The notes beneath the pieces were generated by a model. It searched no databases. It worked only from the letters and a program-made list of their open reading frames with translations, and was not told the origin of the DNA. A stretch of DNA of 47,936 nucleotides. Origin: a bacterium (lineage in GTDB: Bacteria; Verrucomicrobiota; Verrucomicrobiia; Limisphaerales; UBA11358). Below are positions 1 to 47,936 of this stretch, one piece after another. The stretch spans positions 1 to 47,936 of the forward strand of contig JAKALA010000026.1 in NCBI GenBank assembly GCA_021813325.1, given 5' to 3'. The number at the start of each line of letters is the position of its first letter. The stretch's first letter is position 1. The translations under genes and the position numbers were made by a program.

Positions 1-211
1 ACTGTTTGGTGCGCCTCCCGTCGAGGCCCGGAAACTTGTTTTGCTTTCATCACCACAAGCCCGCCAATCAGTGCTCATCCTTTCAAGCTGAATCGTTCCG
101 GCTTAGGAAGGCATAAGCAACGGCTGTGTTGAAACAGTTCCTCACCACGACAGCGGTTATGAGATGTTTGCCCAACCGGTGGCGGACTGGCAGACGCGTC
201 TGACGGCGGGT

Positions 212-550
212 TTAGTCCGAAGCCTCCAAGCTTCCAATGAAACTCTGGGCCACCTGGAAGAGGAGACCTGAGACAAACTCAAGGTTTGGAGCGCACATTA
301 CCGGCCGAAGCGGAGCGCTGGCATTGGGTCTATGGAGGAACGTGATTTCGGCTGGATCAGCGGGAATCCACGGCGGGTGAACATGGTCTTCCACGCCGCC
401 AATGATGATGGGCTGGCAATCGTGGTTGGCCAAATTGCCGCCAAGATAGCGGTGCAGTTCTTCGCACGGCGATTTGTCGCGAAGAAATGGCCGCCGGCTT
501 TTCGTCGGGAAAACCGTGTGGACGATGACTTTGGCGAACGATGGCGGCAT
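212..550 (-). pseudogene. decayed IS200-like (HUH) transposase remnant
   Basis: The first 58 residues resemble the start of an IS200/REP-associated TnpA: a beta strand like KVIVHTVFPTK, then LHRYLGG, then GGVEDHVH, which contains the metal-binding HUH pair (His56, His58). After HVH the usual sequence is lost (PPWIPADPAEI instead of the normal hydrophobic run). No catalytic Tyr helix follows, and the reading frame ends near where the C-terminal half should be. It is therefore a truncated, frame-disrupted remnant, unlikely to be active. A palindromic repeat lies just upstream of it (622-668). That fits either a RAYT-type gene or an ordinary IS200 copy; the sequence does not decide between them. 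Confidence 0.6.
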
Positions 551-621
551 GGCGGAGTGATGCGACAGGCCGGTAGATGATTCAACCCTTTCAGGGTAGA
601 TGATTTTGTTTGGAAGGCGAG

Positions 622-676
622 CCAGCGTTGGCGCTCCTCGCCTGTCCGGCTCGGTTCGTCAACGCTGGGCTGAATG
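622..676. repeat. hairpin-forming intergenic repeat, copy 1
   Basis: Perfect 9-bp arms ccagcgttg (622-630) and caacgctgg (660-668) can form a hairpin. The segment 639-676 matches 22273-22310 at 33 of 38 positions. Both copies contain cgcctgtccgg and end in caacgctgggctgaatg. This looks like a dispersed element; what it does is unknown. Confidence 0.65.
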
Positions 677-694
677 ATTGAATCCCGGTGGAAT

Positions 695-763
695 TCAAGA
701 AACGCGGATGCCCGACTTGGGCAGATTGACGACGTGCTTGGCGATGTAACGTGTTTGGTCCAT
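695..763 (-). CDS. 22-residue reading frame, truncated copy of an aminotransferase-like N-terminus
   Basis: ATG at 763 opens a frame that begins MDQTRYIAKHVVNLPKSGIR and stops two codons later. The same 20 residues, differing at one position, begin the frame at 1340-1423. The sequence resembles the start of class I aminotransferases, where YIA-H-LP-SGIRDFF is common. No aminotransferase body follows, so this is either a gene fragment or a leader peptide. A TTGCGA / 17 bp / TATTCT promoter sits just upstream. Whether it is translated is unknown. Confidence 0.35.
   Translation of the reverse strand: MDQTRYIAKHVVNLPKSGIRVS
703..763. repeat. direct repeat, left copy
   Basis: Positions 703-748 are identical over 46 bp to 1363-1408. 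Weaker similarity continues through the start codon (to 763/1423) and into the promoter (to about 805/1463). The two copies bracket a pair of small genes. Confidence 0.85.
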
Positions 764-776
764 ATGAAATCAGATG

Positions 777-805
777 AGAATAAAAGTTAAAGAAGGCGTT
801 CGCAA
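777..805 (-). promoter_or_regulatory. predicted sigma-70-like promoter, left repeat copy
   Basis: On the minus strand: -35 TTGCGA (800-805), 17-bp spacer, -10 TATTCT (777-782). The ATG at 763 lies 13 nt beyond the -10, so the transcript would be nearly leaderless. The same boxes and spacing recur at 1435-1463. Confidence 0.5.
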
Positions 806-833
806 ACCAATAGACGAACGCAACGGATTCCAA

Positions 834-1097
834 TCAGGCGGCGGCAACCACTTCGACCCGTGGAGAAAATCCAAGTTTTTGAAGCAACTCTTCGCAATCT
901 TCCCAAGACAGACCAAACGCACGCACATCGGCAACGCCGAGGCGGGCGATGACGGACGAAAGCGTGTTGGCGTCGCGCTCGGCAATTTCGCCGTCGAGCA
1001 ACGCACACTCCGACCAATCCACCAATTGTGCCAGCGTGATCTCGTGATGGAGATACGCGGCAATCTGGTTGGCGACGGTTTGTTTGGTGATCGTCAT
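834..1097 (-). CDS. small acidic hypothetical protein, 87 aa
   Basis: The ATG at 1097 lies 9 nt after the stop of the broken upstream gene, so the two were probably one transcript. The protein is mostly helical and acidic: MTITKQTVANQIAAYLHH, then LVDWSECALLDGE, then a C-terminal LSWEDCEELLQKLGF. Composition and periodicity look like a true protein, and the other frames here look like shadows. No catalytic motif is visible. I recall similar small two-gene pairs in other bacteria without assigned function, but cannot name the family. An antitoxin-like role would be a guess from size, charge and pairing only. Confidence 0.6.
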   Translation of the reverse strand: MTITKQTVANQIAAYLHHEITLAQLVDWSECALLDGEIAERDANTLSSVIARLGVADVRAFGLSWEDCEELLQKLGFSPRVEVVAAA

Positions 1098-1106
1098 GGT
1101 GGCACT

Positions 1107-1343
1107 TTACACTTTTTTGTGGCCTTTATCTACCGGGAATTTCTCATGCGTCTCGACCAGCTTTCCCTTGTCATCGTAAATCTCCTGCCAGAAACGCACG
1201 GTCATTTCGTTGGCATCCACTTCCTTGAGATACCGCGCCAGCTAACCCAGTTTGCCCGGCACATCGAGCCGGTAGCGTCGCCCGCCGCCGGGTAATGTGT
1301 CCCACAGGCTGAACTTTCGTTCGTTTTGTGACCGTGTGCTCAT
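1107..1343 (-). pseudogene. small basic hypothetical protein broken by an in-frame TAG
   Basis: ATG at 1343 opens a 79-codon frame, interrupted by TAG at codon 34 (1242-1244), that continues in frame to TAA at 1107. The segments on either side read as one protein: GGGRRYRLDVPGKLG, stop, LARYLKEVDANEMTVRFWQE, then ETHEKFPVDKGHKKV. A TGG to TAG change in a G-W pair would explain the stop. The start overlaps the stop of the preceding 27-aa frame as ATGA, which points to translational coupling. The 87-aa gene follows after 9 nt. No function recognised. Confidence 0.55.
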
Positions 1344-1423
1344 CGGCAGGTCTCAAGCAAATCGCGGATGCCCGACTTGGGCAGATTGACGACGTGCTTG
1401 GCGATGTAGCGAGACTGGTCCAT
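1340..1423 (-). CDS. 27-residue reading frame coupled to the small-gene pair
   Basis: ATG at 1423 begins MDQSRYIAKHVVNLPKSGIR, then DLLETCR, and stops at 1340. The TGA overlaps the ATG of the next small gene (ATGA). The sequence resembles the extreme N-terminus of a class I aminotransferase (SGIRDFF... is usual there). It may be the stump of such a gene or a leader peptide coupling translation. It is near-identical to the frame at 695-763. Confidence 0.4.
   Translation of the reverse strand: MDQSRYIAKHVVNLPKSGIRDLLETCR
1363..1423. repeat. direct repeat, right copy
   Basis: Identical to 703-748 over 1363-1408. The flanking start codon and promoter boxes are also shared. The diverged codons after the start (CAG TCT CGC here against CAA ACA CGT) show the copies are not a recent assembly artefact. 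Confidence 0.85.
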
Positions 1424-1434
1424 TTAAGCTGCGG

Positions 1435-1463
1435 AGAATAAATAAACCATGCCCCGTTCGCAA
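1435..1463 (-). promoter_or_regulatory. predicted sigma-70-like promoter, right repeat copy
   Basis: On the minus strand: -35 TTGCGA (1458-1463), 17-bp spacer, -10 TATTCT (1435-1440), 12 nt from the ATG at 1423. It would drive the 27-aa frame and the two small genes after it, with a 5' leader of only a few bases. Confidence 0.5.
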
Positions 1464-1530
1464 ACGAATACGCGGAACATTGGGGCAAAATCAGGGTTTC
1501 ATTGCACCGCTCGATTTGGTAAAAATAGTC

Positions 1531-2397
1531 ATGCGCAACATTGATTCAACCATCGGAAAGATTTTCCAAGGTGACGCGCAGTCGTTCATGCGCGAGTTGC
1601 CTGCTGAGTCGGTCGACCTCGTGATTTGCGACGGGCCTTACGCGGTCACGACGCATGAGTGGGACAACGTGCGGGACATCCAGCATTTCAATCTCGAATT
1701 GCTGAAATCTTTTTTCCGGCTGCTCAAGCCCGGCGGCGCGGCTTACCTGTTCGGCAAGCCGGACTGCGTGGATTTCATTGATTACCGTCCGTGGCTGACG
1801 CTGCAATCGAAGCTGGTGTGGTATCAGCCGAGCCGGCTGGCGCAGGGGCGGGTTTCCTACACGAACAATTACGACGTGATTTGCTACTTCACCAAGGGCA
1901 AGGCGAAAACTTTTAATCTCGACGACATTCGCGTTCCGCAGTTGGTGGAACTGGAGCATCGGCTGCGGTGCGAGCGCGTGCCGTCCGTGCGAAATGGCAA
2001 ATATGGCAAGACGGTGTTCCATCCCGACGGCAAAAATCCGGGCGACGTGTGGGGCGACATCAAGCAGCTCACCTACAAGTCGAAGGAACTGGTCAGCCGC
2101 GAAATGCTAAACACGATTCAAAAACCGGAACGGCTGATGGAGCGATTGATCAAAGCCAGTTCCAAGCCTAGCGACTTGGTATTCGATCCATTCTGCGGAG
2201 CGGGAACTGTCCCGGTGGTTTGCGAGCGGCTTGGCCGGCGATTTGTTGCGTGCGAAATCAATTCTGATTACTGCCGGATTGCAGAGGAGCGGATGAAGAA
2301 GGCTGCCAACGGCGGTGAATCGTCAGATAATCTTTTTGAGTTTTCAACCGTGCCGCGAAACGGAAAGCCGGTTGTTTCTCAAGCCTGCTTGGTGTGA
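1531..2397 (+). CDS. site-specific DNA methyltransferase (N6-adenine/N4-cytosine, beta-type order)
   Basis: An S-adenosylmethionine-dependent DNA amino-methyltransferase of 288 aa. The catalytic motif IV appears as DGPY (34-37, usually DPPY) in VDLVICDGPY. The AdoMet motif DPFCGAGT (219-226) follows near the C-terminus. Catalytic motif before AdoMet motif is the beta arrangement typical of type II modification enzymes. ATG at 1531 is preferred over an in-frame TTG at 1480, because the family fold starts just after it. The 3' end overlaps the convergent gene 2379-2915 by 19 bp, an arrangement that suggests a restriction-modification pair. The target sequence cannot be read from the protein. 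The Gly in place of the first Pro is unusual but tolerated in some relatives. Confidence 0.88.
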   Translation: MRNIDSTIGKIFQGDAQSFMRELPAESVDLVICDGPYAVTTHEWDNVRDIQHFNLELLKSFFRLLKPGGAAYLFGKPDCVDFIDYRPWLTLQSKLVWYQPSRLAQGRVSYTNNYDVICYFTKGKAKTFNLDDIRVPQLVELEHRLRCERVPSVRNGKYGKTVFHPDGKNPGDVWGDIKQLTYKSKELVSREMLNTIQKPERLMERLIKASSKPSDLVFDPFCGAGTVPVVCERLGRRFVACEINSDYCRIAEERMKKAANGGESSDNLFEFSTVPRNGKPVVSQACLV

Positions 2398-2915
2398 ACA
2401 ACCTTGCCGTTTTGTTGCGCCCACTTGATAGTGAAGCCAACGTGGGAGATTTCATTCCGGCTCGCATCCAGTTGCCGCTCGGCTTCGCGCAGCATCACGT
2501 CCACGGGAACTTCGTAAATGGTGATCACGTCTAATGGGCTTTCCTCCTCAAAGACCGCGCAGTAAATTGCGGTGTTGCGCGTGATGCGTTCCAGTGACTT
2601 TGCCCGTTTGTCAGCGGGCGATTTGAACATCCGGTCGAGTTGAAATGTCCCGCCTTTAAAACAGGAGAGATACTCGAACTTCCGGCTCGAATTTGCCGGG
2701 TCAAAAGCATCGGGTTCATGTTTCGTGCGATGCACTTCATGGCCGAGAATGTCCGCAACCACCAATTCCTTCACGAGTCCGGGCTGAAGCAAATTCTTGA
2801 AACCATGCAGCGCGGCGATTTCCTGTGCCTTACGAACGTAGCTGATGATTTGCGCGATGTAGTTCACGGAACGGCGGGGGATTGATGATTTACGGCGCGA
2901 CCTTGAGCCGCTCAT
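2379..2915 (-). CDS. putative type II restriction endonuclease
   Basis: A protein of up to 178 aa, tail-to-tail with the methyltransferase. It has a possible PD-(D/E)xK-like layout: Glu50 in a helix (LVKELVVADILGHEV), PDAFD (69-72 region), then KFEYLSC (Glu81) on a following strand. The usual Lys is not in its normal place, so the nuclease call rests on position as much as on motif. The ATG at 2915 overlaps the upstream regulator by 26 bp and has GGAGG only 3 nt before it. A GTG at 2867, just before NYIAQIISYVRK, is a plausible alternative start. The alternative identity is an uncharacterised partner of the methyltransferase. Confidence 0.55.
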   Translation of the reverse strand: MSGSRSRRKSSIPRRSVNYIAQIISYVRKAQEIAALHGFKNLLQPGLVKELVVADILGHEVHRTKHEPDAFDPANSSRKFEYLSCFKGGTFQLDRMFKSPADKRAKSLERITRNTAIYCAVFEEESPLDVITIYEVPVDVMLREAERQLDASRNEISHVGFTIKWAQQNGKVVHTKQA

Positions 2916-3372
2916 TTTCCTCCGCTTTGCCGCCGAGCAGGAATCCGTGTTCCTTGTAGCTGCGCAGCATGAAATGCGTGGCCGTAGAGAGCACGCCCTC
3001 GATGGTGGACAGTTTTTCGGAGACGAACGCCGCGACTTTTTGCAGGCTCGCGCCGTTGACGAACACCAGCAGGTCGTAGCCGCCGGACATGAGATAGCAG
3101 GATTCCACCTCGTCGAACTTGCTGATGCGCTCGGCCAGGCGGTTGAAGCCGCCGCCGCGCTCGGGCGTAATACGCACTTCGATGACGGCGCGGACGACGC
3201 CGGAATCTTCCTCGGCCAGGTTCAGCACCGGGCGCAGGCCCAGCAACACGCCCTCGGCCTTGAGCGCGTCTAACTGGCGGTTGACTTCGGCTTCGGACAG
3301 GTTGAGCACCTGCGCCATTTGCGCGGGGTTCAGGCTGTTGCCTTCGAACAAAAGTTTGAGTATCGGCTTCAT
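2890..3372 (-). CDS. Lrp/AsnC-family transcriptional regulator
   Basis: 160 aa. The N-terminal winged helix-turn-helix (about residues 14-40, LNPAQMAQVLNLSEAEVNRQL) is followed by a RAM ligand-sensing domain with the typical CYLMSGGYDLLVFV strand-turn and a closing THFMLRSYKEHGF. Such proteins bind DNA as oligomers and usually respond to amino acids. Effector and targets are not evident. It lies upstream of, and overlaps, the putative restriction gene on the same strand, so the two may be co-transcribed. Confidence 0.88.
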   Translation of the reverse strand: MKPILKLLFEGNSLNPAQMAQVLNLSEAEVNRQLDALKAEGVLLGLRPVLNLAEEDSGVVRAVIEVRITPERGGGFNRLAERISKFDEVESCYLMSGGYDLLVFVNGASLQKVAAFVSEKLSTIEGVLSTATHFMLRSYKEHGFLLGGKAEENERLKVAP

Positions 3373-3451
3373 CAGGCCAAATAGTTTATAAATTCGGATT
3401 TTAAATCCATCTCAATTTTGAGCCAACTACACGGCGGCCAGCCTTCGCGTG

Positions 3452-3487
3452 GCAAATAAAAACCCCGCTGGATTTCCAGCGGGGTTG
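3452..3487 (-). terminator. rho-independent terminator of the ferredoxin gene
   Basis: A perfect 12-bp stem, aaccccgctgga (3461-3472) with tccagcggggtt (3475-3486). On the minus strand it is followed by TTTTTATTT. It sits 18 nt beyond the ferredoxin stop codon. Confidence 0.9.
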
Positions 3488-3504
3488 GCAATTTTTTGGG
3501 AAGA

Positions 3505-3738
3505 CTAGGCGCCGTTGTCGCCGATGGCTTCGACCGGACAGCCTTCTTTGGCTTCCTTGCAGCGGGCTTCTTCGTCGGCGTTTTCGGGCTGCTTGCAGAC
3601 CACGGAGTATCCGCCGTCTTCGTTGCGTTTGAAATTATCCGGTGCCGTTTCGCGGCAGAGGTCGCAATCAATGCATTGATTATCGACGTAGAATTTTCCG
3701 GGTGCGTTTTCGGGATATTTGTTTGCTACATCAGCCAT
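3505..3738 (-). CDS. small [4Fe-4S] ferredoxin
   Basis: 77 aa cytoplasmic electron carrier. The first cysteines form C-IDC-DLC (CxxCxxC) near residue 22, and the last lies in EGCPVEAI near the C-terminus. This gives four ligands, enough for one [4Fe-4S] cluster. Extra Cys residues (VVCKQP, ARCKEA) are present. It is highly acidic, as usual for this group. It is a single-gene unit, with its own terminator downstream and pyruvate kinase divergent upstream. The electron partner is not evident here. Confidence 0.9.
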   Translation of the reverse strand: MADVANKYPENAPGKFYVDNQCIDCDLCRETAPDNFKRNEDGGYSVVCKQPENADEEARCKEAKEGCPVEAIGDNGA

Positions 3739-3828
3739 AAATTTAATTTTTAAACGTTAGGTCAGCATATTGAGCTTCCATGGTGTTTTTGGCAAGCAAG
3801 ATTCCAAGGCGGGCAATTAATACTTTTC

Positions 3829-3842
3829 ATTCATCAATGAAT
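3829..3842. promoter_or_regulatory. inverted repeat just before pyruvate kinase
   Basis: ATTCAT-CA-ATGAAT ends 16 nt upstream of the pyk start, in an AT-rich stretch between the divergent ferredoxin and pyk genes. It could be an operator or an mRNA hairpin. It is short, so chance is possible. Confidence 0.25.
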
Positions 3843-3858
3843 AAGTATCTTTGCGCCC

Positions 3859-5277
3859 ATGCAAAGAGGCTGTCTGCGCCACACCAAAATCGTATCCACA
3901 CTGGGTCCCGCCACGGATTCCGCCGAGATGATCGGCAAGCTGATCGACGGAGGTGTCAACGTCTTCCGCCTGAACATGTCCCACGCGCCGCATGATTGGG
4001 TGCGCCGCGTGTTCAAGAATATTCGCGAGGAATCGGCCAAACGCTCCCGTTACACCGGCATTTTGATGGATACGCAAGGCCCGGCGATCCGCACGGGCGA
4101 TATTGCATCGCCGCTGGACCTGCAACCCGGCCAGAAATTCACCCTAACCGTCCGCGGCGAGCAGAGCGAGGAAGAGCATTCGGTGGACGTAAATTACGAG
4201 AATTTCGTCAACGACATCAGCGTGGGCGATGTGGTGTTGATTGACAACGGCAACATCGAAATGAAGGTGCTGGCCAAAAGCGGCAACAAAGTCGAATGCG
4301 AAGTCCTGACCGCCGGCACGCTCGGCAGCCGCCGCCACATCAATCTGCCCGGGGTCAAAGTCAGTCTGCCGGCGCTCACCGCCAAGGACATCAAGGATGT
4401 GAAGCTCGGGCTGGAGCTGGGCGTGGATTTCATCGCGCTCTCCTTTGTGCGCGAGGCGCGCGATTTGTTGCAATTAAAGGAATTGTTCGACTCCGAAAAG
4501 CCCGCGCCGTTTGTCATCGCCAAAATTGAAGATCAGCAGGCGGTGCTGAATTTGGACGCCATCGTCCGCGAAGCCGACGGCATCATGGTGGCCCGCGGTG
4601 ATCTGGGCATCGAAATTCCGTATTTCGAACTGCCGATCGTGCAGCGGCGCATCGTTAAAATGTGCCTGCGTTTCGGCAAGCCGGTGATTGTCGCCACGCA
4701 CATGCTTGAAAGCATGATCACGGCGCCCATGCCCACCCGCGCGGAAGTCACCGACGTCGCCAACGCCGTCTTTGAAGAGGCGGACGCCATCATGTTGAGC
4801 GGCGAAACGACGGTCGGGAAATATCCGCTCAAGTGCATCGAAGTTTTCCACAAAATCGCGACGCGGATCGAACGCAGCGGCAACGCGCAATTTCACGATT
4901 TGGCGGAACTGACCAGCACCCGCCAGAAATTGGTGAAAAGCGCCGTGGTGATGGCCAACGAACTGAAGGCTTCGGCGATTCTCGCCTTCACCCGTCACGG
5001 GCACATGGCCGCCTACGCGTCCTGGCTGCGGCCGCGCTATTCCACCGTGTTCGCGCTGTGCGACAACGACAAAACCGCCCATGAACTCACCTTGCGCTGG
5101 GGCGTGACGCCGTTTGTGATGGAGTTTGATTTCATCGACCCGCAAAGCACCATTGAAACCGGCCTCAAAAAACTGACCGAGCTGGGCCGGCTGCATCACG
5201 GCGAAACGGTCGTCATCATTGGAGCCATTTCCGTGGGCACCGAGATTGTGGATGCCGTGCAAATGCGCGTGGTTTGA
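3859..5277 (+). CDS. pyk: pyruvate kinase
   Basis: 472 aa. Catalyses phosphoenolpyruvate + ADP to pyruvate + ATP, the last step of glycolysis, in the cytoplasm. Seen in order: KIVSTLGPAT (10-19), VFRLNMSHA (35-43), MDTQGPAIRTG (70-80), the small B domain (about 82-168), FVIAKIEDQQ with the catalytic Lys222 (218-227), DGIMVARGDLGIE (240-252), KPVIVATHMLESM (274-286) and PTRAEVTDVANAV...LSGETTVGKYP (292-323). The C-terminal regulatory domain is complete. Length is normal for the family. Monocistronic by position. Confidence 0.97.
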   Translation: MQRGCLRHTKIVSTLGPATDSAEMIGKLIDGGVNVFRLNMSHAPHDWVRRVFKNIREESAKRSRYTGILMDTQGPAIRTGDIASPLDLQPGQKFTLTVRGEQSEEEHSVDVNYENFVNDISVGDVVLIDNGNIEMKVLAKSGNKVECEVLTAGTLGSRRHINLPGVKVSLPALTAKDIKDVKLGLELGVDFIALSFVREARDLLQLKELFDSEKPAPFVIAKIEDQQAVLNLDAIVREADGIMVARGDLGIEIPYFELPIVQRRIVKMCLRFGKPVIVATHMLESMITAPMPTRAEVTDVANAVFEEADAIMLSGETTVGKYPLKCIEVFHKIATRIERSGNAQFHDLAELTSTRQKLVKSAVVMANELKASAILAFTRHGHMAAYASWLRPRYSTVFALCDNDKTAHELTLRWGVTPFVMEFDFIDPQSTIETGLKKLTELGRLHHGETVVIIGAISVGTEIVDAVQMRVV

Positions 5278-6047
5278 GCGCCCGCGCGTGGCCGTCGTTG
5301 GCATCTGGAGCTTGAACAACTGGAAGCCGTTGCTGTAAACACCGCCGGGGGGGGCGTGCTGCGCCAGCCCCCCGTATTACGGGCGGCGAAAACCGGAACC
5401 AGATTGGCCCTCACCAACGAGCTTTCGATGCTCTTCATGTAAGCGGGATCGGTTGCACTGGCCGGATTGAAGATGATTGGGGGCGGCAACGAGAGACCGT
5501 ATTCAAGCTGGGTGCTGCTGTGCGCCGGATTCGACGCGCTCATGGTCAATTCCAATTGTTCCTAAAACGCGCCGAGCAGACCGGTGACTTCGATCTTGGG
5601 TCTCACCGGTGGCAACCCACCCGGTTCGCCCGCAACGAACACACTCCTTCTGGAAGAACCATCCTGCATGTAAAACTGGCAATTGACGGCACCTGTCTTA
5701 TTGGCCGGCGGGTTCGCGGTTGTGGACAAATCTCATTATTTTAATTGGGCGGGTTAGGTTAACACACTGGATTTTGTTTTCTGAAAACTTATGGTTGCGA
5801 TTCGGTTTCTTGCGGGTTACTGGTTACACCACTGGATTATTCTGACTGGCTTCCCTGCGCTCGGCGGACAAAAAACGTGAACAACTGGTTTGTTGCATTG
5901 CCCATGGTTGTCCCTTAAAAAAACGGCGGGATTTTCCAAAAAAACCACATATTAGCAATAATTCTTCACGACAAAGTTATCCGCTGATTGTTCGCAATTC
6001 ATGCCGTGTGAAATATTGCAAACAAAGCTTTCCAGCTCGGTCGAAAA
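5278..6047. other. 770-bp stretch without an intact gene
   Basis: No convincing complete gene. On the minus strand two short pieces look once-coding. One ends IEVTGLLGAF (about 5560-5720). The next starts at ATG 5543 with MSASNPAHSSTQLEYGLSL and loses protein-like character after about 55 residues. They may be remains of a larger protein I cannot identify. A 7-bp GC stem (5349-5355 with 5367-5373) lies 70 nt after pyk but has no T-run. Confidence 0.4.
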
Positions 6048-6791
6048 TCACGGGAAGGTGTTCCAAATCAACTCGGGGTTGTTGGTGCGGGCACCCTGGC
6101 TGTCCCAGTATTCGGCCAGCCGGAATCGCCTCGCATGACCATCTAAAAAGACAAAATTGGCCCCGCGATTATGCAGGTTGGTATGCACATAGTTTTGCGG
6201 TCCCCACGCCGGCAGGTTCTTGGAATCAAACAACCAGACCACAGCCGATAACCCGGCGGGAATGCTCCCCAGTTTCATGTCGGTGTGGTCCGTGCCGGAC
6301 GGCGGCACGCCCATGCCGTCAAAGCCGTCGTTCAGGCAATAGTGAAATAAGTTGTTGCCGTTGCTCCGGCGTGGGTTGCCGGGGCAAATCCAGAGCGAAT
6401 GCCCGGGGTCGATCGCCGCATTGGTGCGCCACCCGTTGGCGTAATACCACGGAACGCCCACGGCGAGCGGCAACAGGCAATACCAATTGTTGGTATGCGC
6501 AGAGGCGGTGGGAACGGACGGCGGATTGGCAATGCCCTCGCGCGGCAACAAGTCGTTATTGTCGGCCACATAAATCTGCGTGGCCAAGCCCCATTGCTTC
6601 AGGTTGTTGAGGCATTGCACCCCTTGCGCGGTGGCTTTGGCCCGGCCCAACGCCGGCAACAACAACGCCGCCAGGATGGCGATGATCGCGATCACCACCA
6701 GCAGTTCAATCAGCGTAAATCCCTCGCGGGCGGGCGGGTTGCCGCGAAGACAGATTCGCTCCCAATGTCCGTTATTTTCCGATGGCCTCAT
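6048..6791 (-). CDS. prepilin-type (type II pseudopilin-like) protein
   Basis: 247 aa. The class III signal is [19 protein letters not shown]: cleavage would be after Gly24 and before Phe25, with Glu29 at position +5 and a single hydrophobic helix to about residue 46. The globular part contains [11 protein letters not shown] and ends with [15 protein letters not shown], the DG motif seen in a family greatly expanded in Planctomycetota and Verrucomicrobiota. It would be processed by a prepilin peptidase and anchored in the inner membrane. ATG at 6791 is chosen because GAGGG lies 9 nt upstream; a longer start at 6866 would overlap the divergent gene. Its partner assembly system is not in this window. 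Confidence 0.88.
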
Positions 6792-6947
6792 GACTAAATT
6801 CCCTCTGAATTGCCCACGATATACTCCCGACCGGGCAGCCAATGCAAGATTTTGCTGAATCGCCAAACACCCCGGCTCACGAAATTTTCCGTGGCGCGCA
6901 TTCTCAAAGACGTTAACCTGCGCTCCAGCAAATCAATCCATTGGAAC

Positions 6948-8468
6948 ATGAAATATCTGTTAAGCCTGGCGCTCCTGCTCGCCACCTTCCCGCTTGGCGC
7001 CGCCGAAACCAATCCTCCGACGGCCACCAATTCCCCCGTCTCCGCTGAAAAATCGGCCCTGGGAAAAATCCCTGACGCCTCGCATCCGGCCATGCGCGTA
7101 ACCAACACCGTCACGATTGCCGGCGAACCCGTCACCTATGTGGCTGAAACCGGCATGCTGCCGTTGCTTCAGCCGGATGGCTCCTCGCGCGCTTCGGTTT
7201 TTTACGTGGCCTACACCAAACGGGACGAACCGAACCAGGCCAAGCGCCCCGTCACGTTTTGCTTCAACGGCGGGCCCGGCTCGGCTTCGGTTTGGCTGCA
7301 CCTGGGCGCGCTGGGACCGCGCCGCGTCATAATGAATGAAGACGGTTCGCAACCGCCGCCGCCGTATGCGCTGGTGGATAACGCGTATTCCATACTCAAC
7401 GCGAGCGATTTGGTCTTCATTGATCCTGTCGCCACCGGCTTCAGCCGTCCCGCCAAGGATGAAAAGGTGGATCAATTCTTTGGCGACTCGGCGGATTTGG
7501 AATCCGTGGGCGAATTCATCCGGCTTTGGACCACGCGGCATGACCGCTGGCTTTCGCCGAAATTTCTTTGCGGCGAAAGTTACGGTGTCTTCCGCGCCGC
7601 CGGTCTGGCTGAATATCTTCGCGGCCGTTACGGCATGTATTTGAACGGCTTGGTGCTGGTATCGGGCGTGCTGGATTTTGGCACGCTCAACGGCGGCACC
7701 GGCAACGATCTGCCGTATCCGCTGATTCTGCCGGCTTACACGGCGGCGGCTCATTTTCATAAAAAATTGCCGGCGGATTTGCAGGCCGACCTGGGCAAAG
7801 CCCTGGCTGAATGCCGCAGCTTTGCGCGCGGCGAATATACCTCGGCCCTGCTTCAGGGCGCGGCCCTGCCAGCAGAGGAACGCCAGAAAGTGGTCGCCGA
7901 ACTGGCGCGGCTTACCGGCCTGAGCCCGTCGGTCATTGAGGACAATGATTTGCGCGTGGACCCGGGCGTCTTTCGCAAGCAACTGCTGCACGATCAAGGC
8001 CTGATTCTCGGGGCTTACGACGGACGACTGACCGGGCGCGATGGCGATCCGGCGTCGCCGCGATCCGGCTTTGATCCCTCCAGCGCGGCGGTTATGGGAC
8101 CGTTCTCCGCCGCCATGAATTCGTATGTGCGCAATGAATTAAAGTTCGAAGACGATTTGCCGTATGAACTGCTCGCCGGGGTGCAGCCGTGGAACTACGG
8201 GGCGCGAAATAACTTTGCCAATGCCAGCGATAAACTTGCCGCCGTCATGAACCAGGAGCCTTATCTGCGCGTGCTGGTGCTGGGCGGACGCTGCGATCTG
8301 GTTTGTCCCATCGACACCATCCGCCACAGCATCGAGCACCTGCCACTCGCGCCCGCCTACCGGCAGAACATCCAATTCGCCGAATTCGATGCCGGGCACA
8401 TGATGTATATCAACCTGCCGGACCTGAAGAAAATGCAGACGGACCTGACCCGGTTTATCGATCAATAA
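6948..8468 (+). CDS. secreted S10-family serine carboxypeptidase-like peptidase
   Basis: 506 aa. A signal peptide (MKYLLSLALLLATFPLGAA) points to export to the periplasm or outside. The alpha/beta-hydrolase core shows FCFNGGPGSAS (oxyanion region, 105-114) and the nucleophile Ser211 in CGESYG. The Asp450 in GGRCDLVCP and His484 in AGHMMY complete a Ser-Asp-His triad. These fit family S10, which trims C-terminal residues from peptides. ATG at 6948 is chosen because the signal peptide starts there; upstream codons in frame are unlike protein. It is divergent from the prepilin gene. Confidence 0.9.
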   Translation: MKYLLSLALLLATFPLGAAETNPPTATNSPVSAEKSALGKIPDASHPAMRVTNTVTIAGEPVTYVAETGMLPLLQPDGSSRASVFYVAYTKRDEPNQAKRPVTFCFNGGPGSASVWLHLGALGPRRVIMNEDGSQPPPPYALVDNAYSILNASDLVFIDPVATGFSRPAKDEKVDQFFGDSADLESVGEFIRLWTTRHDRWLSPKFLCGESYGVFRAAGLAEYLRGRYGMYLNGLVLVSGVLDFGTLNGGTGNDLPYPLILPAYTAAAHFHKKLPADLQADLGKALAECRSFARGEYTSALLQGAALPAEERQKVVAELARLTGLSPSVIEDNDLRVDPGVFRKQLLHDQGLILGAYDGRLTGRDGDPASPRSGFDPSSAAVMGPFSAAMNSYVRNELKFEDDLPYELLAGVQPWNYGARNNFANASDKLAAVMNQEPYLRVLVLGGRCDLVCPIDTIRHSIEHLPLAPAYRQNIQFAEFDAGHMMYINLPDLKKMQTDLTRFIDQ

Positions 8469-8476
8469 AAGTTGCA

Positions 8477-11400
8477 CTACGGCGTCACCGTTGGACTGGA
8501 AGCATCGGGCGGCGCATTGGTATTGGGCGACGGCGAGAACAATCCTTTGATCGTATCAATGGGATGCATCGGCGCGAGGAGCATTCGCGCGGGCAGCAAA
8601 ATGGGCTTGGCCTTGGGATCTTCCAGCGTGCCGGTGACATCGCATTCAAACACCTTGCTCACCGGCCAGAGCAAGGTGCTGACCAGCGGCCCCACCACCC
8701 AAACATCGCGCAGCAAATGCGCCGTGACCCGGGCTTTGACATTTTCCTGCAAATCCACCGTGCCGGTGTAACTCAAGCGCATCAGTTTGGTGTGTATTTC
8801 CATCGAATCCGTGGCAATCACGCCGTTGGTCAGGATGTATTGCGCCGTCGCCTCAGTGGCGCGGCTGTTGCCCAAGCCCGTGGAAACCGTGTTGAGCACG
8901 GGCGAAATGATGCCGAACACCGGATAATCCCAAAGCAATCCATCCCGCAGTTTCAACTGGCCGTGGCCATTCCAAGTGTGCCAGTCGGAGGAGTTGGCCC
9001 GCGTCACCGTCACGCGCCCGGAAAGCATTCCTTCCAGCTTGTTGGTCGGCGCCCACAAAGCCTCGGCCATGCGATGCAAATCCACATTGGCGCCCGTCGC
9101 CTCAAAGCTCATATCGGTGCCGACGATTTCCGGTCGCAAATCAAAAATTCCCCACCCGCGCACCTCGCCGCCGTAGGCTTCCGAAACCGCATTGGTCAGG
9201 ATCAAATGGTGGTTCCACCAATGAATCCGCCCGGAAATCGCCGGCGTTTCAAATTTGCGCCAGCGGAAATGCGCCGTGCCCACCAAATCCACCCATAAAT
9301 CCGCGTCATCCTGCACCACCTCGCCATCCACCTGTTTCAGCGGAATACAGCCCTGAACCCGCGCCGTCGGCACGTCCAGAAATTCATACGGCGCCATCGC
9401 CTCGGCCGTTTTGGGGCCGATCGCCCGGCCCACCACCATCGGCTCGACATTCCCCGCGCCGCCAGCGATGAACAACCGTTCGCCCGCCAGATCCAACGTG
9501 ACTTTTTCAGCGGAGAATTGCTGCGCTCCGCCGGCGCGAACCAGTTTTGGCTCCGCAAAATTCGCCGTCAAATTGGAATAAACCACATTGGCCGTCACGC
9601 GATCCACCGTTTGCTGGCGAATGGCAAAATCCGCCAGCGCCAGCCGCCCGGTCGCCGTCAAATCGCTCAACGCGTCCAGCCGGCCATTCGCGCTCAACGC
9701 CAAATCGAGCGGCTGTGAAAACGTGAGCTCATCAAAACCGCGGATTGCCCGGGGCGCGGTGAGAAAAGTCTTGATATTGACCAGGTCAAATTGGCCCGAT
9801 AACGTCGCGGCGAACTGCCGGCTGAATTCGTTGGCCCGCGCCCCCAATTCCAGGTGCGTCCGGCCTTGTTCAATGCGTCCGCTCACGGTCATGTTGGTGC
9901 GCGCCTGCCAGTTGCCGTTTGCGGCGAGCTGCAATTTCACGGGTTCCCTGGCGGTCAGTTCCACCATTTTGTCCAAAATAAAATTGGTGGCTAAAAACGG
10001 ACTCAAACTGCCGGCATCCAACTGGCCGTGGATTTCGCTCTCAAAATTCTTCGTGAGCGCATTGCCACTGCCGGTGAACCGCAACTCGCTGCGCCCTTGC
10101 GCCACGCGTCCGGTTGCCGTCAACCGATCCGGCGTTTGCCAGTTGCCCTGGAGGTCGAGCGCCAGCGAGGTCAGCTCATTCGTCGCCAGGACCGGAGGCG
10201 AATAGCCCGCCTGATCTGGTTTAAAAAACGGACGCAAATTGGCCGGGTCGATTTGCGCGCTGAGATGTCCGGAAAAATGCTTCGTCCGGTCGCCCGCCGT
10301 GCCGGTCAGGCTGACGTGCGTGCGCCCTTGCGCCAGTTTCAATTCCGTCAAATTCCAATCGGAACCGGTTTTGCTGAGGCGCGTTTGCACGCGATCCAGC
10401 GGCACGGAATGAACCGCCAGATTGTCGCCGGTCAGTCCGGCGGAAATTTCCCAGGACGGTCCGCTCACCGGCTCATCGGCGGCGGCATCCGTCCACGGCG
10501 GCAGGCGGAACGAACCATCGCCGCGCAGGCGGGGAATTTTGGACCAGGTCATTTCCCGCAACCACGGCTGGTATTTATCCGGCAGCGCCGGGGCCAGTGC
10601 GCGCAGGTCAAACTGGAAATCATTGGTGAAATTCACCCGGCGCGACGGCACATTCAGCCGCGCAGCCACCGCCAGTTCTCCCCCGCCAAAGCCGGCGGAA
10701 AGATTGGTCACCCACAAATCCGGCGCGGCCCAAAAGCCCGCGCAAGCCAGTTTTTTCGCGGATCCTTTCGCGGTTTTCAAAGAACTCGCCCGCATGGCCC
10801 ACTTAATCCGAAACGGCTCCAAATCAGCCCAGAAGCCCCAGGCCGGATTGCTGTTGGTTTGGGCGAGATCCGGCGCCGCCAGTTCCGCCGTGGCCTGAAA
10901 GTCATTGGCCGAAAACCAGGGCGTTTTCACCCCGATCGCGGCCGCTTCCAGTCGCGCGGTCATGGTATGCACATTCCGCGCATCACCGGCCAGGGCCAGG
11001 CGCAATTGCGGTTCGCCTTCAAAGTGGATTTGTTTCAGCGTCTCGGAAAAATCCTTGAGCGATGCGATGATGGCGCTGCGGTCCGAACTGGCGCCGCCAA
11101 ACATTTTCCAATGCGCGGCCTCGGGGGCGTGGGTCACTTCGCCGCGAATGGCAATCAACGCCCCGGCAAAGTGCGCGCGGAAATGATCCAACGACCATGT
11201 GCCCGCTTCGCCAAAACGCAGGTCGGTTTGCAGGTTGGTGAGTGTCAGTTCGTTCGTGGGCGAGAGCGGCAGGAAAAAAAAACCGTCTTTCAGGATCAAC
11301 CCGTTCAGTTCCAAACGCCGGCGCAAGAACGCCGAAAAATCCAGTTGTAAACGGACTTCGCGGGCTCCGACTGCGGCGTGTTCCCGGGTCTGGCTTTCGC

Positions 11401-11632
11401 CGATGTGAACATTTTCCGCGATCAGCCCGCGCGCCAGACTCAGCCGCATCCGGCTGAACTCCAGATCCAGCCCCTGTTCGTGGAGCGAAGCAACGATCCG
11501 GGTTTTAATAAATCCGGGGAGGCCGATGCGGTTGCACCACAGAAATGCGCCCAGCACCAGCAGCACCGCAAACCAGATCCCGAAGCGAACGCAGCGGAAA
11601 CCAATGCGACAGTTGCGCCAGAACCCGGGCAT
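8477..11632 (-). CDS. large AsmA/TamB-like envelope protein
   Basis: 1051 aa. One N-terminal membrane segment (about 15-34) is followed by a very long beta-rich region with many short repeating strands of the type LTATGRVAQGRSELRF, TNMTVSGRIEQGRTHLEL and LSDLTATGRLALADF. The C-terminal part (from about residue 830, VDLHRMAEAL to TGTLEDPKAKPI) resembles the AsmA-like C-terminal domain. Known members are anchored in the inner membrane, span the periplasm as a hydrophobic groove, and are linked to phospholipid transport or outer-membrane assembly. It is the last gene of a five-gene operon: its ATG lies 1 nt after the DUF4340 stop. The exact subfamily and cargo are unknown. Confidence 0.75.
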   Translation of the reverse strand: MPGFWRNCRIGFRCVRFGIWFAVLLVLGAFLWCNRIGLPGFIKTRIVASLHEQGLDLEFSRMRLSLARGLIAENVHIGESQTREHAAVGAREVRLQLDFSAFLRRRLELNGLILKDGFFFLPLSPTNELTLTNLQTDLRFGEAGTWSLDHFRAHFAGALIAIRGEVTHAPEAAHWKMFGGASSDRSAIIASLKDFSETLKQIHFEGEPQLRLALAGDARNVHTMTARLEAAAIGVKTPWFSANDFQATAELAAPDLAQTNSNPAWGFWADLEPFRIKWAMRASSLKTAKGSAKKLACAGFWAAPDLWVTNLSAGFGGGELAVAARLNVPSRRVNFTNDFQFDLRALAPALPDKYQPWLREMTWSKIPRLRGDGSFRLPPWTDAAADEPVSGPSWEISAGLTGDNLAVHSVPLDRVQTRLSKTGSDWNLTELKLAQGRTHVSLTGTAGDRTKHFSGHLSAQIDPANLRPFFKPDQAGYSPPVLATNELTSLALDLQGNWQTPDRLTATGRVAQGRSELRFTGSGNALTKNFESEIHGQLDAGSLSPFLATNFILDKMVELTAREPVKLQLAANGNWQARTNMTVSGRIEQGRTHLELGARANEFSRQFAATLSGQFDLVNIKTFLTAPRAIRGFDELTFSQPLDLALSANGRLDALSDLTATGRLALADFAIRQQTVDRVTANVVYSNLTANFAEPKLVRAGGAQQFSAEKVTLDLAGERLFIAGGAGNVEPMVVGRAIGPKTAEAMAPYEFLDVPTARVQGCIPLKQVDGEVVQDDADLWVDLVGTAHFRWRKFETPAISGRIHWWNHHLILTNAVSEAYGGEVRGWGIFDLRPEIVGTDMSFEATGANVDLHRMAEALWAPTNKLEGMLSGRVTVTRANSSDWHTWNGHGQLKLRDGLLWDYPVFGIISPVLNTVSTGLGNSRATEATAQYILTNGVIATDSMEIHTKLMRLSYTGTVDLQENVKARVTAHLLRDVWVVGPLVSTLLWPVSKVFECDVTGTLEDPKAKPILLPARMLLAPMHPIDTIKGLFSPSPNTNAPPDASSPTVTP

Positions 11633-11633
11633 A

Positions 11634-13433
11634 TCACGGAGCGTTGGGCGGAATGGTCAGATACGTGGTAATAAACTGGTAAAGCACGGCGGGGAAAATA
11701 AATGCCCAGCGTTCATTGCCATAGGTGACCGCCGCGAACGCGCTGTGGAGCGCAGGCAGTTCGCCGCCGAATTCCAGCGTCAGTTTTTCGCCGGTCTTCA
11801 ACTCAACGGTGATCGAGAGGTTGTCGGGGTTCAGGCCGTAATTTTTGACGCCATCTTCTGCGCTGAAGTCGCAGCCCACCCAGCCGGCGGCGGTCAGTTG
11901 GCCCAGCCGGTGGATGGTTTCCTCCACGGCGGGCGGATTGTCCAGAATCCCCTGGGAACCGAGCGACCATTTATTTTCGCCGGTTCGGATCAACACGCGT
12001 GTTTTGCCACTTTGATGCAGTGTGACCTGGGCCACATTCGTTTCCGAAAAATTCCAGACGCGGCGGTCGCGATAAAACCAGCCGGCATCAAACAGGAACA
12101 GGTTGTTATAATCGGAGGGCGTAATGGCATAGACCGATTCTTCATCCGCCCGCTTCGCAAAAACACGGTTGGTTTCCACCGTTCCGAACGACAATTGAGC
12201 CAGCGGCGCGTTGGTGTCGCCCGGCGCGGCCCGTAAAATAATCTGATGCGCGGGGTCGGCGAGGCCAAAGCTTTGCAGGTCGGCGGCACTGGCCAGATCT
12301 TTCACGAACTCGGACACCCGCAAATCGCCCAAGATTTTCAGCAGCGCCTGCACCGAGCCGGCGTCCCCGGGATATTTTTCACCGGCCACAACCCAGTTGG
12401 TGCCGCGAAATTGCAGCGTGTAATTGATGGTGTTGTTGGTGCCGCGAAATTCAATTTCGCCGACCGGCGCGGTGAGATTCAGCAGATGCGGATCGCGATA
12501 ATCATTCACCGCGCCGCGCCAGCCGCTGAAGGCGTCCTTGCCCGCCGCCGCCACGGTATTCCAGCCGGCGCGGCGGACATAAATCTGGCTGGCGTTGTCC
12601 GGCAGATTGTTGCCCGCCTGCACCCCGGAAACCAGATTGGTGCCGCGGCCCAGCCAGACATCCAAATTGGCCGGCTGCAAGCCGTAACTGCTCAAATCGC
12701 GCGGGTCATCCGTGATGAATTGGCTGATCTGCCCGCCCTGCAACTGCTGCAACGCCGTCGCCAGCCGGCGGCCATCCGCCCGCGCCTTCAACGGGCTGGT
12801 CATGCGCCATAGCTGGTTGGTGGGGTCGCGCCGGAATTCCATGAGCTTGCCGGCGTTGGTAATGACGATCCAATCATACGTCGCGGAAGCGTTCACAAGC
12901 TCGGTGTCCCGCCAGTCGCTGGCGGCGCGGGGGAGCCATTGCAACCAGCCGGCATCCGTCACGAAAATGCCGTCAGTGCCGACAACGCGCACATAAACCT
13001 GATCGCCGGGAGCCGTGAGTTTGCCAATGTTCAACTGCCGTCGCTGGCCGCCGCCGGCAATGACCACGGAATCTCTGGGCGTATCAAAGCCGAATTCAAC
13101 GTCCGGATTTTTGTGCTCGCGCAGATCCGCCGCCGTGAGGCGCGTGACGGGAACCAATTTCACCAGCGCCTCCGCCAAGGAATCCACGGCGGTTTTTTGC
13201 GCCGGATAAAACAGCGGCTTTTGCAGCACCCACTGGCCGTTGGTGCGCGCCACGCTGATTTCCCGGGCTTCCGCCGGCGTGACCTGAATGCCGGTGATGT
13301 CCGTCGTGAGCAAGCCCGGCAGCAACGGCGCCACGGCGACGAGGCCGGCCCGCCAGTATTTTTTCTGCGCCCAGATGGCGGCGGACAGCAGGGCCGCGAT
13401 CAACAGCCAAATGACGGTGGATTTCGATTTCAT
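11634..13433 (-). CDS. DUF4340 domain protein
   Basis: 599 aa. An N-terminal anchor (VIWLLIAALLSAAIWAQ, about 6-22) is followed by a soluble part made of repeated DUF4340-type units, e.g. DITGIQVTPAE, NPDVEFGFDTPRDSVVI, DLSSYGLQPANLDVWLG, DLQSFGLADPAHQIILR and VKNYGLNPDNLSITVEL. Such proteins regularly accompany GldG-like ABC components, but their role is not established. ATG at 13433 overlaps the upstream stop as ATGA. The extension to 13598 is read-through of the upstream gene's other frame. Confidence 0.85.
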   Translation of the reverse strand: MKSKSTVIWLLIAALLSAAIWAQKKYWRAGLVAVAPLLPGLLTTDITGIQVTPAEAREISVARTNGQWVLQKPLFYPAQKTAVDSLAEALVKLVPVTRLTAADLREHKNPDVEFGFDTPRDSVVIAGGGQRRQLNIGKLTAPGDQVYVRVVGTDGIFVTDAGWLQWLPRAASDWRDTELVNASATYDWIVITNAGKLMEFRRDPTNQLWRMTSPLKARADGRRLATALQQLQGGQISQFITDDPRDLSSYGLQPANLDVWLGRGTNLVSGVQAGNNLPDNASQIYVRRAGWNTVAAAGKDAFSGWRGAVNDYRDPHLLNLTAPVGEIEFRGTNNTINYTLQFRGTNWVVAGEKYPGDAGSVQALLKILGDLRVSEFVKDLASAADLQSFGLADPAHQIILRAAPGDTNAPLAQLSFGTVETNRVFAKRADEESVYAITPSDYNNLFLFDAGWFYRDRRVWNFSETNVAQVTLHQSGKTRVLIRTGENKWSLGSQGILDNPPAVEETIHRLGQLTAAGWVGCDFSAEDGVKNYGLNPDNLSITVELKTGEKLTLEFGGELPALHSAFAAVTYGNERWAFIFPAVLYQFITTYLTIPPNAP

Positions 13434-14950
13434 TTGCGGCGGATGAGCCAGACCAGCCAGCCAAAGAACAGCACGCCGCCGGGCAGCGCGCCCAGCAGAA
13501 GCCAGCGCACTTGTTCGAGCTGGTGTTTGGTGAGGGTCAGGCGATATTCGATCACGGGTCTGGGGCCGATGCCGGAGAGCAGTTGTTCCCGGTTGCAAAG
13601 CCAGTTGACAGCGTAGTTGAGAAAATCACGGTTGGCGGCCGCTTCGATCAGTTGATTGTCCAGAAACAGCGAATCGCCCGCGATGACCATGCGCGTGTTG
13701 CCACGGGGGGTGATGATGCCGGCGGCGGGCTTTTTCTCGACGGAAGCAATGAGCGGATAGCCGCGCGGCGCCGCCGAGGGATCCCCGGCCAGCGTGGATG
13801 TGTCGCTGGAACCGACCAGCGCCTCGACTTGAGGCGAGCTGGCCGACTTGTTCGCCTGGTCGATGGGCATGACCGGCCGCGGCAACACCATTTCCAGCGC
13901 CAGTTGGGACAGCGGGCTGACAAAAGTTTTGCCATTGAAGTTGCGGACCAAGACCACCTGGTTGTTCCCGGAACTGCGGGCATCGTTGACATAATCGGCG
14001 GCGACATTCACGCCCCAGCGCTGTAAAACCGGCTCCAAGCCGGTGGGCGTTCGCAGCGTGGAATAATTGAAAAGCATCAATAAACGGCCACCCTGCGTGA
14101 GATAACGGTCGATTTTCCCGACTTCGGCCGGATCCAGCGTTTTGACCGGCGCGGCGATGACGAGCAAACTGCAATCAGCCGGCACATCCGGCAGGCCCAG
14201 CAAGTCCAGGTTGTGGAGGGCAATGTCATTTTGCGCCAGGGCGCTGCCGAATTTTTGAAAGCCGCCATCCCCCGTGTCGGTGAGCGACGATTCGCCGTGT
14301 CCCTGCAAAAAATACGCCTGCAACGGCTGGCCCTGGGTCAACTCCAGCAGCTTGGAGGTGAACATCACCTCGCCGTTGAACAACACGGGCTTTTTCAGCA
14401 GTTGCATCCGCGTTTCTTTGGGGTCATAACCCGGATCGTCCGGGGACATTTGCACCGTTTGAAAACTGATGATGACGGAGCCGGGAACAACCACATGGCG
14501 GTCGCCGACGGCAAAGATGACCAGGTCTTTCGCCGGCGGCGCGTTCGGGCTGGCCAGCGAAACCGGCAGGTCGTATTTCTCCTTCACCTTCATGGCCTCG
14601 GCCGGGTCGCGGGTGTAGTCCACCGTCCGAAGGGTGATATTTTTATTGGCATCGTGATACACGCCGAGGAGGGCGGCGATGTCCGAGTAAAAATTGTCCT
14701 CGTTGTGCGTGTCGTAATAAAGCGTCACCTCCACGCGGTTGGTGATGGAATGGAGGATGTTCAAGGTCCGCGAGGACAATGCCACGCTGGTCTGCCGGCT
14801 GAGGTAGAACCGGTGGTAAAATTTGGCGCCCAGGAAATTGACCATGACCACGACCGCCAGCACCAGCGCCGTGCGCACCGCGCGGTCCACCCAGCTTCCG
14901 AACCGCTGGGGGGACGAAAAACTGGGCTGGGATTTGGGGTCGTTACTCAT
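13430..14950 (-). CDS. GldG-like ABC-associated protein
   Basis: 506 aa. An N-terminal membrane helix (about 27-44) and a C-terminal one (about 478-500, LLLGALPGGVLFFGWLVWL) flank a large periplasmic domain. The features are those of GldG-type proteins: RTLNILHSITNRVEVTLYYD, LQGHGESSLTDTGDGGFQKF, and DRYLTQGGRLLMLFNYS in a ThuA/GATase-like fold. It starts 1 nt after the permease stop and overlaps the DUF4340 gene. In Bacteroidota the GldA/F/G set is tied to gliding. Here no other gliding genes are present, so an envelope export or remodelling role is more likely. Confidence 0.85.
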   Translation of the reverse strand: MSNDPKSQPSFSSPQRFGSWVDRAVRTALVLAVVVMVNFLGAKFYHRFYLSRQTSVALSSRTLNILHSITNRVEVTLYYDTHNEDNFYSDIAALLGVYHDANKNITLRTVDYTRDPAEAMKVKEKYDLPVSLASPNAPPAKDLVIFAVGDRHVVVPGSVIISFQTVQMSPDDPGYDPKETRMQLLKKPVLFNGEVMFTSKLLELTQGQPLQAYFLQGHGESSLTDTGDGGFQKFGSALAQNDIALHNLDLLGLPDVPADCSLLVIAAPVKTLDPAEVGKIDRYLTQGGRLLMLFNYSTLRTPTGLEPVLQRWGVNVAADYVNDARSSGNNQVVLVRNFNGKTFVSPLSQLALEMVLPRPVMPIDQANKSASSPQVEALVGSSDTSTLAGDPSAAPRGYPLIASVEKKPAAGIITPRGNTRMVIAGDSLFLDNQLIEAAANRDFLNYAVNWLCNREQLLSGIGPRPVIEYRLTLTKHQLEQVRWLLLGALPGGVLFFGWLVWLIRRK

Positions 14951-14951
14951 C

Positions 14952-15704
14952 TTATTTCCAGCGCCGGCTTTCCACCACGCGCAAGGTCAGGAACAAAAAG
15001 AAAAACGTCGCGCTCACGTAAAACACCACCGTGCGGGTGTCCACCACACCGCGCGCAAAATCGTGCATTTGCTCGAACAATCCGAAATAGGCGAGCGCCT
15101 GGTTTTGCCATTCGGAGGTCGCCGGCAGCGCCGCCGCCAGAAAGCCAAGCGAAAACAGACTGACGCCCAGCCCAAAACTGATCATGGCCGCCGCGACCTG
15201 GCTCCGTGAAAGCGACGAGGCAAAACAACCCAGCGACAAAAACAGGCTGCCGGTCAGACCGATGCCCAGCGCCATGCCGCCGGCGGTGCCCGCGTCCAGC
15301 CCGGCATTTTGCTGCGTGAAATGGCGCACAATCAACAGGCAGGCCACCAGCGGCAGCCACGCGAACAGGTAGAAAATCTGCGCCGCGACAAATTTGGAGG
15401 CGACAATCTGCACATCGCCCACCGGCGTGGTCGTCAGGGTTTCAAATGTGCCGGACGCCTTTTCCAACGCATACAGGCGCATCGTGATCACCGGCGAAAC
15501 CAGCAGCACGATCAGCCAGAAGAAATAGGTCCGGTAAAACATTTCCGTCACCGGCATCGGCGAAGGACCGCTTCCCAGATTCTGTAGCAGCACCACGAAA
15601 CTCAATCCGGTCAACAGCGCCACCGCCGCAATGATGACATAGCCCGTCAGGTTCAGAAAATACGCGCCCAGTTCCCGGCGCAGCAGTATGCAGAAAATGC
15701 TCAT
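14952..15704 (-). CDS. ABC-2 type permease (GldF-like)
   Basis: 250 aa inner-membrane protein with about six hydrophobic segments, beginning MSIFCILLRRELGAYFLNLTGYVIIA. The cytoplasmic coupling region contains LYALEKASGTFETLTTTPV, typical of ABC-2/NatB/GldF permeases. Its ATG overlaps the ATPase stop by 4 bp, and the GldG-like gene follows 1 nt after it, so the three are almost certainly one complex. Confidence 0.9.
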   Translation of the reverse strand: MSIFCILLRRELGAYFLNLTGYVIIAAVALLTGLSFVVLLQNLGSGPSPMPVTEMFYRTYFFWLIVLLVSPVITMRLYALEKASGTFETLTTTPVGDVQIVASKFVAAQIFYLFAWLPLVACLLIVRHFTQQNAGLDAGTAGGMALGIGLTGSLFLSLGCFASSLSRSQVAAAMISFGLGVSLFSLGFLAAALPATSEWQNQALAYFGLFEQMHDFARGVVDTRTVVFYVSATFFFLFLTLRVVESRRWK

Positions 15705-16648
15705 TCGCCCTCCTCCGTAGCCGGTTGCGTGACCTGCATGTAAATATCCTCCAGCGTGTGCCGGCTGCGGGTCAGTTCGCGCAAACTCCAGTTTTTCTCC
15801 CGCGCCAGTTGATAAATGATCGGCCGCAAATCACTTCCCGCCTGGGGCGTCAGGGCACACCGGAAATAATCCCCTTCGCCCGGCGACAGATTAAACGATT
15901 CGACCTCGGGCAGGCTTTCGAACATCGTGCGCAACTCGTTCTCCGGCGCCGCTATTTCGGCAATGATCTGGTTGCCGCCCGCCATGCGCCGCTGCAAATT
16001 TTCCGGCGTGTCCGAGGCCAGCACGCGTCCGCCCAGCATGATCAGGACGCGCCCGCACATCATTTCCACCTCCGGCAGAATGTGCGTGGAAATGAGCACG
16101 GTGTGCCGCCCGCCCAGGCTTTTAATCAGCGCCCGCACCGAGCGGATTTGCTGCGGATCCAGCCCGATCGTGGGTTCGTCCAAAATGATCAGCTCCGGGT
16201 CGTGCACCAGGGCATCCGCCAGGCCGACACGCTGCTTGTAACCCTTGGACAACTGGCCAATCACGCGCCGGCCCACATCGGCCAGCCCGCACTGTTCCAT
16301 CACCGTCGTCACCCGGGCGCGCGACTGGCGCCAGCCCAAACCTTTGATCCGGGCGCGAAATTTCAAATACTCGCGGACGCGCATTTCGGGATAGAGGGGG
16401 TTGTTCTCCGGCATGTAACCGATCCGCCGGCGCACGGCATCCGAATCGTGGAACACATCCAGCCCCGCCACGCGCACCGTGCCGCTGGTGGCGGGCATGA
16501 ACCCGGAAAGCACCCGCATCGTCGTGCTTTTGCCTGCCCCGTTCGGACCCAGCAAGCCCACAATCTCGCCCCGCTCGACAGTGAATGAAATATCATCCAC
16601 CGCCGTGCGTCCAGCATAGCGCTTGGTCAAATTGGAAACTTGAATCAT
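15701..16648 (-). CDS. ABC transporter ATP-binding protein (GldA-like)
   Basis: 315 aa. Walker A GPNGAGKST (34-42), the variant signature LSKGYKQR (133-140), Walker B LIILDEPTIGLD (153-164) and the switch His in STHILPEVE are all present. A C-terminal extension of about 80 residues after the ATPase core is typical of DRR/NatA/GldA types. First gene of the five-gene operon. It supplies energy to the permease and GldG-like partners. The operon is divergent from the DUF2851 gene. Confidence 0.93.
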   Translation of the reverse strand: MIQVSNLTKRYAGRTAVDDISFTVERGEIVGLLGPNGAGKSTTMRVLSGFMPATSGTVRVAGLDVFHDSDAVRRRIGYMPENNPLYPEMRVREYLKFRARIKGLGWRQSRARVTTVMEQCGLADVGRRVIGQLSKGYKQRVGLADALVHDPELIILDEPTIGLDPQQIRSVRALIKSLGGRHTVLISTHILPEVEMMCGRVLIMLGGRVLASDTPENLQRRMAGGNQIIAEIAAPENELRTMFESLPEVESFNLSPGEGDYFRCALTPQAGSDLRPIIYQLAREKNWSLRELTRSRHTLEDIYMQVTQPATEEGE

Positions 16649-16753
16649 GACAACGCAAACCGTTGAAAAACCGCTTTCAGCATACCCGGAACCCGCCGGC
16701 GGCGGCGAATAAAAACTTTATTTCCTATAACAGGCAATCCCGCCTGGAGTTGC

Positions 16754-16769
16754 GTTCAAAAATTTGAAC
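16754..16769. promoter_or_regulatory. perfect inverted repeat in the divergent spacer
   Basis: GTTCAAA-AA-TTTGAAC lies between the ABC operon start (16648, minus) and the DUF2851 start (16815, plus). The two-fold symmetry and 16-bp size suit a dimeric repressor site. No regulator can be named. Confidence 0.35.
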
Positions 16770-16814
16770 GTCGCCGGGCTTGACTTTCCAGCCCCGGCAC
16801 CCAAAGACTGCGTC

Positions 16815-18341
16815 ATGGTTTCCCGGGATGAAAATTTCTACGCCGCCTGGCGCGAAAACCGCAACCCGCTCAACACGTTTCAAGATCGCGACACCGTCCC
16901 GCCGGAAAAATGGCTCCAAGCCGTCTGGCTCCAGCAGCGGTTGCAACGCGACCAGTTAAAAACAACAGACGGTCAAACTGTCCGCGTGTTACACCCGGGT
17001 TTTCTCAGCCGCGAGGGCGGACCCGATTTTCAAGGAGCCGTTTTGCAATTCGCCGGCAACGCGCCGACCACCGGCGATGTGGAGGTTGATTTGCACCCCG
17101 GCGGCTGGCGGGCGCATGGACACGACCGCAACCCCCGGTTTCGCAACGTGATCCTGCACGTCGTTTGGGAAGCATCCGACAAGGGCACTTCCCAGCCTCC
17201 CATCCTGACCTTGAAAAACCGGCTCGATTCACCCCTCGAATTGCTGGAACTCGCGCTGGATCAAACACCCGCTTTGCCGGCGTTTGCGCAGGGCCAATGT
17301 TCCGCGCCCTTGCGCCAGCTTGCCGCCCCGCAACTCGACGAATTATTGCGGGCGGCCGCGCAAATTCGCCTGGAAAACAAAGCCCGCGCCATGCTGATCC
17401 GCGCCAAAGCCGCCGGTTGGGAACAGACCCTGTGGGAACATCTTTTTCGCGCGCTTGGCTACAAGCACAACATCTGGCCCATGCGGCTGCTCGCCGAAAG
17501 CAAATCGCAATGGTTCGCCGCCGGAGACTCGCCCTTCACCCTGCAGGCCCGCCTGCTCGGTATTGGCGGACTGTTGCCGGAGGAACTGTCTTCCTCGCAG
17601 AAAAACTCCAACTCATTTCTCCGCCGCGCCTGGAACCTTTGGTGGCGGGAACGCGATACGTTGGCCGACTGCCTGCTGCCGCGAAGCGTCTGGCATGTTC
17701 ACGGCTTGCGCCCCGCCAATCATCCGCAACGCCGTCTGGCCCTGGCGGCGCATTGGCTGGCGGCGGGAAATTTGCCCGCACAAATTGAAGCGTGGATCGC
17801 TGCTGACTTGCCCGCCGGAAAACGTGGTTCCACCAGCCGCCCTGCGGCCAAAGCCACCCCGCCGGTCAAGCAGCGGCCCTGGCTGGACTCGCTGCACAAA
17901 GTCCTGCAAGTGCCGCCGGACGATTTCTGGTCATGGCATTGGACCTTTAAATCGTGCCAGCTCACCAAACCCCGTCCGTTGCTCGGCACCGCGCGGGTCA
18001 CGGACTTGGCGGTCAATGTCATTCTGCCGTGGCTGTGGATTCGCGCCAGAGAAGGCGCCAATCCATCACTGACCCGGGAAGTGGAACAACGTTTTTTCGC
18101 CTGGCCGGCGGCGGAGGATAATGCCGTGTTGAAACTGGCCCGCCAGCGTCTGCTGGGCAATGCCAGCGCGCGCGCTTTTTCCCGCGCCGCGCAACAACAG
18201 GGTCTCATGCAAATCACCCGTGACTTTTGCGACCATAGCAACGCCGTTTGCGCGGACTGCCCTTTCCCGGAACGGGTCCGAAGCCGGGGCACGCCGCCAA
18301 TAAATTCGCAAGAATACAATAAAGCTGCCACCCTCCCATAA
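16815..18341 (+). CDS. DUF2851 family protein
   Basis: 508 aa with no signal peptide. It matches the pattern of DUF2851: an N-terminal ENFYAAWRENR, the block VRVLHPGFLSREGGPDFQGA, then GDVEVDLHPGGWRAHGHDRN and NVILHVVWE, followed by a long helical C-terminal half. It ends with Cys-rich CDHSNAVCADCPFPERV, which could bind metal. Function of the family is unknown; the HP-G-DF and EVDLHP-D-W-HGH blocks look like an active site. ATG at 16815 is chosen because upstream in-frame codons (from TTG 16764) contain the inverted repeat. Confidence 0.82.
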   Translation: MVSRDENFYAAWRENRNPLNTFQDRDTVPPEKWLQAVWLQQRLQRDQLKTTDGQTVRVLHPGFLSREGGPDFQGAVLQFAGNAPTTGDVEVDLHPGGWRAHGHDRNPRFRNVILHVVWEASDKGTSQPPILTLKNRLDSPLELLELALDQTPALPAFAQGQCSAPLRQLAAPQLDELLRAAAQIRLENKARAMLIRAKAAGWEQTLWEHLFRALGYKHNIWPMRLLAESKSQWFAAGDSPFTLQARLLGIGGLLPEELSSSQKNSNSFLRRAWNLWWRERDTLADCLLPRSVWHVHGLRPANHPQRRLALAAHWLAAGNLPAQIEAWIAADLPAGKRGSTSRPAAKATPPVKQRPWLDSLHKVLQVPPDDFWSWHWTFKSCQLTKPRPLLGTARVTDLAVNVILPWLWIRAREGANPSLTREVEQRFFAWPAAEDNAVLKLARQRLLGNASARAFSRAAQQQGLMQITRDFCDHSNAVCADCPFPERVRSRGTPPINSQEYNKAATLP

Positions 18342-18446
18342 AGTTTCCCGGTCCGGCTTGGCTTGCCATTCGAATCACTCAGATCTGAAGTTATGACCGC
18401 TGCGGCAGCCGCAGAGAATGCGCTTGGATTGCTGGGTTGGACGTGG

Positions 18447-18788
18447 TCAACCGCCCATCCAAATCGGCCGGTAAAATGGTTCAACGCAGGCATATAAAAA
18501 CAGGCTGATAATCGTGATTGAAAACACAATGCCGAGCACTCCCCAAACGGCGAACGAAAAAACAAACCGCCGCCGATTGTAAGCCAGCCCGGCAAAGAAC
18601 ACCCAGGTAACGGGCACGAGCAACAAAATCAAGCCGTATCGCCGAAGCAGCAAAGCCAATGGATTCCAGCGGATGCCAAAATCTTCATGCGGATATCCGT
18701 GCATCTTCATCACGATGCCCAAACCGAAAAAAACCAGAATCACCAAAAGCACCTGAATCAGGCCGAGGATGGTTATGTTTCGCGACAT
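18447..18788 (-). CDS. small membrane protein, 113 aa
   Basis: Three hydrophobic segments (about 6-26, 50-70 and 76-98) separated by short charged loops. A Tyr-rich tail follows (CVEPFYRPIWMGG). The start at ATG 18788 is clear. No family recognised. It has no close neighbour on its strand. A real gene is likely because hydrophobicity is organised and the frame is open from a good start. Confidence 0.6.
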   Translation of the reverse strand: MSRNITILGLIQVLLVILVFFGLGIVMKMHGYPHEDFGIRWNPLALLLRRYGLILLLVPVTWVFFAGLAYNRRRFVFSFAVWGVLGIVFSITIISLFLYACVEPFYRPIWMGG

Positions 18789-19131
18789 ATCAATAGATCA
18801 GAGCTGCATCACCACTAAACGTCACGCGGATGGAGGCTCTCCGGTGATTTGCTGGCGGTGTAAGTTGTAATCTTCATGTAACGCTCACGATGCTGCCTAG
18901 ACAATATGGCTGGCGTTGAAAACATACACGGGGTCTGCGCTCCGGGATACACGTCGGCTGCGATTCGGGGTTCGAATCATCGGACGACAAGTTTTGGAAC
19001 TTTCACCCCAAACAGTAAGTGAAAGGAAAACAGCCGCCACGCGCATTTATCCAGACCACAAACCGAGCGAAGTCCAGCCTAACCCAGAGCCACAATCAAT
19101 CCCCATAAATTTACCCGCAAACATCCGAAGT
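18789..19131. other. intergenic stretch, nothing recognised
   Basis: 343 bp between two small membrane-protein genes. No credible reading frame, terminator or repeat was seen. Confidence 0.5.
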
Positions 19132-19836
19132 TTAATCGCGGCATTCACGAACGACAACGGCGGTGGAAGTGGCCGCATCAAACAACGCAAACACCCGGCC
19201 CCGTTCGTGCTCTTCGCCGGCATTGAACCGGCGCTTAAAGCACTCCACATGGTCCAGGTCCGGCAGATGGCCCGCCAGCCGCGTGTTTCTGAGCGCGGAC
19301 GCGGCAAACATGGTTTTGAATTCTACCGCATCCGCCGGAATCAGTTTGCCCTTCGTCACCAGCGTTTGAAAATTGGTCGGCGCGGTGTTAAAGCTCGCGA
19401 GCCATTCCTTCCGGAGAAAAGTCGAATAGCCCGTGATCTGGATGTGCGTCGCTGATGCGGGCGCATTGCCCAGACAAATGTAGGAAAGCCGGTGTTGGGG
19501 CGAACGTCCCGCGCCCAGCAGCACCAGCAACGCGGTTAGCAACAGGCCGGGACCCATCAGCAGCGCCAGCGCGGCCGGCAGCTTCAATCCGCGCTTTTCG
19601 ATCAGAACCTTGGTCAGGACAAAAATCGTGCTGCCCGCGCCGCCCACCAAAACAATCACCGCAATAAACGGCAGCAAGGCCATCACCATCGCCTTGCCGA
19701 AAAATTCATAGGTGCCGTATTGCGTTGCCAGATAAAAGAGCACGCCGGCGCACACCAGAGCCGTGTTCAACAGCCACAAACGCCAGTAATGAGTGGGACG
19801 CAACGGGGCGCCCGAATGACTTTCCGCAATATTCAC
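19132..19836 (-). CDS. hypothetical membrane protein, 234 aa
   Basis: The start is GTG at 19836. Three hydrophobic helices (about 19-40, 48-72 and 84-108) are followed by a soluble C-terminal domain of about 120 residues (LSYICLGNAPASATHIQITGY onward). The second part is presumably outside or cytoplasmic depending on topology. No family recognised. An unusual feature is the Cys pair (ICLGN, VECFKRRF). Confidence 0.6.
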   Translation of the reverse strand: MNIAESHSGAPLRPTHYWRLWLLNTALVCAGVLFYLATQYGTYEFFGKAMVMALLPFIAVIVLVGGAGSTIFVLTKVLIEKRGLKLPAALALLMGPGLLLTALLVLLGAGRSPQHRLSYICLGNAPASATHIQITGYSTFLRKEWLASFNTAPTNFQTLVTKGKLIPADAVEFKTMFAASALRNTRLAGHLPDLDHVECFKRRFNAGEEHERGRVFALFDAATSTAVVVRECRD

Positions 19837-19950
19837 GCGCCATCAGGAAAACCGACCGGCGGACAAACGCAAGGTTTTATCGAGGTCGGGAGTCTCCATC
19901 AACGGCATTTCCCCGCGCCCGTTCTTCCGGTATATTGAGCGGATTATTTT

Positions 19951-21177
19951 ATGGATGTTGTTTCTGCAAATGCCGTCCGCGCGGAAAAGTCTTTCCGGCT
20001 GGCGGTGGCCGCCACGATGATTGCCGGCGCCTGCACGTTTTTGAACGTGTATTGCACCCAGCCGTTGCTGCCGTTGTTCCGACAAATTTTCCACGCGTCG
20101 GAAATCGAAGTCAGCCTCACCGTGGGCGCGGTCACATTGTCGGTCGCCCTCATGGCGCCCTTCGTCGGACTCGTGGCGGAAAGCGTCGGGCGCAAGCGCG
20201 TGATCGTTCCCGCATTGTTCGCGATGGCCGCGACCACGCTGCTGGCGGCCACAGCCACCGGTCTTCATGCCCTGATTTTTTGGCGTTTCATGCAAGGGCT
20301 GTTTGTGCCCGGCGTCATCGCGGTGATCATCGCCTACATCAACGAGGAATTTCCGGGTCGCACCGGCACCGTGATGTCCGCCTACGTTGCGGGCACCGTC
20401 TTTGGCGGATTTCTTGGACGTTTTACCACCGGGATGGTGGCCACACACTGGAATTGGCGGGCTGTCTTTCTGGTGCTGGGCGCGCTGGATTTGCTGGGGG
20501 CTTTCGCCGTGCGCCAATGGCTGCCGCCGGCCAAAAACTTCAAGCCCGGCCAGCACATCTTCAAATCGCTCGCCGACACCTGGGCGCACCTGCAAAACTA
20601 CCGGCTGCTGGCCGTGTGCGGCATGGGGTTCACCGTGTTGTTTTCGCTGGTGGGCTTGTTCACTTACGCCAATTTTTATCTGGATCAGCCGCCGTTCAGT
20701 TTAAGTCCGGCGGCGCTGGGCAGCATCTTTTTCGTTTATCTCCTGGGCTGCCTTGTCACACCGCTCGCGGGAAAATTTCTGGATCAACACGGTTTCCGCC
20801 GCATGATTCTGATCGCCGTGGGCATGAACCTCGCCGGCCTGCTGCTGACGCTGGTGCCGAAACTGCCGGCGGTCATTGCCGGACTGGCCATCTTTTCCTC
20901 CGGCATTTTCATCTCGCAATCGGCCGCCACCGTTTTAACCGGCCGCGCCGCCCACCGCGCCCGTTCGGCGGCGGCCGGGCTTTACGTGACTTTTTATTAC
21001 ATCGGCGGCAGCGTCGGTGCCATCGCCACGGGCTGGTTCTGGCTGCATGGTGGCTGGCCGGCTTGCGTCGGATTGTTCGTGGCAATTAGTTTTGTGACCT
21101 TGGGCTTCAGCCTATTGGGCGGACGCGCTGTCACCGATAAACCACCCACCAGTCCGCTGGTGGACACGGCGATTTGA
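19951..21177 (+). CDS. MFS transporter
   Basis: 408 aa with about 12 transmembrane segments. It begins with a short cytoplasmic tail, then AGACTFLNVYCTQPLLPLF. The loop after helix 2 reads VGLVAESVGRKRVIV, the conserved MFS G-x-x-x-D/E-x-x-GRK motif. NEEFPGRTGTVMSAYVAGTVFGGFLGR matches helices 4-5. The second half repeats the pattern (AGKFLDQHGFRRMIL). Closest in pattern to YnfM-like exporters. Substrate unknown. Monocistronic by position. Confidence 0.88.
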   Translation: MDVVSANAVRAEKSFRLAVAATMIAGACTFLNVYCTQPLLPLFRQIFHASEIEVSLTVGAVTLSVALMAPFVGLVAESVGRKRVIVPALFAMAATTLLAATATGLHALIFWRFMQGLFVPGVIAVIIAYINEEFPGRTGTVMSAYVAGTVFGGFLGRFTTGMVATHWNWRAVFLVLGALDLLGAFAVRQWLPPAKNFKPGQHIFKSLADTWAHLQNYRLLAVCGMGFTVLFSLVGLFTYANFYLDQPPFSLSPAALGSIFFVYLLGCLVTPLAGKFLDQHGFRRMILIAVGMNLAGLLLTLVPKLPAVIAGLAIFSSGIFISQSAATVLTGRAAHRARSAAAGLYVTFYYIGGSVGAIATGWFWLHGGWPACVGLFVAISFVTLGFSLLGGRAVTDKPPTSPLVDTAI

Positions 21178-21459
21178 ATAGTCAAAGCAGCGCGCAAACT
21201 TTTTTGATGTGCTTAACCCTCTTGGTAGGGCGGGCAGTCCTCTGCGCGCCGCCGCATGGAACAAGCGCGTTCGGGTTTGCCGATGATAGCCGTCCGCCAA
21301 GACCGGCGCGCACGGACTGACGCGCCCCACCGGACGACTGAAGCGCGCAAATCTTTTTCCAACCGCGCGAAGGCGGCTTCAAATACGGCTTGGGTGGCCG
21401 CTCGCAAGAACTCTCCAGTTGGAGAAGTCGGGGAGGTGGAATTTGCGAACCACTCCGGG
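21178..21459. other. repeat-like intergenic stretch
   Basis: No gene seen. The minus-strand frames give low-complexity Arg/Ala/Gly peptides typical of dispersed repeat DNA, and the segment carries two related GC-rich blocks (about 21290-21330 and 21410-21440). I infer a degenerate interspersed element but have no second copy in this window. Confidence 0.3.
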
Positions 21460-22038
21460 TTATTGGGACGTGAACATGCGGCGCATGTAGCCGTCCTTCT
21501 CAAACCACTGTCGGCGGACGGCCAGACCGATATGCACGGCCAGCAGGCCGATGATCCCATACGATAGAATAAAGTGCGTAAGCCAGCCGACGTTGGCCAG
21601 CCACGGAACCGGATGCGTCAGGCCGTGAATGACAAACAGTTTGAAAAATGGCACCGGATGCCCCGCGGCGATGGAGAGCGTGAGGCCTGACAAAGGCATC
21701 ACCACCATGACCACGTAAAGCGCGTTCTCCACGTAATGAATCGTTCGCTTTTCCCACTCCGCCAGACCCTTGGCCCAATCCGGCAGACGGACGGTTTTCC
21801 GCCAGACGATCCGAAAGAACACCAACAGCAACAGCAAAAAACCCAGCGACTTGTGCATATTGAACCAGTCCATTCTGCCAGCGCCAAATACATGGGTATC
21901 ATCGTCCATCCACTCCATGATGGTTGCGGTCGAATATTGTCCGGCAAATAGCAGGAAGACCAGCCAGTGGACGGTCTTGGTGACCAGACCATATTGTTTT
22001 GCCGAATTTTTTAAGGCCATTTTACTAGGTAAAGCCAT
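21460..22038 (-). CDS. cytochrome b561-type membrane protein
   Basis: 192 aa, four transmembrane helices. His residues lie where b-type haem ligands are expected: His24 (KTVHWLVF), His62 (NMHKSLGF), His155 (WLTHFILSY) and His169 (LLAVHIGL). Bacterial members of this family pass electrons between the quinone pool and partners such as superoxide or periplasmic carriers. ATG at 22038 is used; ATG at 22020 is an alternative. No obvious partner beside it. Confidence 0.88.
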   Translation of the reverse strand: MALPSKMALKNSAKQYGLVTKTVHWLVFLLFAGQYSTATIMEWMDDDTHVFGAGRMDWFNMHKSLGFLLLLLVFFRIVWRKTVRLPDWAKGLAEWEKRTIHYVENALYVVMVVMPLSGLTLSIAAGHPVPFFKLFVIHGLTHPVPWLANVGWLTHFILSYGIIGLLAVHIGLAVRRQWFEKDGYMRRMFTSQ

Positions 22039-22131
22039 GACATGATTTAGTCAAAAAATCGCTTACGAACGTTCAACCGCAAATCTTTTTCCCGACGGCT
22101 TGTGGAATCAAATGTGCGCCATTCAGTGGAA

Positions 22132-22201
22132 CCGCGAATTACGCGAACCACGCGAAAACTAACCCCCAAAATCATGTTCGCGTATTTGGTGTATTTCGCG
22201 G
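22132..22201. repeat. long imperfect inverted repeat
   Basis: The left arm (22132-22156, ccgcgaattacgcgaaccac...) pairs with the right arm (22177-22201), whose reverse complement begins ccgcgaaatacaccaa. Most of 25 positions match. A cruciform or RNA hairpin is possible. Similar in style, but not sequence, to the element at 35379-35472. Confidence 0.6.
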
Positions 22202-22228
22202 TTTCAATTTTCTCTGCCACAACGCCTT

Positions 22229-22310
22229 CAGCGTTGTTATTGTTTTTCGCTCTTACCCAGCGTAGACGTTCCCGCCTGTCCGGTTCGAACCGCCAACGCT
22301 GGGCTGAATG
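22229..22310. repeat. hairpin-forming intergenic repeat, copy 2
   Basis: Arms cagcgttg (22229-22236) and caacgctg (22294-22301). The right part (22273-22310) matches 639-676 at 33 of 38 positions. The rest of the 22039-22477 gap contains no gene. Confidence 0.65.
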
Positions 22311-22477
22311 GCACAACCGCGTTGGAGATCTCTGAAAAGGTGGCAAACGCCGGAACGGCATTTGGCGGTGATTTTTGAGGGTGTTGCGTCGCCCGCCTCA
22401 GCTTCTCTTTCGTTTTCCGGGTAGCGAAGATCCCCGCCGGACGCTTCGCAAGCCAAACGGGCCTCGTTTTAAACCGG

Positions 22478-22828
22478 TCATTTGGCCGCCGCCGCTTTGA
22501 CCTTGGGCCGGATGCGTGTGATCTGGACGAGTTCCGAAACGGCAATTTTGCCGTCGCCCGCTTCGCCGGTGCGGGCGGTTTTTTGGATCAAGTCCACGAC
22601 CGGTTGGACCAAGGCGTCTTCGGTGAAAATGAGCAGCATGCGTTTGGGTATCAGTCCGGTCTGCATTTCCCGGTTGGGGCTGGCGGCCTCGTAAATTCGC
22701 GAAAAGGTGATCTGCCGGGCCATGCCCAGGGTTTCAAGGACGGTGACATTGGTGATGCCAAATTCTGCCAGGGCGGTGAGAACCATTGGCACTTTGTGGG
22801 GACGAATGATGGCTTCGATGCGTTTCAT
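22478..22828 (-). CDS. PII-like signalling protein
   Basis: 116 aa with the ferredoxin-like trimer fold of GlnB/GlnK: MKRIEAIIRPHKVPMVLTALAEFGI, then TVLETLGMARQ, then KTARTGEAGDGKIAVSELVQITRIR, which carries the B-loop TGxxGDGKI. The T-loop between residues 37 and 60 (FSRIYEAASPNREM) lacks the uridylylated Tyr of the usual GxEY motif. It may bind nucleotide but respond differently from canonical PII. Upstream of it on the same strand is ftsY, 37 bp away; no ammonium transporter or glutamine synthetase is adjacent. Confidence 0.85.
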   Translation of the reverse strand: MKRIEAIIRPHKVPMVLTALAEFGITNVTVLETLGMARQITFSRIYEAASPNREMQTGLIPKRMLLIFTEDALVQPVVDLIQKTARTGEAGDGKIAVSELVQITRIRPKVKAAAAK

Positions 22829-22864
22829 GGTTGGGTGGGTGTTGTGGGTTTAACGAATGAAAGC

Positions 22865-23776
22865 TTATTCCTCAAATAACGCCTGCGCGAACTGTTTCGG
22901 GTCAAACGGCTGCAAATCATCGGGCTGTTCGCCCAGGCCGATGAATTTGATGGGCAACCCCAGCTCTTTCTGAATGGCCACCACCATGCCGCCTTTGCTG
23001 GTGCCATCCAGCTTGGTCACAATCAGTCCGGTCAGCGGAACGGCCTTGTTAAATTCGCGCGCCTGATTCAATGCATTCATACCAGTGCTGCCGTCAATAA
23101 CCAGTAACACTTCATGCGGCGCTCCGGCAAGCTGTTTGCCAATGACGCGATGCAATTTTAGCAATTCCTGCATCAAGTTGTGCTTGGTGTGCAGCCGCCC
23201 GGCGGTGTCGATGAAGAGATAATCCGCCTTGCGCGCCTGCGCCGCCGTGACGGCGTCATGGGCCACGGAAGCCGCGTCGGAACCGTAGGCACTGGCGATC
23301 ACTTCGACCTTCAAGCGGCTGCCCCACAGTTTGAGCTGTTCGATCGCCGCCGCACGAAATGTGTCGCACGCCGCCAGCAACGCCGTTTGCCCGCGCGACT
23401 GGATCAGATGGGCGAGCTTGGCCGAAGTCGTGGTTTTGCCCGTGCCGTTCACGCCGACGATGGAAATGACGGTAGTGCCGCCGGCGACCTTTTTCAAATC
23501 CGCCTGATTGCTGGCGAGACTTTTCTCGATTTCCGCCTGGGCGATGGCCAGGTAGTTCAATCCGGCCGAACCCTGCGTTTCATACGCGTGTTTGACGGCG
23601 GCCACGATTTGCGACGTCATGGCCAGGCCCAGGTCGGCGGCGATCAGCGCCTGCTCGATTTCTTCCAGCGACTCCGCCGTGAGTTTCGGCGAGCGCGTGA
23701 TGATCCGTTTGATTTCATGCGTCAGCTTGGCGTGCGTTTTGGCCAGGCCGGCTTTGAATTTGGCAAAAAGTCCCAT
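22865..23776 (-). CDS. ftsY: signal recognition particle receptor FtsY
   Basis: 303 aa, the NG domains only, without the long acidic A domain of E. coli. The N domain contains [15 protein letters not shown] (37-51). The GTPase has G1 GVNGTGKTT (108-116), DTFRAAA (138-144), DTAGR (190-194), [10 protein letters not shown] (254-263) and GLGE near the C-terminus. It docks ribosome-SRP complexes at the membrane. It ends a minus-strand group with the PHP gene, 3 bp downstream of that gene's stop. Confidence 0.96.
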
Positions 23777-23779
23777 GGG

Positions 23780-24604
23780 CTATTTTCGCTTCGCGTGCGC
23801 GGCTTTCAGTTTTTCAATATGATCGTAGGGCAGCCGCACCGTGCCGATCAATGGCCGGGCTTTGCTGTAACCGTGACAATCACTGCCGCCGGTGACCAGC
23901 AGCCGGTATTTGTCGGCATACTCCAGATAGCGTTCGGACATCACGGTGGAATGTTTGGTGTGGAAACATTCAATCCCATCCATACCCGCCGACACCAACT
24001 GCGGAATGATGTCGTCCGTGCGGTTCAAGCCCGGATGCGCAATGACCGCCAGTCCCCCGGCGCCATGAATCAAATCCACCGCCTCCAGGGCGGACATTTT
24101 GGATTTGGGCACCCACGCCGGCCGGCCTTTTTTCAAATAGCGATCAAACGCCTCGTCCAGACTGCCGATCAGCTTTTCCTTCACCAGGGCGCGGGCGACG
24201 TGCGGACGTCCGGGGGACCGGCAGTTGGCCAGTTCAAAGACCGCTTCCGCCCGCAACTGGATACCCAGCCGGTTCAAGGCCGCCACCATCTCGCGAATGC
24301 GGTTCTGGCGCACGGTTTGAAACTGGGCGATGCGGGCGAGAAATTTGGCGTCGTTGATGTCGAGAAAATAGCCGAGAATATGAACTTCAATGTCCTCGTG
24401 CTCGGCGGTTAATTCCGCGCCGGTAATGAAATCCATTTTGACCGCCTCGCAGGCGGTGGCGGCCCGGGCACAGCCTTCCACCGTGTCGTGATCAGTGAGG
24501 GCAATGCAGGAAAGTCCGTTTTTTTGGGCCTGCAAGACAAGCTCCTCCGGCGTGAAGGTCCCGTCCGAAAACTGGGTGTGGAGATGAAGATCGGCAAACT
24601 TCAT
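23780..24604 (-). CDS. PHP-domain phosphoesterase
   Basis: 274 aa. Metal-binding motifs of the PHP family are in order: DLHLHTQFSDG (His7, His9), LTDHDTVEG, GAELTAEHEDIEVHILGY, IAHPGLNR and the closing GGSDCHGY. Relatives hydrolyse nucleoside 3',5'-bisphosphates or trim RNA 5' ends (RNase AM), which is the likely role. ATG at 24604 overlaps the nusB stop as ATGA, so the two are coupled. ftsY follows 3 bp later. Confidence 0.88.
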   Translation of the reverse strand: MKFADLHLHTQFSDGTFTPEELVLQAQKNGLSCIALTDHDTVEGCARAATACEAVKMDFITGAELTAEHEDIEVHILGYFLDINDAKFLARIAQFQTVRQNRIREMVAALNRLGIQLRAEAVFELANCRSPGRPHVARALVKEKLIGSLDEAFDRYLKKGRPAWVPKSKMSALEAVDLIHGAGGLAVIAHPGLNRTDDIIPQLVSAGMDGIECFHTKHSTVMSERYLEYADKYRLLVTGGSDCHGYSKARPLIGTVRLPYDHIEKLKAAHAKRK

Positions 24605-25101
24605 TGCACCTGCCTCGCGGGACGGAGAATTTCGCCGCGCACCCGGTCCAGGATGCCGTTCACAAACTTGCCGCTGTCTTCGGTGGAAAACTTTTTGGCA
24701 ATGTCCACCGCCTCGTTGATGCTGACCACGGGCGGAATATCCTCGCGATAGAGCATTTCGTAAATCGCCAGCCGCATGATGTTGCGGTCCACGGCGGCGA
24801 TGCGCGTGAAATCCCAGTTGCGGCAATACTTCTTGATGCGTTCATCAATGGCCTCGCGATGTTCCAGCACGCCCTTGATCAACGGCTCGGCAAACAAACG
24901 TGTTTCCGCCTCCTCGACGGTAGGCGGGGGCAGTTCGGCCGGCTGGCCCCATTTGGCGGGGCTTTTTTCATCCTCGATGGCGGCCGCGCGCTGGGAATTC
25001 CAGAACTGCGACAGCTCCAGCTCGAGGTTGTCGGGCGGGTTCAGATCATGCTGAAACAAAAATTGAACTGCGCGTTCACGCGCTTCGCGTCTTTTTCCCA
25101 T
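24601..25101 (-). CDS. nusB: transcription antitermination factor NusB
   Basis: 166 aa all-helical RNA-binding protein of rRNA antitermination. Recognised by RREARERAVQFLFQ (4-17), NWDFTRIAAVDRNIMRLAIYEML and NEAVDIAKKFSTEDSGKFVNGIL. A Pro/Glu-rich insert of about 25 residues (ending ELPPPTVEEAE) sits between helices 2 and 3 and makes it longer than E. coli NusB. First gene of nusB-PHP-ftsY. Confidence 0.94.
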   Translation of the reverse strand: MGKRREARERAVQFLFQHDLNPPDNLELELSQFWNSQRAAAIEDEKSPAKWGQPAELPPPTVEEAETRLFAEPLIKGVLEHREAIDERIKKYCRNWDFTRIAAVDRNIMRLAIYEMLYREDIPPVVSINEAVDIAKKFSTEDSGKFVNGILDRVRGEILRPARQVQ

Positions 25102-25250
25102 AACACAAATCCATCTTGCCGCAGAATGCGGTGGTGGGAAATGAAAAACTATGGTCTGCCATTAATTTACTCAGAACCGTTGACAGCCGGCGTCCCCCAA
25201 AATATAACGAAACACATATCCCGTCTCGTTTTGATAAAATATTAAACCGC

Positions 25251-26642
25251 ATGCGCCATGCACTGCCTTTTCAATACGCCCTGGCGACCTTGTCATTTCT
25301 GATCCCGGCCGCGCTCGACTCGGCGGCTGCAAACGCCGCCAAGCCCAACGTGATTTTCATCATGGCCGATGACCAGGGCAGCGTGGACGCCGGATGTTAC
25401 GGGGCCAAGGACATCAAAACGCCGGCCATTGACAGCCTGGCCGCCAGCGGCGTGCGCTTCACGCAATTCTATTCCGCCGCGCCCATTTGCTCGCCTTCGC
25501 GCGCCGGGCTGCTGACGGGGCGTTATCCGTGGCTGGTCGGCATGCCGGCCAATGGCGCGGAGCCACCTAGCGAAAAAGATGATCAGCTCGACACTTACAC
25601 GGGCGGCGGGATTACCACCGAAGGGATCAATCTGCCCAAAATATTCAAAGCCGCCGGTTACACCACCGCGCATCTCGGCAAATGGCATCTGGGCGTGGGC
25701 GTGGGACACAAACCCTTGGATCAAGGTTTTGACTACTCGTTTGGCTTCATGGGCGGCTGCATCGACAATTATTCGCATTTCAATTACTGGGGCGGCCCCA
25801 ACCGGGAAGATCTTTGGGAAAACAGTCATCGCGTCCGCATGCCGGGCCGCTACTTTCCGGACTTGCTGGTTGAGAAGGCGGAAGGGTTCATAACCGCCCA
25901 CAAAGCGGAGCCGTTTTTCATGTATTTCGCCATCAACATGCCGCATTACCCGTATCAGGGTGATCCGAAATGGCTGGAATATTATCAACAGCAAAACGTC
26001 CCGTATCCGCGGGATTTGTATGCCGCCTTTGTTTCCACTTTGGATGATCGCATTCACCAGCTTTTGAAATTTCTCGATGACACCGGTCTGCGCGACAACA
26101 CCATCATCGTGTATCAATCCGACAACGGTTATTCCACCGAAGAACGGGCGCATCATGGCGGCGGCAGCAGCGGCCCGTATCGCGGCGCCAAATTCAGCGT
26201 CTTTGAAGGCGGCATTCGCCTGCCCGCCATTATTTCGTGGCCGGGACATCTGCCCGAGGGCCAGGTGCGCGGCCAAATGGTGCATAGCTGCGACTGGCTC
26301 CCGACTTTGGCGAAGCTGTGCCAGGTGCCCATGACCGCCACCAATCTGAACGGACTCAACATCCTGCCGGTCATCCAGTCAGCCGATGCCCCCAGCCCGC
26401 ACGATGTTTTGGTTTGGCGTTTTGGCAAACAATGGGCCGCGCGCCAGGGGCCCTGGAAATTGCTGCATGACCCGCTCAACAACGGTCGCACCAGCCCGCT
26501 GAAGTTGACGGACGGCCATTGGTTTCTTGCCAATGTGAGCGAAGATCCGGGCGAACAAACCAACGTCGCAGCGGCGCATCCCGATATTTTTGTGCAAATG
26601 AAAAAAATCGCCGCCTCGGCCATTGACGACGAGACCCAGTAG
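25251..26642 (+). CDS. secreted type I sulfatase
   Basis: 463 aa. The signal peptide is MRHALPFQYALATLSFLIPA... to about residue 30. The catalytic domain starts KPNVIFIMADDQGS, with metal ligands Asp40 and Asp41. Cys80 in CSPSRAGLLTG is the residue converted to formylglycine. HLGKWHLG and QSDNGYS carry further metal and substrate ligands. The short C-terminal part includes PWKLLHDP. It would cleave sulfate esters, probably of sulfated polysaccharides. ATG at 25251 is chosen for the signal peptide. No maturase gene is adjacent. Confidence 0.93.
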   Translation: MRHALPFQYALATLSFLIPAALDSAAANAAKPNVIFIMADDQGSVDAGCYGAKDIKTPAIDSLAASGVRFTQFYSAAPICSPSRAGLLTGRYPWLVGMPANGAEPPSEKDDQLDTYTGGGITTEGINLPKIFKAAGYTTAHLGKWHLGVGVGHKPLDQGFDYSFGFMGGCIDNYSHFNYWGGPNREDLWENSHRVRMPGRYFPDLLVEKAEGFITAHKAEPFFMYFAINMPHYPYQGDPKWLEYYQQQNVPYPRDLYAAFVSTLDDRIHQLLKFLDDTGLRDNTIIVYQSDNGYSTEERAHHGGGSSGPYRGAKFSVFEGGIRLPAIISWPGHLPEGQVRGQMVHSCDWLPTLAKLCQVPMTATNLNGLNILPVIQSADAPSPHDVLVWRFGKQWAARQGPWKLLHDPLNNGRTSPLKLTDGHWFLANVSEDPGEQTNVAAAHPDIFVQMKKIAASAIDDETQ

Positions 26643-26699
26643 TTTCGCAAAGATGGTTTCTCCGTTTGCGCCCGGAACGATTCCCGTTAAACTGGGCGC

Positions 26700-27104
26700 A
26701 TGAAAGTCGGAAAACTCCTGCATACGCGTTATCGCGTGAACGATCTCGAAAGCACCGTAAAATTTTACCGCGACGTGCTCGGTCTGGCAGAAGTCAGGCG
26801 CCACAAATCTCCGCGCGGCTCGGAGCTGGTATTTCTGAAATCGCCCGGCAGTGAGGAGTTGATAGAGATTACCTGTTTCCCCGGCAGCGGCCCCGTGCAA
26901 GTTCAGCCGGATCTCACGCATCTGGCATTTGAAGTGGACAGCTTGGCTGAATTTGAAAAGCACCTCGCCGCGCACGGTTTGAAGTTTTCTGACGGCCCAA
27001 CCACCACCTCCACCGGCAGCACTTTTGCCTTTGTTGACGCACCGGAAGGCTACGAAATTGAGCTGATCGAAAAAAAGCAAGCCAGGCCCAAGTCAAAACT
27101 TTAA
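26700..27104 (+). CDS. glyoxalase/VOC-family metalloenzyme
   Basis: 134 aa with two beta-alpha-beta-beta-beta units. Likely metal ligands: His8 (LLHTRYRV), a Glu in EELIEIT, His in THLAFEV and Glu in GYEIELIE. This H-E-H-E set matches lactoylglutathione lyase, which detoxifies methylglyoxal. Other VOC activities (dioxygenase, epimerase) cannot be excluded. It lies 58 bp after the sulfatase and 26 bp before the PfkB kinase, on the same strand. Confidence 0.85.
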   Translation: MKVGKLLHTRYRVNDLESTVKFYRDVLGLAEVRRHKSPRGSELVFLKSPGSEELIEITCFPGSGPVQVQPDLTHLAFEVDSLAEFEKHLAAHGLKFSDGPTTTSTGSTFAFVDAPEGYEIELIEKKQARPKSKL

Positions 27105-27129
27105 ATTCAAAAACTCCAAATTGATTAAC

Positions 27130-28029
27130 ATGAGCGTTCTGATTGTCGGTTCCACCGCCCTCGATTCCATCAAAACTCCCACCCGGGAAAACCCCCGTTT
27201 GCTTGGCGGTTCCGCCAGCCACGCGGCGGTGGCGGCGAGTTTCTTTTCGCCAACCCAATTGATCGGCGTGGTCGGCGAAGATTTTCCCAAGAAATACCTC
27301 GACCTTTACCGCAAACACAAAATCGACCTGACGGGCCTGCAAATCCTGCCCGGCAAAACTTTTCATTGGTCCGGCGAGTATGAGATCAATATGAACAACC
27401 GCCGCACGCTGGCGACGGAACTGGGCGTGTTTGAAACTTTCAATCCCACGCTGCCCAAGGCCCACCAATCCACAGGTTTTGTGCTGTTGGCCAACATCGC
27501 GCCGGCGCTGCAACATCACGTGCTCGACCAGATGCGCAAACCGAAGTTTGTCGTCGCCGACACGATGGATTTGTGGCTGAACATCGCGCTGAAAGATCTC
27601 ATCCGCCTGCTGAAGCGTGTTGATGGTTTCGTGCTCAACGACAGCGAAGCCGTGCAATTGACCCATGAAGACAACCTTTTCGTGGCACTGAAAAAGATCC
27701 ACAAGCTCGGACCGAAATACGTCATCATCAAAAAAGGATCGCATGGCTCGATTCTCTCCGGCCCGAAAGGCATCTTTATTTGTCCGGCCTATCCGCTGCA
27801 CACGGTGGAAGATCCCACCGGCGCGGGCGACTCGTTTGTCGGCGGCATGATGGGTTATCTCGCCACCGCCAAAGGTTCCATCGACGCGAATATCCGCCGC
27901 GCCATGGTCTATGGCAGCGTCACCGCCTCATTCTGCTGCGAAGGATTTGGCTTGAACGCCACCACCAAGACCAAGCGGGCTGAGATTGAAAAACGCGTCA
28001 AAGAACTGGAAAAGATGACGAAGTTCTGA
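27130..28029 (+). CDS. PfkB-family carbohydrate kinase
   Basis: 299 aa ribokinase fold. The N-terminal GGSASHAAVAASFF is the substrate-side GG motif. The C-terminal DPTGAGDSFVGG (228-239) holds the anion hole and catalytic base Asp234. It phosphorylates a sugar or nucleoside with ATP; the acceptor cannot be told from the sequence. ATG at 27130 is preferred to the TTG at 27121. Confidence 0.9.
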   Translation: MSVLIVGSTALDSIKTPTRENPRLLGGSASHAAVAASFFSPTQLIGVVGEDFPKKYLDLYRKHKIDLTGLQILPGKTFHWSGEYEINMNNRRTLATELGVFETFNPTLPKAHQSTGFVLLANIAPALQHHVLDQMRKPKFVVADTMDLWLNIALKDLIRLLKRVDGFVLNDSEAVQLTHEDNLFVALKKIHKLGPKYVIIKKGSHGSILSGPKGIFICPAYPLHTVEDPTGAGDSFVGGMMGYLATAKGSIDANIRRAMVYGSVTASFCCEGFGLNATTKTKRAEIEKRVKELEKMTKF

Positions 28030-28090
28030 AAGCGAACGATGGGAATTGAACTCTGCCAGTTTTCCTGGAGTGCAGTGTCTCGGTGGCGGA

Positions 28091-28873
28091 TTAACTCACA
28101 AACTTCGGCTCGTAAATCGGGCCGAGGTTGTGTTTGCGGAGCAGTTCGCAAAATCGGGCGATGGCGCGTTTTTCATCTTCGCCGAGATGGTATTGAATAT
28201 GCCACTCGAAGTAGTCGCGCCGGAAATCCTCATCAAATTCCGTCCGCGTTTCGATGATGTAATCCAACGTGTCTATGCCGAAACGCTTGGCCTGTCGCAA
28301 CTCGGCCCGTAAGGCCTGGTTTTCAATCCCCCGGCGCAACGCCCAGACGGCATAGACAAACGGCAAACCGGTCATCTCCGTCCACGCCGTTCCCAAATCA
28401 AAAATCTCGTGCTGGTGCGGCGCCCGCTGAAATTCAATGGCCGCATCGCCGATGAGCAAAACAAAATCCTTTTCCGCGGCCGCCGCGTAGTTTTCCAGCG
28501 GTTTAAACTCGGGTTTGAGACCGCGTTCGGCCAGGAGAACTTTCAAAAGGTTCACGCTGGTCAAGGAGGCGGTATCGCAGAAGACTTCGCGGATTTCACC
28601 GAGTGGTTTCCGGTGCGCGAGAAAGACGCTGTAAACTTCGCCCAACGAGGCGATCGCCACGCCGTCGAGGATGTCGTAGCGGTCGTTCATGAGCACTTCG
28701 GTGATGCTCACCAGCGCGGCATCCAGCTCGTCGCGACGCAACATTTGGGCGAGCTTGGCCGGCGTGGCAAGGATCAGTTCACTTTCGAGGTCGCGCGTCA
28801 GCGGCGCGGCGTTCAAATATTGCACCGAGCCGATGCGGAACCTGCGGGACGCGTCGCCGTTCATGGCGCTCAC
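28091..28873 (-). CDS. mqnA: chorismate dehydratase MqnA (futalosine menaquinone pathway)
   Basis: 260 aa. Begins FRIGSVQYLNAAPLTRDL, the family signature, in a periplasmic-binding-protein-like fold. DAALVSITEVLMNDRYDIL and LLIGDAAIEFQ line the site. It removes water from chorismate to give 3-[(1-carboxyvinyl)oxy]benzoate, the first step of the futalosine route to menaquinone. The GTG at 28873 overlaps the TolC-like stop as GTGA; ATG at 28864 is the alternative start. mqnE is at 42974-44146; the other pathway genes are not here. Confidence 0.9.
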   Translation of the reverse strand: MSAMNGDASRRFRIGSVQYLNAAPLTRDLESELILATPAKLAQMLRRDELDAALVSITEVLMNDRYDILDGVAIASLGEVYSVFLAHRKPLGEIREVFCDTASLTSVNLLKVLLAERGLKPEFKPLENYAAAAEKDFVLLIGDAAIEFQRAPHQHEIFDLGTAWTEMTGLPFVYAVWALRRGIENQALRAELRQAKRFGIDTLDYIIETRTEFDEDFRRDYFEWHIQYHLGEDEKRAIARFCELLRKHNLGPIYEPKFVS

Positions 28874-30372
28874 TTGTAATCGATGGTCAAATTGCGGCGC
28901 TGCAAGGTGCTGCCTTCCTGCTGGGCGAGATCGGCGAGCGACTTTTTGTAATCGGCCTGGGCGCGAATTTCCTGGGAACGTGCGGAGGTGAGATTGTTCT
29001 GAAGCTGCAACACGGTGAACGTGGTGCTTTTGCCGACGGCATATTTCTTCTGCTCCGCTTCCAGCGCGGCCTGCGCGTAGATGCGGGCCTGTTTGGTGGC
29101 TTCGACACTTTCCCAGGCGGATTGCGCGGTTTTCACGGCGTTATCAATGTCCACCATGGCCTGTTGTTCCAGCCGTTTGAGGGAGAGTAACAGTTGTTTC
29201 TCGGTGGCTTTGCCGGCTTTCAGGTTGTTGCGAGCTTTGGCATTGCTCAAGGGAATGGTCAAACGTCCGCCGTAGCTGTAATAAGGGCGGCTGCCGTCGT
29301 TCACTTGCCCGAAGGATTGGTTGTAGCGATAGCCGGCGCCGCCAAGTCTGTAAGTGCCCTTCAAGTCCAGTTCCGGATAAAGCTGGTTGCGGTAATATTT
29401 CAATTGAAATCCCTGCTGTTCCAAGTCAAGCCGCGCTTGCAGCAAATCCGGGCGGCTGGACATGCCCTTGCTCCAACTGTCCTGCACATCCAGCAACTGG
29501 CGCGTGATGTCCAGATTATCCGAGGGCTGGATGTCCTGATCGTGCCATTGCGCATAGTTGTCGGTGAGCAGGTTTTTCAGCGTGTTCTGATCGACGGACA
29601 ACGTTTTTTGCGCGGTGATCAAATTGGCCCGACTTTGGGCGGCCTGGGCTTCGTCCTGCTGCACATCCAACGGCGCCAAGCTGCCGACCTGAACACGCTG
29701 GCGGTCCTGATTCAATTGGGTTTCCGCCAGATTCAGCGCGACCTCCTGCACCTTGACATTTTCGATGGCAAAGATGAGTTCGTAATACGCGTCCTCCACG
29801 GCGGTGACCGTCTGGATGAGCTGGTTGCGCAAGCCCTGCTCGCTGTATTTCAGCCGGTTTTTGTTGACGAGAATTTGCAGGCGGGTGCTGTCGATCCAAA
29901 AATTTTTCAGCAATGGCTGGGTCAAATCGACCTCGACCGAGCTACTGGAACTGTCCGTGAAGAAATTGGCGCCGAGGATTTCGTTGTAGCTGCGATTGTG
30001 ATCCTGGCCGGTTTTCCCAAGCAAGCTGTAATCCGTGCCCCACGGCAGCGTGCCGATCAGACCGGAATCAAAACTGTTGTTGTAATCAATGGTCGGGGAC
30101 AGCGGCCCGCCATTTTGCGGGTAAGCCCCGAAATCGCTGGAACCATGGGTGCCGCCCAGGGTGAATTGCGGGTCGTAACCGCCATAAGAGGCGCTCAGAT
30201 TGTATTCCGAAATCAGCGGATTATACCGCTCAATCCGCACATCCAAGTTGTTCGTCAAGGCTGCCGCAAAGCAGTCTTGCAACGACATGGCCCGTCCGGG
30301 CGGCGGGTTCGTCTGGGCGAACGCTGCCGTCAGGGTGGCAGCCAACATTAAACAGGCACCGATCTTTTTCAT
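28870..30372 (-). CDS. TolC-family outer-membrane efflux protein
   Basis: 500 aa. Signal peptide MKKIGACLMLAATLTAAFAQ. The body has the paired long coiled-coil helices of the family, e.g. VTAVEDAYYELIFAIENVKV, VGSLAPLDVQQDEAQ and the duplicate AVKTAQSAWESVEATKQAR, then VGKSTTFTVLQLQNNLTSAR. It should form a trimeric outer-membrane channel. No inner-membrane pump or adaptor is adjacent. It overlaps mqnA by 4 bp, which is probably fortuitous coupling rather than shared function. Confidence 0.9.
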   Translation of the reverse strand: MKKIGACLMLAATLTAAFAQTNPPPGRAMSLQDCFAAALTNNLDVRIERYNPLISEYNLSASYGGYDPQFTLGGTHGSSDFGAYPQNGGPLSPTIDYNNSFDSGLIGTLPWGTDYSLLGKTGQDHNRSYNEILGANFFTDSSSSSVEVDLTQPLLKNFWIDSTRLQILVNKNRLKYSEQGLRNQLIQTVTAVEDAYYELIFAIENVKVQEVALNLAETQLNQDRQRVQVGSLAPLDVQQDEAQAAQSRANLITAQKTLSVDQNTLKNLLTDNYAQWHDQDIQPSDNLDITRQLLDVQDSWSKGMSSRPDLLQARLDLEQQGFQLKYYRNQLYPELDLKGTYRLGGAGYRYNQSFGQVNDGSRPYYSYGGRLTIPLSNAKARNNLKAGKATEKQLLLSLKRLEQQAMVDIDNAVKTAQSAWESVEATKQARIYAQAALEAEQKKYAVGKSTTFTVLQLQNNLTSARSQEIRAQADYKKSLADLAQQEGSTLQRRNLTIDYK

Positions 30373-30413
30373 GGGAAAATCAGACGCCGCAACCCGCCGC
30401 AAAGTAACGGAGG

Positions 30414-31724
30414 TTACTTGGCTGGCGCAGTTTCCGTGATGACGGCGTTTTGCTCGATCAGATCCAGCACCTTTTCGTGCATGACCTGCTCGTAAAGTTC
30501 GTTTACTCCGTTGCGCTTTTGCAGATCCTTCACGAACTGCTCAAACGGCATTTGGTAAATCATCGCCAATTGCTGGGCGCGCTTGAGCACGTCCTCCTGC
30601 GAGACCTGGATTTTCTCCTGTTCGGCAATGCGCCCCACGAGGAAGGCCAGTTTCACACGTTCCTTGGCGTTGCCGGCGGCGATGGCGTAAATTTCGTCCT
30701 TCTGCTGCTCGATCAATTCGCGCGCAATACCGCGCTGGGTGTTTTGGCGGACCAAGTCATAAACCACGTTGCGGGTTTCGTTGGCCACGGCGGTTTCCGG
30801 CAGATCAAAATTCACTTTTTCCAGCAGGGCTTTGACGACCTGGCCGCGGAGGACTTTTTTGCGGGAATGCTTCAATTCGTTCTCCAAATCGACGCGCACG
30901 CCGGCGCGCAGTTTTTCCACGTTTTCGGCGCCGTATTTCTTGGCAAATTCATCACTCAATTCCGGCAGCACCTTTTCCTTCACTTCGACGAGTTCCACCT
31001 CATACACGCCCTTTTTGCCCTGCAATTGCGGCGTCACGAAATCCGCCGGGAAATCCACGTTCACCGTGCGCTTGTCGCCTGCGGCAGCCCCGATCAGCTG
31101 GGCCGCAAAGCCGGGAATAAACGAACCTTCGGTGGTTTCCACCCAGAAATTTTTCTGCTCGTTCAAACCTTTCGCCGTCGGAGCCAGCTCGGTGATGGCC
31201 TTGCCTTCGCACGTGCCGGTGTAATTCACCACGGCCACGTCGCCATTGGACAACGGGCGTGTCACCGTTTTGTAATCGGCCTGTTGGGCGCGCAGCATCT
31301 CGAGCGCTTTTTCCACGTCGGCATCGGTCACGGATTTGGCTTCCAGGGTGGCCGGAAGACCTTTGTATTCAGGCATTTGAAATTCTGGAGCCGTTTCCAC
31401 CGTGGCAGTGAACTGCAACGCCTGGCCGCGACCAAACTGCACTTCTTCAATATCGGGATAACCAACGATTTGAAGCTTTTGTTCGTCAATCGCCTTGCGG
31501 TAGGATTCGCCGATCAGCTTCCGTTTGGCTTCGTCCTTGATTTCGGCCTCGAACTTTTTGATGACCATGTCGCGGGGCGCTTTGCCCGGACGGAAACCCG
31601 GCAGTGAAGCCTGCTTTTGAATGCTCTTGGTCACCTCATCAAACGCCGCGTCAACCGCAGTTACGTCCAGTTCCACCCGCACGAGCTTTTTGCACGGGGC
31701 CAAATTTTCAACGGATACGTTCAC
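30414..31724 (-). CDS. tig: trigger factor, ribosome-associated chaperone and prolyl isomerase
   Basis: 436 aa. The N-terminal ribosome-binding domain contains LPGFRPGKAPRDMVIKKF (the GFRxGK tip, about 41-57). The FKBP-like domain (about 155-245) shows NGDVAVVNYTGTCEGK and FIPGFAAQLIGAAAGDKR. The helical C-terminal domain follows to the end. It folds nascent chains. The start is GTG at 31724. The usual clpP-clpX partners are not adjacent. Confidence 0.96.
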   Translation of the reverse strand: MNVSVENLAPCKKLVRVELDVTAVDAAFDEVTKSIQKQASLPGFRPGKAPRDMVIKKFEAEIKDEAKRKLIGESYRKAIDEQKLQIVGYPDIEEVQFGRGQALQFTATVETAPEFQMPEYKGLPATLEAKSVTDADVEKALEMLRAQQADYKTVTRPLSNGDVAVVNYTGTCEGKAITELAPTAKGLNEQKNFWVETTEGSFIPGFAAQLIGAAAGDKRTVNVDFPADFVTPQLQGKKGVYEVELVEVKEKVLPELSDEFAKKYGAENVEKLRAGVRVDLENELKHSRKKVLRGQVVKALLEKVNFDLPETAVANETRNVVYDLVRQNTQRGIARELIEQQKDEIYAIAAGNAKERVKLAFLVGRIAEQEKIQVSQEDVLKRAQQLAMIYQMPFEQFVKDLQKRNGVNELYEQVMHEKVLDLIEQNAVITETAPAK

Positions 31725-31827
31725 AGTAAATAAAAGTTTAAAACGAGCCGCGTAGATTAATTAATCCACGCTTCAAAGGCAAATTGTTTATGTGGCGCAA
31801 AACGGCTGGTTGCGCTTTCATGTCCCC

Positions 31828-32526
31828 ATGAAGTCTTGTTTCTTCGTTACCGGCACCGATACCGCCGCCGGCAAAACCGTGTTGACCGCTGCGCTCACGC
31901 AGTTTCTGCGCGAACGCGGACATCGCGTGGCGGCGTTCAAGCCCATTTGCTCGGGCGGACGGAACGATGCGCGCCAGTTGCACCGCGCACTCGGCGGCCA
32001 GTTGAACTTGGACCAGATTAATCCCTGGCATTTTCGTCGCCCCATCGCGCCCACGCTCGCCGCCGCCAAGGAGGGTAAATCTGTAAAGCTGCCGGCGGTG
32101 CTGGCGCATCTGCGGAAAGTGGGCCAGCCATTTGATCCCGTGTTAATCGAAGGCGCGGGCGGCTTGCTCAGTCCGCTGGGAAACAATTTTGATTCACGCG
32201 ATTTGCTGGTCGCGCTGAACGCCACCCCAATCATAGCGGCGCCAAACAAACTGGGCGTCGTGAATGTGATTCGGTTAACCCTGGAAGCGCTGCCCAAAAA
32301 GGTGCGCGCCAAAGCCGTGGTCGTTTTAATGAATCCCGCCAAAGCGGATTCCGCGACCACATCCAACGCGGATTTGTTGGCCAAATTTCATCCCCGATCA
32401 AACCTCTTCACTTTCCCGTGGTTGGGAAGCTCATTTTCTCTGGAAACAGCGCTGAAGAACCCCCACGTGCGCCGCAGCCTGCGCAATCTGGCAGCCCGGC
32501 TCATTTCGACGCCGGCGCGTTGGTAG
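31828..32526 (+). CDS. bioD: dethiobiotin synthetase
   Basis: 232 aa. The P-loop GTDTAAGKT (9-17), the substrate Lys in FKPICSGGRNDAR and VLIEGAGGLLSPL match BioD, which closes the ureido ring of dethiobiotin using CO2 and ATP. The stop overlaps the convergent TMTC-like gene by 26 bp. No other biotin genes are present. ATG at 31828 sits right before the P-loop strand. Confidence 0.92.
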   Translation: MKSCFFVTGTDTAAGKTVLTAALTQFLRERGHRVAAFKPICSGGRNDARQLHRALGGQLNLDQINPWHFRRPIAPTLAAAKEGKSVKLPAVLAHLRKVGQPFDPVLIEGAGGLLSPLGNNFDSRDLLVALNATPIIAAPNKLGVVNVIRLTLEALPKKVRAKAVVVLMNPAKADSATTSNADLLAKFHPRSNLFTFPWLGSSFSLETALKNPHVRRSLRNLAARLISTPARW

Positions 32527-34501
32527 CTTGAAACGACGTCCGCCAAGGCTGATGCTCTTCATAAAGTTCCAGCCGGTGAGCAATGGGTTGCAGACCATCC
32601 AATTTTTGCGCGGCGCCCAGCTTCAGCGCCTCTTGCGCGGCCATCTGGGCGTCGTCAAATTTGCCCATTTCGGCACAGGCCATGCCCAAAACATCCAGAA
32701 TCCAGACGCGGGAACCATCGGCCAGCAAATTGGCCTTGGCCGCCAGAATAAAGGCCGTTTTGCCATCCCGGATTTTGGCATTTTCCGAGGTTGCCAGCAC
32801 TTGAGCGGTGTAGGTGAGAAGATCGAGATTGTCGGGCAAAATTTTCAACGCCGACCGGAGCGCCTCCACCGCTTCATCGTCACGGCCCATTTTTAGCAGC
32901 AATTTGGCGTTTTCCAGGCGCGGCCAAGGATCGTGCGGATCCAGTTTGATCGCAGCGGTGAACTGTTCCAAGGCTTCCTCGGTTTCATCCGCTCCGGCCA
33001 GCGACACCGCGAACCAAGTATGCAAGAAGGATAAGGAGGGATCCATTTCCACCGCTTTGCGATGCTCGGCCAAGGCCTCCGCTGGATGCCCTTGTAAATC
33101 TAAGGCGCAAGCCAAATTATGGTGTCCCTGATAGCGAGTTGGTTCCAATTCGGTCGCCCTTCGGTATTGATCGATGGCTTCAGCCAGTTGATCCTGAGCC
33201 TGCAAAGCCACGCCCAAATCGTTGCGGGCAATGTCGTTATCGCGGGTGACCGCCAGCGAGTGCTCAAACAGGGCAATATTGCTGCGCCAATAGTGAAGCT
33301 GTATTTCCATTGCCCCCACGGATGTCACCAATATGGCAACAGCTGTTCCGCCCAGCACGACGGTGGAAACGCGCCAGCGCGCGGCCAGGTCCAAAGCCAA
33401 AAAGGTGACCGCGATGAAAATGCCAATGGACGGCAAATAACTGTAACGATCGGCTATTTGCGCGCTGCCTACCTGCACCAAGCCAATGACCGGCACCAGC
33501 ATTCCGAGAAACCAAAACCAGCCGGTGAACAAATAAGTCCGCTGTCGATACAACTTAAGGACGACAAATGAGACGGCCAGCAATGTCAGCATCGCCGCGA
33601 TGGCCTGGCTCATAAAAATGTGATCTTGCAGCGGATAAAAAATAGCCAGTTTGCTGGGCCAGAATACCTTGCACAGATATTCGACGTAGCTGACAGCGGC
33701 ATCCTTGAGCCGATATTTCAGCGAAGCCGTGGCCAAAGACACCACGGCATTACTGCCGGGGCGGGATTGCGCAAACATCGTGATCAGGCACGAACCCGCC
33801 GTGATCAGGAACAATGGGATCTTTTCGAGCAAGACCGGCCAGTTGATTTGCGGGAACTTGATGCGCTGCAACGGCCAGAAATCCAGCAGCAGCAGCACAC
33901 AAGGAAACGTAACCAACATCGGTTTGGCCATCAGCGCCAAGGCAAAGGCCAGCAGGCACCAGACATAATCGCGCCAAGCGTGGGGAAGATTTTCGCGCCG
34001 CGCCTGGGCGTAGCGCGCATAAGCCAAAAATGCCAGCAAGGCAAAAAACGTGCTCAAGACATCCTTGCGTTCGGCGATCCACGCCACGGATTCCACGTGC
34101 ATGGGATGCCAGGCAAACAGCGCGGCAATGAAGGCCGCTGGCCAAAGTTTTTGCGTCAGTCGAAACAACAGTGTAAACAGAAGCGCGGCATTTACCGCAT
34201 GCAGCAAGGCGTTGATCAGATGCGGACCGGCTGGATTCAGGCCAAACAAGGTGCAATCCAGCATGTGCGAAATCCACGTCACCGGATGCCAGTTGGCGGC
34301 GGCCATGGTGGTGAAGGCCCATTTTAACCCGGTCCACGTCAACCCGTTTTGAACGGTGGGATTTTCCGTCACGTAAAGGCTGTCGTCATAGACGCAAAAA
34401 CCAAACCGCGCCACCGGCAGGTAAAGGCCCAAAGTGACGAGGGCCAGCAGCCAGGCAATGCGGCGGGGTGACGGCGAAAACACGCTGCTTTTGTAAGCCA
34501 T
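32501..34501 (-). CDS. TMTC-like polytopic membrane protein with TPR repeats
   Basis: 666 aa. The N-terminal part (to about residue 415) has roughly ten hydrophobic helices. It carries FGFCVYDDSLYVTENP, an acidic pair in the first extracytoplasmic loop like GT-C mannosyltransferases, and WIAERKDVLSTFFALLA, characteristic of DUF1736/TMTC relatives. The C-terminal part has at least five TPR-type helical hairpins, e.g. DLGVALQAQDQLAEAIDQYR, HNLACALDLQGHPAEALAEHR and AKLLLKMGRDDEAVEALRS. It may transfer sugars to envelope proteins, but this is inferred. The start is ATG 34501; upstream codons look non-coding. Confidence 0.82.
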   Translation of the reverse strand: MAYKSSVFSPSPRRIAWLLALVTLGLYLPVARFGFCVYDDSLYVTENPTVQNGLTWTGLKWAFTTMAAANWHPVTWISHMLDCTLFGLNPAGPHLINALLHAVNAALLFTLLFRLTQKLWPAAFIAALFAWHPMHVESVAWIAERKDVLSTFFALLAFLAYARYAQARRENLPHAWRDYVWCLLAFALALMAKPMLVTFPCVLLLLDFWPLQRIKFPQINWPVLLEKIPLFLITAGSCLITMFAQSRPGSNAVVSLATASLKYRLKDAAVSYVEYLCKVFWPSKLAIFYPLQDHIFMSQAIAAMLTLLAVSFVVLKLYRQRTYLFTGWFWFLGMLVPVIGLVQVGSAQIADRYSYLPSIGIFIAVTFLALDLAARWRVSTVVLGGTAVAILVTSVGAMEIQLHYWRSNIALFEHSLAVTRDNDIARNDLGVALQAQDQLAEAIDQYRRATELEPTRYQGHHNLACALDLQGHPAEALAEHRKAVEMDPSLSFLHTWFAVSLAGADETEEALEQFTAAIKLDPHDPWPRLENAKLLLKMGRDDEAVEALRSALKILPDNLDLLTYTAQVLATSENAKIRDGKTAFILAAKANLLADGSRVWILDVLGMACAEMGKFDDAQMAAQEALKLGAAQKLDGLQPIAHRLELYEEHQPWRTSFQATNAPASK

Positions 34502-34652
34502 TTTGCGCCCGAGGCAAAGCGCGTTTCTTTTCGTGCAAAAAGATTTTGCAATTTTGAATGGGCGCGTGAATACTTGCCCGCGACGGACCAAAGCTCGACG
34601 TTCCGTTACTTGGCCAAAACCGGTTCCTCACCACCAAGTTTAGATTTTATTT

Positions 34653-35378
34653 ATGAGCGGGTTACCATTTACACTCATGGGAGCAGCCTCCAGTCAGGTT
34701 GAACTCATTTACATTTGGGATCGCGCGACGGTTGAAGCCAAAGCTATCATCGTCGTGCTCTTCCTTTTTTCCATCGCGGCGTGGTGGATGATGATTTTCA
34801 AGGCCATCCAGATGCGGCGGGCGCGCAAACTGAATTACTTCTTCGGCGAGGAATTTTCCGCCCAGAAAACCGTGCTCGAAATGTTCGACCGCAAACTCCA
34901 GGTGGATGGCTGCCCGCTTTACAGCGTCTATCAGGCCGGCTGCGTGCAACTGGACGCCCGGCTGCGCGGTCCCACTGGTGAACGCGCCAAGCAGCGCGTC
35001 AGTCTTAAAAACATGGAGCACATCAAACGCGCCATTGAAAACGTGGTGGCCAAGGAATCGCTCAAGCTGGAATCCGGCTTGATCCTGCTGGCCATTGCCG
35101 TGAGCGGCGCGCCGTTCATGGGGTTGCTCGGCACGGTCTGGGGCGTGATGAGCACGTTTGCCGGCATTGCCCAGCAGGGTTCGGCCACGATGTCCGCCAT
35201 GGCGCCGGGCGTTTCCGCCGCGCTCGTCACCACCGTCGCGGGCCTGCTGGTGGCCATCCCCTCGATGTTCGGCTACAACTGGCTGGTGCACAACCTGCGC
35301 ACGTTTACGGTGGAACTGGATAATTTCGCACAGGAACTGGTTTCCAAGATGGAAACTGAATTCCTGGCCGATGAATGA
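34653..35378 (+). CDS. tolQ: TolQ/ExbB-type proton channel subunit
   Basis: 241 aa with three membrane helices: residues about 28-50 and a pair at about 143-165 and 185-207 in ESGLILLAIAVSGAPFMGLLGTV and PGVSAALVTTVAGLLVAIP. The MGLLGTVWGVMSTF block is diagnostic of ExbB/TolQ/MotA. With TolR it converts proton flux into force on TolA. First gene of tolQ-R-A-B-pal; a hairpin repeat separates it from tolR. Assignment to Tol rather than Exb rests on tolB and pal downstream. Confidence 0.93.
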   Translation: MSGLPFTLMGAASSQVELIYIWDRATVEAKAIIVVLFLFSIAAWWMMIFKAIQMRRARKLNYFFGEEFSAQKTVLEMFDRKLQVDGCPLYSVYQAGCVQLDARLRGPTGERAKQRVSLKNMEHIKRAIENVVAKESLKLESGLILLAIAVSGAPFMGLLGTVWGVMSTFAGIAQQGSATMSAMAPGVSAALVTTVAGLLVAIPSMFGYNWLVHNLRTFTVELDNFAQELVSKMETEFLADE

Positions 35379-35472
35379 GCCGCAGATGTTCACAGATGAA
35401 ACGCAAATTCAAACCAGAGCCAGACGTTTTCGGGTGCGAAAACATCTGTGCCCATCTGTGTTTATCTGTGGC
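35379..35472. repeat. inverted-repeat element between tolQ and tolR
   Basis: The left arm gccgcagatgttcacagatg (35379-35398) pairs with the right arm catctgtgtttatctgtggc (35453-35472), with 16 of 20 positions complementary. The element begins right after the tolQ stop. It may set the tolQ to tolR transcript ratio. Confidence 0.65.
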
Positions 35473-35488
35473 TGAATGAAAAAAGATC

Positions 35489-35896
35489 ATGAGACGCTTC
35501 TCACAACGCAGTCATCTGGTGACGTTGAGTGAAATCAACATCACCCCGCTGCTGGACCTGGCGTTCGTGCTGCTCATCATTTTCGTCATCACCACGCCGC
35601 TGCTGGAGCAAAGCATCACGCTGAAACTGCCGCATGGCGGACGCACGTCGGAAAAGTTTGACAAAAACGACATTCGCACGGTGGAAATCACCGGCACCGG
35701 GGTTTATGCTTTGGAAAAGCAAAAGCTGCAATTGCCGCAACTCCTGGCCCGGCTCGTGCAGGACGCCAGACGCAATCCCAACCTGATCGTTTACGTCCGC
35801 GCCGACAAGGACAGTCGTTACGAATTGCTGGCCGGGCTGTTTGATGCCTGCCAAAATTATGGCATCAAAATTTCTCTGGCCACAACCAAACCATGA
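35489..35896 (+). CDS. tolR: TolR/ExbD-type protein
   Basis: 135 aa. A single N-terminal helix carries the channel Asp in EINITPLLDLAFVLLIIF (about 15-32). A periplasmic domain of about 90 residues follows, ending YELLAGLFDACQNYGIKIS. It works with TolQ. Its stop overlaps the next start by 4 bp (ATGA). Confidence 0.93.
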   Translation: MRRFSQRSHLVTLSEINITPLLDLAFVLLIIFVITTPLLEQSITLKLPHGGRTSEKFDKNDIRTVEITGTGVYALEKQKLQLPQLLARLVQDARRNPNLIVYVRADKDSRYELLAGLFDACQNYGIKISLATTKP

Positions 35897-36777
35897 TGAA
35901 CCGGCTCCAAAAAAAATGCCTCATCGCCACGATCGGTTTGCACCTGTCGCTGGTGCTGGTGTTGGTTTTTGGTTCCGCCTTTTTCACGGAGGAATCCAAG
36001 CAGGATGACACTAAACATTTAGATGTCATTCCCTCAACCGTGATTGAGGCTGAATTGAGCAGCGGTAAAAAGAACGCCCAGCCGCCCGCGCCCGCACCCG
36101 TGGCGCCGCAGCCGGTGGCCCAGCCGCAACCTCAACCGCCGCCACCCAAGCCCGTGGCTCAACCTGAACCGGCCCCGGAACCCAAGCCTACATTTGTGGA
36201 AAAGGTGAAAGATTTTTTCAAGCCGGAACCCAAACCGCCCACGCCGACGGCGGAAGACAACCCAAAGCCGAAGCCGGAAAAAAACACCAAGCCTGAGCCG
36301 AAGAAAATCAAGGTCAGCCTCGATCCCGTGGTGCGCAATACAACCAAAACCACCCAGGCGGCGGATGATGCCCGCGCGGCGCAACGGGAACGCAATGCGC
36401 GGTTGAAGGCCTTCGCCAACGCCGCAAAAAATATCCAATCCAATGCCTCTTCCGCCACGGAAGTCGAGATGCCCGGCGAAAGCGATGCGTCTTATGCCAG
36501 TTTCAAAGATGCGCTCGCCAGCATCTATTACGATGCCTGGACGCCGCCCAACAACACCGATAACGACGACGCCATCATCAGGGTGCGCATCGTCATTTCT
36601 CGCGACGGATCCGTGATCTCCGCCAAGATCATTGGACCATCGGGCGACTCGCGGGTGGATGCTTCGGTGCAACGGGCCATTGATCGTGTCTCCTCTGTTC
36701 CGGCGCCGCCCGGAAACGACAGCCAGCGAACCGTCATTTTAAACTTTAATCTCAAAACCAAACGCTTGATCGGATGA
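35893..36777 (+). CDS. tolA: TolA/TonB-like energy transducer
   Basis: 294 aa. One N-terminal membrane helix (about 10-30), then a Pro/Lys/Glu-rich linker (about 60-145) with many PEPKP and QPQPQ units to span the periplasm. A short coiled coil (AADDARAAQRERNARLKAFA) follows. The C-terminal domain resembles TonB_C: VRIVISRDGSVISAKIIGPSG. It links TolQR to TolB and Pal. Overlaps tolR and tolB by 4 bp each. Confidence 0.88.
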   Translation: MMNRLQKKCLIATIGLHLSLVLVLVFGSAFFTEESKQDDTKHLDVIPSTVIEAELSSGKKNAQPPAPAPVAPQPVAQPQPQPPPPKPVAQPEPAPEPKPTFVEKVKDFFKPEPKPPTPTAEDNPKPKPEKNTKPEPKKIKVSLDPVVRNTTKTTQAADDARAAQRERNARLKAFANAAKNIQSNASSATEVEMPGESDASYASFKDALASIYYDAWTPPNNTDNDDAIIRVRIVISRDGSVISAKIIGPSGDSRVDASVQRAIDRVSSVPAPPGNDSQRTVILNFNLKTKRLIG

Positions 36778-37961
36778 AAAAAACTATCACGACTTTACTT
36801 GCTTTAGGACTTCTCTGTGCGGCTAGCATCAACACCATGGGAGATGACGAAGTAACTATCCCCACAAAGTATATCAACATCCTGGGCCAGACCAAACCCA
36901 TTCCCGTGGCCATGAGCGGGTTCACCGGTGAGACGGCGGATGTCTTGAAATTTGATTTAACCGTCCAGGGGTTTACTTTCGTTTCGCCGGACACCGCGCA
37001 ATATCTCATCAGCGGCTCCGATTCCGGCGATGTCACCGGCACGCTCTCCGATAAGATTGCGCAAAAGGTGAAGTTTTCCCGCGGTTACAACGGCGCCACC
37101 AAGCGGCGGCAGGCGCACGCGTTTGCCGACGACATTGTGGAAGCGATCACCGGCAAGAAAGGCATCGGCGAAACGAAAATCGCCTTCAAGGATCAGCCGA
37201 CCGGCTACGGCCCGGGCGAAATTTACGTGGCGGATTTCGACGGGCACAACGCCCGGCCCGTCACCACCGATGGCGCGATTGTGGCCAAGCCGGCTTGGGT
37301 GCCGCGCCAGCTCGCGTTGTATTACACCTCTTACGCCCGCGGCAACCCGGATATTTTCTACCACAATCTCACCGACGGACAACGGCGCGTGCTGGCCGGT
37401 TATTCCGGCTTGAACACCAGCGCTGCCGTGTCGCCGGACGGGTCGAAAATCGCCATGGTTTTGGATAAGACCGGCAGCGTCAACGTCTGGACCTGCAACG
37501 CCGACGGTTCAAATCTGCGGCACGTGACCTCCGGCATCGAAGACTCCTCGCCCTGCTGGTCACCGAACGGCCGGTGGATTTGCTATGCGACAAAGGTGAA
37601 TTCGCGCCGGCGCCTGGCCAAAGTTCCCGCCGCCGGTGGCGCGGTGCAATACCTGAACACGGCCGGCGTTTCCAATCCCACGGAACCGGACTGGTCGCCG
37701 GACGGCAAATACATCGCCTTCACCTCGCAGATGGGCGACTTCAGCATTTGCGTGATGCCTGCCGATGGCAGCCAGACGCCGACCGTGCTGGTCAGCGGAC
37801 AAAATCCGTCCTGGTCGCCCAACTCGCGCACCTTGGTTTATAATCACGCCGTGGGGCACCGCCAAATCCTGTCTGTGCTTGACGTTTTCACCAAACAATA
37901 CAAGGATTGTCCCCATGTGCCAGGAAGCAATTCCCAGCCAGCATGGGAAAGAAAAGATTAA
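36774..37961 (+). CDS. tolB: TolB, periplasmic beta-propeller
   Basis: 395 aa. A signal peptide (about 1-23) precedes an N-terminal domain (VAMSGFTGETADVLKFDL) and a propeller of PD40 blades: AAVSPDGSKIAMV, PCWSPNGRWICYA, PDWSPDGKYIAFTS and PSWSPNSRTLVYN. It binds Pal and TolA. Its ATG overlaps the tolA stop (ATGA). Confidence 0.94.
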   Translation: MKKTITTLLALGLLCAASINTMGDDEVTIPTKYINILGQTKPIPVAMSGFTGETADVLKFDLTVQGFTFVSPDTAQYLISGSDSGDVTGTLSDKIAQKVKFSRGYNGATKRRQAHAFADDIVEAITGKKGIGETKIAFKDQPTGYGPGEIYVADFDGHNARPVTTDGAIVAKPAWVPRQLALYYTSYARGNPDIFYHNLTDGQRRVLAGYSGLNTSAAVSPDGSKIAMVLDKTGSVNVWTCNADGSNLRHVTSGIEDSSPCWSPNGRWICYATKVNSRRRLAKVPAAGGAVQYLNTAGVSNPTEPDWSPDGKYIAFTSQMGDFSICVMPADGSQTPTVLVSGQNPSWSPNSRTLVYNHAVGHRQILSVLDVFTKQYKDCPHVPGSNSQPAWERKD

Positions 37962-38021
37962 TTTCTCATCGCCCAATTTTTGACCGCATTGAAAACTTAA
38001 ATTTTAACCAACCATCAAACT

Positions 38022-38636
38022 ATGAAAATGAATCGGATTATTTTCCCGCTGGTGCTCGCGCTGGTCGCCACGATGTCCGTCACCGGCTGCAAAAAGGGCC
38101 AACCCAAAACCACCATCATCCCCGGCCCCCGCCAGGCCCCCATTGTTGATACCGGCAATCAGAATACACTGCCGAATAGCCAGCCGTTTAATGATAACCA
38201 AAATGTTCAGTCCAATGACAAGCAGCCGGGCGGTGGCCCGCTTCCTGATAATTGGACGCCCGACATGATGCTCCGAGATCCGGCAGCGTTGGCGGCCAAC
38301 ACCATTCATTTTGCTTTTGACAGCGCTGTAATCAAGCAGGGTGAAGAAGCCAACATCTCGGCCGTGGCCTCCGCTCTGTCAGCCAACATGAACGACCGCT
38401 TGTTGATCGAAGGCAACTGCGATGAACGCGGCACCGAAGAATACAACCGCGCCCTCGGCGAACGCCGCGCTCTCGCCGCCCGCGAAGCCTTGGTGAAAGC
38501 CGGTGTGGACGCCAACCGTATCCGCACCATCAGCTATGGCAAAGACAAGCCCGCGGATCCCGGCCATGACGCCGCCGCTTGGGCGAAGAACCGTCGCGAC
38601 GACTTCATCCTGCTCCATCCGAAGCCGGGCGTTTAA
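38022..38636 (+). CDS. pal: peptidoglycan-associated lipoprotein Pal
   Basis: 204 aa. The lipobox SVTGC puts the lipid on Cys23. A Pro/Asn/Gln-rich linker precedes the OmpA-like domain (about 93-200): TIHFAFDSAVI, IEGNCDERGTEEYNRALGERRA and ISYGKDKPADPGHD. It tethers the outer membrane to peptidoglycan. Last gene of the operon; a terminator follows. CpoB/YbgF is absent. Confidence 0.95.
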   Translation: MKMNRIIFPLVLALVATMSVTGCKKGQPKTTIIPGPRQAPIVDTGNQNTLPNSQPFNDNQNVQSNDKQPGGGPLPDNWTPDMMLRDPAALAANTIHFAFDSAVIKQGEEANISAVASALSANMNDRLLIEGNCDERGTEEYNRALGERRALAAREALVKAGVDANRIRTISYGKDKPADPGHDAAAWAKNRRDDFILLHPKPGV

Positions 38637-38654
38637 TCGCGATGCAGACCTTTC

Positions 38655-38686
38655 AAGGCCGCGTGCAAACGCGGCCTTTTTTATTT
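38655..38686 (+). terminator. rho-independent terminator of the tol-pal operon
   Basis: Stem aaggccgcgt (38655-38664) with acgcggcctt (38669-38678), a 4-nt loop, then TTTTTATTT. It lies 18 nt after the pal stop. Confidence 0.92.
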
Positions 38687-38747
38687 CAGGTCAGGCAGCT
38701 TTAACCCGAACTCCGCAGTTGGGGAGCGCGGGCCGCTGGCCGGCGGT

Positions 38748-38766
38748 GTTTGGCGGCCCGCCAAAC
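38748..38766. repeat. GC-rich palindrome
   Basis: gtttggcggcccgccaaac is a perfect 19-bp palindrome around one base. It has no T-run. It lies in the otherwise empty gap 38687-38905. Confidence 0.5.
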
Positions 38767-38905
38767 CCGGCGTCCAACCAATATCTTCACCGAACGAAAC
38801 GGGGAAATAGGGGTTCAACGAGGTTTTCGGGTTTAATAAACGGGTGTTGATCCGGCTCTCTTCCGGGCGGATGTGCCGATACCTTGTGAGCCGCTTTATT
38901 TCAGT

Positions 38906-39810
38906 TCAGGGTTTCAGCCACTGCACAAACCATTCGATGGCGGCCTGTTCCGATTCGGGCAACACTTGATGGCCGGCGTGTTTCTGAATAATGACGCCTA
39001 AATTCTCCGGGGCGTGCTTGGATTCATACGCCGTCCGGGCGGCGGCAATACACTTCTCCATACCCGGCAGCGGACAATTCTGATCCGCGTCGCTGTTGAT
39101 GATCAACGTCCGGCTGGCTAATTCCTGATTCGCGGGCAATGGCTTCGAAGGCGGGCTGAATGGTTTTGATGCGGCCCTGCCAATCGTTATGTTCCAACGC
39201 CCACCGGAAACTCTGGACGCCAATGCAGGGCACAGCCACGCGAATCCGCGGATCGACCGCCGCTGCGAGATACGTTTCAATGCCGCCTTTGGAAATGCCA
39301 ATCAGCCCGATGCGCGCGGAATCAATCTCATCACGCGTTTGCAAATAATCGATCAGTCGCATGACCTCCCAGACGGTGTCGTAATAAAGGCGATGCTCCT
39401 CGCCCGTCTGCCACGCGCGCACAATGGTGTCGTTGTAATCAGCATTCCGGTGAACAGATGAGCGGCGTTCCCCATGGTAACGTTCGTCGATCGCGACGGC
39501 GACGAATCCGCGCTCGGCCAATTTTCGACAAAGCGAGGCCAGGTTGTTTTTGCTGCCGCCGGTGCCGTGCAGCGCGATCACTAGCGGACGGCGCCCTGGA
39601 AAACGGGTGGAAACCCATTCAATCCCGCTCACACGCTGGCCGGCCTCGGTGGCCAGTGAGAAATGAAATGGGCCAGTTCGTTGGTTCCAGGCAGGGCCTC
39701 CCAACGGGCATCCGCCACCACCCCTGGCCGATTTACCAGTTTCAAAAATCGGTCCGGGAATCAGCAACGTGCGCGCAGCCCGTGAGCCAGCCGGCGACGA
39801 CCGACACCAT
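38906..39810 (-). pseudogene. frameshifted alpha/beta-hydrolase (esterase-like) lipoprotein
   Basis: The pieces together make a secreted hydrolase. They start with a lipoprotein signal from ATG 39810 (MVSVVAGWLTGC). The body contains PLVIALHGTGGSKNN, VAIDERYHGERR and GLIGISKGGIETYLAA (nucleophile Ser). The end contains RTLIINSDADQNCP and HAGHQVLP (catalytic Asp and His). They lie in three frames: the signal runs into a stop before the body, and near 39110-39140 the frame shifts by one base before the Asp/His part. The whole catalytic triad survives, so decay looks recent. It could also be assembly error. Confidence 0.72.
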
Positions 39811-39905
39811 GACCGCCTGCAACCCCCTTTTCGTATCCGTCGATTTTGCCTTTCTGGACAAAATGACAAGCAAATTACCCGGCAATTTTGTATGGTTCGC
39901 GCAGC

Positions 39906-42077
39906 ATGATTTCGATCATCACAAATGAGCCGCTGGGCGAAAGTGGCGATCTGGTTTCCCAGGTTGAGGAAATTTTTTCGCCAACGGGCATTTTGTCGCG
40001 GGCCAAGAATTTTGAATTTCGTCCGCAACAGCAGCAAATGGCGGTGGCCGTGGCGCGGGCTTTGCAGAATCAGAAACATCTCGCGGTGGAAGCCGGCACG
40101 GGCGTGGGCAAATCACTCGCGTATTTGGTTCCGTCGATTTTGTTTGCCGTGGCGCACAAGAAAAAGGCCATCATCTCCACGCACACCATCAATTTGCAGG
40201 AGCAGTTGAGCGAAAAAGACCTGCCGATGTTGACTGGCGTTTTGGGCGCGCTGCCCGAGCCGGTGAAATTCAGCTACGCCATGCTCAAGGGCCGGGCGAA
40301 TTATCTCTGCACCCGGCGCCTGCAAAAGGCGATGCAGCAAAGCGGCAATTTGTTCACGACCAGCGAAGCGGAAGAATTGCAGCGCATTTACGAGTGGTCC
40401 AAAGAAACCAAGGACGGCAGCTTGTCGGATTTTGAGATCGAACCCGATCCGAAAGTGTGGGCGCAGGTCTGCTCGGAACGCGGGCTTTGCTCACCAAAGG
40501 TCTGCGGGCATCAATCGGATTTTGCGCGCGATCATGACACCTGCTTTTTTCAGCGCGTCCGCAACCGTATTCTCTCCGCCGACGTGGTCATCCTGAATCA
40601 CACGTTGTTCTTCACCCTACTGGGCGGCATCGATGAAGAAATGGAAGGCGGCATTTTATTCAAAAATGACTTCGTGGTTTTTGACGAGGCCCACACGATG
40701 GAAAACGTCGCCTCGCGTCACATCGGGCTGAGCGTGTCCAGCGGCCAGGTGCGCTATTCGCTGAACCGCTTGTGGAATCCGAAAACCGAAAAAGGCTTGC
40801 TGGCGACACTGCGCCAAGGCAAGGCGGTCAAACTGGTGGCCGAAATTCTCGGCGAATCGGACAAGTTTTTTGAAAACGTGGAATCCGCGTGTGAAACCAT
40901 TCAGTCCGAAACCAAACCCCGTTTCGCCGGCGGAGAAAGCGGCGCGGCGCGGCGGCGTGAATGGAAAGAATTGCGCATTCGCCGGGCGGAACTGGTGGCG
41001 GACAACGTGACGCTGCCCATTCAGCGCCTGCGCGAAGCCGTCAGCGAACTCATCAAGACCAGCGAAGACAAGGACATCGGCCAGGAACTGGTGGAATGCA
41101 ACCGGCGGCTGGGCGAATTGCGATTGGAAGTGGCACAATTTCTCAGCCAGGAAGCGGATGACCATGTTTACTGGGTGGAACGCGCCGGCAAAGCGCAGCG
41201 TAATTTATCGCTGAATGCCGCGCCGGTGGATGTGGCGGATTTTTTGCGCCGCCGCTTATTTGAAACCGACACTAGTGTCATCATGACGAGCGCCACGCTG
41301 GCGGTTGCGGCTACGGCGGCAGCGAATTCAAAGTCAAACGTTGCCAGCCCAGAAATCGCCTCCGGCCGCAAACCATCCAAACTGTCATCGCCCAGCAACG
41401 CTGCTCCATTGAGTTATTTTGCCCGGCGCGTGGGCTGTGAATCCGCGACCCAGTTGCAGGTGGGCACGCCGTTTGATTACGAACGGCAGATGAAATTATT
41501 TGTGGCCAAAAAGATGCCGGACCCACGCGAGCACGGCTATGCCGAGGCGCTGGAGCATTGGATCGAACATTTCGTCAAACAGACCCACGGCAAAGCCTTC
41601 GTGCTGTTCACCAGTTACAAACTGATGCAGGAAGTCGCGGAACAAATGCGGCGCTTCTTTGAAAAGCTGAAAATTGAACTGTTCGTGCAAGGCACCGGCA
41701 CGCCGCGATCCACGATGCTGGAAAAGTTCAAGGAAGACGTAAACTCGGTATTGTTTGGCACGGACAGTTTTTGGCAGGGCGTGGATGTGCCGGGCGAATC
41801 GTTGAGCAACGTCATCATCACGCGGCTGCCCTTCGCCGTGCCGGATCATCCGCTGATCGAGGCGCGGATCGAAGCGATTGAAGCGCGGGGCGGCAATTCT
41901 TTCAGCGAATTCTCATTGCCGGAAGCGATCCTCAAATTCCGCCAGGGCGTGGGGCGATTAATCCGGACCAAAACAGACACCGGCATTGTGGTGGTCTTGG
42001 ACAACCGGGTTTTGACCAAGCAATACGGCCAGGCCTTTCTGCATGCGTTGCCGCCATGCCCGGTCGAAATTATTTAA
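39906..42077 (+). CDS. DinG/XPD-type ATP-dependent DNA helicase
   Basis: 723 aa superfamily 2 helicase. FEFRPQQQQMAVAVARAL (Q-motif-like) comes first. Walker A is AGTGVGKS (63-70). The cluster cysteines near 135, 189, 195, 200 and 213 suggest a [4Fe-4S] cluster. DEAH is at 260-263 and TSATL at 461-465. The C-terminal part shows GTDSFWQGVDVPGE and QGVGRLIRTKTD. It likely unwinds DNA 5' to 3' in repair. An insert of about 35 Ser/Ala/Pro/Lys residues sits at about 466-501. ATG at 39906 is preferred over the TTG at 39888. Confidence 0.92.
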   Translation: MISIITNEPLGESGDLVSQVEEIFSPTGILSRAKNFEFRPQQQQMAVAVARALQNQKHLAVEAGTGVGKSLAYLVPSILFAVAHKKKAIISTHTINLQEQLSEKDLPMLTGVLGALPEPVKFSYAMLKGRANYLCTRRLQKAMQQSGNLFTTSEAEELQRIYEWSKETKDGSLSDFEIEPDPKVWAQVCSERGLCSPKVCGHQSDFARDHDTCFFQRVRNRILSADVVILNHTLFFTLLGGIDEEMEGGILFKNDFVVFDEAHTMENVASRHIGLSVSSGQVRYSLNRLWNPKTEKGLLATLRQGKAVKLVAEILGESDKFFENVESACETIQSETKPRFAGGESGAARRREWKELRIRRAELVADNVTLPIQRLREAVSELIKTSEDKDIGQELVECNRRLGELRLEVAQFLSQEADDHVYWVERAGKAQRNLSLNAAPVDVADFLRRRLFETDTSVIMTSATLAVAATAAANSKSNVASPEIASGRKPSKLSSPSNAAPLSYFARRVGCESATQLQVGTPFDYERQMKLFVAKKMPDPREHGYAEALEHWIEHFVKQTHGKAFVLFTSYKLMQEVAEQMRRFFEKLKIELFVQGTGTPRSTMLEKFKEDVNSVLFGTDSFWQGVDVPGESLSNVIITRLPFAVPDHPLIEARIEAIEARGGNSFSEFSLPEAILKFRQGVGRLIRTKTDTGIVVVLDNRVLTKQYGQAFLHALPPCPVEII

Positions 42078-42147
42078 GGCGTCCGGTTTCTGAACTTGTG
42101 CGGAGCGGGGGGACTTGCTAGTTTATGGCGTCAGTTTTTGCCACGAT

Positions 42148-42221
42148 TGTCCGATGGTGTAATGGTAGCACAGAGCCCTTTGGAGGCTTTAGTCATGGTT
42201 CGAATCCATGTCGGACAACCA
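42148..42221 (+). tRNA. tRNA-Gln (anticodon UUG), CCA encoded
   Basis: The acceptor TGTCCGA pairs with TCGGACA. The D-arm is GTGTAATGGTAGCAC. The anticodon stem GAGCC/GGCTT has loop CTTTGGA, so positions 34-36 read TTG. The T-arm is CATGG-TTCGAAT-CCATG. Discriminator A is followed by CCA in the DNA. Confidence 0.95.
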
Positions 42222-42424
42222 CTCTGGCGGGTGTGCCAGCTTCGATGAAGGCCTTTTCCACCATTCCTTAAGAGAACGCTGAACAAAGCCTGGATTTCAG
42301 ATTGGCGTTGGGTCTGACGAAAAAGCGAGCCGCCCGGGGGGCTATCCGTGATTTTGTGTGCGAGGCGGGTTCATGTTGTTTCGATGCGGTTCCCACGGAT
42401 AGCAGCGCAAAACGGTCGGGATAG

Positions 42425-42975
42425 CGGATGGCGAATTGCTTCATCCCGCTTTCCAGAACTCCGGCGGGAGCTTCCACTTGGCCGTGAGGTTGCGCAAGGC
42501 CAAATAAATCAACTTCGCGGCGGCTTCGTCATTGGGAAGTGACCCCGGTTCTTGATGATTTTGCGCAACTGCATGTTCACGCTTTCGATGGCGTTGGTGG
42601 TATAGATGACCCGGCGCACTTCCAAGGATACGCAAAGACGGGCATCAACTCCATGTGCTCTTTGGCCTGGTCAATGTGGTGCTCGGTGCCCGGAACGCGG
42701 GCAACAGCGTGAAAAACGCCGGCCTCAACCCGCAGTGGCGGGAAAAAGACGCTTGAACCCCAGCTCAAAACCAAGTTGGCCGAGCCAATTTAGCCGTCCA
42801 CCGAAACGAAGTTGTGCATAACAGCTCATTTTTCGTCAGCACGCCCGATAATTTGAAAACACGGCTTTATGCAGCGTCTCCCTAAAGCGTTTTGGCACTG
42901 GAAAAGCGCCGCGCAAAACGAGCGCAACCTGCGCCTGGATAAATCTTCAACTTGCCGTCCGAATTGAACGCCATT
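42425..42975 (-). pseudogene. wrecked IS256-family (mutator) transposase
   Basis: Recognisable blocks of the C-terminal third are scattered in different frames. [20 protein letters not shown] lies near 42560-42620. [19 protein letters not shown] and KWKLPPEFWKAG lie at 42445-42540, and MKQFAIRYPDRFAL just after. Upstream pieces (42640-42780) are further broken, and the catalytic DDE core is missing or unreadable. No terminal inverted repeats were identified. It lies about 200 bp from the tRNA-Gln 3' end. Confidence 0.75.
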
Positions 42976-44146
42976 ATGCCGTGGCCAGATTATCCTCCAA
43001 AACTTTGGAGCGGGTGGAATCATCCCTAGCCGCAGCGGCATTGGATGGTTCGTTCAAAACGCGAATGGGTTCGTAAAAAGTATTTCGCTGAACCGGGGTG
43101 CGGTTCGCCTCGCGAATGGCCCGGATCATGTCCGTCTCGGTTTGCAATTGCGGCGTGCCCGCGCCGGCCATGTGGAAAATGTGCTCCTCTATGATGGTCC
43201 CATGGAGATCGTCGGCGCCATAGCTCAGGGCCACTTGCGCGAGTTTCATGCCCAACCCCACCCAATACGCCGTGAGGTGATCGAAGTTATCCAGAAACAG
43301 GCGGCTGACCGCCAGCGTGCGGAGGGCGTCAAATCCCGTCGGCCGATGATCCACCGGAATGCCGTTGTTTTCCGGCTGATACGGCAACGCCACAAAGCCC
43401 ACAAAACCCCGGGTCTCATCCTGCAACGCGCGCAACTGCCGCAAATGATCAACGCGATCGGCCAGTGTCTCCACGTGGCCAAACAACATGGTGCAGGTGC
43501 TGCGTCCGCCCAGTTTATGCCAGGTCCGATGCACGTCCAAATACTCCGCGGCGGATTCCTTGCCGCGCGCGATTTGGTCGCGGACTTCCTTGCGAAATAT
43601 TTCCGCGCCGCCGCCCGTGAGCGATTCCAATCCGGCGGCTTTTAATTCCATCAAAGTCTGCTCCACGGATTTTTTGGCCAGCCACGCCAGATGCAAAATC
43701 TCGATGGCGGTAAAGCACTTGAGTTGCAACCGCGCATCCAGCGCCTTCAACGCTTTCAACATGTCGGTATAATAGCTGAACGGCAGCGAGGGATGCAGCC
43801 CGCCGACAATGTGCAGTTCGGTGATGCCGAGTTTGAGCGCTTCCCGCGCCTTTTGAACCATCTGTTCCAGCGTCAGTTCAAAGCCGTCGGCATCGCGCTT
43901 TTTCCGGGCAAACGAACAGAACTGGCACGAGAGAATGCAGTAGTTGGAATAGTTGAGGTAGCGGTTGACGATGTAGCTGGCGTGGTTGCCCACTTTCCGG
44001 GCGCGGGCGAAATCCGCCATGGCCCCGAGCGCATTCAGATCCTTGGTTTCAAAAAGGCGAAGCGCGTCCGCCTCGGAAAGGCGTTCTCCGGCCACCACCT
44101 TGTCGTAAAGCTCGCGGAGTTCGCTGCGTTGAATGAAAAAATTCAC
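42974..44146 (-). CDS. mqnE: aminofutalosine synthase MqnE (radical SAM)
   Basis: 390 aa. The radical-SAM cysteines are Cys70, Cys74 and Cys77 in CILSCQFCSF. ELHIVGGLHPSLPFSYY and GGGAEIF follow in a TIM barrel. The C-terminal part has HGTIIEEHIFHMAGAGTP. It joins the MqnA product to adenosine, giving aminofutalosine. GTG at 44146 is chosen; TTG at 44155 would add three residues. It partners mqnA at 28 kb. Confidence 0.92.
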   Translation of the reverse strand: MNFFIQRSELRELYDKVVAGERLSEADALRLFETKDLNALGAMADFARARKVGNHASYIVNRYLNYSNYCILSCQFCSFARKKRDADGFELTLEQMVQKAREALKLGITELHIVGGLHPSLPFSYYTDMLKALKALDARLQLKCFTAIEILHLAWLAKKSVEQTLMELKAAGLESLTGGGAEIFRKEVRDQIARGKESAAEYLDVHRTWHKLGGRSTCTMLFGHVETLADRVDHLRQLRALQDETRGFVGFVALPYQPENNGIPVDHRPTGFDALRTLAVSRLFLDNFDHLTAYWVGLGMKLAQVALSYGADDLHGTIIEEHIFHMAGAGTPQLQTETDMIRAIREANRTPVQRNTFYEPIRVLNEPSNAAAARDDSTRSKVLEDNLATA

Positions 44147-44618
44147 TGCCAACAATTAGCAGAAAAAGCGCGCCGGCGCAAACCGGGTTTTGGAAATGGA
44201 GAATTATTGGGGCGCCACTTGGCCCCTGCACCGGGGCGCCGACCTCGGGCCGGCTTTGGCCATGAAAAGGTTGGTTGGCGATCCTCCATCGTGTTGGGTT
44301 TCGAGACCCATAACGCGGAAAGCCGACGGGGACGTCGGCGCTCCGGCTGGGGGGGCGCGTTGAGTTGCGCTCGAAACATTGCGCCCGTAGCCGGTGACTG
44401 GCCAGTCAAACTCCGGCACAATAGCGCGGCAGATTTCGCAGGCACGCCGGTCTCTGGCTTCACCAAACCACCGTCTGGGCGGAGTGCAAATCTGGAATTC
44501 CAGACTTGAGCTTGCCAACAGCGGGCTTCAACTTGGAAATCGCCGGAGGCGGCTCGGGCAGTGAATGACCGGGAGTGAACAAAATTCCGATCATCCTGTC
44601 TCACGGATAGTATTCGAT
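44147..44618. other. gene-poor repeat-like stretch
   Basis: 472 bp with no credible gene. A 6-bp stem gccgac (44322-44327) / gtcggc (44334-44339) sits in a GC-rich block. A weak palindrome around ggaattcc lies near 44491. The long minus-strand frame here is Arg/Pro-rich and unlike protein. Confidence 0.4.
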
Positions 44619-45113
44619 ATGACTGTGGAACAAATCATCGGCTTGAGCCTGACGTTGATGGTGATGCTGGCGGGCTTGGCCTGCACACTGATTCCGGCAT
44701 TGCCCGGACCACCATTGTTGCTGGTCGCCGCCATCGGCCACCGGCTGTATTTCGGCGACGCCAGCGTGAGCAATATTGTGCTGATTATTTTGATCGCGCT
44801 CACGCTGATGGCGATGGTGTTTGATTTTCTGGCCAGTTTGCTGGGAGCCAGAAGATTCGGTGCCACGTGGCGCGGCATGGTGGGGGCGGCCATCGGCGGT
44901 TTTGTGGGATTATTCTTCAGTCTGCCCGGAATTGTCCTGGGACCGTTCATTGGCGCAATGCTTTTTGAACTGATCGGCGACAAGGAATTTAAAGAAGCAG
45001 TTCACGCGGGCTTCGGTGCAACGGTTGGCTTGCTGCTGGGCATTGCGGGAAAATTTTCCATCGCCATCGTCATCATTCTGGTCTTTGTCACGGACGTTAT
45101 TCTGCGCTCTTGA
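44619..45113 (+). CDS. DUF456 family membrane protein
   Basis: 164 aa with about four to five hydrophobic segments. The pattern GLACTLIPALPGPPLLLVAA, then FDFLASLLGARRFGATWRGMVGAAIGG and LPGIVLGPFIGAMLFEL, is that of DUF456, a family of unknown function. ATG 44619 begins right before the first helix. It stands alone between mqnE (divergent) and speA. Confidence 0.85.
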   Translation: MTVEQIIGLSLTLMVMLAGLACTLIPALPGPPLLLVAAIGHRLYFGDASVSNIVLIILIALTLMAMVFDFLASLLGARRFGATWRGMVGAAIGGFVGLFFSLPGIVLGPFIGAMLFELIGDKEFKEAVHAGFGATVGLLLGIAGKFSIAIVIILVFVTDVILRS

Positions 45114-45282
45114 ATCGATTGACCAACCCGAATGGAAACCCCCAACCCAAACCACGCCATTTCTGCCAAAGCTTGTAAATGAATCTGTTACCAAACCGCC
45201 GATTCGTGCTGCGTGTTTTTTTCAATGTGTTTGTTGCATTCTGCGCCGAAATTCCTATAGTTCGCTCGTTTGAACCTTTGAG

Positions 45283-47223
45283 ATGAGTATTCCGAACAAC
45301 GCCGCCGAACCGTGGACGATTGAATCCGCCCGCGAGCTTTACAACATTCACCGTTGGGGCGCGAAATATTTTGATATTAATGATGCCGGCCACGTGACCG
45401 TCAGGCCGTTGCAGGACGGCGGGGCGTGCGTGGATGTCACCGACGTCATTGAAGAGGCCAAAAGCCGCGGGCTCAAGTTTCCATTGCTCATTCGTTTTCA
45501 GGATATTTTGCGGCACCGCGTGGAATGCCTGAATAAAGCCTTTCAAAGCTCCATCACGGAATTCAATTATCAGGGCAAGTATCGCGGCGTGTTTCCCATC
45601 AAGGTGAACCAGTTGCGCGAGGTGGTGGAGGAAATTTTGGACGCCGGCAAGCCGTTCAACTTCGGGCTGGAAGTTGGCAGCAAACCGGAACTGTTTGCCG
45701 GGCTGGCGCTGCAAAACCAGATGGGCAGCCTGATCATTTGCAACGGCTACAAAGATGCGGAATTCATCAAAATGGCGCTGCTGGGCATCAAGCTGGGCAA
45801 ACGCGTCATCATGGTGGTGGAAAAGCTGGAGGAATTGCGCCAGATTATTGCCATTTCCAAACAACTTGGCGTCGAACCGCTGATCGGCATCCGTGCGCGG
45901 TTGTTGAGCAAGGGCGCGGGCAAGTGGGCGGAAAGCGGCGGTGAAAACGCGAAGTTCGGTTTGAGCACCGTGGAATTGCTGGCCGCCACGGAAATGCTGC
46001 GCACGGAGAATTTGGGCCACTGCCTGAGGCTGCTCCACTTCCACATCGGTTCGCAGGTGCCGGACATTCTCACGGTGAAAAAGGCGGTGCAGGAGGCGGC
46101 CCGTTTTTACGCCAAGCTGCACCAGCTCGGATTCGCCATTGAATACATGGATGTCGGCGGCGGTTTGGGCGTGGATTACGACGGCTCGCGCAGCGCTTTT
46201 GATTCCTCGACCAATTACTCGTTGCAGGAATATACCAACGACATCGTTTATTACATTGCGGATGTCTGCAACGCGGAGAAAGTGCCGCATCCGGACATCG
46301 TCAGCGAAAGTGGCCGGGCGTTGGTGGCCCACCACAGCGTGCTGATTGTGGAAGTCTTTGGCACGATCGAAAAAATCCGCCCGGGCGAATTTCTGAAATA
46401 CCACGACAACGAACATTCGCTCGTCCGGGAGCTGCTCGATATTCGCAAGAACCTTTGCAAGCTGAACAAGCTGGAAGCCTTTCACGACGCTCAGGAACGT
46501 CGGGACGACGCCCAGCACATGTTCACGCTGGGCATGATGGATTTGCCGGACAAGGCCAAGATCGAAGATTTATACTGGCAGATCAGCCGCGAGGTCGTCG
46601 CCCATTACAAGACGCAATCCTATATTCCCGAGGAAATCCGCAAATTGGAAGACTCCCTCGGTGACCAATACCTTTGCAATTTTTCCGTGTTCCAGTCGCT
46701 GTTGGATCATTGGGCGCTGGGCCAGTTGTTTCCCATCATGCCGATTTCGCGGCTGAATGAACAACCCACCCGCGAAGGGACGTTGGTGGACATCACCTGC
46801 GATTCCGACGGCGCGGTCAACAAGTTCATTGATCTGCGCGATGTGCGCGACACGTTGCCGCTGCATCCGCTGGTCAACAACGGCGAAGGCAAGCCGGAAC
46901 CTTATTATCTCGGCTTTTTCCTGATGGGCGCTTATCAGGACATCATGGGCGACCTGCATAATTTATTTGGTCGCGTCAACGAGGTGCATGTCTTCCTCGA
47001 ACCGGACGAACCCGCCGGTTATTACATCGAGGAAATCATCGAAGGCAACACGGTCATTCATTCGCTCACGGCCGTGCAATATGACGAGAACGAACTGAAA
47101 CGCCAGATGAAGGCCCAGATGGATGACGCCATTAAATCCGACCGCATGAAACCGAATGAAGCCATGCGTTTGCTGGATGACTACGAACGCGGGTTGAAAG
47201 CCTACACGTATTTAAGCTTCTAG
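45283..47223 (+). CDS. speA: biosynthetic arginine decarboxylase
   Basis: 646 aa, PLP enzyme of fold type III, converting arginine to agmatine for polyamine synthesis. The PLP Lys is Lys107 in YRGVFPIKVNQ. LLHFHIGSQ, DVGGGLGVDYDGS and VSESGRALVAHHSVLI follow. The C-terminal beta domain includes LPLHPL and YYLGFFLMGAYQDIMGDLHNLFG, and the protein ends YLSF. Length is that of SpeA rather than the shorter DAP or ornithine decarboxylases. Agmatine-using genes are not in the window. Confidence 0.96.
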   Translation: MSIPNNAAEPWTIESARELYNIHRWGAKYFDINDAGHVTVRPLQDGGACVDVTDVIEEAKSRGLKFPLLIRFQDILRHRVECLNKAFQSSITEFNYQGKYRGVFPIKVNQLREVVEEILDAGKPFNFGLEVGSKPELFAGLALQNQMGSLIICNGYKDAEFIKMALLGIKLGKRVIMVVEKLEELRQIIAISKQLGVEPLIGIRARLLSKGAGKWAESGGENAKFGLSTVELLAATEMLRTENLGHCLRLLHFHIGSQVPDILTVKKAVQEAARFYAKLHQLGFAIEYMDVGGGLGVDYDGSRSAFDSSTNYSLQEYTNDIVYYIADVCNAEKVPHPDIVSESGRALVAHHSVLIVEVFGTIEKIRPGEFLKYHDNEHSLVRELLDIRKNLCKLNKLEAFHDAQERRDDAQHMFTLGMMDLPDKAKIEDLYWQISREVVAHYKTQSYIPEEIRKLEDSLGDQYLCNFSVFQSLLDHWALGQLFPIMPISRLNEQPTREGTLVDITCDSDGAVNKFIDLRDVRDTLPLHPLVNNGEGKPEPYYLGFFLMGAYQDIMGDLHNLFGRVNEVHVFLEPDEPAGYYIEEIIEGNTVIHSLTAVQYDENELKRQMKAQMDDAIKSDRMKPNEAMRLLDDYERGLKAYTYLSF

Positions 47224-47554
47224 CGGGAAGGCGGGGCGCCACCACGGGAATTTCGCTCCGCGCCGGTTTTAAATCCGCTGAGTCTGCGCGGGTTGAAGCT
47301 TGGTCGCCGTAGTGTCCAAATTTTGGTTGATATGCCTAATAATCACTGCCTCGGTGGACTCCGGGAAAATTGTAATCGGAAGGCGGCGACGCAAAGTCGG
47401 CACTTTTCTGACCCGCGGAGGAACACGCAGGCCCGCCATTTGAACCGCCGCCATCCGCAAACTCGGCGCGACTTGCATCGCACGGAAACTATCCGAATCT
47501 GGAAATCTTTTAGCCACAGTTGAACCTGTGCAACTCGTGTGCCAGAAAATTTCG
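47224..47554. other. intergenic stretch between speA and mpl
   Basis: 331 bp between converging genes. A minus-strand frame runs through it but is Arg/Val/Pro-rich without motif. No terminator was identified. Confidence 0.4.
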
Positions 47555-47936
47555 TCACCTCTTTTCGAGCCGCGCGAGCAATTTGCCGTGGATGCCGTCA
47601 AAGCCGCCGTTGCTGAAAACAGCCACGACGTCGCCGCCTTTGGCGCATTTTGCCATGTAATTAACGATCGCATTCGCATCCGGCATGTAAACGGCGTCTT
47701 TGCCGGCGGACTTGAGGTCCAACATGAGCTGTTCCGGGTCCAACCGTTCCGCCGCCGCGATCTGTTCCAGGCGGGCGACCTCGGAAACTATTACCGCGTC
47801 GGCCTCGGCAAATGCTGCCGCCAACTCCGCCTGAAACACGTTCCGGCGGGTGCTATTCGAACGAGGCTCGAAAATTGCCCAGATTTTTTCCCGCGCGTAG
47901 CGCAGTCGCAACGCCTTGAGCGTTTCGCGGATCGCG
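47555..47936 (-). CDS. mpl: Mpl, murein tripeptide ligase (C-terminal end, partial)
   Basis: The last 126 residues of a Mur-ligase, open at the window edge: AIRETLKALRLRY, then IWAIFEPRSNSTRRNVFQ, AFAEADAVIVSEV and VVAVFSNGGFDGIHGKLLARL. The FEPRSN and FSNGGFDGIH blocks are typical of UDP-N-acetylmuramate:L-alanyl-gamma-D-glutamyl-meso-diaminopimelate ligase, which recycles cell-wall peptide. Its start lies outside. Confidence 0.9.
   Translation of the reverse strand, partial: AIRETLKALRLRYAREKIWAIFEPRSNSTRRNVFQAELAAAFAEADAVIVSEVARLEQIAAAERLDPEQLMLDLKSAGKDAVYMPDANAIVNYMAKCAKGGDVVAVFSNGGFDGIHGKLLARLEKR

Follow-up and report, generated by a model that had tools for sequence, protein, structure and literature searches.

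The locus described here lies within a window of 47,936 nucleotides (the whole stretch of DNA that was analysed) and raises the question of whether an ABC transporter could serve an AsmA-like lipid bridge. In the cited part of PMC12800296, AsmA-like proteins are seen as moving phospholipid in the anterograde direction, and how they are loaded at the inner membrane, and whether this costs energy, is treated as an open question in the cited passages of PMC10900882. According to those passages, dedicated machinery for extraction from the inner membrane would be essential if it is needed, none is known, and no ABC partner is known for the AsmA-like proteins of Escherichia coli; the authors doubt that such machinery has been missed. 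The five-gene operon listed in Table 1 is widespread and provides a named candidate ABC partner for an AsmA-like bridge.

From the gldA-like to the asmA-like gene the four junctions measure -4, +1, -4 and +1 bp, just the 4 bp overlaps and 1 bp gaps of the original prediction. That prediction also spoke of a "fusion" of an ABC engine and a bridge, which amounts to adjacency only. Its overall reading is partly supported: the analyses below bear out that the genes form an operon and that the fifth encodes an AsmA-like protein, and the conservation of gene order that it proposed as a check was observed, whereas a single machine with lipid as cargo is still a hypothesis. At the DUF4340/asmA-like junction the letters are TGA-T-ATG; no Shine-Dalgarno sequence is obvious by eye, and the single intervening base suggests translational coupling. 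For the DUF4340 gene, a longer TTG-start frame reaching to 13598 is also in the open reading frame list. Matches to promoter and terminator motifs were no more numerous than in shuffled sequences.

Table 1. Features of the operon (positions in the window)
Feature	Position	Strand	Product or size	Basis
gldA-like	15701-16648	minus	315 aa	ORF and profile searches
gldF-like	14952-15704	minus	250 aa	ORF and profile searches
gldG-like	13430-14950	minus	506 aa	ORF and profile searches
DUF4340 gene	11634-13433	minus	599 aa with ATG at 13433	ORF and profile searches
AsmA-like gene	8477-11632	minus	1051 aa	ORF, profiles, hhalign, model
Tandem repeat in AsmA-like gene	9668..10180	minus	~85 residues (residues ~485-655)	repeat alignment, z 24.5 vs shuffles

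The first three gene products are of the same three kinds as GldA, GldF and GldG of gliding Bacteroidota. The GldA-like protein matches TIGR03522 (E 5.8e-95, 318.2 bits) and ABC_tran (E 3.2e-35), and its ATPase motifs are intact: Walker A GPNGAGKS (residue 34), signature LSKGYKQ (residue 133), Walker B LIILDE (residue 153) and H-loop TH (residue 188). The GldF-like protein, which matches TIGR03518 (E 2.8e-35, 122.5 bits), is an ABC-2 permease with ABC2_membrane_2/3/4/5 above cut-off and about six membrane helices by hydropathy; with the Walker A, signature and Walker B motifs this permease makes the pair an ABC-2 type exporter. The GldG-like protein matches TIGR03521 (E 1.1e-11, 44.1 bits) and has a hydrophobic helix at each end and a large middle part that holds ABC_transp_aux (PF09822, E 1.8e-18), a GIFT-like domain; IFT52_GIFT is matched at E 1.8e-4, under its cut-off. 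The Gld profiles are aligned almost full length for GldA and GldF and over residues 27-296 of 506 for GldG. However, none of the three proteins reaches its equivalog cut-off (402.6, 288.5 and 389.85 bits for TIGR03522, TIGR03518 and TIGR03521, respectively), and the DUF4340 and AsmA-like genes are joined on here; in Flavobacterium psychrophilum, the cited part of PMC5682007 places gldG between gldF and dnaN. A gliding role was provisionally set aside on these sub-equivalog scores. When solved structures were searched by sequence, the GldG-like protein had no match and the best E value for the GldF-like protein was only 0.15.

The fourth gene product resembles the DUF4340 family both in its score against PF14238 (E 1.9e-50, 172.1 bits versus a cut-off of 25) and in its repeated domains, found above cut-off at three places in one search and as four stretches in another, after an N-terminal membrane helix. 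Its predicted model has a mean pLDDT of 90.7. The sequence search of solved structures gave no relative (best E 0.19), Foldseek returned one row below E 0.001 (7nky_O, TM 0.10) with probabilities of at most 0.33 among the matches listed, and VIA-align gave no convincing fold match, the best being a thioesterase-like protein (Z 6.4, 104 residues). The cited part of PMC12283558 describes VSP_RS39600 of Verrucomicrobium spinosum as containing an essential DUF4340; this gene is a candidate counterpart of the operon's own.

The fifth gene encodes an AsmA-superfamily protein as judged from its single N-terminal helix and its similarity to AsmA-clan profiles. The predicted layout comprises this helix (residues 15-33 by hydropathy, 2-35 in the model), a YhdP-like N-terminal region, a long beta region and a YhdP/AsmA-like C-terminus. 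Residues 34-135, which we take to be chorein-like, align to residues 26-136 of E. coli YhdP (hhalign probability 79.9%, one-pair E 1.4e-5), and residues 932-1007 match YhdP PF13116 with E 9.3e-8 and 30.9 bits, under the curated cut-off of 46, so that the protein misses the strict Pfam family. Among 30 members, the YhdP profile was matched in 24, AsmA in 15 and DUF748 in 9 (E<=0.01). In 43 predicted strands, hydrophobic residues take turns with polar ones to a degree that 0 of 1000 shuffles reached; this pattern bears only indirectly on the hydrophobic groove whose lack would have told against the original prediction. The 1051-residue AsmA-like protein of the original prediction is thus borne out by the helix, by both termini and by the predicted amphipathic strands. 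The comparison with AsmA subfamilies that it called for succeeded in part: the N-terminus of YhdP aligns, and neither TamB nor YdbH of E. coli gave a useful alignment. TamB membership was rejected, as PF04357 is absent at E<=1 and hhalign to E. coli TamB gave a probability of 2.3%; at E<=0.1 PF04357 had no match in the operon's own genome, with 6 of 14 control genomes positive.

Structural comparison of the AsmA-like protein returned weak matches. Its predicted model is moderate (pLDDT 76.1), and the best Foldseek matches were LptD/LptDE (E 4.7e-5, probability 0.87, TM <=0.15, rmsd ~40) and apoB; TamAB (9xdd_B) followed with E 0.63 and an rmsd of 9.5 over 273 columns. VIA-align returned mostly outer-membrane barrels (best Z 9.2), YhdP, VPS13 and ATG2 chains were absent among the matches listed for the model, and a sequence search of solved structures found nothing.

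The five-gene order is kept in 29 of 39 relatives, which is more than expected by chance, and a contig end truncates the operon in 3 more; in the other 7 the asmA-like gene is not adjacent and the four ABC genes are still together. A contig scan seeded with the C-terminal alignment A3 gave named loci, overlapping the genomes of another sample in the analysis, of which 60 of 80 have the order and 8 are truncated but consistent (best 80 of 92). In the phylum sample, AsmA lies downstream of DUF4340 in 45 of 74 genomes, 24 being without the link and 5 unreadable in this hand-compiled tally; the 74 are those with a listed long DUF4340 frame (the stronger matches), a subset of 109 with any match, own genome excluded. 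The linkage spans 16 families inside and outside the operon's own class. Of 33 distant loci with DUF4340, picked as 24 with the profiles already close, 5 with the profiles apart and 4 with no known AsmA match, 27 hold all five genes in order and 6 are without asmA in the stretch; the regions read cover 24 of the 38 genomes in which the profiles co-localise. No flanking family, the families not being identified by profile, occurs in more than 7 of these 33 loci, which argues that the linkage is not general synteny. The five-gene order is conserved well beyond the operon's own taxonomic order, and the separation of AsmA from the ABC genes, which in most relatives would have refuted the original prediction, was seen in a minority (7 of 39 relatives; 24 of 74 genomes, with the 5 unreadable ones besides). 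Literature searches produced no description of the GldAFG-DUF4340-AsmA association among the matches listed.

AsmA was found in 69 of the 74 genomes with a long DUF4340 frame and in 11 of 70 others (Fisher p 7e-23, with kinship uncorrected and a more thorough search for AsmA in the 74 than in the 70). In one family, f30, all 14 of 14 genomes searched had neither a GldG nor an AsmA match. Two genomes of 0.9 Mb and 99% completeness (G075 and G096) have an AsmA match and no GldG or DUF4340 match, which indicates that AsmA may occur independently of this transporter. The operon is thus not local but widespread, and the link is not universal. At locus L089 a secretin gene is convergent with the detached asmA gene, and loci L081, L090, L091 and L101 have neighbours that look similar by eye.

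We propose, with somewhat less than an even chance of being right, that the five genes together specify a single lipid exporter spanning the envelope. The GldA-like ATPase and GldF-like permease would form an ABC-2 transporter that pulls lipid from the inner membrane, the cargo most likely being a glycerophospholipid or another lipidic outer-membrane precursor. The GldG-like and DUF4340 proteins, presumably fixed to the inner membrane and reaching far into the periplasm, may act as a coupling platform from which the lipid would move on to the AsmA-like protein. A long, hydrophobic-faced beta groove in that protein would span the periplasm and release the lipid at the outer membrane. What the analysis observed of this scheme is the gene set, its tight order and deep conservation, the intact ATPase motifs, the predicted anchors, the AsmA homology and the amphipathic predicted strands; the physical complex, the lipid cargo, the outward direction and the ATP coupling are what we infer. 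We suggest tentatively, in the knowledge that it may well prove wrong, that the AsmA-type lipid bridge is driven by ATP, the GldAFG-like ABC unit with DUF4340 as adaptor being its missing energised inner-membrane loader. This loader would be ancestral in Verrucomicrobiota and would have stayed in one operon with the bridge in most readable genomes that keep a long DUF4340 gene. The proposal assigns a function to two uncharacterised kinds of protein, the GldG-like ABC_transp_aux proteins and DUF4340, and, if true, would make GldAFG-type transporters machines for envelope lipid instead of gliding parts.

The genes could instead form an outer-membrane biogenesis operon without a single machine. 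The transporter would then move some other envelope substrate (lipoproteins, say, or a surface polymer), phospholipid would cross passively on an AsmA-like bridge that works independently of it, and the shared role of the two in envelope growth would account for their co-expression. The detachment of asmA in several families with the four ABC genes still together fits this, as do G075 and G096, and passive flow through AsmA-like proteins, driven by lipid synthesis, is proposed as an alternative in the cited passages of PMC10900882. Flavobacteria in which GldA or GldF is mutated have less GldJ and/or GldK, with gldA mutations reducing both (cited part of PMC9127263), and gldG disruption mislocalises surface proteins (cited part of PMC5682007); these phenotypes give no specific pointer to phospholipid. 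Against it stand the adjacency over 16 families despite scrambled surroundings, since co-regulation alone would presumably seldom keep one neighbour so long, and the one-base junction that suggests coupled translation. We regard this reading as a serious but rather doubtful possibility. That the asmA-like gene is a mere neighbour, inherited beside the other genes for want of rearrangement and functionally unconnected with them, would explain why 24 of the 74 genomes and 7 of the 39 relatives lack the linkage, but other neighbours are not retained, at most 7 of 33 loci sharing any flanking family, while AsmA is retained over 16 families inside and outside the operon's class; we hold this reading to be very improbable.

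A mechanical or assembly machine is also conceivable, in which ATP hydrolysis by the GldA/F/G-like complex moves a periplasmic lever made of GldG, DUF4340 and a rod-shaped AsmA-like protein and so drives the assembly or secretion of outer-membrane proteins, the AsmA-like protein being a GspN- or TamB-like assembly factor and no lipid conduit. Of 30 members, 25 match the Leptospira GspN profile with their N-terminal part (3e-9 at best), the operon's own protein scoring 25.7 bits versus a cut-off of 50, and the secretin gene near the detached asmA at L089, with the similar settings seen by eye at the other four loci, points the same way. The secretin neighbours, however, are convergent and not co-transcribed, and they were examined only where asmA is detached or interrupted; the rarity of any shared flanking family among the 33 distant loci likewise tells against this reading, which we consider unlikely.

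Comparison with known systems gives both likeness and difference. With E. coli YhdP, TamB, YdbH and AsmA the fifth protein shares the N-terminal helix, the YhdP-aligning region, the amphipathic predicted strands and the C-terminal YhdP/AsmA-like match; in E. coli K-12, however, tamB, yhdP, asmA and ydbH form no run with an ABC transporter gene in the stretches examined (ytfQ, for a sugar ABC binding protein, starts ~2 kb after tamB), whereas here the gene belongs to an ABC operon. LptB2FGC-A-DE offers an analogy of working only, as an ABC extractor whose beta bridge crosses the periplasm to the outer membrane (cited part of PMC12800296), but it uses an LptF/LptG permease and another bridge, whereas the permease here is of the ABC-2 type and the genome has separate LptF/LptG-type genes. 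A precedent is mlaEFD-tolC-tamB of Veillonella parvula, where an ABC lipid-transporter operon lies directly upstream of tamB; its ABC unit combines MlaEF and the MCE protein MlaD and is proposed to oppose TamB (cited part of PMC10665443), whereas the present operon has no MCE gene and a GldAFG-like ABC unit.

The operon's own genome carries two LptF/G-type genes and three MlaE genes, so other lipid ABC systems exist there, and the operon as a stand-in for a missing Lpt or Mla system was rejected. A search of the same genome with the AsmA Pfam model gave two weak, short frames but not the operon's AsmA-like protein, which was the only match of the YhdP model (6.3e-4, in a weakly sensitive search); because both models are weakly sensitive, we do not claim that it is the sole AsmA-like bridge. 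The protein's tandem repeat (Table 1) varies in number, many relatives of ~890 aa having one copy fewer.

The five genes lie on the minus strand in the order gldA-like, gldF-like, gldG-like, DUF4340 and asmA-like, from 16648 down to 8477. The original prediction that they form a tight run was borne out, with successive junctions of -4, +1, -4 and +1 bp, the DUF4340/asmA junction reading TGA-T-ATG. The run is closed by diverging and converging neighbors, which suggests a single transcript covering exactly the five genes; a promoter-match search identified no promoter for it. The GldA-like protein carries ATPase motifs, the GldF-like protein has about six helices, the GldG-like protein has one hydrophobic helix at either end, and the DUF4340 protein has a helix at its N-terminus. 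The DUF4340 profile score is far over its cut-off, and the YhdP/AsmA profile score of the fifth protein is under its cut-off. In its predicted model (pLDDT 90.7) the DUF4340 protein looks, by eye from secondary structure and domain matches, as if built of repeated alpha/beta units; sequence and fold comparison to solved structures found no convincing solved relative. A second DUF4340 frame (G000:C12:4496-5098, 394 aa, one match) lies elsewhere in the same genome. Shorter frames of the family, 337-456 aa long, turn up repeatedly in the phylum.

Features of the operon and its surroundings in the window
Feature	Position	Orientation	Remark
DUF1559 protein	6048-6866	minus	prepilin-type N-terminal methylation motif
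Peptidase S10 gene	ends 8468	convergent with operon	operon flank, by profile
AsmA-like gene	8477-11632	minus	1051 aa
Tandem repeat in AsmA-like gene	9668-10180		residues ~485-655
DUF4340 gene	11634-13433	minus	599 aa
DUF2851 gene	frame 16764-18341	divergent from operon	operon flank, by profile

A comparison of the fifth protein with TamB, YhdP and YdbH had been suggested, and of these three only YhdP gave a useful alignment. Residues 34-135 align to E. coli K-12 YhdP (prob 79.9%, one-pair E 1.4e-5) and residues 267-330 to E. coli K-12 AsmA (prob 69%, one-pair E 4.4e-5), whereas no useful alignment was found to TamB (prob 2.3%) or YdbH (prob 0.3%) of the same strain. Among 30 members scanned (the window protein and 29 relatives), the GspN_Lepto profile matches 25, YhdP 24, AsmA 15 and DUF748 nine. 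The predicted model (pLDDT 76.1) has a membrane helix and a helix at residues 40-52, followed largely by beta strands with a few helices. Hydrophobic and polar residues alternate in its 43 strands of at least 6 residues with a score of 1.20, attained by 0 of 1000 shuffles (0.75 ± 0.08); for the DUF4340 protein, 54 of 1000 shuffles attain the observed score. We read the alternating strands as the lining of a predicted groove. The pLDDT drops under 50 at residues 514-589, inside the tandem repeat, whose unit is about 85 residues; many relatives with lengths near 890 aa lack one of the copies, and the proteins of three genomes (G002, 998 aa; G004, 1015 aa; G017, 1026 aa) align through the repeat at least partly. 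Closed frames in the order span 686-1089 aa (fragments at loci L043 and L062 left out), so bridge length is variable; the window's protein is the longest in its genus sample, and the three shortest frames (686-726 aa) are without much of the middle.

An AsmA match is present in all 40 genomes of the order searched, the window's own included. Gene order is conserved in most of them: 29 of 39 relatives have the five genes in the same order on one strand (counting G012 and G028, with asmA cut by a contig end, G009, with asmA split into two frames, and G019, with gldA cut), and three more are consistent but cut by contig ends (G003, G023 and G026). In the remaining seven (G001, G008, G010, G017, G018, G020 and G025) asmA is non-adjacent. 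In G001, DUF4340 is separated from asmA by an MmeI-type restriction-modification gene (1100 aa) plus another gene of 108 aa (L090:4420-8059, contig G001:C9); the other six genomes keep the four ABC genes together elsewhere, without asmA. For G025, where just ~0.4 kb is readable past DUF4340, asmA is on another contig with no ABC genes before it. Among the best 80 of 92 named loci, titled mainly Limisphaerales, Verrucomicrobia subdivision 3, Pedosphaera or unplaced Verrucomicrobia with a few other labels, 60 show the four genes upstream of asmA and DUF4340 next to it; 8 more are truncated loci that fit this pattern, 6 stop at a contig edge and 6 are non-adjacent. At L089:11106-13472 a detached asmA converges with a secretin gene (Pfam match) and an adjoining small gene that has no Pfam match; a similar asmA/secretin convergence was seen by eye at detached or interrupted asmA loci L081, L090, L091 and L101. 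The detached asmA of L091 is immediately preceded by the gene for a different ABC ATPase (L091:7226-7969).

Across the phylum sample, DUF4340 matches occur in 110 and AsmA C-terminal profile matches in 74 of 145 genomes. Both were among the matches listed for 66 genomes (own genome left out), and in 38 of these, from 14 families, AsmA follows DUF4340 within 6 kb in the same orientation (15 in the same class, 23 elsewhere in the phylum). Regions were then read for non-co-localized genomes with a DUF4340 frame of at least 530 aa. Among the matches listed, AsmA is downstream of a long DUF4340 in 45 of 74 genomes from 16 families, namely the 38 plus G040, G057, G124, G098, G169, G178 and G179, the last with asmA nearly 2 kb past DUF4340. 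It is not downstream in 24, and five end too early to read (G043, G123, G135, G143 and G146). The 24 include all nine readable genomes of family f18, all four readable ones of f19, and G125, whose DUF4340 frame is outside any recognized gld block. Both the window's class and the rest of the phylum sample contain linked as well as unlinked families, from which we infer that the linkage is old and was lost several times. At loci L170, L172, L177, L178 and L192 the operon is followed, in the same orientation, by a gene for a protein of 951-1219 aa; this gene belongs to a group present in 7 of 33 distant loci and may be a lineage-specific sixth member.

The five-gene association is real, old and non-random. 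The distant loci with DUF4340 have all five genes as gldA, gldF, gldG, DUF4340 and asmA in 27 of 33 cases, and no flanking gene family recurs in more than 7 of 33. Mere neighborhood of asmA is accordingly a very improbable account, even with the detached copies. We tentatively favor an ATP-driven exporter that would pass lipid along an AsmA bridge, a plausible function judged from sequence. The analysis establishes the genes, their order, conservation, homology, motifs and amphipathic strands; the complex, its cargo, direction and coupling are proposed steps. Anterograde phospholipid transport is a role ascribed to AsmA-like proteins in a passage of PMC12800296. The strongest rival, two separate envelope functions under co-regulation, is a serious if less probable contender. 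An assembly or mechanical role is unlikely in our ranking. G075 and G096, each of 0.9 Mb, have an AsmA match and no match to GldG or DUF4340, so AsmA can persist without the operon's transporter, at least where the genome is small. In G064, G085 and G165 AsmA matches go with only weak GldG matches, and GldG and AsmA are both unmatched in 14 of 14 f30 genomes searched. Passages of a 2024 Pseudomonas paper (PMC10900882) argue that any dedicated machinery for extraction at the inner membrane should, if required, be essential, doubt that it would have escaped notice unless redundant, consider LptBFG and LolCDE unlikely to fill the role, and offer passive flow as an alternative. In V. spinosum, VSP_RS39600 is described in part of PMC12283558 as containing an essential DUF4340.

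Excerpts on flavobacteria report that normal GldJ and GldK levels need GldA and that GldK levels need GldF (PMC9127263), and that surface proteins are mislocalized on gldG disruption (PMC5682007). The GldA, GldF and GldG profile matches of the window's proteins all fall under the curated equivalog cut-offs. The own genome encodes LptF/G-type and MlaE proteins besides the operon, so the operon was rejected as a stand-in for the Lpt/Mla systems. Known protein kinds are here in a combination for which no description was found among the literature matches listed, and the nearest precedent met for an ABC/AsmA cluster is in Veillonella, where tolC and tamB lie directly downstream of mlaEFD according to a section of PMC10665443.
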